Below, piece after piece: positions 1 to 29,086 of a stretch of DNA of 29,086 nt; position 1 is the stretch's first letter; every line of letters begins with the position of its first letter. This DNA is from a virus. The notes under the pieces are model-generated. The model worked only from the letters and a program-made list of their open reading frames with translations. It had not been told where the DNA came from and searched no databases. The position numbers and the translations under genes were made by a program. The stretch covers positions 1-29,086 of IMG/VR virus record IMGVR_UViG_3300035156_000213; one strand, written 5' to 3'.

Positions 1-1
1 T

Positions 2-1168
2 CTGGCGAGAGTTCTCGAAAATATCGACTGGGTGCAGCAAGTTTACGAACCGATGATGCAGTCGGTTCAGGGCAACAGCGAGTTTGAGCGTTCGCTGAAC
101 CAAGTGCGGGCGCAGTTCCAGCCCGTTATCGACAAGGCGGGGCAACTCGGCCTCGCCACCGGCGACCTCGCAGCCGCGATGCAGCGCGCTATCGACGATA
201 TAACAAACCAGCGAAACTTTGAATACGCATCGCACGGCTGGAACATGGAGCTTCGAGCCGTGTCGGCGAGTTCGTCCGCCGGTTCCAATAGCTGGGATGC
301 GCGGATGCGCGCATACAACATCCAGGCGGAAACGGAAAAGTTCAACCTTGAAGGTCTAATCAGGCAATGGGGCCTGACGGCGGAGCAGGCGCAAGAAAAA
401 CGCATCCAGCTAGAGCGCGTTCACAACGACGAACGCGAGCGCATGTATATAGACCAAGCCGAGCGCGACGCCCAGATACGCCAGCAACAGGCCGATGAAG
501 CGGCGCGCATCGCCCAGGCGGCGGCGGACGAACAGAACCGCATCTGGCAACAGCAGGCTTATGACGCCCAGCGCGCGGCGGAGAACCAAGCGCGGGAAGT
601 GCAGCGCATCCAGGAAGCGGCGTATCGAGAGCAGTTGCGGCAGCAAGAGGAACACCAACGCAACGTGGAACGCCAGCGCGAGGCGGACGAACGGGCGGCG
701 GCTGAGCGCGAAGCACGGTGGCAGGCGGGCGCGGGCAGCGCTGCCAACTTCGCCGGGAGCCTCGCAGCATGGGTGCGCGGCAAGAGCACATCCGATGAGT
801 CGCCCATGTCGCTGCAAGAGCGCTACTCGGCGCAGGCGATCAACTTCAACAACATGGTGAACCGCGCTGGCGGCGGCGACGTGCGCGCGATGGCGCAGGT
901 TCAGGCCGAAGCCGACGCCTTCCTTGATCTCGCCCGGCAGATCGGCGGTTCGGGCGAGGGCTACGCCAATGACTTCCGCAACGTCATGCTGCGGATGGGC
1001 GAGCTTTCCCGGATCAGTGAAGACAACCTCACGAACTCATTTTTCGCCGCGGAACTTCGAGGCCAGACAGTGGCGCTTTCCGATGAGCTGCAACACCTTC
1101 GCGCGGCAGTGAATAAGATCGTGATTGAACTCGCCCAGGGCAACGCGATGCCGGCGAGGGCCGCGTGA
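2..1168 (+). CDS. Tail tape measure protein, C-terminal part (5' truncated)
   Basis: The frame is open to the left edge of the window, so this is the 3' end of a longer gene. The GTG at 32 is probably an internal valine. The visible 388 or so residues are hydrophilic. A long Gln/Glu/Arg/Ala-rich coiled coil occupies roughly the middle third, with heptad-like runs such as QRAAENQAREVQRIQEAAYR, followed by a more globular C-terminal end. A long helical rod directly upstream of hub and receptor-binding-like genes is the usual position and build of a tape measure protein, which sets tail length and fills the tail tube. No lytic or metallopeptidase motif is visible in this part. It could be another rod-like tail protein. 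The stop overlaps the next start (ATGA). Confidence 0.55.
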   Translation: MARVLENIDWVQQVYEPMMQSVQGNSEFERSLNQVRAQFQPVIDKAGQLGLATGDLAAAMQRAIDDITNQRNFEYASHGWNMELRAVSASSSAGSNSWDARMRAYNIQAETEKFNLEGLIRQWGLTAEQAQEKRIQLERVHNDERERMYIDQAERDAQIRQQQADEAARIAQAAADEQNRIWQQQAYDAQRAAENQAREVQRIQEAAYREQLRQQEEHQRNVERQREADERAAAEREARWQAGAGSAANFAGSLAAWVRGKSTSDESPMSLQERYSAQAINFNNMVNRAGGGDVRAMAQVQAEADAFLDLARQIGGSGEGYANDFRNVMLRMGELSRISEDNLTNSFFAAELRGQTVALSDELQHLRAAVNKIVIELAQGNAMPARAA

Positions 1169-1323
1169 TGCCGATGCCCACCGAGCAAGAGATCCGCGAT
1201 GCGATCCACTGGTGGCAGGTTCAGGACTCCGGGACGGAGGAAGAGGCGAACGCCGCCGTGGCGATGGCGAACCTGCTACGGCGCATTGTCGCGGACATGC
1301 GGAGCGAGGAAGGTGGATCATGA
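1168..1323 (+). CDS. Small tail-region protein, unknown function (51 aa)
   Basis: This short frame starts MPMPTEQEIRDAIHWW. Its ATG overlaps the upstream stop (ATGA at 1168-1171) and its stop overlaps the next start (ATGA at 1320-1323), so it is locked into a translationally coupled chain. The protein is acidic and helix-forming, with no membrane segment or cysteine. Its position between tape measure and hub genes suggests a minor tail or assembly role, but nothing in the sequence proves that. I support it mainly by the double overlap and by codon use like that of its neighbours. Confidence 0.6.
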   Translation: MPMPTEQEIRDAIHWWQVQDSGTEEEANAAVAMANLLRRIVADMRSEEGGS

Positions 1324-1544
1324 GCGCCCAGAACCCGCATCTGTGGAAGCGCCAGACTGCGAGCGGTATGCACGGCATAGAGATCTGCGAGCGTTGCCAG
1401 TCCTGGGCGATCTACGTCGGGCACAACAGCGAGTGCAAGGTTAAGGCCGAGCCGGAGCCCGAGCCGGAGCCGATTGACATGCTAGACCGGGCGCTGAACG
1501 AGAGTTGGCTAGACCGTATCGACCGGAAGTTCAGGCGGCCATGA
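1320..1544 (+). CDS. Small Cys-containing tail-region protein (74 aa)
   Basis: The chosen start is the ATG at 1320, which overlaps the previous stop. A longer open frame reaches upstream but runs through the neighbouring gene. The protein begins MSAQNPHLWKRQTASGMHG and has an ICERCQSW segment with CxxC, plus a further Cys after HNSE, so a small metal knuckle is possible. A PEPEPEPEP run separates this from a helical tail, DMLDRALNESWLDRIDRKFR. No family is recognised. It is coupled by ATGA overlaps on both sides. The job is unknown, probably in the tail tip or its assembly. Confidence 0.6.
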   Translation: MSAQNPHLWKRQTASGMHGIEICERCQSWAIYVGHNSECKVKAEPEPEPEPIDMLDRALNESWLDRIDRKFRRP

Positions 1545-1729
1545 CGGAGCAGAAAACGCCGCTTGACACCGTTCTAACGAAGCGTCGGCTGGACCGGGAG
1601 GACTATCAGATACAGATTGACGCCGCGGCGCGCTCCATGGAGCGCGGTTACTACGCCACGGCCAGGGCCGAGTTGCGCGGCGCCATCCTGATCCTCACCA
1701 GCATGGAAGAGCGCGAGGGCCGGGACTGA
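1541..1729 (+). CDS. Small helical protein in tail operon (62 aa)
   Basis: It starts at the ATG overlapping the previous stop (ATGA at 1541-1544) and encodes MTEQKTPLDTVLTKRRL onward. It is predicted all-helical and charged, with a hydrophobic heptad face (YYATARAELRGAILILTSME). There is no signal or membrane segment. The next gene begins two bases after its stop, so it belongs to the tail operon. No family is recognised. It could be a tail assembly chaperone or a small structural protein, but this is context only. Confidence 0.6.
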   Translation: MTEQKTPLDTVLTKRRLDREDYQIQIDAAARSMERGYYATARAELRGAILILTSMEEREGRD

Positions 1730-1731
1730 CG

Positions 1732-3411
1732 ATGCGCTTTTTCGCGGCCGAGCTGGAAACCTTCCGTCCGGGCGCGTCGGCGCCGACGATCTGGAACGCC
1801 TGGGGCGAACAGGCGATCGGCCAGCCCCAGACGGCCGGCGCCGTCGTGTCGCAAACCGCCCTGTTGCGCGTGTCTGATATCGGGTGGGTCACGCCCAACA
1901 CGGACCCTGCGGGGGCTGCGCTCGCCTATCCGCCCATCCTCAGCTCGGCCTTCGCCGTTGATCGCCAGCTTGACCTTGCCATAGACGGGCAGGGGGCGGG
2001 CGTGGCCTGGGGCGGCCTGCGCTTCCTTGATCCCGGCGGCACCACCTCCGGCGCTGTGGGCGATCGCAACGTTGACTCGCGCACCATTCGCATCCTCATG
2101 GGCAAGAAGACCTATGACCGAACGCGCGGGCTGTTCCTCAACCCGATGCGCGCGAGCATGTCGGAAGTTTTCGTCGGGCTGGCGAGGCAGTGGCGGCCCG
2201 ATGAAGACGGGCTTAATGTTCCCATGCGCGACGCGACGCATTGGCTCGAAAGGCAGTTGCAAACTGCAACTTATGCCGGGACCGGCGGCGCTGAAGGGCC
2301 TGCGGAGTTGAAGGGCAGGCCGAAGCCGAAACTTCGTGGCGGACTAACCGGCGCCTCGGTGCGGAACATCTCGCCCGTCCTCATTGATGCCACCGCCAAC
2401 ATCTGGCAGATCAGCGACGGCCCGGCCGGTATCGACGGCTCGCTAGGGCTGTACGAAAACGGCAAGTCGGTTTTCGGCTTCGCCGGCGAGACGACGGACC
2501 TCTGGACGGGCACCACGCCTGCCGGGCAGTTCCGCCAGGATCACTCGAAGGGCCTGTTTCAGCTCGGCTCGCCCGTCGCTGGGCAGATCACATGCGACGC
2601 GCACGGGCAGGTTCCAGGCGCCGGCGGTTACACCTTGAACTCAGCCGCGGCGTCGCTGGCCGTCTTCATGATGCAATATGACCTAGGCGTGCCGCTGGCG
2701 AACATTGATCTCCCGTCTTTCGCCGCGGTCACGACCGCGCTTGGCACGCTCAACAGTCAAGCGGGCTGGTACTGGGACGGCGCCAGCCCCACGACCGGCG
2801 CCGATGCCGTTGGGATGTTGATGGGCGGTGTCGGCGCGCGCATCGTGCCCGGTCGCAACGGCAAGCTGCGGGCGATGCTGCTACGCGCGCCGCAGGCGGC
2901 GAACATCATCGCCGGCTTCACCGCCGATCAGGTTGTCAGCATCGTGCGCGCCCCGTTGCCGGAGGGGCTTTCTCCGCCACCCTTCCGCATCCGCGTTGGG
3001 CACACGCACAACCATACCGTAATGAGCGCCGACCGGATCAGCGCGACGCTTCGCAACACTCCGCGGCAACAGTTCCTCGCCGAAGCTGACCGGTTCGCGT
3101 CGTGGGGCGGAACCCCCATCGTCAACGCCTATCTGCGCCCCAGCGATCCACCGCCGATGCCCACACCCATACTGACCGAGGGCAGCGCTAGCGTTGTCGC
3201 CGCGAACCTGGGCGCATTGTGGGGCATCACGACGGAGCGCAAGTTGTATCAAATCGAGATCCCGCTTGACGTTGGGCTGGCGCGCGACATAGGCGACACG
3301 GTGCGCTTGACCTATCCCATCCCGGATCTCGAAGCCGGCGCACCCGCGCTGATCGTGGGCGAACAGTTCAGATCTGAAAGCGACACGATCATGTTCACGG
3401 TGTTGGTATGA
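1732..3411 (+). CDS. Large tail tip / hub-like structural protein (559 aa)
   Basis: This is the first large protein after the tape measure and small tail genes, where siphoviruses usually place the distal tail or hub protein. The sequence is beta-rich and Gly/Ala-rich, with no membrane segment. Recognisable stretches include RTIRILMGKKTYDRTRGLFL near residue 115, MRDATHWLERQLQTATYAGT near residue 165, and a VPGRNGKLRAMLLRAP stretch near residue 375. From memory, this pattern occurs in large tail proteins of alphaproteobacterial prophages, where it seems to build the host-facing tip. No enzymatic motif was found. The start follows the preceding stop by two bases and the stop overlaps the next ATG. 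The structural role is inferred from context. Confidence 0.65.
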   Translation: MRFFAAELETFRPGASAPTIWNAWGEQAIGQPQTAGAVVSQTALLRVSDIGWVTPNTDPAGAALAYPPILSSAFAVDRQLDLAIDGQGAGVAWGGLRFLDPGGTTSGAVGDRNVDSRTIRILMGKKTYDRTRGLFLNPMRASMSEVFVGLARQWRPDEDGLNVPMRDATHWLERQLQTATYAGTGGAEGPAELKGRPKPKLRGGLTGASVRNISPVLIDATANIWQISDGPAGIDGSLGLYENGKSVFGFAGETTDLWTGTTPAGQFRQDHSKGLFQLGSPVAGQITCDAHGQVPGAGGYTLNSAAASLAVFMMQYDLGVPLANIDLPSFAAVTTALGTLNSQAGWYWDGASPTTGADAVGMLMGGVGARIVPGRNGKLRAMLLRAPQAANIIAGFTADQVVSIVRAPLPEGLSPPPFRIRVGHTHNHTVMSADRISATLRNTPRQQFLAEADRFASWGGTPIVNAYLRPSDPPPMPTPILTEGSASVVAANLGALWGITTERKLYQIEIPLDVGLARDIGDTVRLTYPIPDLEAGAPALIVGEQFRSESDTIMFTVLV

Positions 3412-4211
3412 GCAACGCTGTTTTCGGCATCCAAAACCGCGTCCTGACCGGCAACCTTGCGACGGGCTCGCACCTTGTCGGCTTGACTATCGGCAATCTG
3501 CAAGATCAGCAGCTTTCGGATGCGTCGAGCTGGCGCACGGCCGGGTCACTGTCATGGACAACGGGCGCCTATGCGCGATGCGAGGCCGTCGAGGGTGTTC
3601 CCGTGCCCTGGCGCGCCTGGGGGCTCTTCCGCACGAACCTGACACTCGCGGCGACGGTGCGGTTTCTCGCGGCGAATGAGGCGGGGTTCGCAACCGTCAC
3701 GTACAACAGCGGGTGGTTGCCCGCCGAGATCGTGCCCGGCATAGGCCAAGCGCTGCACATCTCGCCCGCCGACGTGATGGGGCAATACGCACGGATTGAC
3801 GTTGAAGATCCGACGAACCCGGATGGATTTATTTCGGTCGGCGGGGCCTACATGGGGCCGATCTGGCAACCGCGCGTCAACCTCTCGGAAGAAACTGCGA
3901 TCGCGCCCGAGCGTGTGCGCTCCATCGTGACCGCGCGGAGCGGCGCGAAGTATGTCACGCCGCAACACTATCTGCGGGGCTGGGATCTCGCCCACGACAA
4001 CCTCGCCGGTTCCGATGTGTGGGGCGAGTTCTGGCGCCTGGAACAAGTGGCGCAAAGCGGCGAAAACGTGCTGTTCGTGCCCGATCCGGCTTCGGCCGAT
4101 GCCACCGCGGAAGCCATCTTCGGGCTTATGGAGCTAACTTCCAACATCACATTCCAAACCCGCACGGGCACCCATCGGGCGTGGCGCGGCCGGATCACGG
4201 AAAGGCTGTAA
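3408..4211 (+). CDS. Tail tip / minor tail protein, beta-sandwich-like (267 aa)
   Basis: The ATG at 3408 overlaps the hub-like gene stop (ATGA). The protein is beta-rich, with alternating hydrophobic strands and many aromatic residues, for example SLSWTTGAYARCEA and RAWGLFRTNLTLAATVRFLA. It resembles jelly-roll phage appendage proteins. A conserved-looking C-terminal half contains SGENVLFVPD and ends TGTHRAWRGRITERL, a layout often seen in phage tail proteins of unknown detail. No catalytic motif is visible. Given its place between the hub and a fibre-like protein, it probably sits in the tail tip. The precise function is unknown. Confidence 0.6.
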   Translation: MSNAVFGIQNRVLTGNLATGSHLVGLTIGNLQDQQLSDASSWRTAGSLSWTTGAYARCEAVEGVPVPWRAWGLFRTNLTLAATVRFLAANEAGFATVTYNSGWLPAEIVPGIGQALHISPADVMGQYARIDVEDPTNPDGFISVGGAYMGPIWQPRVNLSEETAIAPERVRSIVTARSGAKYVTPQHYLRGWDLAHDNLAGSDVWGEFWRLEQVAQSGENVLFVPDPASADATAEAIFGLMELTSNITFQTRTGTHRAWRGRITERL

Positions 4212-4212
4212 A

Positions 4213-5103
4213 ATGCTCCGGAACTTAGTCAAGGAAACCGCGAACAACCCCGGCACCGGGTCAAGCGTCACGCTCGGCGGTGCGCTGGCGGGCTTCCGCA
4301 CCTTCGCGTCTGAGTTCACGACGGGCTCGCCGGTCTTCTACTTCATCACCGATGGTGCCCAGACGGAAGCGCAAGCCGGAACCCTGACCTCGGGGCCGCC
4401 TGCCATCTTGTCGCGCGGCACGCCGCTCTGGACCTCGACGGGTGTTCTTTCGCGCCTCAACTTCACCGGCGCCGTAACCGTGTTCTGCCAAGTGCCAGCC
4501 AACCGGCTGTTCTACGGCGACTCCGCCGGCAACTGGGACGGGCAGGCCCGGCGCTTGCGCAACATCGCCAAGGCCGCCGGCCCGGATGAAGCGATGCGCC
4601 GCGATCAAGTCGGATGGGAGCATATCAATACCAGCATCAACGCTGGCGCCGTGGGCGGTGTCTATTTCGTTATTCCGGCCGGGTATTCCCGCGTCCGTTT
4701 CGAGTTCCAGGATTTCGCGCCGACTCTCAACGCATGGGCTTTCGCGCGCTTCAATGCGGACGGCACCGGAAATCCGGACTTGTCGGCTTCGATTGCTTAC
4801 AACATTCAGTTTCTTACCGGCATTCCACAGTTTGAGTCAGAGCGCAGCGGCGCCGATAACTTCCTTCGCATGACTGGCGACATTCCCCAAAACACCACAT
4901 GCATGGGCGAGTTAGAACTTTCGTTGGTTGCAGGCATGACGCGGGCGCTTTACCGCACAACCTATCTGAACGTTGGCCCCACATCCGGTGCCGCATGGGG
5001 CGGTGGGCACTACAATAACAGGGCAGTGTCGGTTTTCTTCTACTACAGCAACGGCGCCAGTGTGGCGTTCCACCGCATCAAAATGTTGGGCAGCAAGGAT
5101 TGA
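4213..5103 (+). CDS. Tail fibre / receptor-binding-like protein (296 aa)
   Basis: The N-terminal 110 residues look like an anchoring module: VKETANNPGTGSSV, then NFTGAVTVFCQVPANRLFY. Phages use such modules to fix short fibres to the tail tip. The remaining part from about residue 135 is beta-rich, poor in charge and rich in Asn, Phe and Tyr, consistent with a trimeric or sugar-binding head. No chaperone or autoprotease motif is visible. The start is one base after the previous stop, and the stop overlaps the next ATG (TGATG). A receptor-binding role is inferred from position and composition; it could equally be another adsorption-complex protein. Confidence 0.55.
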   Translation: MLRNLVKETANNPGTGSSVTLGGALAGFRTFASEFTTGSPVFYFITDGAQTEAQAGTLTSGPPAILSRGTPLWTSTGVLSRLNFTGAVTVFCQVPANRLFYGDSAGNWDGQARRLRNIAKAAGPDEAMRRDQVGWEHINTSINAGAVGGVYFVIPAGYSRVRFEFQDFAPTLNAWAFARFNADGTGNPDLSASIAYNIQFLTGIPQFESERSGADNFLRMTGDIPQNTTCMGELELSLVAGMTRALYRTTYLNVGPTSGAAWGGGHYNNRAVSVFFYYSNGASVAFHRIKMLGSKD

Positions 5104-5471
5104 TGCCAATGGCAAAGATCATGGTGAACGGCGAGGAAGTCGAGGAAACCCCGGAACAGGAGCGCGAGCGCGAGCGGCACGCGAGGCCGAACGCGCCCAC
5201 CCCGCGGGGGCGGGATGGCGGCGACACGGTTACGGCCTTCCAGATCCGCGCCGAGTTGGCTGCGATGAGGGGCGAGAGACAGACCATGTTGCAGGTTGTC
5301 GAGGGCGCCATGGACGGCGGCGGCCTTGTGCCAGAGATCGCCCTGGCGTGGCGCCACGCGCCCACGGTGCCGCGCAACAGCAAGCTCGCCCAGGCGATCG
5401 GCGCGGCGATCGGGGCAGGCCCGGCCCAGCTCGACACCCTGTTCCGCGAGGCGGCCAAGCGGGAAGTCTGA
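5103..5471 (+). CDS. Small acidic protein downstream of fibre gene (122 aa)
   Basis: It starts at the ATG overlapping the fibre-gene stop; a second ATG six bases on gives MAKIMVNGEEVEE and cannot be excluded. The first 45 residues are charged and probably disordered (TPEQERERERHARPN). The rest is helical, with DTVTAFQIRAELAAMRGERQ and an Ala/Gly-rich C-terminus. Its position right after a fibre gene would suit a fibre assembly factor or a small structural protein, but no family is recognised. It is the last gene before a promoter and hairpin at 5489-5539. Confidence 0.55.
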   Translation: MPMAKIMVNGEEVEETPEQERERERHARPNAPTPRGRDGGDTVTAFQIRAELAAMRGERQTMLQVVEGAMDGGGLVPEIALAWRHAPTVPRNSKLAQAIGAAIGAGPAQLDTLFREAAKREV

Positions 5472-5488
5472 GCTGTGCGTCAAATGTC

Positions 5489-5517
5489 TTGCATAGGGTT
5501 CCGATAGCGGGTAGGGT
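5489..5517 (+). promoter_or_regulatory. Sigma-70-like promoter with TAGGGT -10 box
   Basis: TTGCAT (5489-5494) and TAGGGT (5512-5517) are 17 bp apart. They lie between the tail operon and the paralogue pair 5545/5830 in a 73-bp gap. The -10 runs straight into the hairpin at 5515-5539. The same block recurs before 7378. It was identified by eye; the start of transcription is not known. Confidence 0.5.
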
Positions 5518-5539
5518 TCCTTTGCCAGCAAGAGGAACC
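5515..5539 (+). promoter_or_regulatory. Hairpin at the start of the 5545 transcript
   Basis: A perfect 7-bp inverted repeat, GGTTCCT (5515-5521) and AGGAACC (5533-5539), with TTG/CAA inside the loop. It overlaps the end of the -10 box, so it may be a 5' mRNA stem or an operator. AGAGGAACC within the right arm lies close to the start codon and may also serve as the ribosome binding site. Confidence 0.45.
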
Positions 5540-5544
5540 GTATC

Positions 5545-5826
5545 ATGTTTGAAGTCGTCGCCTGGAACGGTCAGACCGAGCTTGTTGTGGACGTGTTCGC
5601 CGAGTGGGGCAACGCCAACGATCGCGCGCGCGAGCTGGAAGCCAAGGATACGAAGTGCATCGCGTATTTCGCGCGGCGCGCCGAGCCTGCCTCGACGCGG
5701 ATCACGTTCAACGGCGAGATGACCGAGGCCGAGCAAGCCGAGTATGAAGCCGACTACCGGGCCGCGGCCGAGTGCGCGGCCGAGGATCGCGCCGAACGCG
5801 CGCTGTGCTCCGGCTACGGGAGCTGA
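5545..5826 (+). CDS. Small protein, first of a tandem paralogue pair (93 aa)
   Basis: It begins MFEVVAWNGQTELVVDVFAE and shares its N-terminal half of about 45 residues with the next gene (MFQVIAWNG at 5830): the V-x-AWNG, ELVVD-x-FAE and DRARELE/AT blocks match. The N-terminal half looks like an alpha-beta fold; the C-terminal part is acidic and Ala/Glu-rich (EYEADYRAAAECAAEDR). No known domain is recognised. It is the first gene after the TAGGGT promoter and its hairpin leader, with AGAGGAACC as a probable ribosome binding site. The pair looks like a local gene duplication with diverged C-termini. Confidence 0.65.
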   Translation: MFEVVAWNGQTELVVDVFAEWGNANDRARELEAKDTKCIAYFARRAEPASTRITFNGEMTEAEQAEYEADYRAAAECAAEDRAERALCSGYGS

Positions 5827-5829
5827 TCC

Positions 5830-6117
5830 ATGTTCCAAGTGATCGCCTGGAACGGCGTTAGCGAGCTTGTGGTGGACACCTTCGCCGAGCGCGGAGACGC
5901 CCAGGATCGCGCGCGCGAGCTGGCGACGCAGGATCAACACCACGTCGCTTACTCCGTACGGAAGCTGTGGCCGATTGCCGGGGCCACGTACCCCAACGGG
6001 GCCACGCTCCGCATCTATACCGGCAAGCCCCCGGCGATTTTGAACCGCTCAAACGACACGGATTTGGACCGCCGGTTTAGCGTGGATTGGATCAAGTTCA
6101 ACGTCGAGGATCGCTGA
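5830..6117 (+). CDS. Small protein, second of a tandem paralogue pair (95 aa)
   Basis: This is a paralogue of the upstream gene over the first 45 or so residues, ending near the HHVAYSVRK region. The C-terminus is different and basic-aromatic (LRIYTGKPPAILNRS, then DRRFSVDWIKFNVEDR). The gene starts three bases after the upstream stop and is followed by a strong intrinsic terminator at 6128-6159, so the two paralogues form one short transcription unit with the promoter at 5489. The function is unknown. Its place between virion genes would fit a moron-like accessory unit with its own promoter and terminator. Confidence 0.65.
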   Translation: MFQVIAWNGVSELVVDTFAERGDAQDRARELATQDQHHVAYSVRKLWPIAGATYPNGATLRIYTGKPPAILNRSNDTDLDRRFSVDWIKFNVEDR

Positions 6118-6127
6118 CACCCGCTGC

Positions 6128-6159
6128 GGCAGGGGGCTTCGGCCTCCTGCCTTTTTTTT
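6128..6159 (+). terminator. Rho-independent terminator
   Basis: A GC-rich stem, GGCAGGGGGC with GCCTCCTGCC around a TTCG-type loop, followed by eight T residues (6152-6159). It is the clearest intrinsic terminator in the window and closes the paralogue-pair unit. Confidence 0.85.
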
Positions 6160-6182
6160 GCTCAAACGATGGAGGGAAACAC

Positions 6183-6500
6183 ATGAACTTTCGCAAGATC
6201 TTCGGGGCATTCGTGCCCGGCTTGGAACAGACGCAGTGCCCACACGAACGGGCGCTGAACTTCATGCGATACGACCTAGAGGAAGCGAACAGGCTCCGCG
6301 AAGAGGCGGAAGCCCGCTTCGCCAATGTGCAGCGCATCGCCACGCTTACGATCCAAGGATTGAAAGAGGATCTTGCCATAGCGCGTGGCGAGGCATGGGC
6401 GCGGGAACAAGACATTGGCACGATCCCGAAAACTTGCCCGCTCGAAATGGCAGATATCGGCGACGCTTTCCCTATGGCGCACAACGACAACAAGCGTTAG
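6183..6500 (+). CDS. Small helical protein, unknown function (105 aa)
   Basis: The start is the ATG at 6183 with GGAGGG seven bases upstream; the open frame extends further upstream but crosses the terminator. The protein begins MNFRKIFGAFVPGLEQTQCP. A predicted helix or coiled coil follows from about residue 30 to 75 (EEANRLREEAEARFANVQR), and then a short C-terminal part. There is no membrane segment or known motif. The gene stands just after a terminator, so it depends on readthrough or on a promoter I could not see. Confidence 0.65.
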   Translation: MNFRKIFGAFVPGLEQTQCPHERALNFMRYDLEEANRLREEAEARFANVQRIATLTIQGLKEDLAIARGEAWAREQDIGTIPKTCPLEMADIGDAFPMAHNDNKR

Positions 6501-6564
6501 TGTGTTTCCGTCACTGCCCCGCGTGGGTGTTGACTGACCGCAACAGAAAGTGGAGCCCGAAACC

Positions 6565-7131
6565 GTGGCGAACAACCAGAACCAAGGTCGCAAGTCGGTT
6601 AGTAACCGCATCGCTATTCAACCGGGCAGCGGCGAGCCCGGCGCGCCGAACTTCGTGCGCGTCGAGAAACTTCCCGAGGGAACGGCAGCGGTTACGTTCT
6701 CAATCCTCAACAGCGTTGCCGATCGCGTGTTCGGGCCGGTCAACGTCTCCACCCGCGGCCGTCGCGCGCAAGCCGACATTCCCTTCGCCAATCCTTCGCA
6801 GCCCGGCGCCTACCTGGGCGTGATCGGCACCGCCGATGGGCGCGGCGTGATGGTGACTAAGGCTTTCGGCGTCGGGATGGAGGATAACGTCGAGCCCGCC
6901 GAGGATGGCGATAGTCCGTTTGCCGGCTTCGGAGCTGCCCAGCAGGGCGAAGGGCCGGGCGAGGGCGAGAGCGGCACCGGCGATGACGCGGAGGACGCCC
7001 AGGCGGCCAGCGCGGGCGCTGGCGGCGGCCAGGACGCCGAGGATGGCGGCGACGGCATGGAGGGCACCCAACGCACCCTTGCGGCCTCCGCGGCGCACTC
7101 TGGCGGCCCTGGGCGTCGCCGGCGGGCCTAG
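6565..7131 (+). CDS. Beta-domain protein with acidic disordered tail (188 aa)
   Basis: I prefer the GTG at 6565 (MANNQNQGRKSV) because GGAG lies about nine bases upstream; a GTG at 6550 is the alternative. Residues 10-105 look beta-rich (FVRVEKLPEGTAAVTFSIL, then VFGPVNVSTRGRRAQADIPF), compatible with an Ig-like or decoration-type domain. From about residue 110 to the end the chain is Gly/Ala/Glu/Asp-rich and almost certainly disordered, ending in GRRRRA. Such a build occurs in phage head decoration or tail accessory proteins, but no family is recognised. The function is not assigned. Confidence 0.6.
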   Translation: MANNQNQGRKSVSNRIAIQPGSGEPGAPNFVRVEKLPEGTAAVTFSILNSVADRVFGPVNVSTRGRRAQADIPFANPSQPGAYLGVIGTADGRGVMVTKAFGVGMEDNVEPAEDGDSPFAGFGAAQQGEGPGEGESGTGDDAEDAQAASAGAGGGQDAEDGGDGMEGTQRTLAASAAHSGGPGRRRRA

Positions 7132-7143
7132 GCAGCTCGCGCT

Positions 7144-7193
7144 TTGCACTAGTGCAGGGTGCCTTGCACTAGTGCAGGGTGCCTTGCACTAGT
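7144..7193. repeat. 20-bp tandem repeat with 12-bp palindrome, 2.5 copies
   Basis: The unit TTGCACTAGTGCAGGGTGCC is present exactly at 7144-7163 and 7164-7183, and half a copy (TTGCACTAGT) at 7184-7193. Each full unit contains the perfect palindrome TGCACTAGTGCA. The 20-bp period places the sites on nearly the same face of the helix, as in a cooperative repressor or initiator binding array. The function is inferred; the repeat itself is seen directly. Confidence 0.9.
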
Positions 7194-7306
7194 TGCGTTC
7201 CCTGCCTGGGCAGGGATGGCCCGACCGAGGCCGCCGCAACGCTGGCGCCTCGACTTCGTTCCCCGCGCGATGGGGATTACAAGTAAGATATCAGCCCAAA
7301 AATGTC

Positions 7307-7335
7307 TTCCATTCGTTTTCGGCGCGCGGTAGGTT
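7307..7335 (+). promoter_or_regulatory. Sigma-70-like promoter, copy of the 5489 promoter
   Basis: TTCCAT (7307-7312) and TAGGTT (7330-7335) with a 17-bp spacer, preceded by AATGTC as at the 5489 site. A hairpin-like segment follows (GGTTCCTCT and AGAGGACACC, imperfect). It would drive 7378 and perhaps the RTX gene. The boxes are weaker than at 5489. Confidence 0.4.
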
Positions 7336-7377
7336 CCTCTTACCGCAGCAGAGGACACCACGGAAACCGAGGAAAAC

Positions 7378-7632
7378 ATGACGGACAAGAGCACCCTGAT
7401 TATTCCGGGCAAGCAGTTCAAAGTCGAGCTGCGTGGCAAGCACGGAGATAAGTTCGAGGTCGCCGGTGTGAACGAAAGCCGTTTTGGTTTTCGGTTCACT
7501 GACGCAAAAGGCGTCACAACAACTGCCTACGCGAACCGTCAGCAAATGGCGACAATCCACGACATGCTAACATCGTGGTTGTCTCAGGAAGCGCCCGCCC
7601 AGCTAGGGTTTCGGACACCAAAACGAAGGTAA
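7378..7632 (+). CDS. Small basic protein, unknown function (84 aa)
   Basis: It encodes MTDKSTLIIPGKQFKVELRG onward. It looks like a small beta-barrel (FKVELRG, KFEVAGV, FGFRFTD) followed by a helix (RQQMATIHDMLTSWLSQE) and a basic end, TPKRR. Its codons are less GC-rich than those of the flanking genes. GAGGA lies seven to eleven bases upstream of the ATG. It is the first gene of a unit whose leader carries the second copy of the promoter-hairpin block. A nucleic-acid-binding role would suit the fold and charge, but there is no recognised family. Confidence 0.6.
   Translation: MTDKSTLIIPGKQFKVELRGKHGDKFEVAGVNESRFGFRFTDAKGVTTTAYANRQQMATIHDMLTSWLSQEAPAQLGFRTPKRR
7579..7609 (+). promoter_or_regulatory. 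Possible promoter inside the end of 7378 gene
   Basis: TTGTCT (7579-7584) and TAGGGT (7604-7609), 19 bp apart, just before the RTX gene. The spacing is long, so this is a weak call based on the same unusual -10 box as elsewhere. Confidence 0.25.
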
Positions 7633-7644
7633 GGAAACAGGACC

Positions 7645-8637
7645 GTGACACAGCACAATGACCAGATCGTTCGTCTTTATGACACGATTTTCGATCGCGC
7701 CCCCGACACCGAAGGACTCGCGTTCTGGAACGGGGCCACCGATCGCGGCCTTAGCATGGGCGACATGGCGGATCTGTTCATCACCGCCCCTGAGTTTGCC
7801 CAGACCTACGGCCAGCCCGACAACGGCGCTTTTGTCCGCGAGATGTATGCCAACGTTCTCGATCGGCCGGGCGAAGCCGGCGGTGTGGAGTTTTGGACTC
7901 GTGTTCTGGACACGGGGCTTGCCGATCGCGGGCACATCGCTTTCGAGTTCAGCGAGAGCCCCGAGCATATCGCCCAGATGACGGCGCCGCCGCTCGGCCT
8001 GCCCCCTGGGCAGAGCGCGCCCAACCCCTCGCCCTTCCCGGAAGAGGCGACGATCCCGGAAAGCCAACTGCCCCCGCCAGCCCTCGGCTTGCCGCCGGGA
8101 CAGACGGCGCCTAACCCTTCGCCTATCCCTCCCGAGGCGCAGATACCGGAAAGCCAACTGCCTCCGGTCAGCTCGCCCCCGCCGTCCCGCATCATGCAAG
8201 GCACGGGCGGCAACGACGTGATGAACGGCGGCGCCGGCGACGACATAATCGCCGGGCTCGGCGGGCAGGACGTGATGACCGGCGGCGCTGGTTACAACGT
8301 CTTTACGTTCCCGATGCACACCTCGCAGATGAACGGCGACACCATCCATCGTTTCGACATGGACGGCAACGACGTGATTGACATTCACGGGTTGCAGGAT
8401 GGCGCCTTCACCTTCGCCCGGCCGGGCGCCCCGATGGAGTTCCTGGGCGAGATGGGCGTGGCCTGGGGGCGCGAGTTCGTCGGCGGCGGCACCCCGTCTT
8501 TCGGGTACGTCACCAATCGTCACCAGCCCACCCCCGAGCCCGATAACTGGGTGGTTTTCGATCTGAACGGCGACGCCCAGACCGACGTTACCCTGAACGT
8601 CTCGGGACAGCTCGGCGCCGACGATTTCTTGCTGTAG
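7645..8637 (+). CDS. DUF4214 - proline linker - RTX calcium-binding protein (330 aa)
   Basis: The start is GTG at 7645 with AAGGAAACAGG upstream. Residues 5-112 carry two DUF4214-like units (LYDTIFDRAPDTEGLAFW, then MYANVLDRPGEAGGVEFW), a module common in secreted RTX and surface proteins of alphaproteobacteria. Residues 116-174 form a proline-rich linker made of a 30-residue unit in two copies (GLPPGQSAPNPSP, GLPPGQTAPNPSP). Residues 186-216 are RTX nonapeptide repeats (GGNDVMNGGAGDDIIAG) that bind Ca2+ and fold outside the cell. The C-terminal 110 residues resemble the serralysin-type C-terminal domain (GDTIHRFDMDGNDVIDI). No protease motif is present. In a phage it may be an adsorption appendage or a partner of the next gene, which also has RTX repeats. 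It could instead be a protein exported by the infected host. Confidence 0.75.
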   Translation: MTQHNDQIVRLYDTIFDRAPDTEGLAFWNGATDRGLSMGDMADLFITAPEFAQTYGQPDNGAFVREMYANVLDRPGEAGGVEFWTRVLDTGLADRGHIAFEFSESPEHIAQMTAPPLGLPPGQSAPNPSPFPEEATIPESQLPPPALGLPPGQTAPNPSPIPPEAQIPESQLPPVSSPPPSRIMQGTGGNDVMNGGAGDDIIAGLGGQDVMTGGAGYNVFTFPMHTSQMNGDTIHRFDMDGNDVIDIHGLQDGAFTFARPGAPMEFLGEMGVAWGREFVGGGTPSFGYVTNRHQPTPEPDNWVVFDLNGDAQTDVTLNVSGQLGADDFLL

Positions 8638-8653
8638 CGCCCGCTTCAACAGG

Positions 8654-8682
8654 TTGCCGCGGCTCCGGAGAGGGTTTAGGGT
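8654..8682 (+). promoter_or_regulatory. Sigma-70-like promoter with TAGGGT -10 box inside an inverted repeat
   Basis: TTGCCG (8654-8659), a 17-bp spacer, TAGGGT (8677-8682). The -10 sits in the loop of a perfect 8-bp inverted repeat, GGCTCCGG (8661-8668) and CCGGAGCC (8684-8691), a likely operator or DNA cruciform. A terminator follows about 55 bp downstream of the -10. Confidence 0.5.
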
Positions 8683-8737
8683 GCCGGAGCCGGCGGAGCC
8701 CCGGTTGCGATAACGTCGCCGCATCCCGCGGCCGAAC

Positions 8738-8766
8738 GGCCAGCTCCGCAAGGGGCTGGCCTTTTT
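8738..8766 (+). terminator. Rho-independent terminator between promoter and spike gene
   Basis: The stem GGCCAGC/GCTGGCC, extended by CC/GG around a GCAA loop, is followed by five T residues (8762-8766). It ends transcripts from the RTX gene and would also stop a transcript started at the promoter just upstream, 26 bp before the next start codon. Confidence 0.75.
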
Positions 8767-8791
8767 CGCATCAGACCGGAGCACACGGAAC

Positions 8792-11599
8792 ATGAGCGGC
8801 ACCACTCCGATTGACCAACAACGCGCCGACCGGTTGAACGCCTCCGCCACGACGATTGAGGAAAAGGTCGCCAGCATCGCGGAACAGCTCGGCGAGCTTG
8901 ACGCGGCGGCGGCCACGGTGCGGACGGTGGCGCAAGAGATCACCACGCCGCCCCCTGGCGTCATGTCCATCACGCTGACCTATCCCGATCCGTTCTACGT
9001 CGGCGCCAACTCCATCACGATCGACACCACGAACGTCGCCGAAGTCGGCATCCGTTTGCTGGACGCCAGCGGAAACCCACTCACGCAAGGCGCCGTCGAG
9101 AGTCTGGCCGTCCCAGACGCGGGCGTCACCATCCAATACAACATGCCGGTTGCCGGCGCGAAGATCCACGTTTACAGGCGGTCGGGCGGGGTCGCTGACT
9201 ATTCCGTTTCCGCTTACAGCGTTCTTTCCGTGGTGAAGCCGCGGCAGGTTTTCTTGACCTACCCGAACCCGTTTTACACGGGCGCGAACACCGTCAAGAT
9301 CACCACCACGAACGTTGATCGCGTCGGCGTTCTCGTGCAACGGCCCGATGGCACTTACGTTGCGGCACAGACCAAGGACAATCTACTTGTCCCGGCAGGC
9401 GGCCTTGATCTAGTCGTGGACGTGCCGGTTGTCGGCGCTAAAATCATGGTGTTCCCGAGCACGGGACCGGACGCGCGCGAGCTGAACCTTGCCGCGATCA
9501 CTGTTGCTGCGGCAGCGCGGCCAGTGCTCAACCGCAGCGTCACCATCACCTATCCGAACCCGTTCTACGTCGGCGTGCAAGAGATCACGGTTAACACCGT
9601 CAACGTTCCCGCCGTCTTTATCGAGGTGCAGAACTCGGCCAACGTTCCTTACCCCGATGCCGTGGTCGGGCAGGCAGTTCCCGCCGCCGGGCTGAAACAG
9701 CAAGTGAACGTCCGCGCGCCCGGCGACACCATCTTTGTCGCGGCCGGCACAGTGGACGCGAACGGCGCTATCACCCGCGACAACACGGTGTTCGCCCGCA
9801 CGGTCGCCGCAGCGGCACGCCCAGGGGCCACGGCCGGAGGCGATAGCATCACCGGGACCGCGGGCGATGATGTCATCAACGGCCTGGGCGGCAACGATAC
9901 GATCAACGGCGGCGGCGGGAATGACACCATCCGCGGCGGCCCCGGTGTGGATATCATGACTGGCGGCGCTGGTGCCAACGTGTTCGTTTTCGAGCCCGGC
10001 GACGGTGGCGATCCGCCCGTTCACGACCGCATCACGGATTTCAAGCTCGGGACGGACAAGCTCGAAGTTCCGCAGAGCTGGCCTCTTGAGTTCGAGGCCG
10101 ATGCGGCCGGCATTTGGGTGCATTACGGTCCGCACGAGAACTGGCACGATTGGGTGCAGTTGATGGGCGTTCAAACTCAGGACGCCAATCTGTTGCAGCT
10201 CAAATCGGGGACGCCGCCGCCGCCCGTGCCCGGCGGCCCGCTCAACGTGCTGGTCCGCGGGCAATCGAATGCCTTGCTCTTCGTTGATCGCGGCGGTGTC
10301 TGGACCTTCCGTGACAGACTCGCGGCGCTGACCGGGCGTGAAGTTCACATGCATTTCGCCTGGGGGCAAAATCAGGCGAACACCATCCACAGCGGCACCG
10401 GATGGATACACGAATGGATGAACGGCCTCGCGGCCGGAAATCTAGAGAATGATTTTTTGATGTTCCTCAACGGAATGAGCCCGGCAGCGAAGGCCGCGCC
10501 GTTCGTTGAGATCTGGATGCATAACGAGTACGATCAGGGGGCGGATATCACCGCCGCCAACTACGCCGCTTTGCATCGCGCCGAACGGCCGATGTGCTTG
10601 CAGGCGCTGGGGCTCACCGCAGCCAACCACCTCCGCGTGTTCGTGCCCGTGCGCTACGGGTTCGGCTCGAACTTCGAGTCTATCAAGAACGGCATGGAGT
10701 CGCTGGCCGCGGATGCTTCGTTCAACGCTCGCATGAGCTGGGCGGCTTACGGCGCCCGCATGGACGGCGGCCCGGTGCCCGAAGCCCACTTCGGCGATCA
10801 GGACACCCACGATGTAGGCTGGGCGCTGGCAAACGAGCTGGCGCCGCTGTTCAAGCAAGTCGTCACTCCGCCGCCGCCGCCGCCGCCCAACCCGAACGGC
10901 GCGCCCCGCAGCCCGCCGCCGGGCACGCCTGGGGTCTGGTTTGAAGACTTCGCCCGCCCGAACGGGCAGCACTGGGGCAAGAATATCGACGGGAACGATA
11001 TCTTTTTCTGGGGCTCCGGCGGCAATCTGGAAGGCGACAGCACCTTTACCATTCGCTGGCATGGCGGTTCCGGCGGCTGGATGACGGATTTTTGTATCGA
11101 GGGGCAACGCCAGATCGGTATGCCTAACGGCTACTGGGAATGCCGGGCGATCCTGTACGGCTGGGGTGTCGGCAGCGGTTCCGGTCCGTGCATCCTGGCG
11201 TGGCCCGGCGACTCCCATTGGAACTCGGTTGACTACGCGCCGGATTGGCAATCGCGCGAAGTGGACTTCGGCGAGATCTGGGGTAACGAACAGACTATCT
11301 ACATGGCGCCGCACTGGACGGACCGTAACAGGAGCGCCAACAACGGGTTCAGTATCTTCTTTGTGCCGAAACCCTTCGATAACTTCCAGTATCACGTCTA
11401 TGGTGGCGTGTTGCTAAACGATCGGATCATCTTCACCGTAGATGGTGACGTGATCGGCGTGGAAGAGAACCACGGCGCGCCCGACCTCGCGGGCGGCGGT
11501 GTGAACCGGACGCACGGGTTCATGAACGGGAGCCCCGAGACGCACATTCGGGTTGACTGGTTGAAGTGGACCCCCGCGCATCTGGTTACTTACGTCTAG
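8792..11599 (+). CDS. Multidomain tail spike: Ig-like repeats, RTX, SGNH esterase, GH16 hydrolase (935 aa)
   Basis: Domains in order: a helical or coiled-coil start (1-55); three related beta-domains of about 95 residues, each opening with TYPxPFYxG (63, 156, 253); RTX Ca2+-binding repeats (350-398, GGNDTINGGGGNDTIRGG) with a serralysin-like tail; an SGNH/sialate-esterase-like domain with RGQSNA (Ser492) and QDTHD (Asp671, His673); a proline linker (about 690-714); and a GH16-like domain (about 715-935) with EVDFGE at 823-828, which matches the family's ExDxxE catalytic motif (Glu823 nucleophile, Glu828 acid/base expected). Family knowledge predicts removal of acyl groups plus endo-cleavage of a beta-glucan- or galactan-type polymer. 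I infer a virion depolymerase that clears host capsule or exopolysaccharide. It follows a terminator and the other RTX gene, and ends at a terminator. A secreted, non-virion enzyme is the alternative. Confidence 0.8.
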   Translation: MSGTTPIDQQRADRLNASATTIEEKVASIAEQLGELDAAAATVRTVAQEITTPPPGVMSITLTYPDPFYVGANSITIDTTNVAEVGIRLLDASGNPLTQGAVESLAVPDAGVTIQYNMPVAGAKIHVYRRSGGVADYSVSAYSVLSVVKPRQVFLTYPNPFYTGANTVKITTTNVDRVGVLVQRPDGTYVAAQTKDNLLVPAGGLDLVVDVPVVGAKIMVFPSTGPDARELNLAAITVAAAARPVLNRSVTITYPNPFYVGVQEITVNTVNVPAVFIEVQNSANVPYPDAVVGQAVPAAGLKQQVNVRAPGDTIFVAAGTVDANGAITRDNTVFARTVAAAARPGATAGGDSITGTAGDDVINGLGGNDTINGGGGNDTIRGGPGVDIMTGGAGANVFVFEPGDGGDPPVHDRITDFKLGTDKLEVPQSWPLEFEADAAGIWVHYGPHENWHDWVQLMGVQTQDANLLQLKSGTPPPPVPGGPLNVLVRGQSNALLFVDRGGVWTFRDRLAALTGREVHMHFAWGQNQANTIHSGTGWIHEWMNGLAAGNLENDFLMFLNGMSPAAKAAPFVEIWMHNEYDQGADITAANYAALHRAERPMCLQALGLTAANHLRVFVPVRYGFGSNFESIKNGMESLAADASFNARMSWAAYGARMDGGPVPEAHFGDQDTHDVGWALANELAPLFKQVVTPPPPPPPNPNGAPRSPPPGTPGVWFEDFARPNGQHWGKNIDGNDIFFWGSGGNLEGDSTFTIRWHGGSGGWMTDFCIEGQRQIGMPNGYWECRAILYGWGVGSGSGPCILAWPGDSHWNSVDYAPDWQSREVDFGEIWGNEQTIYMAPHWTDRNRSANNGFSIFFVPKPFDNFQYHVYGGVLLNDRIIFTVDGDVIGVEENHGAPDLAGGGVNRTHGFMNGSPETHIRVDWLKWTPAHLVTYV

Positions 11600-11631
11600 G
11601 CAACCGTTTTCTGCATCAAGGGAAAAGGAAG

Positions 11632-11660
11632 GGGCGGCGCTTTACGGCGCCGCCCTTTTT
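11632..11660 (+). terminator. Rho-independent terminator after the spike gene
   Basis: A perfect 9-bp stem, GGGCGGCGC (11632-11640) and GCGCCGCCC (11647-11655), followed by TTTTT (11656-11660). It lies between convergent genes. In the leftward direction it is followed by a less regular pyrimidine run, so it may work both ways. Confidence 0.85.
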
Positions 11661-11673
11661 CATGGACGCCAGA

Positions 11674-11928
11674 TCAGACCGGCGAAGCGGCTACCTGCGT
11701 CACGGTGGAGCTGGCCGAGAGCGCCGCCTGAACCTCTTCGCCCACGTCTCCGCGCTCAGCCTCCGATTGTGCCCCGAGGAAGGGCGAGCGCGGCGCGTCG
11801 CCACGCTGCGTCAGGGACTGGCCCCGGAAGGGCGCATCGCCGCTCTTGCTGGTCGCCTGCCGTGTCTGGAAGGGCTGCGCTTCCTGGGCCGCTTCCTGGG
11901 CAACCGGTTCCTGTTCGTTGTCACTCAT
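11674..11928 (-). CDS. Small disordered acidic protein MSDNE-type (84 aa)
   Basis: I chose the start MSDNEQEPVAQE because GGAG lies eight bases upstream; an ATG five codons earlier is the alternative. The chain is rich in Gln, Ala, Glu and Ser with no hydrophobic core (AQEAAQEAQPFQTRQATS), so it is probably disordered. The first residues MSDNE recur in the leftward gene at 14396-14779, which is also low-complexity. It stands alone, pointing left between two rightward blocks, with its own TAGGGT promoter at 11971-12000 and the terminator at 11632-11660 behind it. That layout fits a self-contained moron-like or regulatory gene. The function is unknown. Confidence 0.5.
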   Translation of the reverse strand: MSDNEQEPVAQEAAQEAQPFQTRQATSKSGDAPFRGQSLTQRGDAPRSPFLGAQSEAERGDVGEEVQAALSASSTVTQVAASPV

Positions 11929-11970
11929 GTTGTTCTCCATCATCCGACTGCGTTCCGCGTCGGCGCAGTT

Positions 11971-12000
11971 ACCCTACCCGTTTGCACCTATCCGCCACAA
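11971..12000 (-). promoter_or_regulatory. Leftward promoter with TAGGGT -10 box
   Basis: On the minus strand, TTGTGG (12000-11995), an 18-bp spacer, TAGGGT (11976-11971). Downstream the transcript can form the hairpin ACTGCG/CGCAGT right at its start. It drives the 84-residue gene 11928-11674. Confidence 0.45.
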
Positions 12001-12025
12001 CCGCCCGGTGTAGGGTTGCGGGCGG
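12001..12025 (+). promoter_or_regulatory. TAGGGT motif in a CCGCCC/GGGCGG inverted repeat
   Basis: TAGGGT (12011-12016) lies in the loop of CCGCCC (12001-12006) and GGGCGG (12020-12025), much like the 8661-8691 site. No good -35 box is seen at 16-18 bp, so this is only a possible promoter or operator for 12109. Confidence 0.25.
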
Positions 12026-12108
12026 TATGCCCGGCACCTTACCATGTGTGCGCCAAATCACAGTGCGCCGCTTCGTTGTTCATAGGGCCTACATGATCGG
12101 GGGCGGGA

Positions 12109-12438
12109 ATGCCTGACGAACCGCGAGGTGAACAAACATGGTGGGTCCGGCACCTTGAAGAGCGTATCAAAAGACTGGAAACCGACCGAGATCAGCTCAG
12201 AGATGCGCTCAATACTGAGATTAGGGCCGGCGACAAGCGGATTGCCAGGCTGGACGAACACGATCGCGCTTTTGAGCGCGTCGAGGGCTGGCAACGCGAA
12301 CACGACCGCAAGCTGGAACAGCTTGTTACGAAAGAGGATTTCAAGCCGGTAAAAACCGGGCTGTGGGGCATCGTCAGCGCGGTTCTGTTGACGATTGTTG
12401 CCGGCATCCTCAAACTGTTGATGCCGGGAGTAAAGTGA
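12109..12438 (+). CDS. Coiled-coil protein with C-terminal membrane anchor (109 aa)
   Basis: Residues 15-75 are a charged coiled coil (HLEERIKRLETDRDQLRDAL) and residues 84-104 are one clear membrane segment (GLWGIVSAVLLTIVAGILKL) with a short positive tail. This is the layout of small XhlA-like or holin-associated proteins of phage lysis regions, in which a cytoplasmic coiled coil precedes a membrane anchor. The next gene starts in a TGATG overlap and is also membrane-anchored, so the two are coupled. The leftward lysis operon converges on them. A role in lysis or in membrane assembly of phage proteins is plausible but not proven. Confidence 0.6.
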   Translation: MPDEPRGEQTWWVRHLEERIKRLETDRDQLRDALNTEIRAGDKRIARLDEHDRAFERVEGWQREHDRKLEQLVTKEDFKPVKTGLWGIVSAVLLTIVAGILKLLMPGVK

Positions 12439-12962
12439 TGGAAGTCGAGCCCGTCGTGAAATCACTCACCCCGACTAGCAAAGCCGATGCGGTTGTCATG
12501 TTCGCATCTGCGCTCGTGATCTTGGGCGCTATATTTACGATATGGGAGGTGGTGGAACCAATACCGCTTTATGACGGAAAGGTTCTCTCAGTCATACCGG
12601 ACGATGGCGTTCTGGATCGCACGAAAGGCCAAGCTGCGATCATTCGGCGAGATCAATGCTCTACTAGGACAACGGAAGTAACCGTCACCAGACATTGGAT
12701 AGATGAAAGCGGCGGAATAACGCCGATGATAGAAGACACTTACCAGATAAAAAAAGGTTGCCACCCCCTCGGCCCGTTTCGCGTGTATCCGCCGGGCGCG
12801 TTGGGCGAGGGAAAGCATACCTACAGGGTTACGCTTCGCTGGTGCAACCACATGAAGTGCCTTCCCTATCGCATTCGAGATGTTGAGTTTATTGTCAAAG
12901 GCTGGCCACCGCTAAACCACCACATAAACCGCGACGACAACACGGTTCCGGGTCCGCGCTAA
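12438..12962 (+). CDS. Single-pass membrane protein with exported domain (174 aa)
   Basis: The start overlaps the upstream stop (TGATG). One membrane segment lies at about residues 18-39 (AVVMFASALVILGAIFTIW). The rest, about 135 residues, should lie outside the inner membrane and looks like a beta-sandwich (RTTEVTVTRHWIDESGG, then KHTYRVTLRWCNHMKCLPYR). It has Cys residues that could form disulphides. No family is recognised. The DNA is less GC-rich than the surroundings. Its stop overlaps, tail to tail, the end of the leftward operon. An anchored periplasmic role in lysis, exclusion or host surface change can be imagined; none is shown. Confidence 0.6.
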   Translation: MEVEPVVKSLTPTSKADAVVMFASALVILGAIFTIWEVVEPIPLYDGKVLSVIPDDGVLDRTKGQAAIIRRDQCSTRTTEVTVTRHWIDESGGITPMIEDTYQIKKGCHPLGPFRVYPPGALGEGKHTYRVTLRWCNHMKCLPYRIRDVEFIVKGWPPLNHHINRDDNTVPGPR

Positions 12963-13087
12963 ACTCTAGGGCCGCGGCCGATCCGATCGTCGCTCGCAGC
13001 TTGCGCGATCTTTATTACGACCGGCCACAAGAGATCGCGGATTGCGAGCGCGACCAGAATAGCGATGACAGTTTCCCAGAAACCCAC
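12959..13087 (-). CDS. Small single-pass membrane protein (42 aa)
   Basis: A GTG start at 13087 is set by GGAGG about seven bases upstream, just after the protease gene stop. A longer frame starts inside the protease gene and lacks such a signal. The protein is MGFWETVIAILVALAIRDLL followed by a hydrophobic stretch and a charged tail (SDDRIGRGPRV). One membrane segment spans residues 5-28. It is the last gene of the leftward operon and meets the rightward gene 12438-12962 with a 4-bp tail-to-tail overlap. It could be a small holin-like or spanin-like factor. No family is recognised. Confidence 0.55.
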   Translation of the reverse strand: MGFWETVIAILVALAIRDLLWPVVIKIAQAASDDRIGRGPRV

Positions 13088-13103
13088 CGCAAGCCTCCGA
13101 TGC

Positions 13104-13934
13104 TTAAACCTTCGTGTTTTCGATCGCATCCAATACCAGAAAGTCGCTCGCGTGTTCTGACATGAGCATGTCATACGAGACGTAAAAATAACCGTTGATC
13201 TGGTTGTTGACACCCCAGCTATTCAGACAGAACGCAAGGCGTTCGTCATCGTCATAGTCCATGGCGACGACATAGTGACCGCCATACTTGTGTTCCTGCC
13301 CGACCGGCGGCCGAAGCACGTTGACCGGCTTTCCCGTCTCCCGATCGTAAAAGCTTTCATACACCAGAAAGCCGAACCCGACCGGTTTCCGCATGGAGAT
13401 TGCCGCGCGGATATCCGACATGGTGCGCGGGACGAACTTATAGCCTTCGCACTGCCGTATCGAGGCGTTCTTTACAACGTAGTCGGTTGGCTCTTTCTGC
13501 GAACGGTGTCCAGCAGGGTATACCCAGTCCGGACCGGCGGGCGCACCGCTGTAATCCCAAATGCTTTCGATCGGCGCGCCAAGTTTATTGATGACTTTCG
13601 CGGCGTCGCGCGGAAAGCAGCCGGTGTCGCTTCGCTGCCAGCCCTGGATCTTGCGCGCATGATAATAAATGAACGAGCGCGAAAACATGAGTGCCGTTTT
13701 GTAGCCCGCCACCTTGCGGTAAAAGGCATACTGCGCCGCGATGCCGTTCCCGACGCACGAGCCCTCTTGCATCTGATCGTAAGGCGCGTGCGGATGGTCC
13801 TGACTGTTCTTGAACACCCTCGGCGCCGTCTTCATCACCGATCGCGGCGCGCGAAAGATCTCATCTAGCGCATCGCGCTCTTGCGGGCGCCAGCCGAACC
13901 GGCGGTTGTTTGGGTGACGTTCTAGAACCGGCAT
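13104..13934 (-). CDS. Papain-like cysteine protease (C1-type), phage-encoded (276 aa)
   Basis: The catalytic set of the papain family is readable: Gln54 and Cys60 in QMQEGSCVGN, His220 in KYGGHYVVAMDYDD, and Asn238 in CLNSWG. The spacing and the GH-YVV-A and NSWG motifs are typical for the bacterial C1 peptidase branch. There is no signal peptide or long propeptide (about 50 residues precede the Cys region), so it acts in the cytoplasm unless released at lysis. Its start overlaps the 3' end of the nuclease gene by 13 bases, so the two are co-translated. In phages such proteases are uncommon. Possible jobs are virion maturation, attack on a host protein, or digestion of proteins during lysis. 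The family is fairly sure, the target unknown. Confidence 0.8.
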   Translation of the reverse strand: MPVLERHPNNRRFGWRPQERDALDEIFRAPRSVMKTAPRVFKNSQDHPHAPYDQMQEGSCVGNGIAAQYAFYRKVAGYKTALMFSRSFIYYHARKIQGWQRSDTGCFPRDAAKVINKLGAPIESIWDYSGAPAGPDWVYPAGHRSQKEPTDYVVKNASIRQCEGYKFVPRTMSDIRAAISMRKPVGFGFLVYESFYDRETGKPVNVLRPPVGQEHKYGGHYVVAMDYDDDERLAFCLNSWGVNNQINGYFYVSYDMLMSEHASDFLVLDAIENTKV

Positions 13935-14308
13935 GTGCGTTTCTCTCCGAAGTTCGGAACGCCAAGTTCCTCGGTTATGAGAATATCAGCAACGGATCGG
14001 CCGCTCGGCCGATGCGTCACGACGGCGAGAGTCCGGCCGCGGGCATCCTTGCCGATGCCGCGGAACCGCACACCCTCGGCCGCGAGCTGGCGCGTGCGCT
14101 CGGCGGCGCGCTCGCCCGCGGTGCGCTCGGCGTCGCGGCGCGGACCAACGGGGCAGAGGAAGTTTTGCGTTTCGGCAGCGTCCACACCGTAGATCCGATA
14201 CACCACGCGCCGATAAGAGATCGTGTCGCCGTCAATGGCGCGCGGCTCGCCCTGGGCGAAGGCTGGCCCGGCGGCCAGCAACGCTACAATGCCCAGAGCG
14301 AGGCGCAT
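13922..14308 (-). CDS. Secreted thermonuclease-like (SNase family) nuclease (128 aa)
   Basis: A signal peptide covers residues 1-18 (MRLALGIVALLAAGPAFA, cut before QG). The mature part has the staphylococcal nuclease signatures: AIDGDTI, YRIYGVDAAE (Arg38, Asp43, Glu46) and DARGRTLAVV (Arg90/Arg92). These contribute to Ca2+ binding and phosphodiester cleavage in the family. At 110 or so mature residues it is short but complete. Its ribosome site TAGGAG lies just upstream, and the next gene (the protease) overlaps its end. An exported nuclease in a phage lysis operon could degrade extracellular or released DNA, or act in the periplasm against incoming rival DNA. Both are inferences. Confidence 0.8.
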   Translation of the reverse strand: MRLALGIVALLAAGPAFAQGEPRAIDGDTISYRRVVYRIYGVDAAETQNFLCPVGPRRDAERTAGERAAERTRQLAAEGVRFRGIGKDARGRTLAVVTHRPSGRSVADILITEELGVPNFGEKRTCRF

Positions 14309-14318
14309 GGTCGCACTC

Positions 14319-14399
14319 CTAACCGGCGAACACGGCGACTAGAACGGCCGCCAGCACGAACGCCAGTGCCCCGGCGATCTCGCTGGGCGGGATCTTCAC
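14319..14399 (-). CDS. Tiny membrane protein (26 aa)
   Basis: The GTG start overlaps the upstream stop (GTGA at 14399-14396), and a TAG ends the frame ten bases before the nuclease start. The product opens MKIPPSEIAGALAFVLAAVL and continues as one membrane span to the end. The chaining at both ends supports it as a real gene. Function unknown; it may tune holin activity, as other tiny membrane proteins in lysis clusters do. Confidence 0.5.
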   Translation of the reverse strand: MKIPPSEIAGALAFVLAAVLVAVFAG

Positions 14400-14779
14400 C
14401 CCTCTTGCGCCTTCGCGTCGGGCTCGGGCGCGTCCTCGCGGGCCGCGGCCTCGGGCGCTTCCGGGCTGGGCTGAGTCGCGGCCTGCCGGAACGCCTCGGC
14501 CTGGGCGCGCTCCATGTTTGCCGCCTCCTGCGTCGCCTGCGGCGACATGGCGCCGCCCGGCTGGGCGATCGGAAGCTCGGTGGCAGGCGCGCTGTGCTCG
14601 GCCGTCCCGGTTTCGCCGAAGCCGAGCGCCGCCCGCTCTTCCGCCCGCAGCCGGGCCGCCTCGGCCTGTTCTGGCGTCGGCGGGGTCACGGTGCCCTCGC
14701 CGCGGATCTCGGGAGCGGGAAGGCCGCCGGGTTGCGGGGCCTCGGCGCCGGGTTGCGCTGTGCTTTCGTTGTCGCTCAT
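14396..14779 (-). CDS. Ala/Pro/Glu-rich disordered protein, MSDNE-type (127 aa)
   Basis: The start MSDNESTAQPGAEAPQPGG is chosen because AGAGGAA lies upstream; the frame is open further, through the 64-bp gap. The protein is made almost only of Ala, Pro, Glu, Gln and Gly, with one helical stretch (EQAEAARLRAEERAALGFGE), and should be disordered in large part. The MSDNE start and composition resemble the lone leftward gene at 11674-11928. It directly follows the holin-transglycosylase gene in the operon. No family is recognised. It might be a low-complexity virion or scaffold-like protein, which would be odd within a lysis operon. Confidence 0.55.
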   Translation of the reverse strand: MSDNESTAQPGAEAPQPGGLPAPEIRGEGTVTPPTPEQAEAARLRAEERAALGFGETGTAEHSAPATELPIAQPGGAMSPQATQEAANMERAQAEAFRQAATQPSPEAPEAAAREDAPEPDAKAQEG

Positions 14780-14843
14780 GTGCTGTTCCTCTGTTACGCG
14801 CGCACCATGCGCGCGATATGCTTCAATGGCGGACTGCGATCGG

Positions 14844-16265
14844 TCAAGCCATCGCCTCTCCGGTGAACGCCGTGGCGAAGCTCGGCGCCTCGCCTTCATC
14901 CGCCCAGCCGGCAACCCGGCTTTCCCGCATGGCGTCGCCGAACCACCGTGCGAACTCGGTGCAATGCTTGCCGGTTTCCGCAGGCCAGCACACGAGACGC
15001 CAGGGGTTGCGCGGGCTTTGCGCCTGCCGGATGCCGCCCGCGTTGTAGGCCGCGGCCACTAGGATCGGATCTAGCCCGGTTTTCGGGCGCTGGTGTGCGA
15101 TGTAGGCCGTTCCAGCGTCGAGCGACAAAGCCGGGTCAAACAGCTCTTTGACATCAACCGGCCGCCCGAGCATGTCGCCGGCGGTGTCTGTCAAGGTTTG
15201 CATGAGGCCGCCCGACTCTCGGCGGTCGGGCTCAACCCGGTGCGCGTTCGGGTCGCCGTGGCTTTCGGTGGCGACGGTGGCGACGATCAGCTCAACAGGC
15301 ACGTTCCACTTTTTGCCGGCGCTCAGGATCAGCGGGCCATACTCGCGCCAGATCTCGCGCACGGTTTCGGGCTCGCCCACGGTGCGGTGCGCCGCCCCGC
15401 CCGTCGAGATCCCGTCCGCCGTCAACCGCCACACCACCGAGCCCGGAAACCTGTTGTGCGGCCGAGCCAGGGCCGCGAGCTGGACCGGCGACAGACCCGC
15501 GACGCCGCGGGTAGGCGCCACGGGCCGCGCGGGCCGCCCAGGCAAGGCCGCAGGCAGCGCAGGTGGCGCCGGGGGCACCACGACCACCGGCGGCGCCGCA
15601 ACAGGCCCCACACCTTTGCCCAGGGGCTCGGCGAGCCCTTGAAGGGCATCTTTGATGGTTTGGTCCTTGCTCTGAGAGCTGCTAGAGCTGCCAAAGTAGA
15701 ACCCGGACACCTGATCGGCGCGCGATGCCTGCCGGCCGATCACGACGCCGATAATCGTGAAGATCGCGTTTGAAAGGATCGGGTCAATCTGGATGCGGAA
15801 AAAGCCGCTTGCTACCAGCAAGCCGAGGCCGCCGCCCGTCATGATGTAAGCGAGTACGCGATCGTTCCAGAGGATCGTTTTCCCGACTTCAAAGATCGCA
15901 GGCGCGAGCCCGGTGTCGAGCGCGCTCTTGCGTGCGTCGGACCGGTCAAGCTGGGCGAGCTGTTCAAACTTGAACGGTAGCTCGGCCTCGATCCTCTTTA
16001 GTTCCAGCTCGGCCTTTTGCAGCACTTCCCGCAAGTTCGGGTCGCTTTCGTGCTTTGCGACAATCTGAACGATCTGTTCATTGGACAACGCGGCGCGGCC
16101 GTTGGGGAGCTGGGCGGCCGGCGCCTCGCCATCGGGCAGAAACTGCGCCAGCCATGGCGTGACCGCGGCGGAGGCGATCAGGCCGAAGGGCGGCGGCAGC
16201 AACCCTTTCAACAACGTCGGCGCCGCGACTTTCAGGACGGACGCCACGACGGGAGGAATGTCCAT
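14844..16265 (-). CDS. Holin fused to lytic transglycosylase (473 aa)
   Basis: The start MDIPPVVASVLK has AGGTGG upstream; a longer frame is unsupported. The N-terminal 200 residues match the 3TM-type phage holins: a hydrophobic start, a charged helix with LDRSDARKSALD (about 106-117), two membrane segments (about 137-156 and 163-177) and the FYFGSSSSSQ end seen in stand-alone holins. A proline/alanine linker follows (about 215-265). The C-terminal part is a GH23/SLT-type transglycosylase with catalytic Glu334 (ATESHG), GLMQTL (353-358) and AYNAGG (about 406-411), which cuts peptidoglycan glycan strands. A normal holin is a third of this size. The fusion would put pore-forming and cell-wall-cutting parts on one chain, probably with the enzyme reaching the periplasm from the membrane. 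Confidence 0.8.
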   Translation of the reverse strand: MDIPPVVASVLKVAAPTLLKGLLPPPFGLIASAAVTPWLAQFLPDGEAPAAQLPNGRAALSNEQIVQIVAKHESDPNLREVLQKAELELKRIEAELPFKFEQLAQLDRSDARKSALDTGLAPAIFEVGKTILWNDRVLAYIMTGGGLGLLVASGFFRIQIDPILSNAIFTIIGVVIGRQASRADQVSGFYFGSSSSSQSKDQTIKDALQGLAEPLGKGVGPVAAPPVVVVPPAPPALPAALPGRPARPVAPTRGVAGLSPVQLAALARPHNRFPGSVVWRLTADGISTGGAAHRTVGEPETVREIWREYGPLILSAGKKWNVPVELIVATVATESHGDPNAHRVEPDRRESGGLMQTLTDTAGDMLGRPVDVKELFDPALSLDAGTAYIAHQRPKTGLDPILVAAAYNAGGIRQAQSPRNPWRLVCWPAETGKHCTEFARWFGDAMRESRVAGWADEGEAPSFATAFTGEAMA

Positions 16266-16288
16266 GTTCCACCTTTCTCTGAACGGCA

Positions 16289-16453
16289 TCATTCGCTTTG
16301 CACCGGCGCGTCGCACTTGCAGCGAGTGCCAACGAAGCCGGCAATGAGCGTCACGCCGAGGGGTGCCCAGCCAACGCGGCCGTCTATCCATTCAATCGTC
16401 GTGAGAACGCCCATGGAAAAGACTATGACCGTGCGGGCGATAGCGTCGCTCAT
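16289..16453 (-). CDS. Small membrane protein upstream of the holin-lysin (54 aa)
   Basis: The start overlaps the upstream stop (ATGA at 16453-16450) and the stop lies 23 bases before the holin-transglycosylase start. The product starts MSDAIARTVIVFSMGVL and has two short hydrophobic stretches (about 5-20 and 29-42) and CKC near its end. It could be a small holin or antiholin partner. It is supported by the coupling and the hydrophobic pattern, not by homology. Confidence 0.5.
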   Translation of the reverse strand: MSDAIARTVIVFSMGVLTTIEWIDGRVGWAPLGVTLIAGFVGTRCKCDAPVQSE

Positions 16454-16662
16454 GCCTTGTCCTCCGGCCCGGCATCATACGCGACGGCGACGCGGTAGCG
16501 CCCGCCCTGGCGAATGACGGTGGCCCCGAGAATGGCCCCGAGGGGCCGCCAGCCGGCCGCGTCGCCGAGATAGGCGCGCGTCGGCACCGTTTCTCCCGGC
16601 TTCGCCGAGCCGGCTTGCAGTGCCCCCACCGGCGGAGGGTCCGCGACGCTCACGAAACTCAT
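16450..16662 (-). CDS. Small protein of the leftward operon (70 aa)
   Basis: The start MSFVSVADPPPVGALQ is fixed by an ATGA overlap with the upstream stop (16662-16659). The frame is open further upstream but would run through the preceding gene. The chain is mixed hydrophobic with a beta-like end (GAILGATVIRQGGRYRVAVA). There is no membrane segment or Cys. No family is recognised. It is coupled to both neighbours. Confidence 0.55.
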   Translation of the reverse strand: MSFVSVADPPPVGALQAGSAKPGETVPTRAYLGDAAGWRPLGAILGATVIRQGGRYRVAVAYDAGPEDKA

Positions 16663-16850
16663 CGGAACCACCCTGTTGAGCTTTCCACAACCGCCATCCA
16701 CAGCAAGGCGACTACGCACAGCGTCATGGATATCAAGGCGAAGATGAACGAACCCCAACTGGCCGCGATGAACACCGAGACGAACGCGAACACCGCCACG
16801 ACGCCCAGCAGCACGAAGGCGATGCGCGCCGAGATCCGGCGGAGTTTCAT
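16659..16850 (-). CDS. Two-span membrane protein (63 aa)
   Basis: After MKLRRISAR it has two clear membrane spans (about 10-30, IAFVLLGVVAVFAFVSVFIA, and 33-55) and a short tail. The positive N-terminus predicts a cytoplasmic start, so both ends should lie inside. The start overlaps the upstream stop (ATGA at 16850-16847) and the stop overlaps the next start. The size and topology fit a class II holin or an antiholin, in line with the holin-lysin two genes further on. No sequence family is claimed. Confidence 0.6.
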   Translation of the reverse strand: MKLRRISARIAFVLLGVVAVFAFVSVFIAASWGSFIFALISMTLCVVALLWMAVVESSTGWFR

Positions 16851-17167
16851 GTTGCACCCCCAAGCCGGAGAATGAGGACGCGGGCTCTGTCCATGCGCCT
16901 TCCGGCGATGGTGTCGCCCTCATCGCGGGTTCCGGAGCCGTCCGTCACGCCGTTGCGAAACTCGCCTTGGCAACACAGTTCGTAAAGCGATTGCAGCTCA
17001 TGCAACAACTCCGGCGCGGCGGCGATCAGCACGGCGTTCGCTTCGCACTCCGCCGCGGGGCGAACGGGCCTGATATCCGCGACCATGACGCCATCAGGCC
17101 CCATGACGCATAGGGGATAGTTATGCTTGTAAGGCTGGCGCCACGGGCCGGGAGTGTGCGCGCTCAC
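16847..17167 (-). CDS. Phage HTPGPW/ANA-LIAAAPELL-type protein (106 aa)
   Basis: The GTG start at 17167 overlaps the upstream stop (GTGA). The product begins MSAHTPGPWRQPYKHN and contains ANAVLIAAAPELLHELQSLYE, a pattern I know from many small phage proteins of unknown function. It has a pair of adjacent Cys and a charged middle. It is soluble and probably alpha-beta. Its family is widespread in phage early or accessory operons, but its action is not known. Confidence 0.65.
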   Translation of the reverse strand: MSAHTPGPWRQPYKHNYPLCVMGPDGVMVADIRPVRPAAECEANAVLIAAAPELLHELQSLYELCCQGEFRNGVTDGSGTRDEGDTIAGRRMDRARVLILRLGGAT

Positions 17168-17421
17168 GGCTGGTCCCGATCGTCGCGGCAAACGTGCTGA
17201 TCCTCGAAGCCTGGGCGTTGCTGGGGGAGGTGGTGGCCCGCTCCGCTCCACATGGCGGCGATGGCGCCGCGCGCCGCGGCCATCCTCGCCACTTCGGCGA
17301 GAGCGTCCAAGTCAATGCGGCGCGTGGTGATGCCTTGCCTTTCCAGCTCGGCCGCGAGCGCATCGCGGACGCTGGGAAGGCGCACGTTGCGCGGGTAGCA
17401 CCCCGCGTCATCGTCAGGCAT
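17164..17421 (-). CDS. Small unknown protein (85 aa)
   Basis: The start MPDDDAGCYPRNVRLPS is backed by GGAGGGGG just upstream; the open frame extends further upstream but lacks such a site. Two helices are likely (PSVRDALAAELERQGI and DALAEVARMAAARGAIAAMW) and the C-terminus is His/Gln/Asp-rich. The end overlaps the next start by four bases. No family is recognised. Confidence 0.55.
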   Translation of the reverse strand: MPDDDAGCYPRNVRLPSVRDALAAELERQGITTRRIDLDALAEVARMAAARGAIAAMWSGAGHHLPQQRPGFEDQHVCRDDRDQP

Positions 17422-17596
17422 GGTCCCCCTCCACGAAAACAGGGGCGGTTTGCGGCGCCAAGCCGCGCCATGCCCGTTGGTAGCAGTAGCAGCCCTGGGC
17501 AAGGCGGCATCGCACGCCGCGGACCGGGCACCCTTCGAGTTCCTGTTCCCGCCGGAGCGCGGCGGCGAGGGCTTCGGCGTCGTCATCGGTGGGCAT
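17414..17596 (-). CDS. Small Cys-rich protein (60 aa)
   Basis: The start MPTDDDAEALAAALRREQ follows AGGGAG. The middle holds CPVRGVRCRLAQGCYCYQ, four Cys that could bind a metal ion; the rest is helical at the N-terminus. It overlaps the next gene by eight bases and the previous one by fourteen, typical of this operon. The function is unknown. It is one of several short leftward genes near the divergent promoter. Confidence 0.55.
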   Translation of the reverse strand: MPTDDDAEALAAALRREQELEGCPVRGVRCRLAQGCYCYQRAWRGLAPQTAPVFVEGDHA

Positions 17597-17807
17597 CGTC
17601 CAGCTCCCTTTCGTTCGGCGCAGTCGGCGTATTGCGACCTTCCCGATTATCGTGGTCTTCAATGAACCGCGCGACTTCCGCCGCCAAATCGTGCGTCTCG
17701 GCCGTCATATATTGCAGCCCCGAGGCTTTCTGCCGTTCATTGGAAGCCTGAACATACTTCCGGCAAAGGAACTCGAAAAGCAGATGTTCAAGATCGCTCG
17801 CGCTCAT
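17583..17807 (-). CDS. Small helical protein (74 aa)
   Basis: It has an ATG start at 17807 with AAGGAACGG upstream. The product begins MSASDLEHLLFEFLCRKYVQ and is helical, with a charged, probably loose C-terminus (EGRNTPTAPNERELDDAH). The stop overlaps the next start. No family is recognised. Small proteins of this sort near an operon start are often host-takeover or regulatory factors, but that is only context. Confidence 0.55.
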   Translation of the reverse strand: MSASDLEHLLFEFLCRKYVQASNERQKASGLQYMTAETHDLAAEVARFIEDHDNREGRNTPTAPNERELDDAHR

Positions 17808-17823
17808 CGTTCCGTTCCTTCGT

Positions 17824-17901
17824 TCAGCGGAACAGGGCCGGGCCGAGCGTCACGGCCAGGATGACGGCAGCGGCGATCAGATCTTCCAAGGTTCCGGGCA
17901 T
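17824..17901 (-). CDS. Tiny membrane protein at operon start (25 aa)
   Basis: The frame MPGTLEDLIAAAVILAVTLG ends ALFR and stop, with one clear membrane span. GGAAC lies eight bases upstream. It is the first reading frame after the leftward promoter. An overlapping frame from the ATG at 17914 is basic and non-membrane, and less likely. The call rests on hydrophobic pattern and position. Confidence 0.4.
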   Translation of the reverse strand: MPGTLEDLIAAAVILAVTLGPALFR

Positions 17902-17946
17902 CGCTCATGTTCCGCATCGTTCGCCGGGTTGTTTCCGGCAACAGGA

Positions 17947-17976
17947 ACCCTACGCTCCGCCGGAGGTTGCGGTCAA
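17947..17976 (-). promoter_or_regulatory. Leftward promoter of the lysis operon (TAGGGT type)
   Basis: On the minus strand, TTGACC (17976-17971), an 18-bp spacer, TAGGGT (17952-17947), followed by TCCTGTTGCCGG as in the 5489 and 7307 blocks. It is the best -35 box of the set and would drive the whole leftward operon. Its -35 box overlaps the -35 box of the rightward promoter. Confidence 0.55.
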
Positions 17977-17995
17977 CGTTAAAGCGATGTAGCTT
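17967..17995 (+). promoter_or_regulatory. Rightward early promoter with interleaved inverted repeats
   Basis: TTGCGG (17967-17972), a 17-bp spacer, TAGCTT (17990-17995). Two inverted repeats interleave around it: GGTTGC (17965-17970) with GCAACC (17996-18001), and CGTTAA (17977-17982) with TTAACG (18002-18007). These are good operator candidates for a switch between the two directions. Confidence 0.5.
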
Positions 17996-18023
17996 GCAAC
18001 CTTAACGCAGGAGGAAGCCGCGC

Positions 18024-18389
18024 ATGAGTTTGACCGCGCACGCCGAGGCGGAGCTACGGGCCGCCGGCATGTTCGACAAGGACAGCGACTTTGACGGTGC
18101 GCTCGGCCCGGCCGTGCTGCAACTGGTCGAGCTGTTCGCCAAGCAAGGGCACAGCGGCGGCGGCGCCCCCACCGTCATTGAGCTGTTCGGAAGGCTGGCG
18201 CAGTCCCTGCCCATCATGCCGCTGACCGGCAAGGATGACGAATGGATAGACCGGGGCGAGGGCCTGTTGCAGAACCGCCGCTGTTCGCGCGTCTTCAAGA
18301 GCGCGGGCGGCGAGGCTTTCGACGTGAACGGACCGGCGGGCGTCCCGGCGGCGATCACGTTCCCTTACAACCCACCGAAGGAATACTAG
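18024..18389 (+). CDS. Conserved phage protein of unknown function (121 aa)
   Basis: It starts MSLTAHAEAELRAAGMFDKD with AGGAGG upstream. The core (LVELFAKQGHSGGGAPTVI, then LPLTGKDDEWIDR, then QNRRCSRVFK) matches a small protein found in many phages and prophages, including early regions; no activity is known for it. It looks like a mixed alpha-beta fold with one conserved Cys. It is the first gene of the rightward early operon. The identification by pattern is fairly good, the function open. Confidence 0.7.
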   Translation: MSLTAHAEAELRAAGMFDKDSDFDGALGPAVLQLVELFAKQGHSGGGAPTVIELFGRLAQSLPIMPLTGKDDEWIDRGEGLLQNRRCSRVFKSAGGEAFDVNGPAGVPAAITFPYNPPKEY

Positions 18390-18393
18390 CGCC

Positions 18394-18603
18394 ATGCCAC
18401 GGCCATCGCACCCGGAACCGCACGCGCGGAAGTTGCTCTACCTGGCCGAAACGATGTGGGGCGAAATCAAGGATTACCACCACACGATGCAGTTCGCCAG
18501 CGAGGCGGAGGCGGTTCGGCGCCTCTTGCGCGTCGGACTCAACGTGGAACAGCAACGCATCGCCCGCGCCCAAACACGGGCTAGGAGGCGGCGCAATGGG
18601 TAA
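18394..18603 (+). CDS. Ribbon-helix-helix-like regulator (69 aa)
   Basis: Residues 22-52 (WGEIKDYHHTMQFASEAEAV, RRLLRVGLN) look like the strand-helix-helix core of Arc/MetJ-type DNA-binding proteins. The C-terminus is very basic (RAQTRARRRRNG). It is four bases behind the first early gene and overlaps the next start. As the second gene after the divergent promoter it could act on the inverted repeats there. This is inferred from fold-like pattern and position. Confidence 0.5.
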   Translation: MPRPSHPEPHARKLLYLAETMWGEIKDYHHTMQFASEAEAVRRLLRVGLNVEQQRIARAQTRARRRRNG

Positions 18604-19372
18604 ACGGCGCAACAAATCTATGGTTGAGTTGGCGGCGGCAGTCATGCGGGATGTGAGGGAAGGCCGCGCGAAGCTCGCCGCGATGGGCGATTATGTGGCA
18701 GTCGAGCCCGTCAAGCTCCGGTCGCACGAACCCTGCAACTATGACGACTGCCAATGGCCCGGCCAGTGCGACGGCCGGCATTGCTTGGAAGCCGGCGGCG
18801 CCGTTCGCCTGACACCGGAAGAGATGCAAGAAAGGGGAGCGCCTATGCAGAGCAACGTTGAACTTCTCGCCCAGGCGATGACGTTTCGCGTCCTGGCCGA
18901 TGCGCCCGAGTCCAAAGGGCCGTTCATCCTAGAGTGCGACCATTGGGTAAGCCCCACGGACGGTGCGGCCATAATGGAGGCTTGGACGCACGCCTTTAAG
19001 AAAGCTGGACGCGAACCGCCGCCGCCGTTGCTTGTGCTGGGCGCCGGCTTCCGGTTGCGGTCGGCGGAAGCCGACGCCCACGTCGCGCTCGCTTGCGGAG
19101 CGTGCGGAACCGCATACATCGCAACCGTCCCGGCCGAGGCGTTGCAGAACGAACAGACGCGCGCGCAATGCGCCGCCCTCGCACTGCCGCTGTGCGAGGC
19201 GTGCGAGGGCAAGCCCGCGAAGCCGCAGACCCGCGATGGCGCGATGGACGCCGCTGTGGATGCGCTGGCGAAGGTGTTGCAAACCCACCCCTACACCGAT
19301 GAAGCCGGGCGCATCGCCTTGGCGAACACCATCGGCGCCGCCGTGCTGGCGCGCCTCGCCACGAAGCGATGA
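18596..19372 (+). CDS. Cys-rich, probably zinc-binding protein (258 aa)
   Basis: The start MGKRRNKSMVELAAAVMRD has AGGAGG upstream and overlaps the end of the RHH-like gene. The first part has Cys47, 52, 58 and 63 (CNYDDCQWPGQCDGRHC), probably one metal site. The second part has Cys167/170 and Cys200/203 (ACGACG, LCEACEG), a ribbon-like arrangement. An internal ATG at residue 84 with AGGGGAG before it could give a shorter product starting MQSNVELLAQAM. No family is recognised. It may be a regulator or a replication accessory, judged by place only. Confidence 0.6.
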   Translation: MGKRRNKSMVELAAAVMRDVREGRAKLAAMGDYVAVEPVKLRSHEPCNYDDCQWPGQCDGRHCLEAGGAVRLTPEEMQERGAPMQSNVELLAQAMTFRVLADAPESKGPFILECDHWVSPTDGAAIMEAWTHAFKKAGREPPPPLLVLGAGFRLRSAEADAHVALACGACGTAYIATVPAEALQNEQTRAQCAALALPLCEACEGKPAKPQTRDGAMDAAVDALAKVLQTHPYTDEAGRIALANTIGAAVLARLATKR

Positions 19373-19427
19373 CGCTTGCAACCGGCGCGAAAGCGTTGCA
19401 TGTTATGCGTCGATAGGAACACGAACG

Positions 19428-20201
19428 ATGCCAATCAGCCTCGACACCTTGGAGCAAGGCGGCACGCCGCGCCCTCCGCGCTTGCTGGTTTACGGTGTCA
19501 AAGGCATCGGAAAAACCACCTTCGCCTCGCACGCGCCGAACCCCGTGTTCCTGAACCTGGAAGACGGGATGACCTCGATTGACGCTCCTTTCTGGCGCCT
19601 CCGCAGCTATGCGGAAGTCGAGGAAGCCATCGGCGCGCTACACCAGCAAGCCCACGCGTTCCAGACCGTCGTGCTCGATAGCCTCGACTGGTTCGAGCCC
19701 ATGGTGTGGGCGGAGACTTGCGCGCGGAACAAGTGGAAGAGCATAGAAACACCGGGTTACGGCAAGGGATACAAGGCCGCGATACCACTGTGGCAAGATA
19801 TCCTCGCGGACCTCACGGCGCTCCGCGACTACCGCAAAATGACCGTGATTTTGCTCGCGCACCCGCAAGTGAAGCGTTTTGACAGTCCCGAAACCGACCC
19901 TTACGACCGGTATCGGCTGAAACTGAACGAGAACGGCGGCGCGCTTGTGGAGCAAGCGGTTGATGCCGTGCTGTTCGCCAACTTCCGCACGAGCACCATC
20001 GCCAGCGAGACGACGAAAGGGGCCGTCCGCGCCGTCAGCAGTGGCGAGCGGTTCCTTTTCACCACCGAGCGCCCGGCATACACGGCGAAAAACCGCTACG
20101 GTTTGCCCGACGTGTTGCCGCTTCAATGGGATGCGCTGGCGCAGCACATCCCGTGGTTCAAGAACCCTCAACCCTCTGAATATGCCGAACAAGGAACCTA
20201 G
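19428..20201 (+). CDS. RecA/Sak4-like single-strand annealing ATPase (257 aa)
   Basis: The start MPISLDTLEQGG is preceded by AGGAAC; the longer frame overlaps the upstream gene. Walker A is GVKGIGKT (23-30) and Walker B VVLDSLDW (Asp84). The HQQAHAFQTVV, RKMTVILLAHPQVK and later blocks fit the phage AAA_24/Sak4 ATPases, short RecA-core proteins that assist single-strand annealing and recombination. The length is typical for the family. Its neighbour, a DUF669 protein, is the usual partner. Together they likely pair single strands during recombination-linked replication. The family is quite certain; the exact biochemistry of this one is inferred. Confidence 0.85.
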   Translation: MPISLDTLEQGGTPRPPRLLVYGVKGIGKTTFASHAPNPVFLNLEDGMTSIDAPFWRLRSYAEVEEAIGALHQQAHAFQTVVLDSLDWFEPMVWAETCARNKWKSIETPGYGKGYKAAIPLWQDILADLTALRDYRKMTVILLAHPQVKRFDSPETDPYDRYRLKLNENGGALVEQAVDAVLFANFRTSTIASETTKGAVRAVSSGERFLFTTERPAYTAKNRYGLPDVLPLQWDALAQHIPWFKNPQPSEYAEQGT

Positions 20202-20207
20202 CGAACC

Positions 20208-20723
20208 ATGGCACAACTGACTTTCGACGCCACCACCGTCGCGCCCAGCTCTGAACGCGGCCCGATCCCTAAGGGGAAGTGGCTCGGCCAAATCATCCGC
20301 TCTGAGATGAGGAACACGAAATCGGGCAGCGGTTCTTACCTGGAACTCGAAATCGAGTTCCTCGACCCCGCGCTGCCTGGGCGCAAGATCTGGGACCGCC
20401 TCAACCTCGACAACCCGAATGAGCAGGCGGTTTCGATCGCGCGCCGCACGCTTTCCGCGATCTGCCACGCGGTCGGCGTGATGGCGGTGACGGACAGCGA
20501 AGAGCTGCATTTCAAGCCGTTGATGGTGACGGTCGGGCCGCGCCGGGACGATCCGGAGCAAACGGAGGTGAAGGGCTACAGCTCGCACGGTGGCGCTCTG
20601 GGCGCGGACAACATCGCTCGCCCGGCGCGGGTCAGTGGCGTAGGCCACACCGCCCAGGCGATGGCAGAGGCGCAGATGGCGACGGCCTCGGCCGGCAACG
20701 CTAACAAGCCCTGGCGGAAGTAG
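20208..20723 (+). CDS. DUF669 ssDNA-binding-like protein (171 aa)
   Basis: It starts six bases after the ATPase stop. The body (GPIPKGKWLGQIIRSEMRNT, then LELEIEFLDPALPGRKIWDR) is an OB-like beta-domain typical of DUF669, and the flexible Ala/Gln-rich end closes with NKPWRK. DUF669 proteins nearly always accompany Sak4-type ATPases in phages and are thought to act as their single-strand binding partners. The adjacency here agrees with that. Confidence 0.85.
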   Translation: MAQLTFDATTVAPSSERGPIPKGKWLGQIIRSEMRNTKSGSGSYLELEIEFLDPALPGRKIWDRLNLDNPNEQAVSIARRTLSAICHAVGVMAVTDSEELHFKPLMVTVGPRRDDPEQTEVKGYSSHGGALGADNIARPARVSGVGHTAQAMAEAQMATASAGNANKPWRK

Positions 20724-20728
20724 CCTGG

Positions 20729-20878
20729 ATGCGCGGGGGAATGCCCAGGGTCCTGTTCCTGGCAATGGGCATTCCCCTCGCCGTTCTTGCGCTCGACGCG
20801 CCGAACCCCGTGGCCTTCGTGGTGGCGCTCGCCTTGCTGGCCCTCTGGGCTTGGCGCGCGTGGATAGGAGATCCGTGA
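20729..20878 (+). CDS. Two-span membrane protein (49 aa)
   Basis: The frame MRGGMPRVLFLAMGIPLAVL continues with a second hydrophobic segment (VAFVVALALLALWAW). GGAAG lies nine bases upstream, and the stop overlaps the next ATG (TGATG). A membrane protein among replication genes is unusual but common enough in phages. Function unknown. Confidence 0.55.
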   Translation: MRGGMPRVLFLAMGIPLAVLALDAPNPVAFVVALALLALWAWRAWIGDP

Positions 20879-21387
20879 TGCGTTACGCAAGCACCGATAT
20901 AGACGGCGTGGTGTCCCGCACGCAGCAGGGAGCGCACACGTCGCGCGCTGAACTCATGTCGGAGGCCGCGAAAGCCTTGCTCCGGTGCGTCACCTATGGC
21001 CCGGACGGGAAGCCGCTCGCCCAGATGACAGAGCACACCGCAAGCAAGCTGATCGAATACCACCGCCCGGCCGGATCGCTGGCGTTCATGGAGGCCGAGT
21101 ACGTCACGCGGCAATGGTGGTGGGCCACGCTGCACACCGCCTGCCTGTTGATGACGCCCAGGGAAGGCGGAGCGCCAACCAAGCTCCATGCGGGCCAACT
21201 GCCGGCGGTGTACGTCGAGCGCGGCGTTCGCGCATTCTTCGTGTACGGCGCCGAGAATGACACCATGACGTTGCGGCAGGCCGCGGACGCCTTGAAGCGC
21301 TGCGGCGAAGAGCTGGGACCGATCCGCGAGGCGCTGGCGAAGCTGAAAGCGCTCGCCGTGTATGAGGAACAGGGGAGGGCATTGTAA
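20878..21387 (+). CDS. Unknown early-region protein (169 aa)
   Basis: The start MRYASTDIDGVVSRTQQ overlaps the preceding stop and has AGGAG upstream. The protein is mostly helical (AEYVTRQWWWATLHTACLLM), with charged helices in the C-terminal third (LRQAADALKRCGEELG). No motif was recognised. It lies between the annealing proteins and the Cas4-like nuclease, so it may belong to the same DNA-processing unit. Confidence 0.6.
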   Translation: MRYASTDIDGVVSRTQQGAHTSRAELMSEAAKALLRCVTYGPDGKPLAQMTEHTASKLIEYHRPAGSLAFMEAEYVTRQWWWATLHTACLLMTPREGGAPTKLHAGQLPAVYVERGVRAFFVYGAENDTMTLRQAADALKRCGEELGPIREALAKLKALAVYEEQGRAL

Positions 21388-21391
21388 GCCC

Positions 21392-22381
21392 ATGGTCGCA
21401 ATCACCATCGGGCCGGAGCCCGACCCCACGCTGGAAGCCGCGGACCGGGCGCTGGAAGCGGAAGAGAACGCCCAGCCTCCGCGCCCCTATCTGGGCATGT
21501 CGGCGCTGGGCGGGGCCTGCGAACGGCGCCTCTGGTATGGGTTCCGGCATGTGAACCGCACCCCGTTCCCGGCGTCCACGCTGCGGCTGTTCCGCGACGG
21601 GCACCGCTCCGAAGACCTACAGGCCGAAGACCTCCGCCGGGTGCCCGGTGTCGAGCTGGCGACGGTTGACCCGGCGACGGGCGAGCAATGGGCGGTGGTT
21701 GCCGGCGACGGCCACATCAAAGGCCACCTCGACGGTTTCATAAAAGGCATCTTGCAAGCGCCGAACACGGTGCATGTTTGGGAACACAAGGCGACCAACG
21801 AAGCCAAGTTCGGCAAGCTGGAAGCGCTCAAAGCCAAGCTCGGCGAGAAGAATGCGCTTCGCGTCTGGAACCCGGTATATTACGCGCAAGCCGTGCTCTA
21901 CATGCACTGCACCGGGATCAAGCGGCATTACATGACGGTTTCGACGCCAGGGGTGCGCCGCAGCACGAGCGTTCGCACCGCGGCCGATCCGCTGACGGCG
22001 GAAACCTTGCTCGACAAGGGCGAGCGCATCGTCAACGCGCCCGTTCCCCCACCGCGGATCTCGGAAGATCCCAGCGCCTTCGAGTGCCGGTATTGCGACT
22101 TCCGGGCCGTGTGCCGCCGCGAGGCCGATCCGGGCCGCAACTGCCGAACCTGCCGGCGCTCGGCTCCGGATGCCGGCGGCACCTGGGCGTGCCAGACCGG
22201 CGGCGCCTTGGCCGTCGAGCTGACCGTGGAAACCCAACGCCAGGGATGCGGGCGCCATGCCTACATCCCGGCGCTGGTTCCAGGAACGCCCATCGCCAAG
22301 GACGCGGATGGAGACTGGATCTCCTATCGACTGCCGGACGGCTCAATCTGGACCGACGCGCCGGACCCGCCCGCGGCCTGA
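21392..22381 (+). CDS. Cas4-like PD-(D/E)XK nuclease with Fe-S cluster (329 aa)
   Basis: The start MVAITIGPEPDP is four bases after the previous stop. The nuclease signature is readable: Cys43 in ACERRLWYG; Asp114 in GHLDGF; Glu131 and Lys133 in VWEHKA; then a QAVLYM helix; and Cys232, 235 and 241 in ECRYCDFRAVC. One N-terminal plus three C-terminal Cys is the Fe-S layout of Cas4/AddB-type nucleases. A tail of about 80 residues carries further Cys (CRTCRR, WACQTGG), perhaps a second metal site. The role is likely 5'/3' end resection feeding the annealing proteins upstream. No CRISPR genes are nearby, so a Cas adaptation role is unlikely. Its 3' end overlaps a leftward gene by 58 bp. Confidence 0.8.
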   Translation: MVAITIGPEPDPTLEAADRALEAEENAQPPRPYLGMSALGGACERRLWYGFRHVNRTPFPASTLRLFRDGHRSEDLQAEDLRRVPGVELATVDPATGEQWAVVAGDGHIKGHLDGFIKGILQAPNTVHVWEHKATNEAKFGKLEALKAKLGEKNALRVWNPVYYAQAVLYMHCTGIKRHYMTVSTPGVRRSTSVRTAADPLTAETLLDKGERIVNAPVPPPRISEDPSAFECRYCDFRAVCRREADPGRNCRTCRRSAPDAGGTWACQTGGALAVELTVETQRQGCGRHAYIPALVPGTPIAKDADGDWISYRLPDGSIWTDAPDPPAA

Positions 22382-22533
22382 GTCCGGCCCGCCCGTTCCA
22401 TAACTAGAATATCAACCATCGTGCCCAGGCTGCGGCGATCGGCCTTTGCCATCCGTTCCAGCTCGCGCCGGGCGTCCGGGCGCATCCGCACCGTCAACCG
22501 CTCGGTGCGAAGCTCTTCCTGATCTTTGTGCAT
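22324..22533 (-). CDS. Leftward ribbon-helix-helix DNA-binding protein (69 aa)
   Basis: The start MHKDQEELRTERLTVRMRPD is chosen by AAAGGGG upstream; an earlier ATG (MASTKGAQP) is the alternative. RLTVRMRPD is the strand, followed by helices ARRELERMAKADRRSLG and TMVDILVMERAG, the pattern of CopG/Arc/MetJ repressors. The tail is loose. It is the only leftward gene in the rightward block, lies convergent on the Cas4-like gene with a 58-bp overlap, and is divergent from 22630 across a shared promoter region. That layout suits an autoregulated repressor. Confidence 0.7.
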   Translation of the reverse strand: MHKDQEELRTERLTVRMRPDARRELERMAKADRRSLGTMVDILVMERAGRTQAAGGSGASVQIEPSGSR

Positions 22534-22553
22534 AGGTTGTGCCCCTTTCGTGC

Positions 22554-22581
22554 TTGCCATCAATGGAGGACACACTATAGC
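22554..22581 (+). promoter_or_regulatory. Rightward promoter sharing its -10 with the leftward one
   Basis: TTGCCA (22554-22559), a 16-bp spacer, TATAGC (22576-22581), ahead of 22630. The -10 contains the palindrome CTATAG, so it can be read in both directions. Confidence 0.4.
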
Positions 22582-22600
22582 TTGTCGTGCGTCCGTGCAA
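22572..22600 (-). promoter_or_regulatory. Leftward promoter of the RHH gene
   Basis: On the minus strand, TTGCAC (22600-22595). The -10 is either TATAGT (22579-22574, 15-bp spacer) or TAGTGT (22577-22572, 17-bp spacer). The rightward promoter uses the same A/T centre, so the two likely compete. Confidence 0.45.
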
Positions 22601-22629
22601 GGGAAGCGTGACGCAGGAAGGAAGCGGCA

Positions 22630-22899
22630 ATGAGCACAAATCAGAACGACATGCCCCGGTGCCACTGCGGGAACATCGCTCGCAAGGGCGAAAAGGTTTG
22701 CGGGCTTCATATCCCGACCGAAGATGCCGCCCAGCGCAAGGCGCGGCTCGCCGAGGCGGTGGTGAAAGCTGCATTGATGGCGATGCAAGAATGCGAAGAG
22801 GATCACCCTGACGGGTTCTTGCTTGACCGCGCCCTCGGCGAAAAACTCAACGTTGCCTTGGATGAATGGGAACGCGCCGATGCTGCGGAGGGAAACTAA
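22630..22899 (+). CDS. Small Cys/His protein before the helicase (89 aa)
   Basis: The start MSTNQNDMPRCHCGNIARKG has AGGAAGGAAG upstream. CHC and CGLH with the spacing CxC-x(11)-CxxH suggest a small zinc finger. The rest is helical (AEAVVKAALMAMQECEED). It is the first gene after the divergent promoter and one base before the helicase gene. It may bind nucleic acid, which is inferred from the finger and the place. Confidence 0.6.
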   Translation: MSTNQNDMPRCHCGNIARKGEKVCGLHIPTEDAAQRKARLAEAVVKAALMAMQECEEDHPDGFLLDRALGEKLNVALDEWERADAAEGN

Positions 22900-22900
22900 C

Positions 22901-24535
22901 ATGGAACTTCGCCCATACCAGCGTGCGGCCGTTGACTCGATCTTCCGCTACTTCGAGCAAGGCAGGCCCGGCAATCCTCTTGTCGTGGTTCCGACTGCCG
23001 GGGGCAAAAGTTTGATTATGGCAACCTTTTTTAAGGAAACACTGCAACGCTGGCCCGACGATCCCTCGCGCTTCCTTTGTGTGGCGCATGTGCGCGAGCT
23101 GGTGAAACAGAATAGTGATGAAATGCTCCGGATCTGGCCCGAGGCGCCAGTGGGCATCTACTCCGCAGGCTTGAAGCGGCGCGAGACGCAAGCAACAATC
23201 ACCTTCGCAAGTGTGCAGTCCATTTACCAGCGCGCACAACAGTTCGGCGAGATTGATCTAGTCATCGTTGATGAAGCGCACCTTATACCGCGCAAAAATC
23301 ATGCGATGTACGGTCGGCTTTTCGATGACCTGCGGAAGAGCAACCCGCATCTAAAGATCGTCGGCACCACCGCGACACCGTACCGCCTCGACAGTGGGCG
23401 CCTTGATCGCGGGCCAGACGCGATGTTCCACGGCATCGCGCATGAAAGCTCCATGTTGGACCTAATCGAGCAAGGCTATCTGGCCCGGCCGGTATCCGCC
23501 CAGGCGACGGCGCAGATCAGCACGGCCACCGTTGGCACCCGCGGCGGCGACTTCATCCCTGGCCAGCTCGAAGCCGTGGCAATCAACCCGGCGACGGTGC
23601 GCGCCGTGGCGGAAGAGATCGCGGCCAACGCCGAGGGCCGCCAGGGCATCCTTGTGTTCGGGTGCGGCATCAAACACGCCACCATGCTCCGCGACGCTCT
23701 GTGCGGCCTGGGCATCCCCTGCGAGTGCATCTTCGGCGATACGCCGCTCGACGTGCGCGATGATCTCATAGCGCGGTTCAAGCGGCGCGAGCTGCGAGCC
23801 CTGGCGGGAATGAACGTGCTCACAACGGGCTTCAACGCGCCGCACGTTGACCTGATCGCCCTCGCGCGCCCGACGCAATCAGTCGGGCTTTACATCCAGA
23901 TTGTGGGGCGCGGCACCCGTCTGTCACCGGGCAAGGAAGATTGCCGCATCCTCGATTTTGGCGGCAACATCGCCCGCCATGGGCCGCTCGATAAGCCCAA
24001 AGTGAAGGCGGACAAAGGGCCGGCGACTGCCCAGGAACGGGAGCCGACCCGACGCTGCGATCTGTGCGAGATGAGCAGCCCGTTGTCAGCTCGGTTCTGT
24101 GTCCACTGCGGCGCAGAGTTTCCGGCCGCCTTGCCCGTCGTGGCGACCACCGCGAGCGTGTTGCCCCTATTCTCGACCGACGCACCGAAGCCGATTGCAA
24201 AGTGGGTTGATGTTCACGGTGTACGCTACAGCAAACACCCACCGAGAACACCGGAAAAACCGCCCACTATGCGCGTGACGTATACCTGCGGCCTTACTCA
24301 AGTGAATGAGTTCGTGTGTTTCGAGCATACCGGGTTTCCGCGGCGTAAAGCTGAGGGGTGGTGGAAGAAACACGACAAACTTGTAAACAGCGCCTATATG
24401 CCAAAGTCTGTTGATATGGCCTTAGAGTGGCGTTTTGAACTAAAAAAGCCTAAGCGTATCCTAGTGATCCCCAACGGCAAGTTTTTCGACGTTCTGGATG
24501 TGGAGTTTGAGCATGAACACGCCGAGGCTTCGTGA
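22901..24535 (+). CDS. SF2 DEAH-box DNA/RNA helicase with zinc finger (544 aa)
   Basis: The start MELRPYQRAAVDS, with GGAGGG about eight bases upstream, is the proper start; the open frame extends upstream into the previous gene. The motifs are all readable: Q-motif-like RPYQ (4-7), Walker A PTAGGKS (31-37), DEAH (124-127), TATP (157-160) and QIVGRGTR (333-340). After the motor domains come CDLC and CVHC (Cys386/389/400/403), a zinc finger, then a C-terminal domain of about 110 residues (VCFEHTGFPRRKAEGWW) seen in phage helicases of this kind. It unwinds DNA for replication or recombination. The last part is less GC-rich than the motor. Its 3' end overlaps the next gene by 23 bases. Confidence 0.85.
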   Translation: MELRPYQRAAVDSIFRYFEQGRPGNPLVVVPTAGGKSLIMATFFKETLQRWPDDPSRFLCVAHVRELVKQNSDEMLRIWPEAPVGIYSAGLKRRETQATITFASVQSIYQRAQQFGEIDLVIVDEAHLIPRKNHAMYGRLFDDLRKSNPHLKIVGTTATPYRLDSGRLDRGPDAMFHGIAHESSMLDLIEQGYLARPVSAQATAQISTATVGTRGGDFIPGQLEAVAINPATVRAVAEEIAANAEGRQGILVFGCGIKHATMLRDALCGLGIPCECIFGDTPLDVRDDLIARFKRRELRALAGMNVLTTGFNAPHVDLIALARPTQSVGLYIQIVGRGTRLSPGKEDCRILDFGGNIARHGPLDKPKVKADKGPATAQEREPTRRCDLCEMSSPLSARFCVHCGAEFPAALPVVATTASVLPLFSTDAPKPIAKWVDVHGVRYSKHPPRTPEKPPTMRVTYTCGLTQVNEFVCFEHTGFPRRKAEGWWKKHDKLVNSAYMPKSVDMALEWRFELKKPKRILVIPNGKFFDVLDVEFEHEHAEAS

Positions 24536-24854
24536 AGGGCTAGAAGTTCGCACCCATACGCTCAAATGTTGGCCCGCATACTTTCAACAGACATGGGACA
24601 ACATGAAACTTTTCGAGCTGCGCCGCAACGATCGCCCGCCCGGTTTCTTCGTGGGCGATAAGCTGATCTTGCGCGAGTGGGAACCGACGCGCAACTTCTA
24701 CACCGGGCGCTCAATCGACTGCGAGATTACGTGCGTGGTGAACGAAGGGCCGTGGCTCGCGCCCGGTTTTTCGGCGCTCGGGCTGCAACGGCTAGTGTGT
24801 TGGGAAGTATGGTGGCCGACACCTGACGGTGGCTTGCCGGCCGTGCCCGCATGA
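24513..24854 (+). CDS. DUF3850 (ASCH/PUA-like) protein (113 aa)
   Basis: The start MNTPRLREGLEVRTHTLK has TGGAG upstream. HTLKCWPAYFQQTWDNMKLF, FELRRNDRPPGF and GDKLILREW are the hallmark segments of DUF3850, a small RNA-binding-like PUA/ASCH fold often found in phages; its cellular target is not known. The gene overlaps the helicase end and the next gene's start. Confidence 0.8.
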   Translation: MNTPRLREGLEVRTHTLKCWPAYFQQTWDNMKLFELRRNDRPPGFFVGDKLILREWEPTRNFYTGRSIDCEITCVVNEGPWLAPGFSALGLQRLVCWEVWWPTPDGGLPAVPA

Positions 24855-25510
24855 GAAAGCCGGCGCCTCGCCCGCCGACCTGGGCGGATGAAGCCCCGGC
24901 CCGTGGGCAGGCCAGGGCGCTCGCCCAGGCCGAGGCCGAGGCAGAGGCAGCGATGGCCGAGCTGCGGGCTCGGGGGCCGCCCCCGGGCGCCGCGGAGGCC
25001 CTGGCCGATCCGTTGGTTGCCGCGATCATGCGCGCGTGGCCCGGAACGGAGATCGTCTCGATAACAAACGGAAGGAACACGACCATGCCCGACCCGGTGA
25101 CAACGAACACCTTCAAGCGCGCCGAGGATGCCAAGGCGCGCGCACTGGCGGCAATGCGGGAACGGGAGCTGGACCGGGCGCTAGATCGGGCGCTCGGGCT
25201 CGCCCCGATAACAGACACGGGGAGCGAGAATGTGAACCAAGGGGCGGGATTTTATCGAAAGGACACCACCATGCCGGATGGAGTTGACCCCTGGCCGCGC
25301 GAAGCGGCGCGTATCGAGGCCGCGGGCGCACGTGGCGGCAAGTACCTAGACCACCTCAACGTGACGGATCTCACTCGGCTATCAACCGCACAGTGGAATA
25401 GGTTCGTCGGCGAAGTTATTGCGGGATACCGTGAAGCGACCGAAAAAGAAAGATTGCCTAGCGAGAAAGAAGTCGCGGCGCGAGGGGCCAGCGAACCGCC
25501 GCCATTCTGA
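24851..25510 (+). CDS. Composite helical protein with possible internal starts (219 aa)
   Basis: The ATG at 24851 overlaps the DUF3850 stop. The N-terminal part is Ala/Arg/Glu-rich, with DPLVAAIMRAWPGTEIVSI (about 53-71), a stretch seen in small phage proteins. The C-terminal part (GGKYLDHLNVTDLTRLSTAQ, then WNRFVGEVIAGY) resembles a short DUF6511-like motif that occurs alone in other phages. Two internal ATGs (25085 and 25271), each starting MPD and each with a Shine-Dalgarno-like GGAAGGA or GAAAGGA, lie in the same frame. So it could be one long protein, three overlapping products, or formerly separate genes joined without stops. Function unknown. Confidence 0.55.
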   Translation: MRKPAPRPPTWADEAPARGQARALAQAEAEAEAAMAELRARGPPPGAAEALADPLVAAIMRAWPGTEIVSITNGRNTTMPDPVTTNTFKRAEDAKARALAAMRERELDRALDRALGLAPITDTGSENVNQGAGFYRKDTTMPDGVDPWPREAARIEAAGARGGKYLDHLNVTDLTRLSTAQWNRFVGEVIAGYREATEKERLPSEKEVAARGASEPPPF

Positions 25511-25548
25511 GCTGTGGACGCCAGCTAACGGCTAGGCGTAAAAAGAAA

Positions 25549-25579
25549 GGCCCGGCGAGTGCCCGCCGGGCCAAGTTTT
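25549..25579. terminator. Hairpin, likely terminator (either direction)
   Basis: A perfect stem, GGCCCGGCG (25549-25557) and CGCCGGGCC (25564-25572). Rightward it is followed by AAGTTTT only; leftward it is followed by TTTCTTTTT, which is stronger. It separates the helicase block from the primase leader. Confidence 0.55.
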
Positions 25580-25651
25580 GGGAAGGAAACGTAACACCTC
25601 AGCAAGGGAGTCCACACACCAAGCCATCCGACGGCTCAGTGGACACAGCAG

Positions 25652-25721
25652 CATCAAACCCCGAGGGACCTAACCCGAGAGCAGGGTCTAACAAACGACC
25701 ATCAAACCACCGAGGATCTAA
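25652..25721 (+). repeat. Imperfect 22-bp direct repeat in the primase leader
   Basis: CATCAAACC-CCGAGGGACCTAA (25652-25673) recurs as CATCAAACCACCGAGG-ATCTAA (25700-25721), 48 bp apart. The second copy contains the ribosome binding site and the first base of the start codon of the primase gene. The rest of the 25511-25720 gap holds the hairpin at 25549 and no gene. Confidence 0.6.
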
Positions 25722-27832
25722 TGGACGCTGAACCCAATACATACACTATCCCTAGTCTCGCACAAGCGAAAAGGTGGGTTGCGTGGCGTCTAGAGACGCC
25801 AAAAGGACGCGGAAAACCTACCAAGGTTCCATACGACCCCAAGAACGGCCGCCCGGCCAAGTCAGATGACCCCACAACCTGGGCAACGCGCACCGAGGCG
25901 GAAGCCTGGGCGGAGAAGATGCCCAAACCGTTCGGCGTCGGCGGTGTCGGGTTGATGCTGGGGCCGAGCACCCTCGATAGTCTGTGTTTTGGCGGCATTG
26001 ACCTCGACGCTTGCCGCGACACCGCGACGGGCCAGATCGCGCCTTGGGCCGTCGAGGCCCTGAGCGACTTCGAGACATATGCGGAGGTTTCGCCCTCCGA
26101 AACCGGTGTGAAGGTTTTCTTTTCATATGATCCGAAAGACATGGTGGCGATCCGTGTCGCCATGGGATCGGAAACAGGAAAGAAGTGGGCGCGGAAGAGC
26201 AAGGAAGCCCACCCACCGGCAATCGAGCTTTACATCTGCGGCCGGTATTTCGCGGTCACGGATCAACAGTTCGGAACGCAAGCCGAGATCAAGCCGGTTT
26301 CACTCGAAACCGTAAAACTGTTGATTAGCACCGCACCGGATCTGATCGCCGATCCCGAGGCGGAGATGGAAGAGAAATCGCCCAGGAAGGGACGCGAGGC
26401 GCGAGCGGCGTCGGTCAAGGCGCCGAAGCAAGGCGGAACGGATCAAAGCCGCAGCGGGATCGCCTTTGGCTTGGCCTGCGGCATCATCCGGGGCGACGGC
26501 GACTTCGCCGAGTTCGCCGATGCCGTGAAGATCAGTCCCGAGCTGGCGGGATGGCCGGAGGACAAAACCAACCCCGAACGCGAGCTGAAACGTACATGGG
26601 GGAACGCGCAACAGGCCGTCGAGAAAGCCGGTTGGAAAGACCAACTGCATCTTGATCGCTACGGATCGCCGCGGCCATCGCACCTCAACGCTATGCTGTA
26701 TTTCAGGAACGATCCCAAGTTGGGAAACCTGATCGGCTTTGACGAAATGGCGATGGTGGCTTCCATCACCCGCCCATTCCCAAAGGGGACTGTGGACGGC
26801 CGCAAGTATCCTCGCCCTCTGGAAGATACCGACGTTCTGAACCTGCTAGAATATCTACAACGGCAGGGGTTGAGCACGATCACCCGAGACGCCGTGCATA
26901 ACGCGGTTATGGCGCGCGCTAACGAATGGCACTTTCACCCCGTCAGAGACTACCTTAACCGCCTGACATGGGACGGCAGGCCCCGGATATACGACTGGTT
27001 GCACATCTATATGGGCGTTGACCGGAGCGCCTATGCGGCTGAAATCGGCGCCATGTTCCTCATATCCATGGTTGCGCGGGTGTTCGAGCCCGGCTGCAAA
27101 GCCGATCACATGCTGGTTCTGGAAGGCAAACAAAATCAGGGCAAGTCGCAGGCTTGTCGCGCCCTCGCCAGCCCGTGGTTCTCTGACAACTTGCCACCCC
27201 TGAGCCATGATGAGGTTCGCAGCTCCATGGCGTTGCGTGGTTATTGGTTGATAGAGATTGCCGAAATGCACGCTATGGGACGCGCCGAAGCTGCCCAGCT
27301 CAAAGCGTTCGTGTCACGGCAAGAGGAACGCTACGTGCCGAAACACGCGCGACTGCCCGTGGTGGAGCCGAGGCAAACTGTGTTCATAGGCACAACGAAT
27401 AAGGCGGAGTACCTACAGGACGAAACCGGAGCGCGGCGTTTCTGGCCCGTACCTGTTGCGAATGTGGATGTGGCAAGTCTCGTGCGTGACCGCGACCAAC
27501 TTCTCGCCGAGGCGGTGCGCGCATACAAGAATGGTGTCCCGTGGTGGCCCGACGCTTCGTTGCTGCCCAAGGATGTTGGGGCCGAGATTGAAGACGAACA
27601 AGAGGGTCGCTTTGAAGCCGACGCCTGGGAAGGCATGATCGCTGAATACCTAGACAAGACACTCACGAAACGAACAACAATAGGCGATCTGGCGATGGAT
27701 GCCCTGTTGATGAACCGTGACGAACTCTCGCCCGACAAGCAGCGTCGGATCGCCAAAATACTTAAGCGCCTGGGATGGGAAGCCAAGCGCAACATGAAAG
27801 CCAGATGGTGGGAACTAGCTAAGACGCCCTGA
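25721..27832 (+). CDS. Primase with VapE-type SF3/AAA helicase domain (703 aa)
   Basis: The start MDAEPNTYTIPSLAQAKR follows GAGGATCTA. The N-terminal 200 residues resemble prim-pol modules: WRLETPKGRGKPTKVPYD, GGIDLDACRD (catalytic-type Asp94/Asp96) and SPSETGVKVFF. Residues 240-310 form a helical linker. From about 400 on it is a virulence-associated-protein-E (VapE) helicase domain: WHFHPVRDYLNRLTWDG, Walker A GKQNQGKS (469-476), the following LIEIAEM, and TNKAEYLQDETGARRFWPV. Together this makes primer and unwinding activity in one protein, as in many phage replication units. A short Lys/Arg-rich helix ends the chain. The gene is preceded by a leader with duplicated sequence and followed by a non-coding candidate origin. 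Confidence 0.85.
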   Translation: MDAEPNTYTIPSLAQAKRWVAWRLETPKGRGKPTKVPYDPKNGRPAKSDDPTTWATRTEAEAWAEKMPKPFGVGGVGLMLGPSTLDSLCFGGIDLDACRDTATGQIAPWAVEALSDFETYAEVSPSETGVKVFFSYDPKDMVAIRVAMGSETGKKWARKSKEAHPPAIELYICGRYFAVTDQQFGTQAEIKPVSLETVKLLISTAPDLIADPEAEMEEKSPRKGREARAASVKAPKQGGTDQSRSGIAFGLACGIIRGDGDFAEFADAVKISPELAGWPEDKTNPERELKRTWGNAQQAVEKAGWKDQLHLDRYGSPRPSHLNAMLYFRNDPKLGNLIGFDEMAMVASITRPFPKGTVDGRKYPRPLEDTDVLNLLEYLQRQGLSTITRDAVHNAVMARANEWHFHPVRDYLNRLTWDGRPRIYDWLHIYMGVDRSAYAAEIGAMFLISMVARVFEPGCKADHMLVLEGKQNQGKSQACRALASPWFSDNLPPLSHDEVRSSMALRGYWLIEIAEMHAMGRAEAAQLKAFVSRQEERYVPKHARLPVVEPRQTVFIGTTNKAEYLQDETGARRFWPVPVANVDVASLVRDRDQLLAEAVRAYKNGVPWWPDASLLPKDVGAEIEDEQEGRFEADAWEGMIAEYLDKTLTKRTTIGDLAMDALLMNRDELSPDKQRRIAKILKRLGWEAKRNMKARWWELAKTP

Positions 27833-28104
27833 CACCAGATCGTTTTGATGACGTGCGATGGCATCGTTGTTGCGCTTTCGGTGCCATCGCCGCTTTCCCT
27901 ACAGCCCCACCGGTTTCCTCTCTCTCTATGACAGATGACACTAGATATTTAAGAGAAGAGAGAGAGAGAGAGGGTATAGCTATAGGGGTCTATAGGAATG
28001 ACGCTGACATGCCGACATTGGCGTCATCGCGTCATCGGCACCCCCTTTCGAGCCCCGATCGCAAGCCGTTGACCTCCGAACCGCTCCGCGGCCATGATCT
28101 GGGC
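27833..28104 (+). other. AT-rich, repeat-bearing non-coding region, candidate origin or regulatory region
   Basis: The frame of the next gene stays open here, but codon use and the simple-sequence stretch argue against coding. Contents: a perfect 9-bp inverted repeat GCGATGGCA (27855-27863) and TGCCATCGC (27882-27890); a perfect 11-bp pyrimidine-purine inverted repeat (27917-27927 with 27963-27973) around an AT-rich ATATTTAAG; three TATAG motifs (27975, 27981, 27991); a tandem GCGTCATC (28021-28036) with related GATGACG (27847) and AATGACGC (27998). Confidence 0.45.
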
Positions 28105-28482
28105 ATGGCTCGCGCCCACACCCACCGAGAGCGCCCCTTGCTGCGCCGGATCATGGGCGAGCTGGCGGCTCGCCTGCCCCTCGACGCTGTGGCGTGGCAC
28201 ACGCCGAACGAAGACACGACGGGCTCTGTGGTGGTGCGGGTCAATCGGGCAAAAGATGGGTTGCTGCCCGGCTTTCCTGATATCGGCGTTGCGTATCAGG
28301 GCATCGTGCGGTTGATGGAAGTTAAGGAAGGCGACAACGACCTAAGCGATGCACAGCTATCAGCGCATCCAAGACTGCGCCGTGCTGGGCTAACTGTTGA
28401 GACAGTTTACTCGCTTCACGAAGCGCTTGACGTGGTGAATGAGTGGGGCATTCCCCTTAACGAGCCGGAGAGTGTTGCGTGA
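28105..28482 (+). CDS. VRR-NUC domain nuclease (125 aa)
   Basis: I chose ATG 28105 (MARAHTHRERPLLRRIMGEL), which fits the usual start of the family; the frame is open to 27853 and no strong ribosome site decides. The PD-(D/E)XK core of VRR-NUC proteins is clear: GFPDI (Asp59), LMEVK (Glu72, Lys74) and LSDAQ (Gln84). Stand-alone VRR-NUC nucleases cut branched or flap DNA and sit in phage replication regions. It is coupled to the next gene by TGATG. The family call is firm; the start is not. Confidence 0.8.
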   Translation: MARAHTHRERPLLRRIMGELAARLPLDAVAWHTPNEDTTGSVVVRVNRAKDGLLPGFPDIGVAYQGIVRLMEVKEGDNDLSDAQLSAHPRLRRAGLTVETVYSLHEALDVVNEWGIPLNEPESVA

Positions 28483-28766
28483 TGGGATATCAGACCCTGC
28501 CGCATAGTCAGCATTGCGTCTTAGAGAAAGCCATGGACTGCGAGGGTGTCATCCGTCGAGCGGGTGGATACAGCGGAGATAAGACTAGCGCATTGCGTAT
28601 GGGGTTCGCAGATGCGAGCGCTGTGGACGAACTGATAGTTGAAGGGATGCTAGCGTGTGGGGAGTATTTCAACGTTTATGTGGTGACTGACAAGGGGCGA
28701 GAATATGCCCTTAAAAACGGCATGAAATCTGCGAAGAAATCCAGGAAGAAACCCCGTGCCAACTAG
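28482..28766 (+). CDS. Small protein, winged-helix-like (94 aa)
   Basis: The start ATG at 28482 overlaps the nuclease stop; a GTG one codon earlier is the alternative. The product begins MGYQTLPHSQHCVLEKAMDC. The pattern helix-helix-strand (ADASAVDELIVEGML, then YVVTDKGREYALKNG) resembles a winged helix, with a basic tail (KSAKKSRKKPRAN) good for DNA binding. No family is certain. The DNA is less GC-rich than that around it. Confidence 0.5.
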   Translation: MGYQTLPHSQHCVLEKAMDCEGVIRRAGGYSGDKTSALRMGFADASAVDELIVEGMLACGEYFNVYVVTDKGREYALKNGMKSAKKSRKKPRAN

Positions 28767-29049
28767 GCCACCATTGCACAAGCCCATGGGGCAAGCGTCT
28801 CGCAGCAAACAAACCGATCCGTTCTACGGAACGCAGCAATGGAAACGGATGCGAAGTGCCACGCTAAATCGGGATGGGTTCCAGTGCGTGCGCTGCGGTC
28901 GGCGCAAAGATGGGCTGATTGTTCACCACATTGTCGAGCGAAAAGCCGGCGGAGTTGACGCGATGCACAACCTCGAAACTCTGTGCCGCATCTGTCATGC
29001 CACCGAACACCCAACTCCGCGCGTGATCGCCTTCGCATCGCCCGCCTAG
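28756..29049 (+). CDS. HNH endonuclease (97 aa)
   Basis: The GTG start at 28756 has AGGAAG nine bases upstream and overlaps the previous gene. The HNH motif is full: CVRC (Cys44/47), VHHIVERKAGG (His57/58), HNLETLC (Asn72, Cys77) and RICH (Cys80, His81). Small HNH proteins of this type often lie directly before the small terminase gene and are needed for head DNA packaging in some phages. The window ends 37 bases later, so the packaging genes may follow. The length is normal for the class. Confidence 0.85.
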   Translation: MPTRPPLHKPMGQASRSKQTDPFYGTQQWKRMRSATLNRDGFQCVRCGRRKDGLIVHHIVERKAGGVDAMHNLETLCRICHATEHPTPRVIAFASPA

Positions 29050-29086
29050 GGGTGGGTCAAAAGTTTAAATGGGTGGGGAGCGCCAC

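Follow-up and report, generated by a model that had tools for sequence, protein, structure and literature searches.

A 935-residue viral protein with RTX repeats, an SGNH/SASA-like esterase domain and a GH16 domain: a candidate polysaccharide-attacking enzyme downstream of a phage tail module

The window analyzed here is the whole stretch of 29,086 nucleotides formed by positions 1–29,086 of the IMG/VR virus record IMGVR_UViG_3300035156_000213. One of its open reading frames encodes, as a single gene, a protein of 935 residues (Table 1); the gene is real and modular. A preliminary description of this DNA had read it as one gene in which spacers, RTX repeats, an SGNH-like esterase and a GH16 domain are joined on one chain, with named motifs at particular residues; the open reading frame, the motif positions and the domain identities all hold. 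The gene is located downstream of a tail module, and replication genes follow further downstream in the same record. The products of the tail module are 39%, 35% and 47% (the last over its first 99 aa) identical to those of Synechococcus phage MinM1, with matches to phrog_8917 and phrog_8610; its tail proteins are also related to those of Aquamicrobium, Skermanella and Rhizobium elements. G+C content by codon position is alike along the 935-residue gene, with GC3 of 0.77–0.83 across five parts and 0.80 in the tail gene. A terminator-like hairpin precedes the gene, and its weight as evidence is slight because the scan counted 7 sites of this kind where shuffled sequences average 5.2. No promoter-like site was found just upstream of the gene. 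Both the hairpin and the N-terminal coiled coil were absent from the preliminary description.

Table 1. Features of the locus (coordinates refer to the window; residues to the 935-residue protein)
Feature	Coordinates	Strand	Residues and motifs	Basis or remark
Tail module	1732..5103	+		tail proteins 1732-3411 and 3408-4211; fibre 4213-5103; upstream of the 935-residue gene
Neighboring gene, DUF4214 + RTX	7645..8637	+		Pfam
Terminator-like hairpin followed by a T run	8738..8761	+		10-pair stem; between the upstream RTX gene and the 935-residue gene
Whole gene	8792..11599	+	935 aa	single ORF; modular
N-terminal coiled coil, probable multimerization stalk	8825..8941	+	12-50	hydrophobic-spacing scan
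Beta-sandwich repeat 1	8957..9235	+	TYPDPFY at 63	repeat alignment
Beta-sandwich repeat 2	9236..9520	+	TYPNPFY at 156	modelled repeat, pLDDT 85.4
Beta-sandwich repeat 3	9524..9814	+	TYPNPFY at 253	repeat alignment
RTX calcium-binding repeats and serralysin-type cap	9830..10207	+	about 347-472	Pfam
SGNH/SASA-like esterase domain	10235..10867	+	about 482-692	alignment with relative; SASA profile
Esterase blocks			I, GQSN 490-493 (Ser492); II, SGT 534-536; III, WMHNEYD 575-581; V, His666	
GH16 domain	10937..11587	+	about 716-932; catalytic ExDxxE 823-828 (11258-11275)	profile methods

In the coiled-coil segment, 12 successive hydrophobic positions are spaced by 3–4 residues when Ala is counted, a run that was equalled by 1 of 20,000 shuffles and that drops to 5 when Ala is not counted as hydrophobic. 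The N-terminus had no match among the proteins of the neighboring phage modules compared, and no fibre anchor was recognized in it. Three repeats opened by TYP[ND]PFY follow, repeats 1 and 3 being 35% and 38% identical to repeat 2, respectively. With repeats 1 and 3 as its input alignment, repeat 2 was predicted to fold as a seven-strand beta-sandwich. VIA-align compared this model to TEP1/complement macroglobulin domains with Z up to 8.8 and to an FN3 design with 7.6, macroglobulin, FN3, envelope-protein and other beta-sandwich domains being among the matches listed. Because Z values of 7–8 are commonplace and Foldseek gave no match at E ≤ 0.001 with the same model, “Ig-like”, as proposed previously for the three repeats, is a statement on the level of fold only. 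The spacer region had no relative among plasmids and phages, nor did a TYPxPFY pattern search of viral contigs find one.

The RTX block, with its GGxGxDxUx nonapeptides, is certain as a sequence family: Pfam PF00353 matches the 935-residue protein at 1.4e-15, above the cut-off, and the domain searched alone at 1.2e-19, accompanied by PF08548 at 2.3e-4. The neighboring DUF4214 gene carries an RTX block 60% identical to this one over 40 aa, and its protein had no relative among phages.

The middle domain is supported as SGNH/SASA-like by two kinds of comparison, and we do not call it a member of the family. Its closest and only close relative is WP_250265872.1, encoded on plasmid RHOApa of Rhodovastum atsumiense next to glycosyltransferase, pyruvyl-transferase and DUF4038 genes (33%, 7e-18; 31% identity over 234 aligned positions). 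The other is a profile–profile comparison by hhalign with ten SASA sequences (74.7%, E 2.6e-5, score 40.7, the highest of 200 shuffles being 22.6), whose local match lies around block III. For this profile, 15 of 36 SASA loci (8 + 28), mostly compact ones, were tried, and 11 had a GQSN segment also holding [QH][GN]E; ten of these were aligned, L038 being omitted. The segments had been picked by GQSN and trimmed to begin 15 residues ahead of it, just where the query domain happened to begin, so the block I match in the global alignment is not evidence. An earlier comparison with two aligned SASA sequences gave a weak result (probability 4.4%, score 25.4, best shuffle 22.3), and the domain alone scored barely above 2,000 shuffles (4.4 vs 3.1 bits, E 2.1). 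No curated family was matched in Pfam, NCBIfam or PHROGs, and searches of the whole window with Pfam SASA and GDSL_2 returned nothing. A profile built from the domain and its relative found only 3dc7 in PDB (E 0.24), which was not used.

The arrangement of the putative active site differs from that proposed. GQSNA starts at residue 490, with Ser492 as the candidate nucleophile, and DTH is found at 671–673, from which Asp671 and His673 had been taken as its catalytic partners. The relative keeps GQSN with Ser492, SGT, HNE, His666 and D671, and has Ser at position 673. SGT and HNE occupy the places of block II (Gly) and block III (Asn, or QGE in SASA); QGE itself is absent. His666 falls where SASA proteins have their catalytic His, while the Asp three residues before it is missing, and no canonical DxxH is found in the domain. 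The Asp671/His673 pair was rejected on these grounds and is probably wrong in its histidine; the partner of Ser492 is probably His666.

The C-terminal domain, previously read as GH16-like, is confirmed as GH16 by profile methods, with the single sequence remaining sub-threshold. Searched alone, it falls below the Pfam cut-off (13.2 vs 22 bits, E 0.063) with a match spanning the active site; the Pfam search of the whole window gave E 8.7e-4. By tblastn, its relative is WP_239002821.1, an annotated GH16 protein of the R. atsumiense phage-plasmid RHOApe (28.7%, 3e-3; 29% over 132 aa), which itself passes the cut-off (23 vs 22 bits). Profile–profile alignment with six GH16 proteins, all of the loci found with none left out, gave 96.6%, E 4.8e-10 and a score of 72.7, the highest of 200 column shuffles being 24.1. 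A joint profile of the domain and WP_239002821.1 also pointed to GH16 in PDB: the best 22 of 25 matches were GH16 enzymes, 10 of them at E ≤ 0.01. EVDFGE, with the predicted catalytic residues E823/D825/E828, aligns with ELDMAE of WP_239002821.1 and EIDIME of the GH16 set. GH16 enzymes have a beta-jelly-roll fold and cleave beta-1,3/1,4 glycans with retention. A single-sequence structure model of residues 476–935 was unusable (mean pLDDT 33.6).

Relatives of the protein are scarce. The collections searched yielded no full-length relative; neither the whole protein nor its enzyme domains had one among phages by tblastn or among viral contigs, each enzyme domain had none in 385 genomes of the class of Aquamicrobium, and the GH16 domain had none among the genome contigs. 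The two-row esterase alignment likewise found no relative in viral contigs, and as a profile gave one weak match in the 385 genomes (E 0.0053). With the two-row GH16 profile, matches at E ≤ 0.01 were obtained in 7 of 289 genomes, one of which has two matching open frames that are GH16 by Pfam and have no RTX match. An E-x-DFGE-x-W pattern occurred in 10 viral stretches, none of them GH16-like when the translations were judged by eye. The tail protein, too, had no relative among viral contigs. The search for related loci started from one sequence and reaches close relatives only. Among six elements with related tail proteins, a large enzyme is found downstream of the tail module in only two; by annotation, MinM1 and Pseudomonas juntendi have none there.

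Taken as a whole, the 935-residue protein looks like a tool for passing the slime of a bacterial host. Most likely it attacks polysaccharides, be it as a receptor-binding or as an accessory enzyme. Our preferred reading is a tailed-phage enzyme of several modules, acting as a receptor-binding or spike protein by the mechanism outlined below, with a probability of about one half. The host is probably an alphaproteobacterium, and, as a guess from the two nearest relatives, an Acetobacteraceae-like one. The N-terminal coiled coil would multimerize the chain, and the three spacers would keep the enzymes away from it. The RTX beta-roll would fold on meeting extracellular calcium. The esterase, using Ser492 probably with His666, would strip acyl groups off the host exopolysaccharide, and the GH16 domain would cut the beta-glycan backbone of the same polymer. 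It is plausible that an O-acylated exopolysaccharide is attacked in these two steps, the two activities and their common substrate being predictions; that one chain carries out both on a calcium-gated RTX stalk, with deacylation opening the backbone for GH16, is a tentative proposal that we would not yet favor.

Instead of a virion spike, the protein may be an accessory (“moron”-type) or lysis-released enzyme. It would then be made independently of the structural genes and, once exported or released, loosen the host population's biofilm or exopolysaccharide. The upstream hairpin, the lack of a recognized fibre anchor and the adjoining second RTX gene are compatible with this, and the GH16 gene of R. 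atsumiense sits among small genes on RHOApe, at least 11 kb from the annotated portal and terminase. Type I secreted proteins typically contain RTX modules, but their signals sit at the C-terminus, and here the RTX block is internal and GH16 forms the C-terminus. The glycanase ExsH is a PrsDE substrate (PMC1403797). On the other hand, a coiled-coil stalk with spacers is spike-like, a promoter-like site just upstream is missing, and the Skermanella protein that follows a related tail module is a pectate-lyase-like depolymerase. A trimeric beta-helix body is usual, though not universal, in phage tailspikes; the 935-residue protein has no beta-helix or pectate-lyase match by Pfam. All considered, we regard an accessory enzyme as possible but rather doubtful.

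A fibre in which one or both enzyme-like domains are inactive as enzymes and bind carbohydrate instead is an unlikely reading, though worth weighing. Both domains are very divergent, the acid of DxxH and the SASA motif QGE are missing, and a LamG-type ConA-like domain is present in the Rhizobium protein; however, ExDxxE is intact in the GH16 domain and in WP_239002821.1, and the esterase relative retains Ser492, SGT, HNE and His666. A chimeric assembly, or the misjoining of a bacterial gene to phage sequence, would account for the best relatives being annotated on bacterial plasmids and for no phage record matching the protein. It was rejected since each part has a GC3 near the value for the tail gene; moreover, tail and replication genes flank the gene in one record, and one of the two plasmids, RHOApe, carries terminase, portal, tail sheath and RepA genes as a phage-plasmid. 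We consider it very improbable.

Most descriptions of phage receptor-binding enzymes present either a depolymerase or a deacetylase. One chain with both, behind a calcium-dependent RTX fold, would mean that phages couple deacylation and chain cutting, and would suggest RTX-linked enzymes of Acetobacteraceae and their phage-plasmids as a source of parts; the two-enzyme chain also provides a directly testable model for breaching O-acylated exopolysaccharides.

Among known systems, the GH28-related protein of Skermanella rosea pSR-4 is of similar length (891 aa) and likewise downstream of a related tail module, but its pectate-lyase-like domain belongs to an unrelated family. ExsH, the succinoglycan depolymerase of Sinorhizobium meliloti, consists of RTX and GH16 and is not known to have an esterase domain. 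It is, like the activity proposed here, a secreted glycanase acting on an O-acylated exopolysaccharide, and cleavage of succinoglycan by ExoK and ExsH is altered by acetyl and succinyl groups; unlike the present protein, it is bacterial and secreted by PrsDE (PMC1403797). Acinetobacter and Klebsiella phages have SGNH/SASA tail fibres, in which the esterase domain is part of a phage receptor-binding protein, and deacetylase or esterase activity is reported for some of them (PMC11058221, PMC13123978), including two SGNH receptor-binding proteins of Klebsiella prophages confirmed as esterases (PMC13123978). In these descriptions, no GH16 or RTX is named in the same chain (PMC11058221, PMC13123978); fLi-Aba02/03 is said to have a ConA-like lectin/glucanase domain in one of two fibre proteins, the text leaving open which (PMC11058221). 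The nearest relatives carry the esterase and GH16 on separate proteins. WP_250265872.1 has an esterase domain 31–33% identical and a sub-threshold RTX-like C-terminus, but no GH16 match, and its true start is uncertain because the annotated one falls after the GQSN motif. WP_239002821.1 has GH16 (29% identical, same ExDxxE) joined, by sequence reading, to RTX/serralysin-cap-like segments with no Pfam match, but it is 363 aa as annotated, lacks esterase and spacers, and has its RTX-like part at the C-terminus. Each enzyme domain appears related to a protein with RTX-like segments from one alphaproteobacterium, and the two are combined here.

The virus record comprises 29,086 bases, possibly a fragment, and the open reading frame at 8792-11599, whose product has 935 residues, is located downstream of a tail module. 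The layout of both is collected in the table. The preliminary description had listed spacer repeats, an RTX part, an esterase and a GH16 domain, and to this list an N-terminal coiled-coil stalk has to be added. The middle one of the three related repeats is predicted to be a beta-sandwich (pLDDT 85.4).

Features of the 935-residue protein (residues) and of the tail module (window positions)
Feature	Position	Basis or similarity
Coiled coil	residues 12-50	12 consecutive heptad positions, Ala counted; reached by 1 of 20,000 shuffles
Three related repeats	residues 56-341	alignment; middle repeat modelled
RTX repeats and serralysin-type cap	residues about 347-472	Pfam
Proline-rich linker	between RTX part and esterase-like domain	
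Esterase-like domain	residues about 482-692	
Second proline-rich linker	between esterase-like and GH16 domains	
GH16 domain	residues about 716-932	
First tail protein	1732-3411	39% identity to Synechococcus phage MinM1 protein
Second tail protein	3408-4211	35% identity to Synechococcus phage MinM1 protein
Fibre	4213-5103	first 99 aa 47% identical to Synechococcus phage MinM1 protein

Some other genes of the record are also worth describing. A DUF4214 gene at 7645-8637 carries an RTX block 60% identical over 40 aa to that of the 935-residue protein, and the two RTX genes are adjacent on the phage. Tandem small paralogous genes are found at 5545-5826 and 5830-6117 (53% identity over 57 aa). On the minus strand, a papain-like (C1) cysteine protease gene is located at 13104-13934 (Pfam, 7.9e-6), and a small open reading frame at 13922-14308, read by eye, looks like a secreted staphylococcal-nuclease-like protein.

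The C-terminal GH16 domain proposed earlier is borne out by profile comparison, though the single sequence stays under the Pfam cut-off (13.2 bits vs 22) and no solved structure was found with it by phmmer up to E 10. Of 72,556 plasmid records searched by tblastn, three were matched at E <= 1, all annotated as GH16: a Rhodovastum atsumiense protein (WP_239002821.1; 3e-3), which is above the Pfam cut-off, and two Hymenobacter proteins (0.2-0.3). A two-row alignment of the domain with the Rhodovastum protein, which contributes part of its strength, was compared with a profile of six GH16 proteins: E was 4.8e-10 and the score 72.7, against a maximum of 24.1 in 200 column shuffles. The domain alone gave a probability of 31% (P 5e-4), and 12.1 bits against a maximum of 5.5 in 2,000 shuffles. 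When the PDB was searched with the two-row profile, the best 22 of 25 matches were GH16 enzymes, 10 at E <= 0.01 and the other 12 at 0.012-0.15, and the last three were not; all 22 also appear in a separate list of structures.

The esterase-like domain matched none of the curated families, and among plasmid records it had one match (7e-18), a protein encoded on R. atsumiense RHOApa with glycosyltransferase, polysaccharide pyruvyl transferase and DUF4038 genes nearby. GQSNALL, SGT, W-HNEYD and AH are kept in the alignment of the two. The annotated start of the RHOApa protein (WP_250265872.1, L031:7884-9575) falls after the GQSN motif, and the open frame extends upstream without an ATG. Local hhalign comparison with ten SASA proteins scored 40.7 against a maximum of 22.6 in 200 shuffles, the match spanning 69 columns around block III. 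In a forced global alignment, in which the pairing of GQSN with GQSN is a consequence of how the segments were cut, GTG-x-I (residues 535-539) stands opposite GGT-x-I, HNE opposite QGE, and AHF opposite CHF. From these comparisons, the likely catalytic histidine is His666 rather than the His673 named previously, on a thin alignment with one close relative known. Since Asp is not at its usual place, the domain is described as SGNH/SASA-like and is not filed as a family member.

Each of the two enzyme domains has its nearest relative in a protein of its own, and both these proteins belong to a single species, R. atsumiense. Read by eye, both also seem to carry RTX-like segments; those of the esterase relative reach 13.1 bits in Pfam, under the cut-off, and those of the GH16 relative are not reported by Pfam. 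RHOApe, which bears the GH16 gene, looks like a phage-plasmid by gene content, because phage terminase, portal, tail sheath and RepA genes are present. In the phage, viral-contig, genome-contig and plasmid collections searched, the two enzyme domains were never found together in one record. We infer that the 935-residue gene combines modules taken from a reservoir of RTX-linked exopolysaccharide enzymes of Acetobacteraceae and their phages.

Relatives of the first tail protein are found in six elements. Besides MinM1, these are Aquamicrobium and Rhizobium elements, in which both tail proteins have relatives of 23-27% identity, a Skermanella plasmid, an alphaproteobacterial MAG, whose match to the second protein covers 44 aa only, and a Pseudomonas juntendi plasmid (28%). 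Downstream of the module, Skermanella pSR-4 has a gene for a GH28-related protein of 891 aa that contains a pectate-lyase-like domain; the protein encoded there by the Rhizobium rhizoryzae plasmid is a fusion of a nucleoside hydrolase and a LamG-type domain (L065:6010-7677). MinM1 and P. juntendi have, by annotation, no polysaccharide enzyme apart from lysis-type ones. Pfam showed no enzyme match for four Aquamicrobium reading frames close to the module or past it, and on the MAG contig about 2 kb of sequence follow the module before the end. Gene position therefore supports a surface-attacking role of the 935-residue protein without proving it. The Aquamicrobium module is adjoined by a 600-aa protein (L005:14176-15978, minus strand) that has no Pfam match and in which NPDV/HGR-type and RTX-like repeats are seen by eye; a YLANNPDV motif also occurs in the Aquamicrobium tape measure.

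The 935-residue protein may be a virion component, although no virion anchor was recognised in comparison with neighbouring phage-module proteins and the gene has a terminator-like hairpin upstream of it. No phage fusion of GH16, SGNH and RTX was seen in the titles and abstract beginnings of the literature searched. SGNH domains are reported in Acinetobacter tail fibres (PMC11058221) and predicted Curtobacterium prophage depolymerases (PMC9862828), and esterase activity has been confirmed for two SGNH receptor-binding proteins encoded by Klebsiella prophages (PMC13123978). In rhizobia, cutting of succinoglycan by the ExoK and ExsH glycanases is altered by acetyl and succinyl groups (PMC1403797; PMC4916376). 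With such acyl effects and phage SGNH esterases both on record, the two-step attack on an O-acylated exopolysaccharide suggested in the preliminary description would have, by analogy, a precedent in principle.

Follow-up and report, generated by a model that had tools for sequence, protein, structure and literature searches.

The window analyzed here, a linear IMG/VR record of 29,086 bases, encodes on its minus strand a papain-family cysteine peptidase (C1A, xylellain-type; 13104..13934; 276 aa, ATG start) that lies within a compact lysis operon. The enzyme belongs to a family already known from phages, within which it is divergent. We put at about 50% the probability that it is a late cytosolic proenzyme, released together with the lysin and digesting host proteins during lysis. 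Peptidases of the same family adjoin, or are fused to, endolysins in several unrelated phages.

Catalytic set and fold of the peptidase

Translation of the ORF gave the complete catalytic set Gln54/Cys60/His220/Asn238, exactly as listed in the original prediction. The sequence follows the Peptidase C1 pattern (an oxyanion Gln, Cys six residues further on, His, and Asn238 followed by SWG), and all four residues are invariant in two alignments with relatives (A1 and A5); the set is more than a chance motif. The protein matched the Pfam family Peptidase_C1 (PF00112) with 26.5 bits against a curated cut-off of 20.7, in an alignment that spans residues 137-255 only (the His/Asn half), as well as PHROG 16701, a peptidase family (1.5e-9). 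The sole strong match to a solved structure was xylellain of Xylella fastidiosa (PDB 3ois; E 1e-36, residues 4-271), with 31-32% identity over the full length.

An AlphaFold2 model based on 69 aligned sequences was obtained with high confidence (pLDDT 92, pTM 0.90). Foldseek ranked 3ois at the top (TM 0.90), and VIA-align superposed the model and 3ois over 265 residues with a Z score of 38 and an rmsd of 1.7. The next structural matches were procathepsins and papain, and the papain fold of the model is reflected in Z scores of 22-38 to xylellain, cathepsins and papain. Since the model superposes well on 3ois, the four catalytic residues, whose placement was judged by superposition and alignment, are predicted to sit in the papain fold and not far apart, the concern raised with the original prediction. 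Sequence, profile and fold agree on the papain-like protease that had been proposed.

A pro-segment occupies approximately residues 10-45 at the N-terminus. It is included in the alignment of model residues 1-273 to residues 24-290 of 3ois, is modelled with a pLDDT of 86-96 at residues 11-40, and contains the conserved residues G14, W15, D21 and D24. By analogy with xylellain, this segment would block the active site. Xylellain is also reported to bind a regulatory ribonucleotide outside the active site. No signal peptide is evident in the window peptidase, and Pfam and structure comparison identified a single C1 domain, with no peptidoglycan-hydrolase or wall-binding domain. Xylellain itself is a bacterial enzyme whose substrate is unknown (PMC12090721); the window peptidase differs from it in being encoded in a lysis operon and in its many changes at near-invariant positions.

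By these changes it stands out as the most divergent sequence in a comparison of 71 homologues, with all catalytic residues kept. Compared with 70 relatives, it deviates at 21 of 68 near-invariant columns, versus 11 for the next most divergent sequence and a median of 1, a contrast that is somewhat exaggerated, as the comparison set was collected by conserved patterns and thus favours typical sequences. Its branch in the tree is approximately twelve times the median length, which makes its placement unsure; viral and bacterial copies are intermixed in this tree. The GC content of the gene is 0.569, compared to a window mean of 0.64; across this gene and two convergent plus-strand genes (described below), values range over 0.53-0.57. 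Such low GC content would fit acquisition but does not prove it.

The lysis operon

The C1 gene is the fifth of six in a tightly packed minus-strand run, in the order TM/SLT lysin, disordered protein, 26-aa TM peptide, secreted SNase, C1 and 42-aa TM peptide. The lysin (14844..16391; 515 aa) combines an N-terminal TM/holin-like region with a C-terminal SLT transglycosylase domain (PF01464, 1.4e-16; phrog_1544), and its true start is probably a later ATG in this ORF. It is followed by a 127-aa Pro/Ala/Glu-rich protein (14396..14779), probably disordered and without a Pfam family, and by a predicted single-TM peptide of 26 aa (14319..14399), inferred from sequence, whose gene has a GTG start and overlaps the stop of the preceding one. 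The SNase-type nuclease (13922..14308; 128 aa) carries the signal peptide MRLALGIVALLAAGPAFA and, as judged by eye, the DGDT / R..D..E / GR catalytic pattern; its profile matches were PF00565 (E 0.009, under the cut-off) and the endonuclease family phrog_452 (0.002).

The C1 gene begins with an ATG within the SNase gene, the two overlapping by 13 bases. A Shine-Dalgarno-like GGAGAG (13943..13948, minus strand) is located just upstream of both this ATG and the SNase stop, and the 18 bases upstream of the C1 start read cttcggagagaaacgcac. The 13-base overlap and the internal Shine-Dalgarno sequence argue for the translational chaining to a secreted nuclease that had been postulated. Directly downstream of C1 there is a GTG-started gene for a predicted single-TM peptide of 42 aa (12959..13087, minus strand; GGAGG upstream), which is the in-frame tail of ORF 12959-13213. 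Neither of the two tiny TM ORFs had been mentioned in the original prediction. C1 and the TM/SLT lysin are thus contiguous on one strand, separated by short gaps or overlaps, with C1 downstream of the holin-lysin, as had been stated. A sigma-70 promoter scan gave no match.

Two plus-strand genes face this run. The first (12109..12438), convergent with the operon, encodes an XhlA/DUF2951-like coiled coil with a C-terminal TM segment and is a candidate holin component (PF11166, 2.3e-5, just under the cut-off; phrog_276; phrog_1193, hemolysin, 0.0036). The second (12438..12962), which abuts the 42-aa peptide gene, encodes an N-terminal TM helix and a beta-rich domain; a search for relatives of this orphan found none, and its model is of low confidence (pLDDT 57). 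It was considered as a chagasin-type (I42) inhibitor and was not recognised as one; given its lack of relatives and poor model, it might nevertheless be a divergent inhibitor. I42 inhibitor genes are found one to two genes past C1 on Deinococcus and Priestia plasmids (L005:3020-3331, L007:2246-2563).

Several other features of the window were recorded. The acidic, probably disordered proteins encoded on the minus strand at 11674-11943 and 14396-14779 share an MSDNE start and are possible distant duplicates. Tandem paralogues of 93 and 95 aa (MFEVVAWNGQTELVVD... and MFQVIAWNGVSELVVD...) are encoded on the plus strand at 5545-5826 and 5830-6117. A DUF4214+RTX protein (7645-8637, plus strand) precedes a 935-aa RTX-containing tail-fibre-like protein (8792-11599, plus strand), past whose gene an all-GC hairpin of nine pairs (11632-11655), beside a T-rich stretch, is likely a terminator.

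C1 genes and endolysins in other phages

The search for phage homologues and their gene neighbours that had been proposed to check the original prediction yielded homologues, some of them beside or fused to endolysins. In Alicyclobacillus phage MMB025, an HNH gene is followed by a single ORF, annotated as an endolysin, that comprises C1, a GH25-type endolysin and peptidoglycan-binding domains; the C1 domain thus lies in a lysis protein beside an HNH gene, whereas the window peptidase stands alone. In contig L196, a Phage_holin_4_1 gene, a C1::Amidase_2 fusion (487-aa ORF) and a gene for a 62-aa TM protein follow one another.

Besides these fusions, holin or endolysin genes adjoin C1 in about a dozen phages. 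The order in Thermoanaerobacterium phage THSA-485A is HNH, endolysin and C1 (peptidase C1A, Tsac_2838), with a 16-base gap; this arrangement resembles the window in that C1 adjoins an endolysin with a nuclease gene just upstream, but its C1 is 24% identical to that of the window, its endolysin is of the GH25 type and its host is Thermoanaerobacterium. In ctsTn925, C1 lies upstream of xhlA and an R21-like endolysin, and in L039 a lysozyme gene overlaps C1, the start of which is uncertain as the ORF was called too long. Further arrangements are C1, BhlA holin, Amidase_2 and holin (L027); holin-like protein, Amidase_2, TM proteins, a lipoprotein with an HNH-like motif (E 0.025, under the cut-off) and C1 (L053); C1, Amidase_2, TM, HNH and TM (L210); and C1, then a coiled-coil/TM protein and lysozyme (L245, L250, L260). 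C1 occurs with M15 peptidases in L246 and L271, and L271 also encodes, next to C1, a 169-aa TM protein related to the holin-like region of the window lysin. A nuclease gene adjoins C1 or the endolysin in the window, L053, THSA-485A, MMB025 and L210. The four catalytic residues are kept in 14 of 14 lysis-linked C1 proteins, and no signal peptide is evident in the first 28 residues of any of them. The gene order in the window, together with these adjoining and fused endolysins in unrelated phages, supports the assignment to a phage lysis operon.

Two sets of C1 loci were compared. The neighbours in set 1 (53 distinct viral C1 genes) belonged most often to RNA ligase, terminase and methyltransferase families, while endolysin, amidase and tail families stood near the top of the set 2 tally. 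An initial conclusion of no lysis link, drawn from the first neighbour tally, was outweighed by locus-by-locus reading and by endolysin scans of whole records, which covered Amidase_2 and phage lysozyme in both sets, and SLT and M15 in set 1 only. C1 and an endolysin lay within 1 kb of each other in 9 of the 23 viral records containing both, compared to 2.0 expected from random placement (P ~2e-5), with a 1-kb cut-off picked after the data had been seen and with some contigs of common descent (L250/L260). By itself, set 1 gave 2 such records versus 0.75 expected (P 0.17, not significant), and set 2 gave 7 versus 1.3 expected (significant). Set 2 had been seeded with C1 sequences that included lysis-linked ones; the excess therefore relates to that portion of the C1 family. 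Firmer evidence for a lysis link than the distance test comes from the two fusions and from the independent types of endolysin. It should be noted that many other phage C1 genes are located away from lysis genes. A partial literature search found no published link between C1 peptidases and lysis, including the C1::amidase and C1::GH25 fusions.

Proposed role, alternatives and distribution

The window peptidase would be made late from the lysis operon and kept in the cytosol with the lysin, probably held inactive by its N-terminal pro-segment, as in xylellain. Opening of the inner membrane by the holin may let protease and lysin out together; the matured protease would then cleave host proteins and the SNase nucleic acid, and clearance of the proteinaceous envelope and cell contents would aid the escape of progeny. 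Among the targets originally suggested (the virion, a host defence or division protein, or bulk protein of the dying cell), digestion of host proteins at lysis is favoured over the rival role in the tail or virion; no pointer to a specific defence or division protein was found. The absence of a cell-wall domain, the set 1 neighbours and the non-significant distance result of that set weigh against a role in lysis.

The usual parts list of phage lysis comprises holin, peptidoglycan hydrolase and spanin. That a protease with a complete active site recurs beside or inside endolysins across unrelated phages suggests that exit also involves attack on host protein, and proteolysis may have been overlooked in this step. 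We tentatively suggest, as a possibility less probable than its converse, that papain-type proteases are a recurrent lysis factor of phages, a third class that has not yet been recognised. Such co-lysins would cleave proteins of the envelope or the cell, in many cases in combination with a nuclease and in some as part of an endolysin fusion. Their targets might be proteins that anchor the outer membrane to peptidoglycan in Gram-negative hosts, and proteins of the wall or S-layer in Gram-positive ones.

The strongest rival to the lysis role, which we regard as rather unlikely for the window enzyme, is a tail-tip protease, built into or riding on the tail and cutting host surface proteins at adsorption. 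By eye, the C1 ORFs of L245, L250, L260, L271 and L210 end in DUF4214-like or Ig-like tails; they come right after tail-fibre genes, and for L245, L260, L271 and L210 a tail role fits equally well. Tail and tail-fibre families are also among the commonest set 2 neighbours, and the window encodes the DUF4214+RTX and large RTX tail-fibre-like proteins. However, the window peptidase is a bare domain encoded on the strand opposite to the tail genes and joined to lysis genes, and the endolysin fusions of MMB025 and L196 favour lysis. The virions of phage XacN1 are reported to contain a chitinase, a lipase and one M23 peptidase, with its C1 peptidase ORF382 unnamed among them (PMC5852040). Unlikely, too, is an accessory protease (a moron) that serves to take over the host or to counter its defences; it would cut specific intracellular host proteins and have only an incidental place in the operon. 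Such a function would suit the many phage C1 genes found among replication, packaging or tRNA genes and in jumbo phages, the intermixed tree, the independent gains reported for xylellain-type C1A genes in Myoviridae, Siphoviridae and Mimiviridae (PMC10380794), and the GC-poor window gene. It is at odds with the excess of C1 genes adjoining or fused to endolysins, the tight gene overlap within a late-type cassette and the retained pro-segment.

An auxiliary lysin acting on wall or cross-link peptides instead of proteins is improbable. The fusions to Amidase_2 and GH25-type endolysin domains would accord with it, and other papain-fold families, NlpC/P60 and CHAP, hydrolyse the wall (PMC10318531); these are, however, families distinct from C1, and the full Gln/Cys/His/Asn set and the closeness to xylellain and procathepsins typify protein endopeptidases. 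Least credible of all is a catalytically dead or decaying passenger. The extreme divergence and very long branch of the window peptidase might suggest decay, but drift would not spare exactly the catalytic residues, the unbroken frame, the good ribosome-binding site and the confident fold, all of which are retained.

With the window peptidase (P0001) as the query, C1 peptidases were found in 3 of 50,697 annotated phage records, and with a more typical relative (L011) in 23, of which 15 are Lak megaphages. The described rarity of C1 proteases in phages therefore holds by number of records, but two seeded scans of viral contigs returned 222 and 153 relatives. Among bacteria, at least 549 relatives were counted. 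Of 385 genomes sampled from the class of G001 (the genome behind L090), 10 had a match, and queries with P0001 and the tail protein P0008 gave distant matches only. As xylellain-type C1 genes of tailed phages are already published (PMC10380794), this kind of enzyme is known. C1 peptidases are also encoded by the jumbo phages XacN1 (ORF382; PMC5852040) and FLC9 (gp163) and by LR756511; the latter two copies are confirmed relatives of P0001. No annotated lysis genes lie beside FLC9 gp163, and the LR756511 record carries no annotation. Scans of viral contigs with the single sequences of P0001, P0008, the lysin, the SNase and the TM-beta protein found no close relatives, and megablast of the first 25 kb of the window against phages gave no match. 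No sister phage was found for checking conserved gene order around C1, and the sister tail modules (MinM1, L189, L190) have no recognisable counterpart of the C1/lysis block.

Some further loci met in the searches deserve mention. One viral contig carries two tandem C1 peptidase genes (L017:9612-11323). In another (L041:1893-3946), a C1 gene precedes genes for two TM proteins and for a class-3 lipase (PF01764, 1.7e-9), and a third locus (L270:4668-7061) encodes a 797-aa protein with a C1 domain in front and a hydrolase-like C-terminal part (GHSAG). Finally, an Amidase_2 frame at 210445-210819 of G462 (the L243 record), a 232-kb viral contig, contains four in-frame TGA codons, and this contig may represent a stop-recoded phage.
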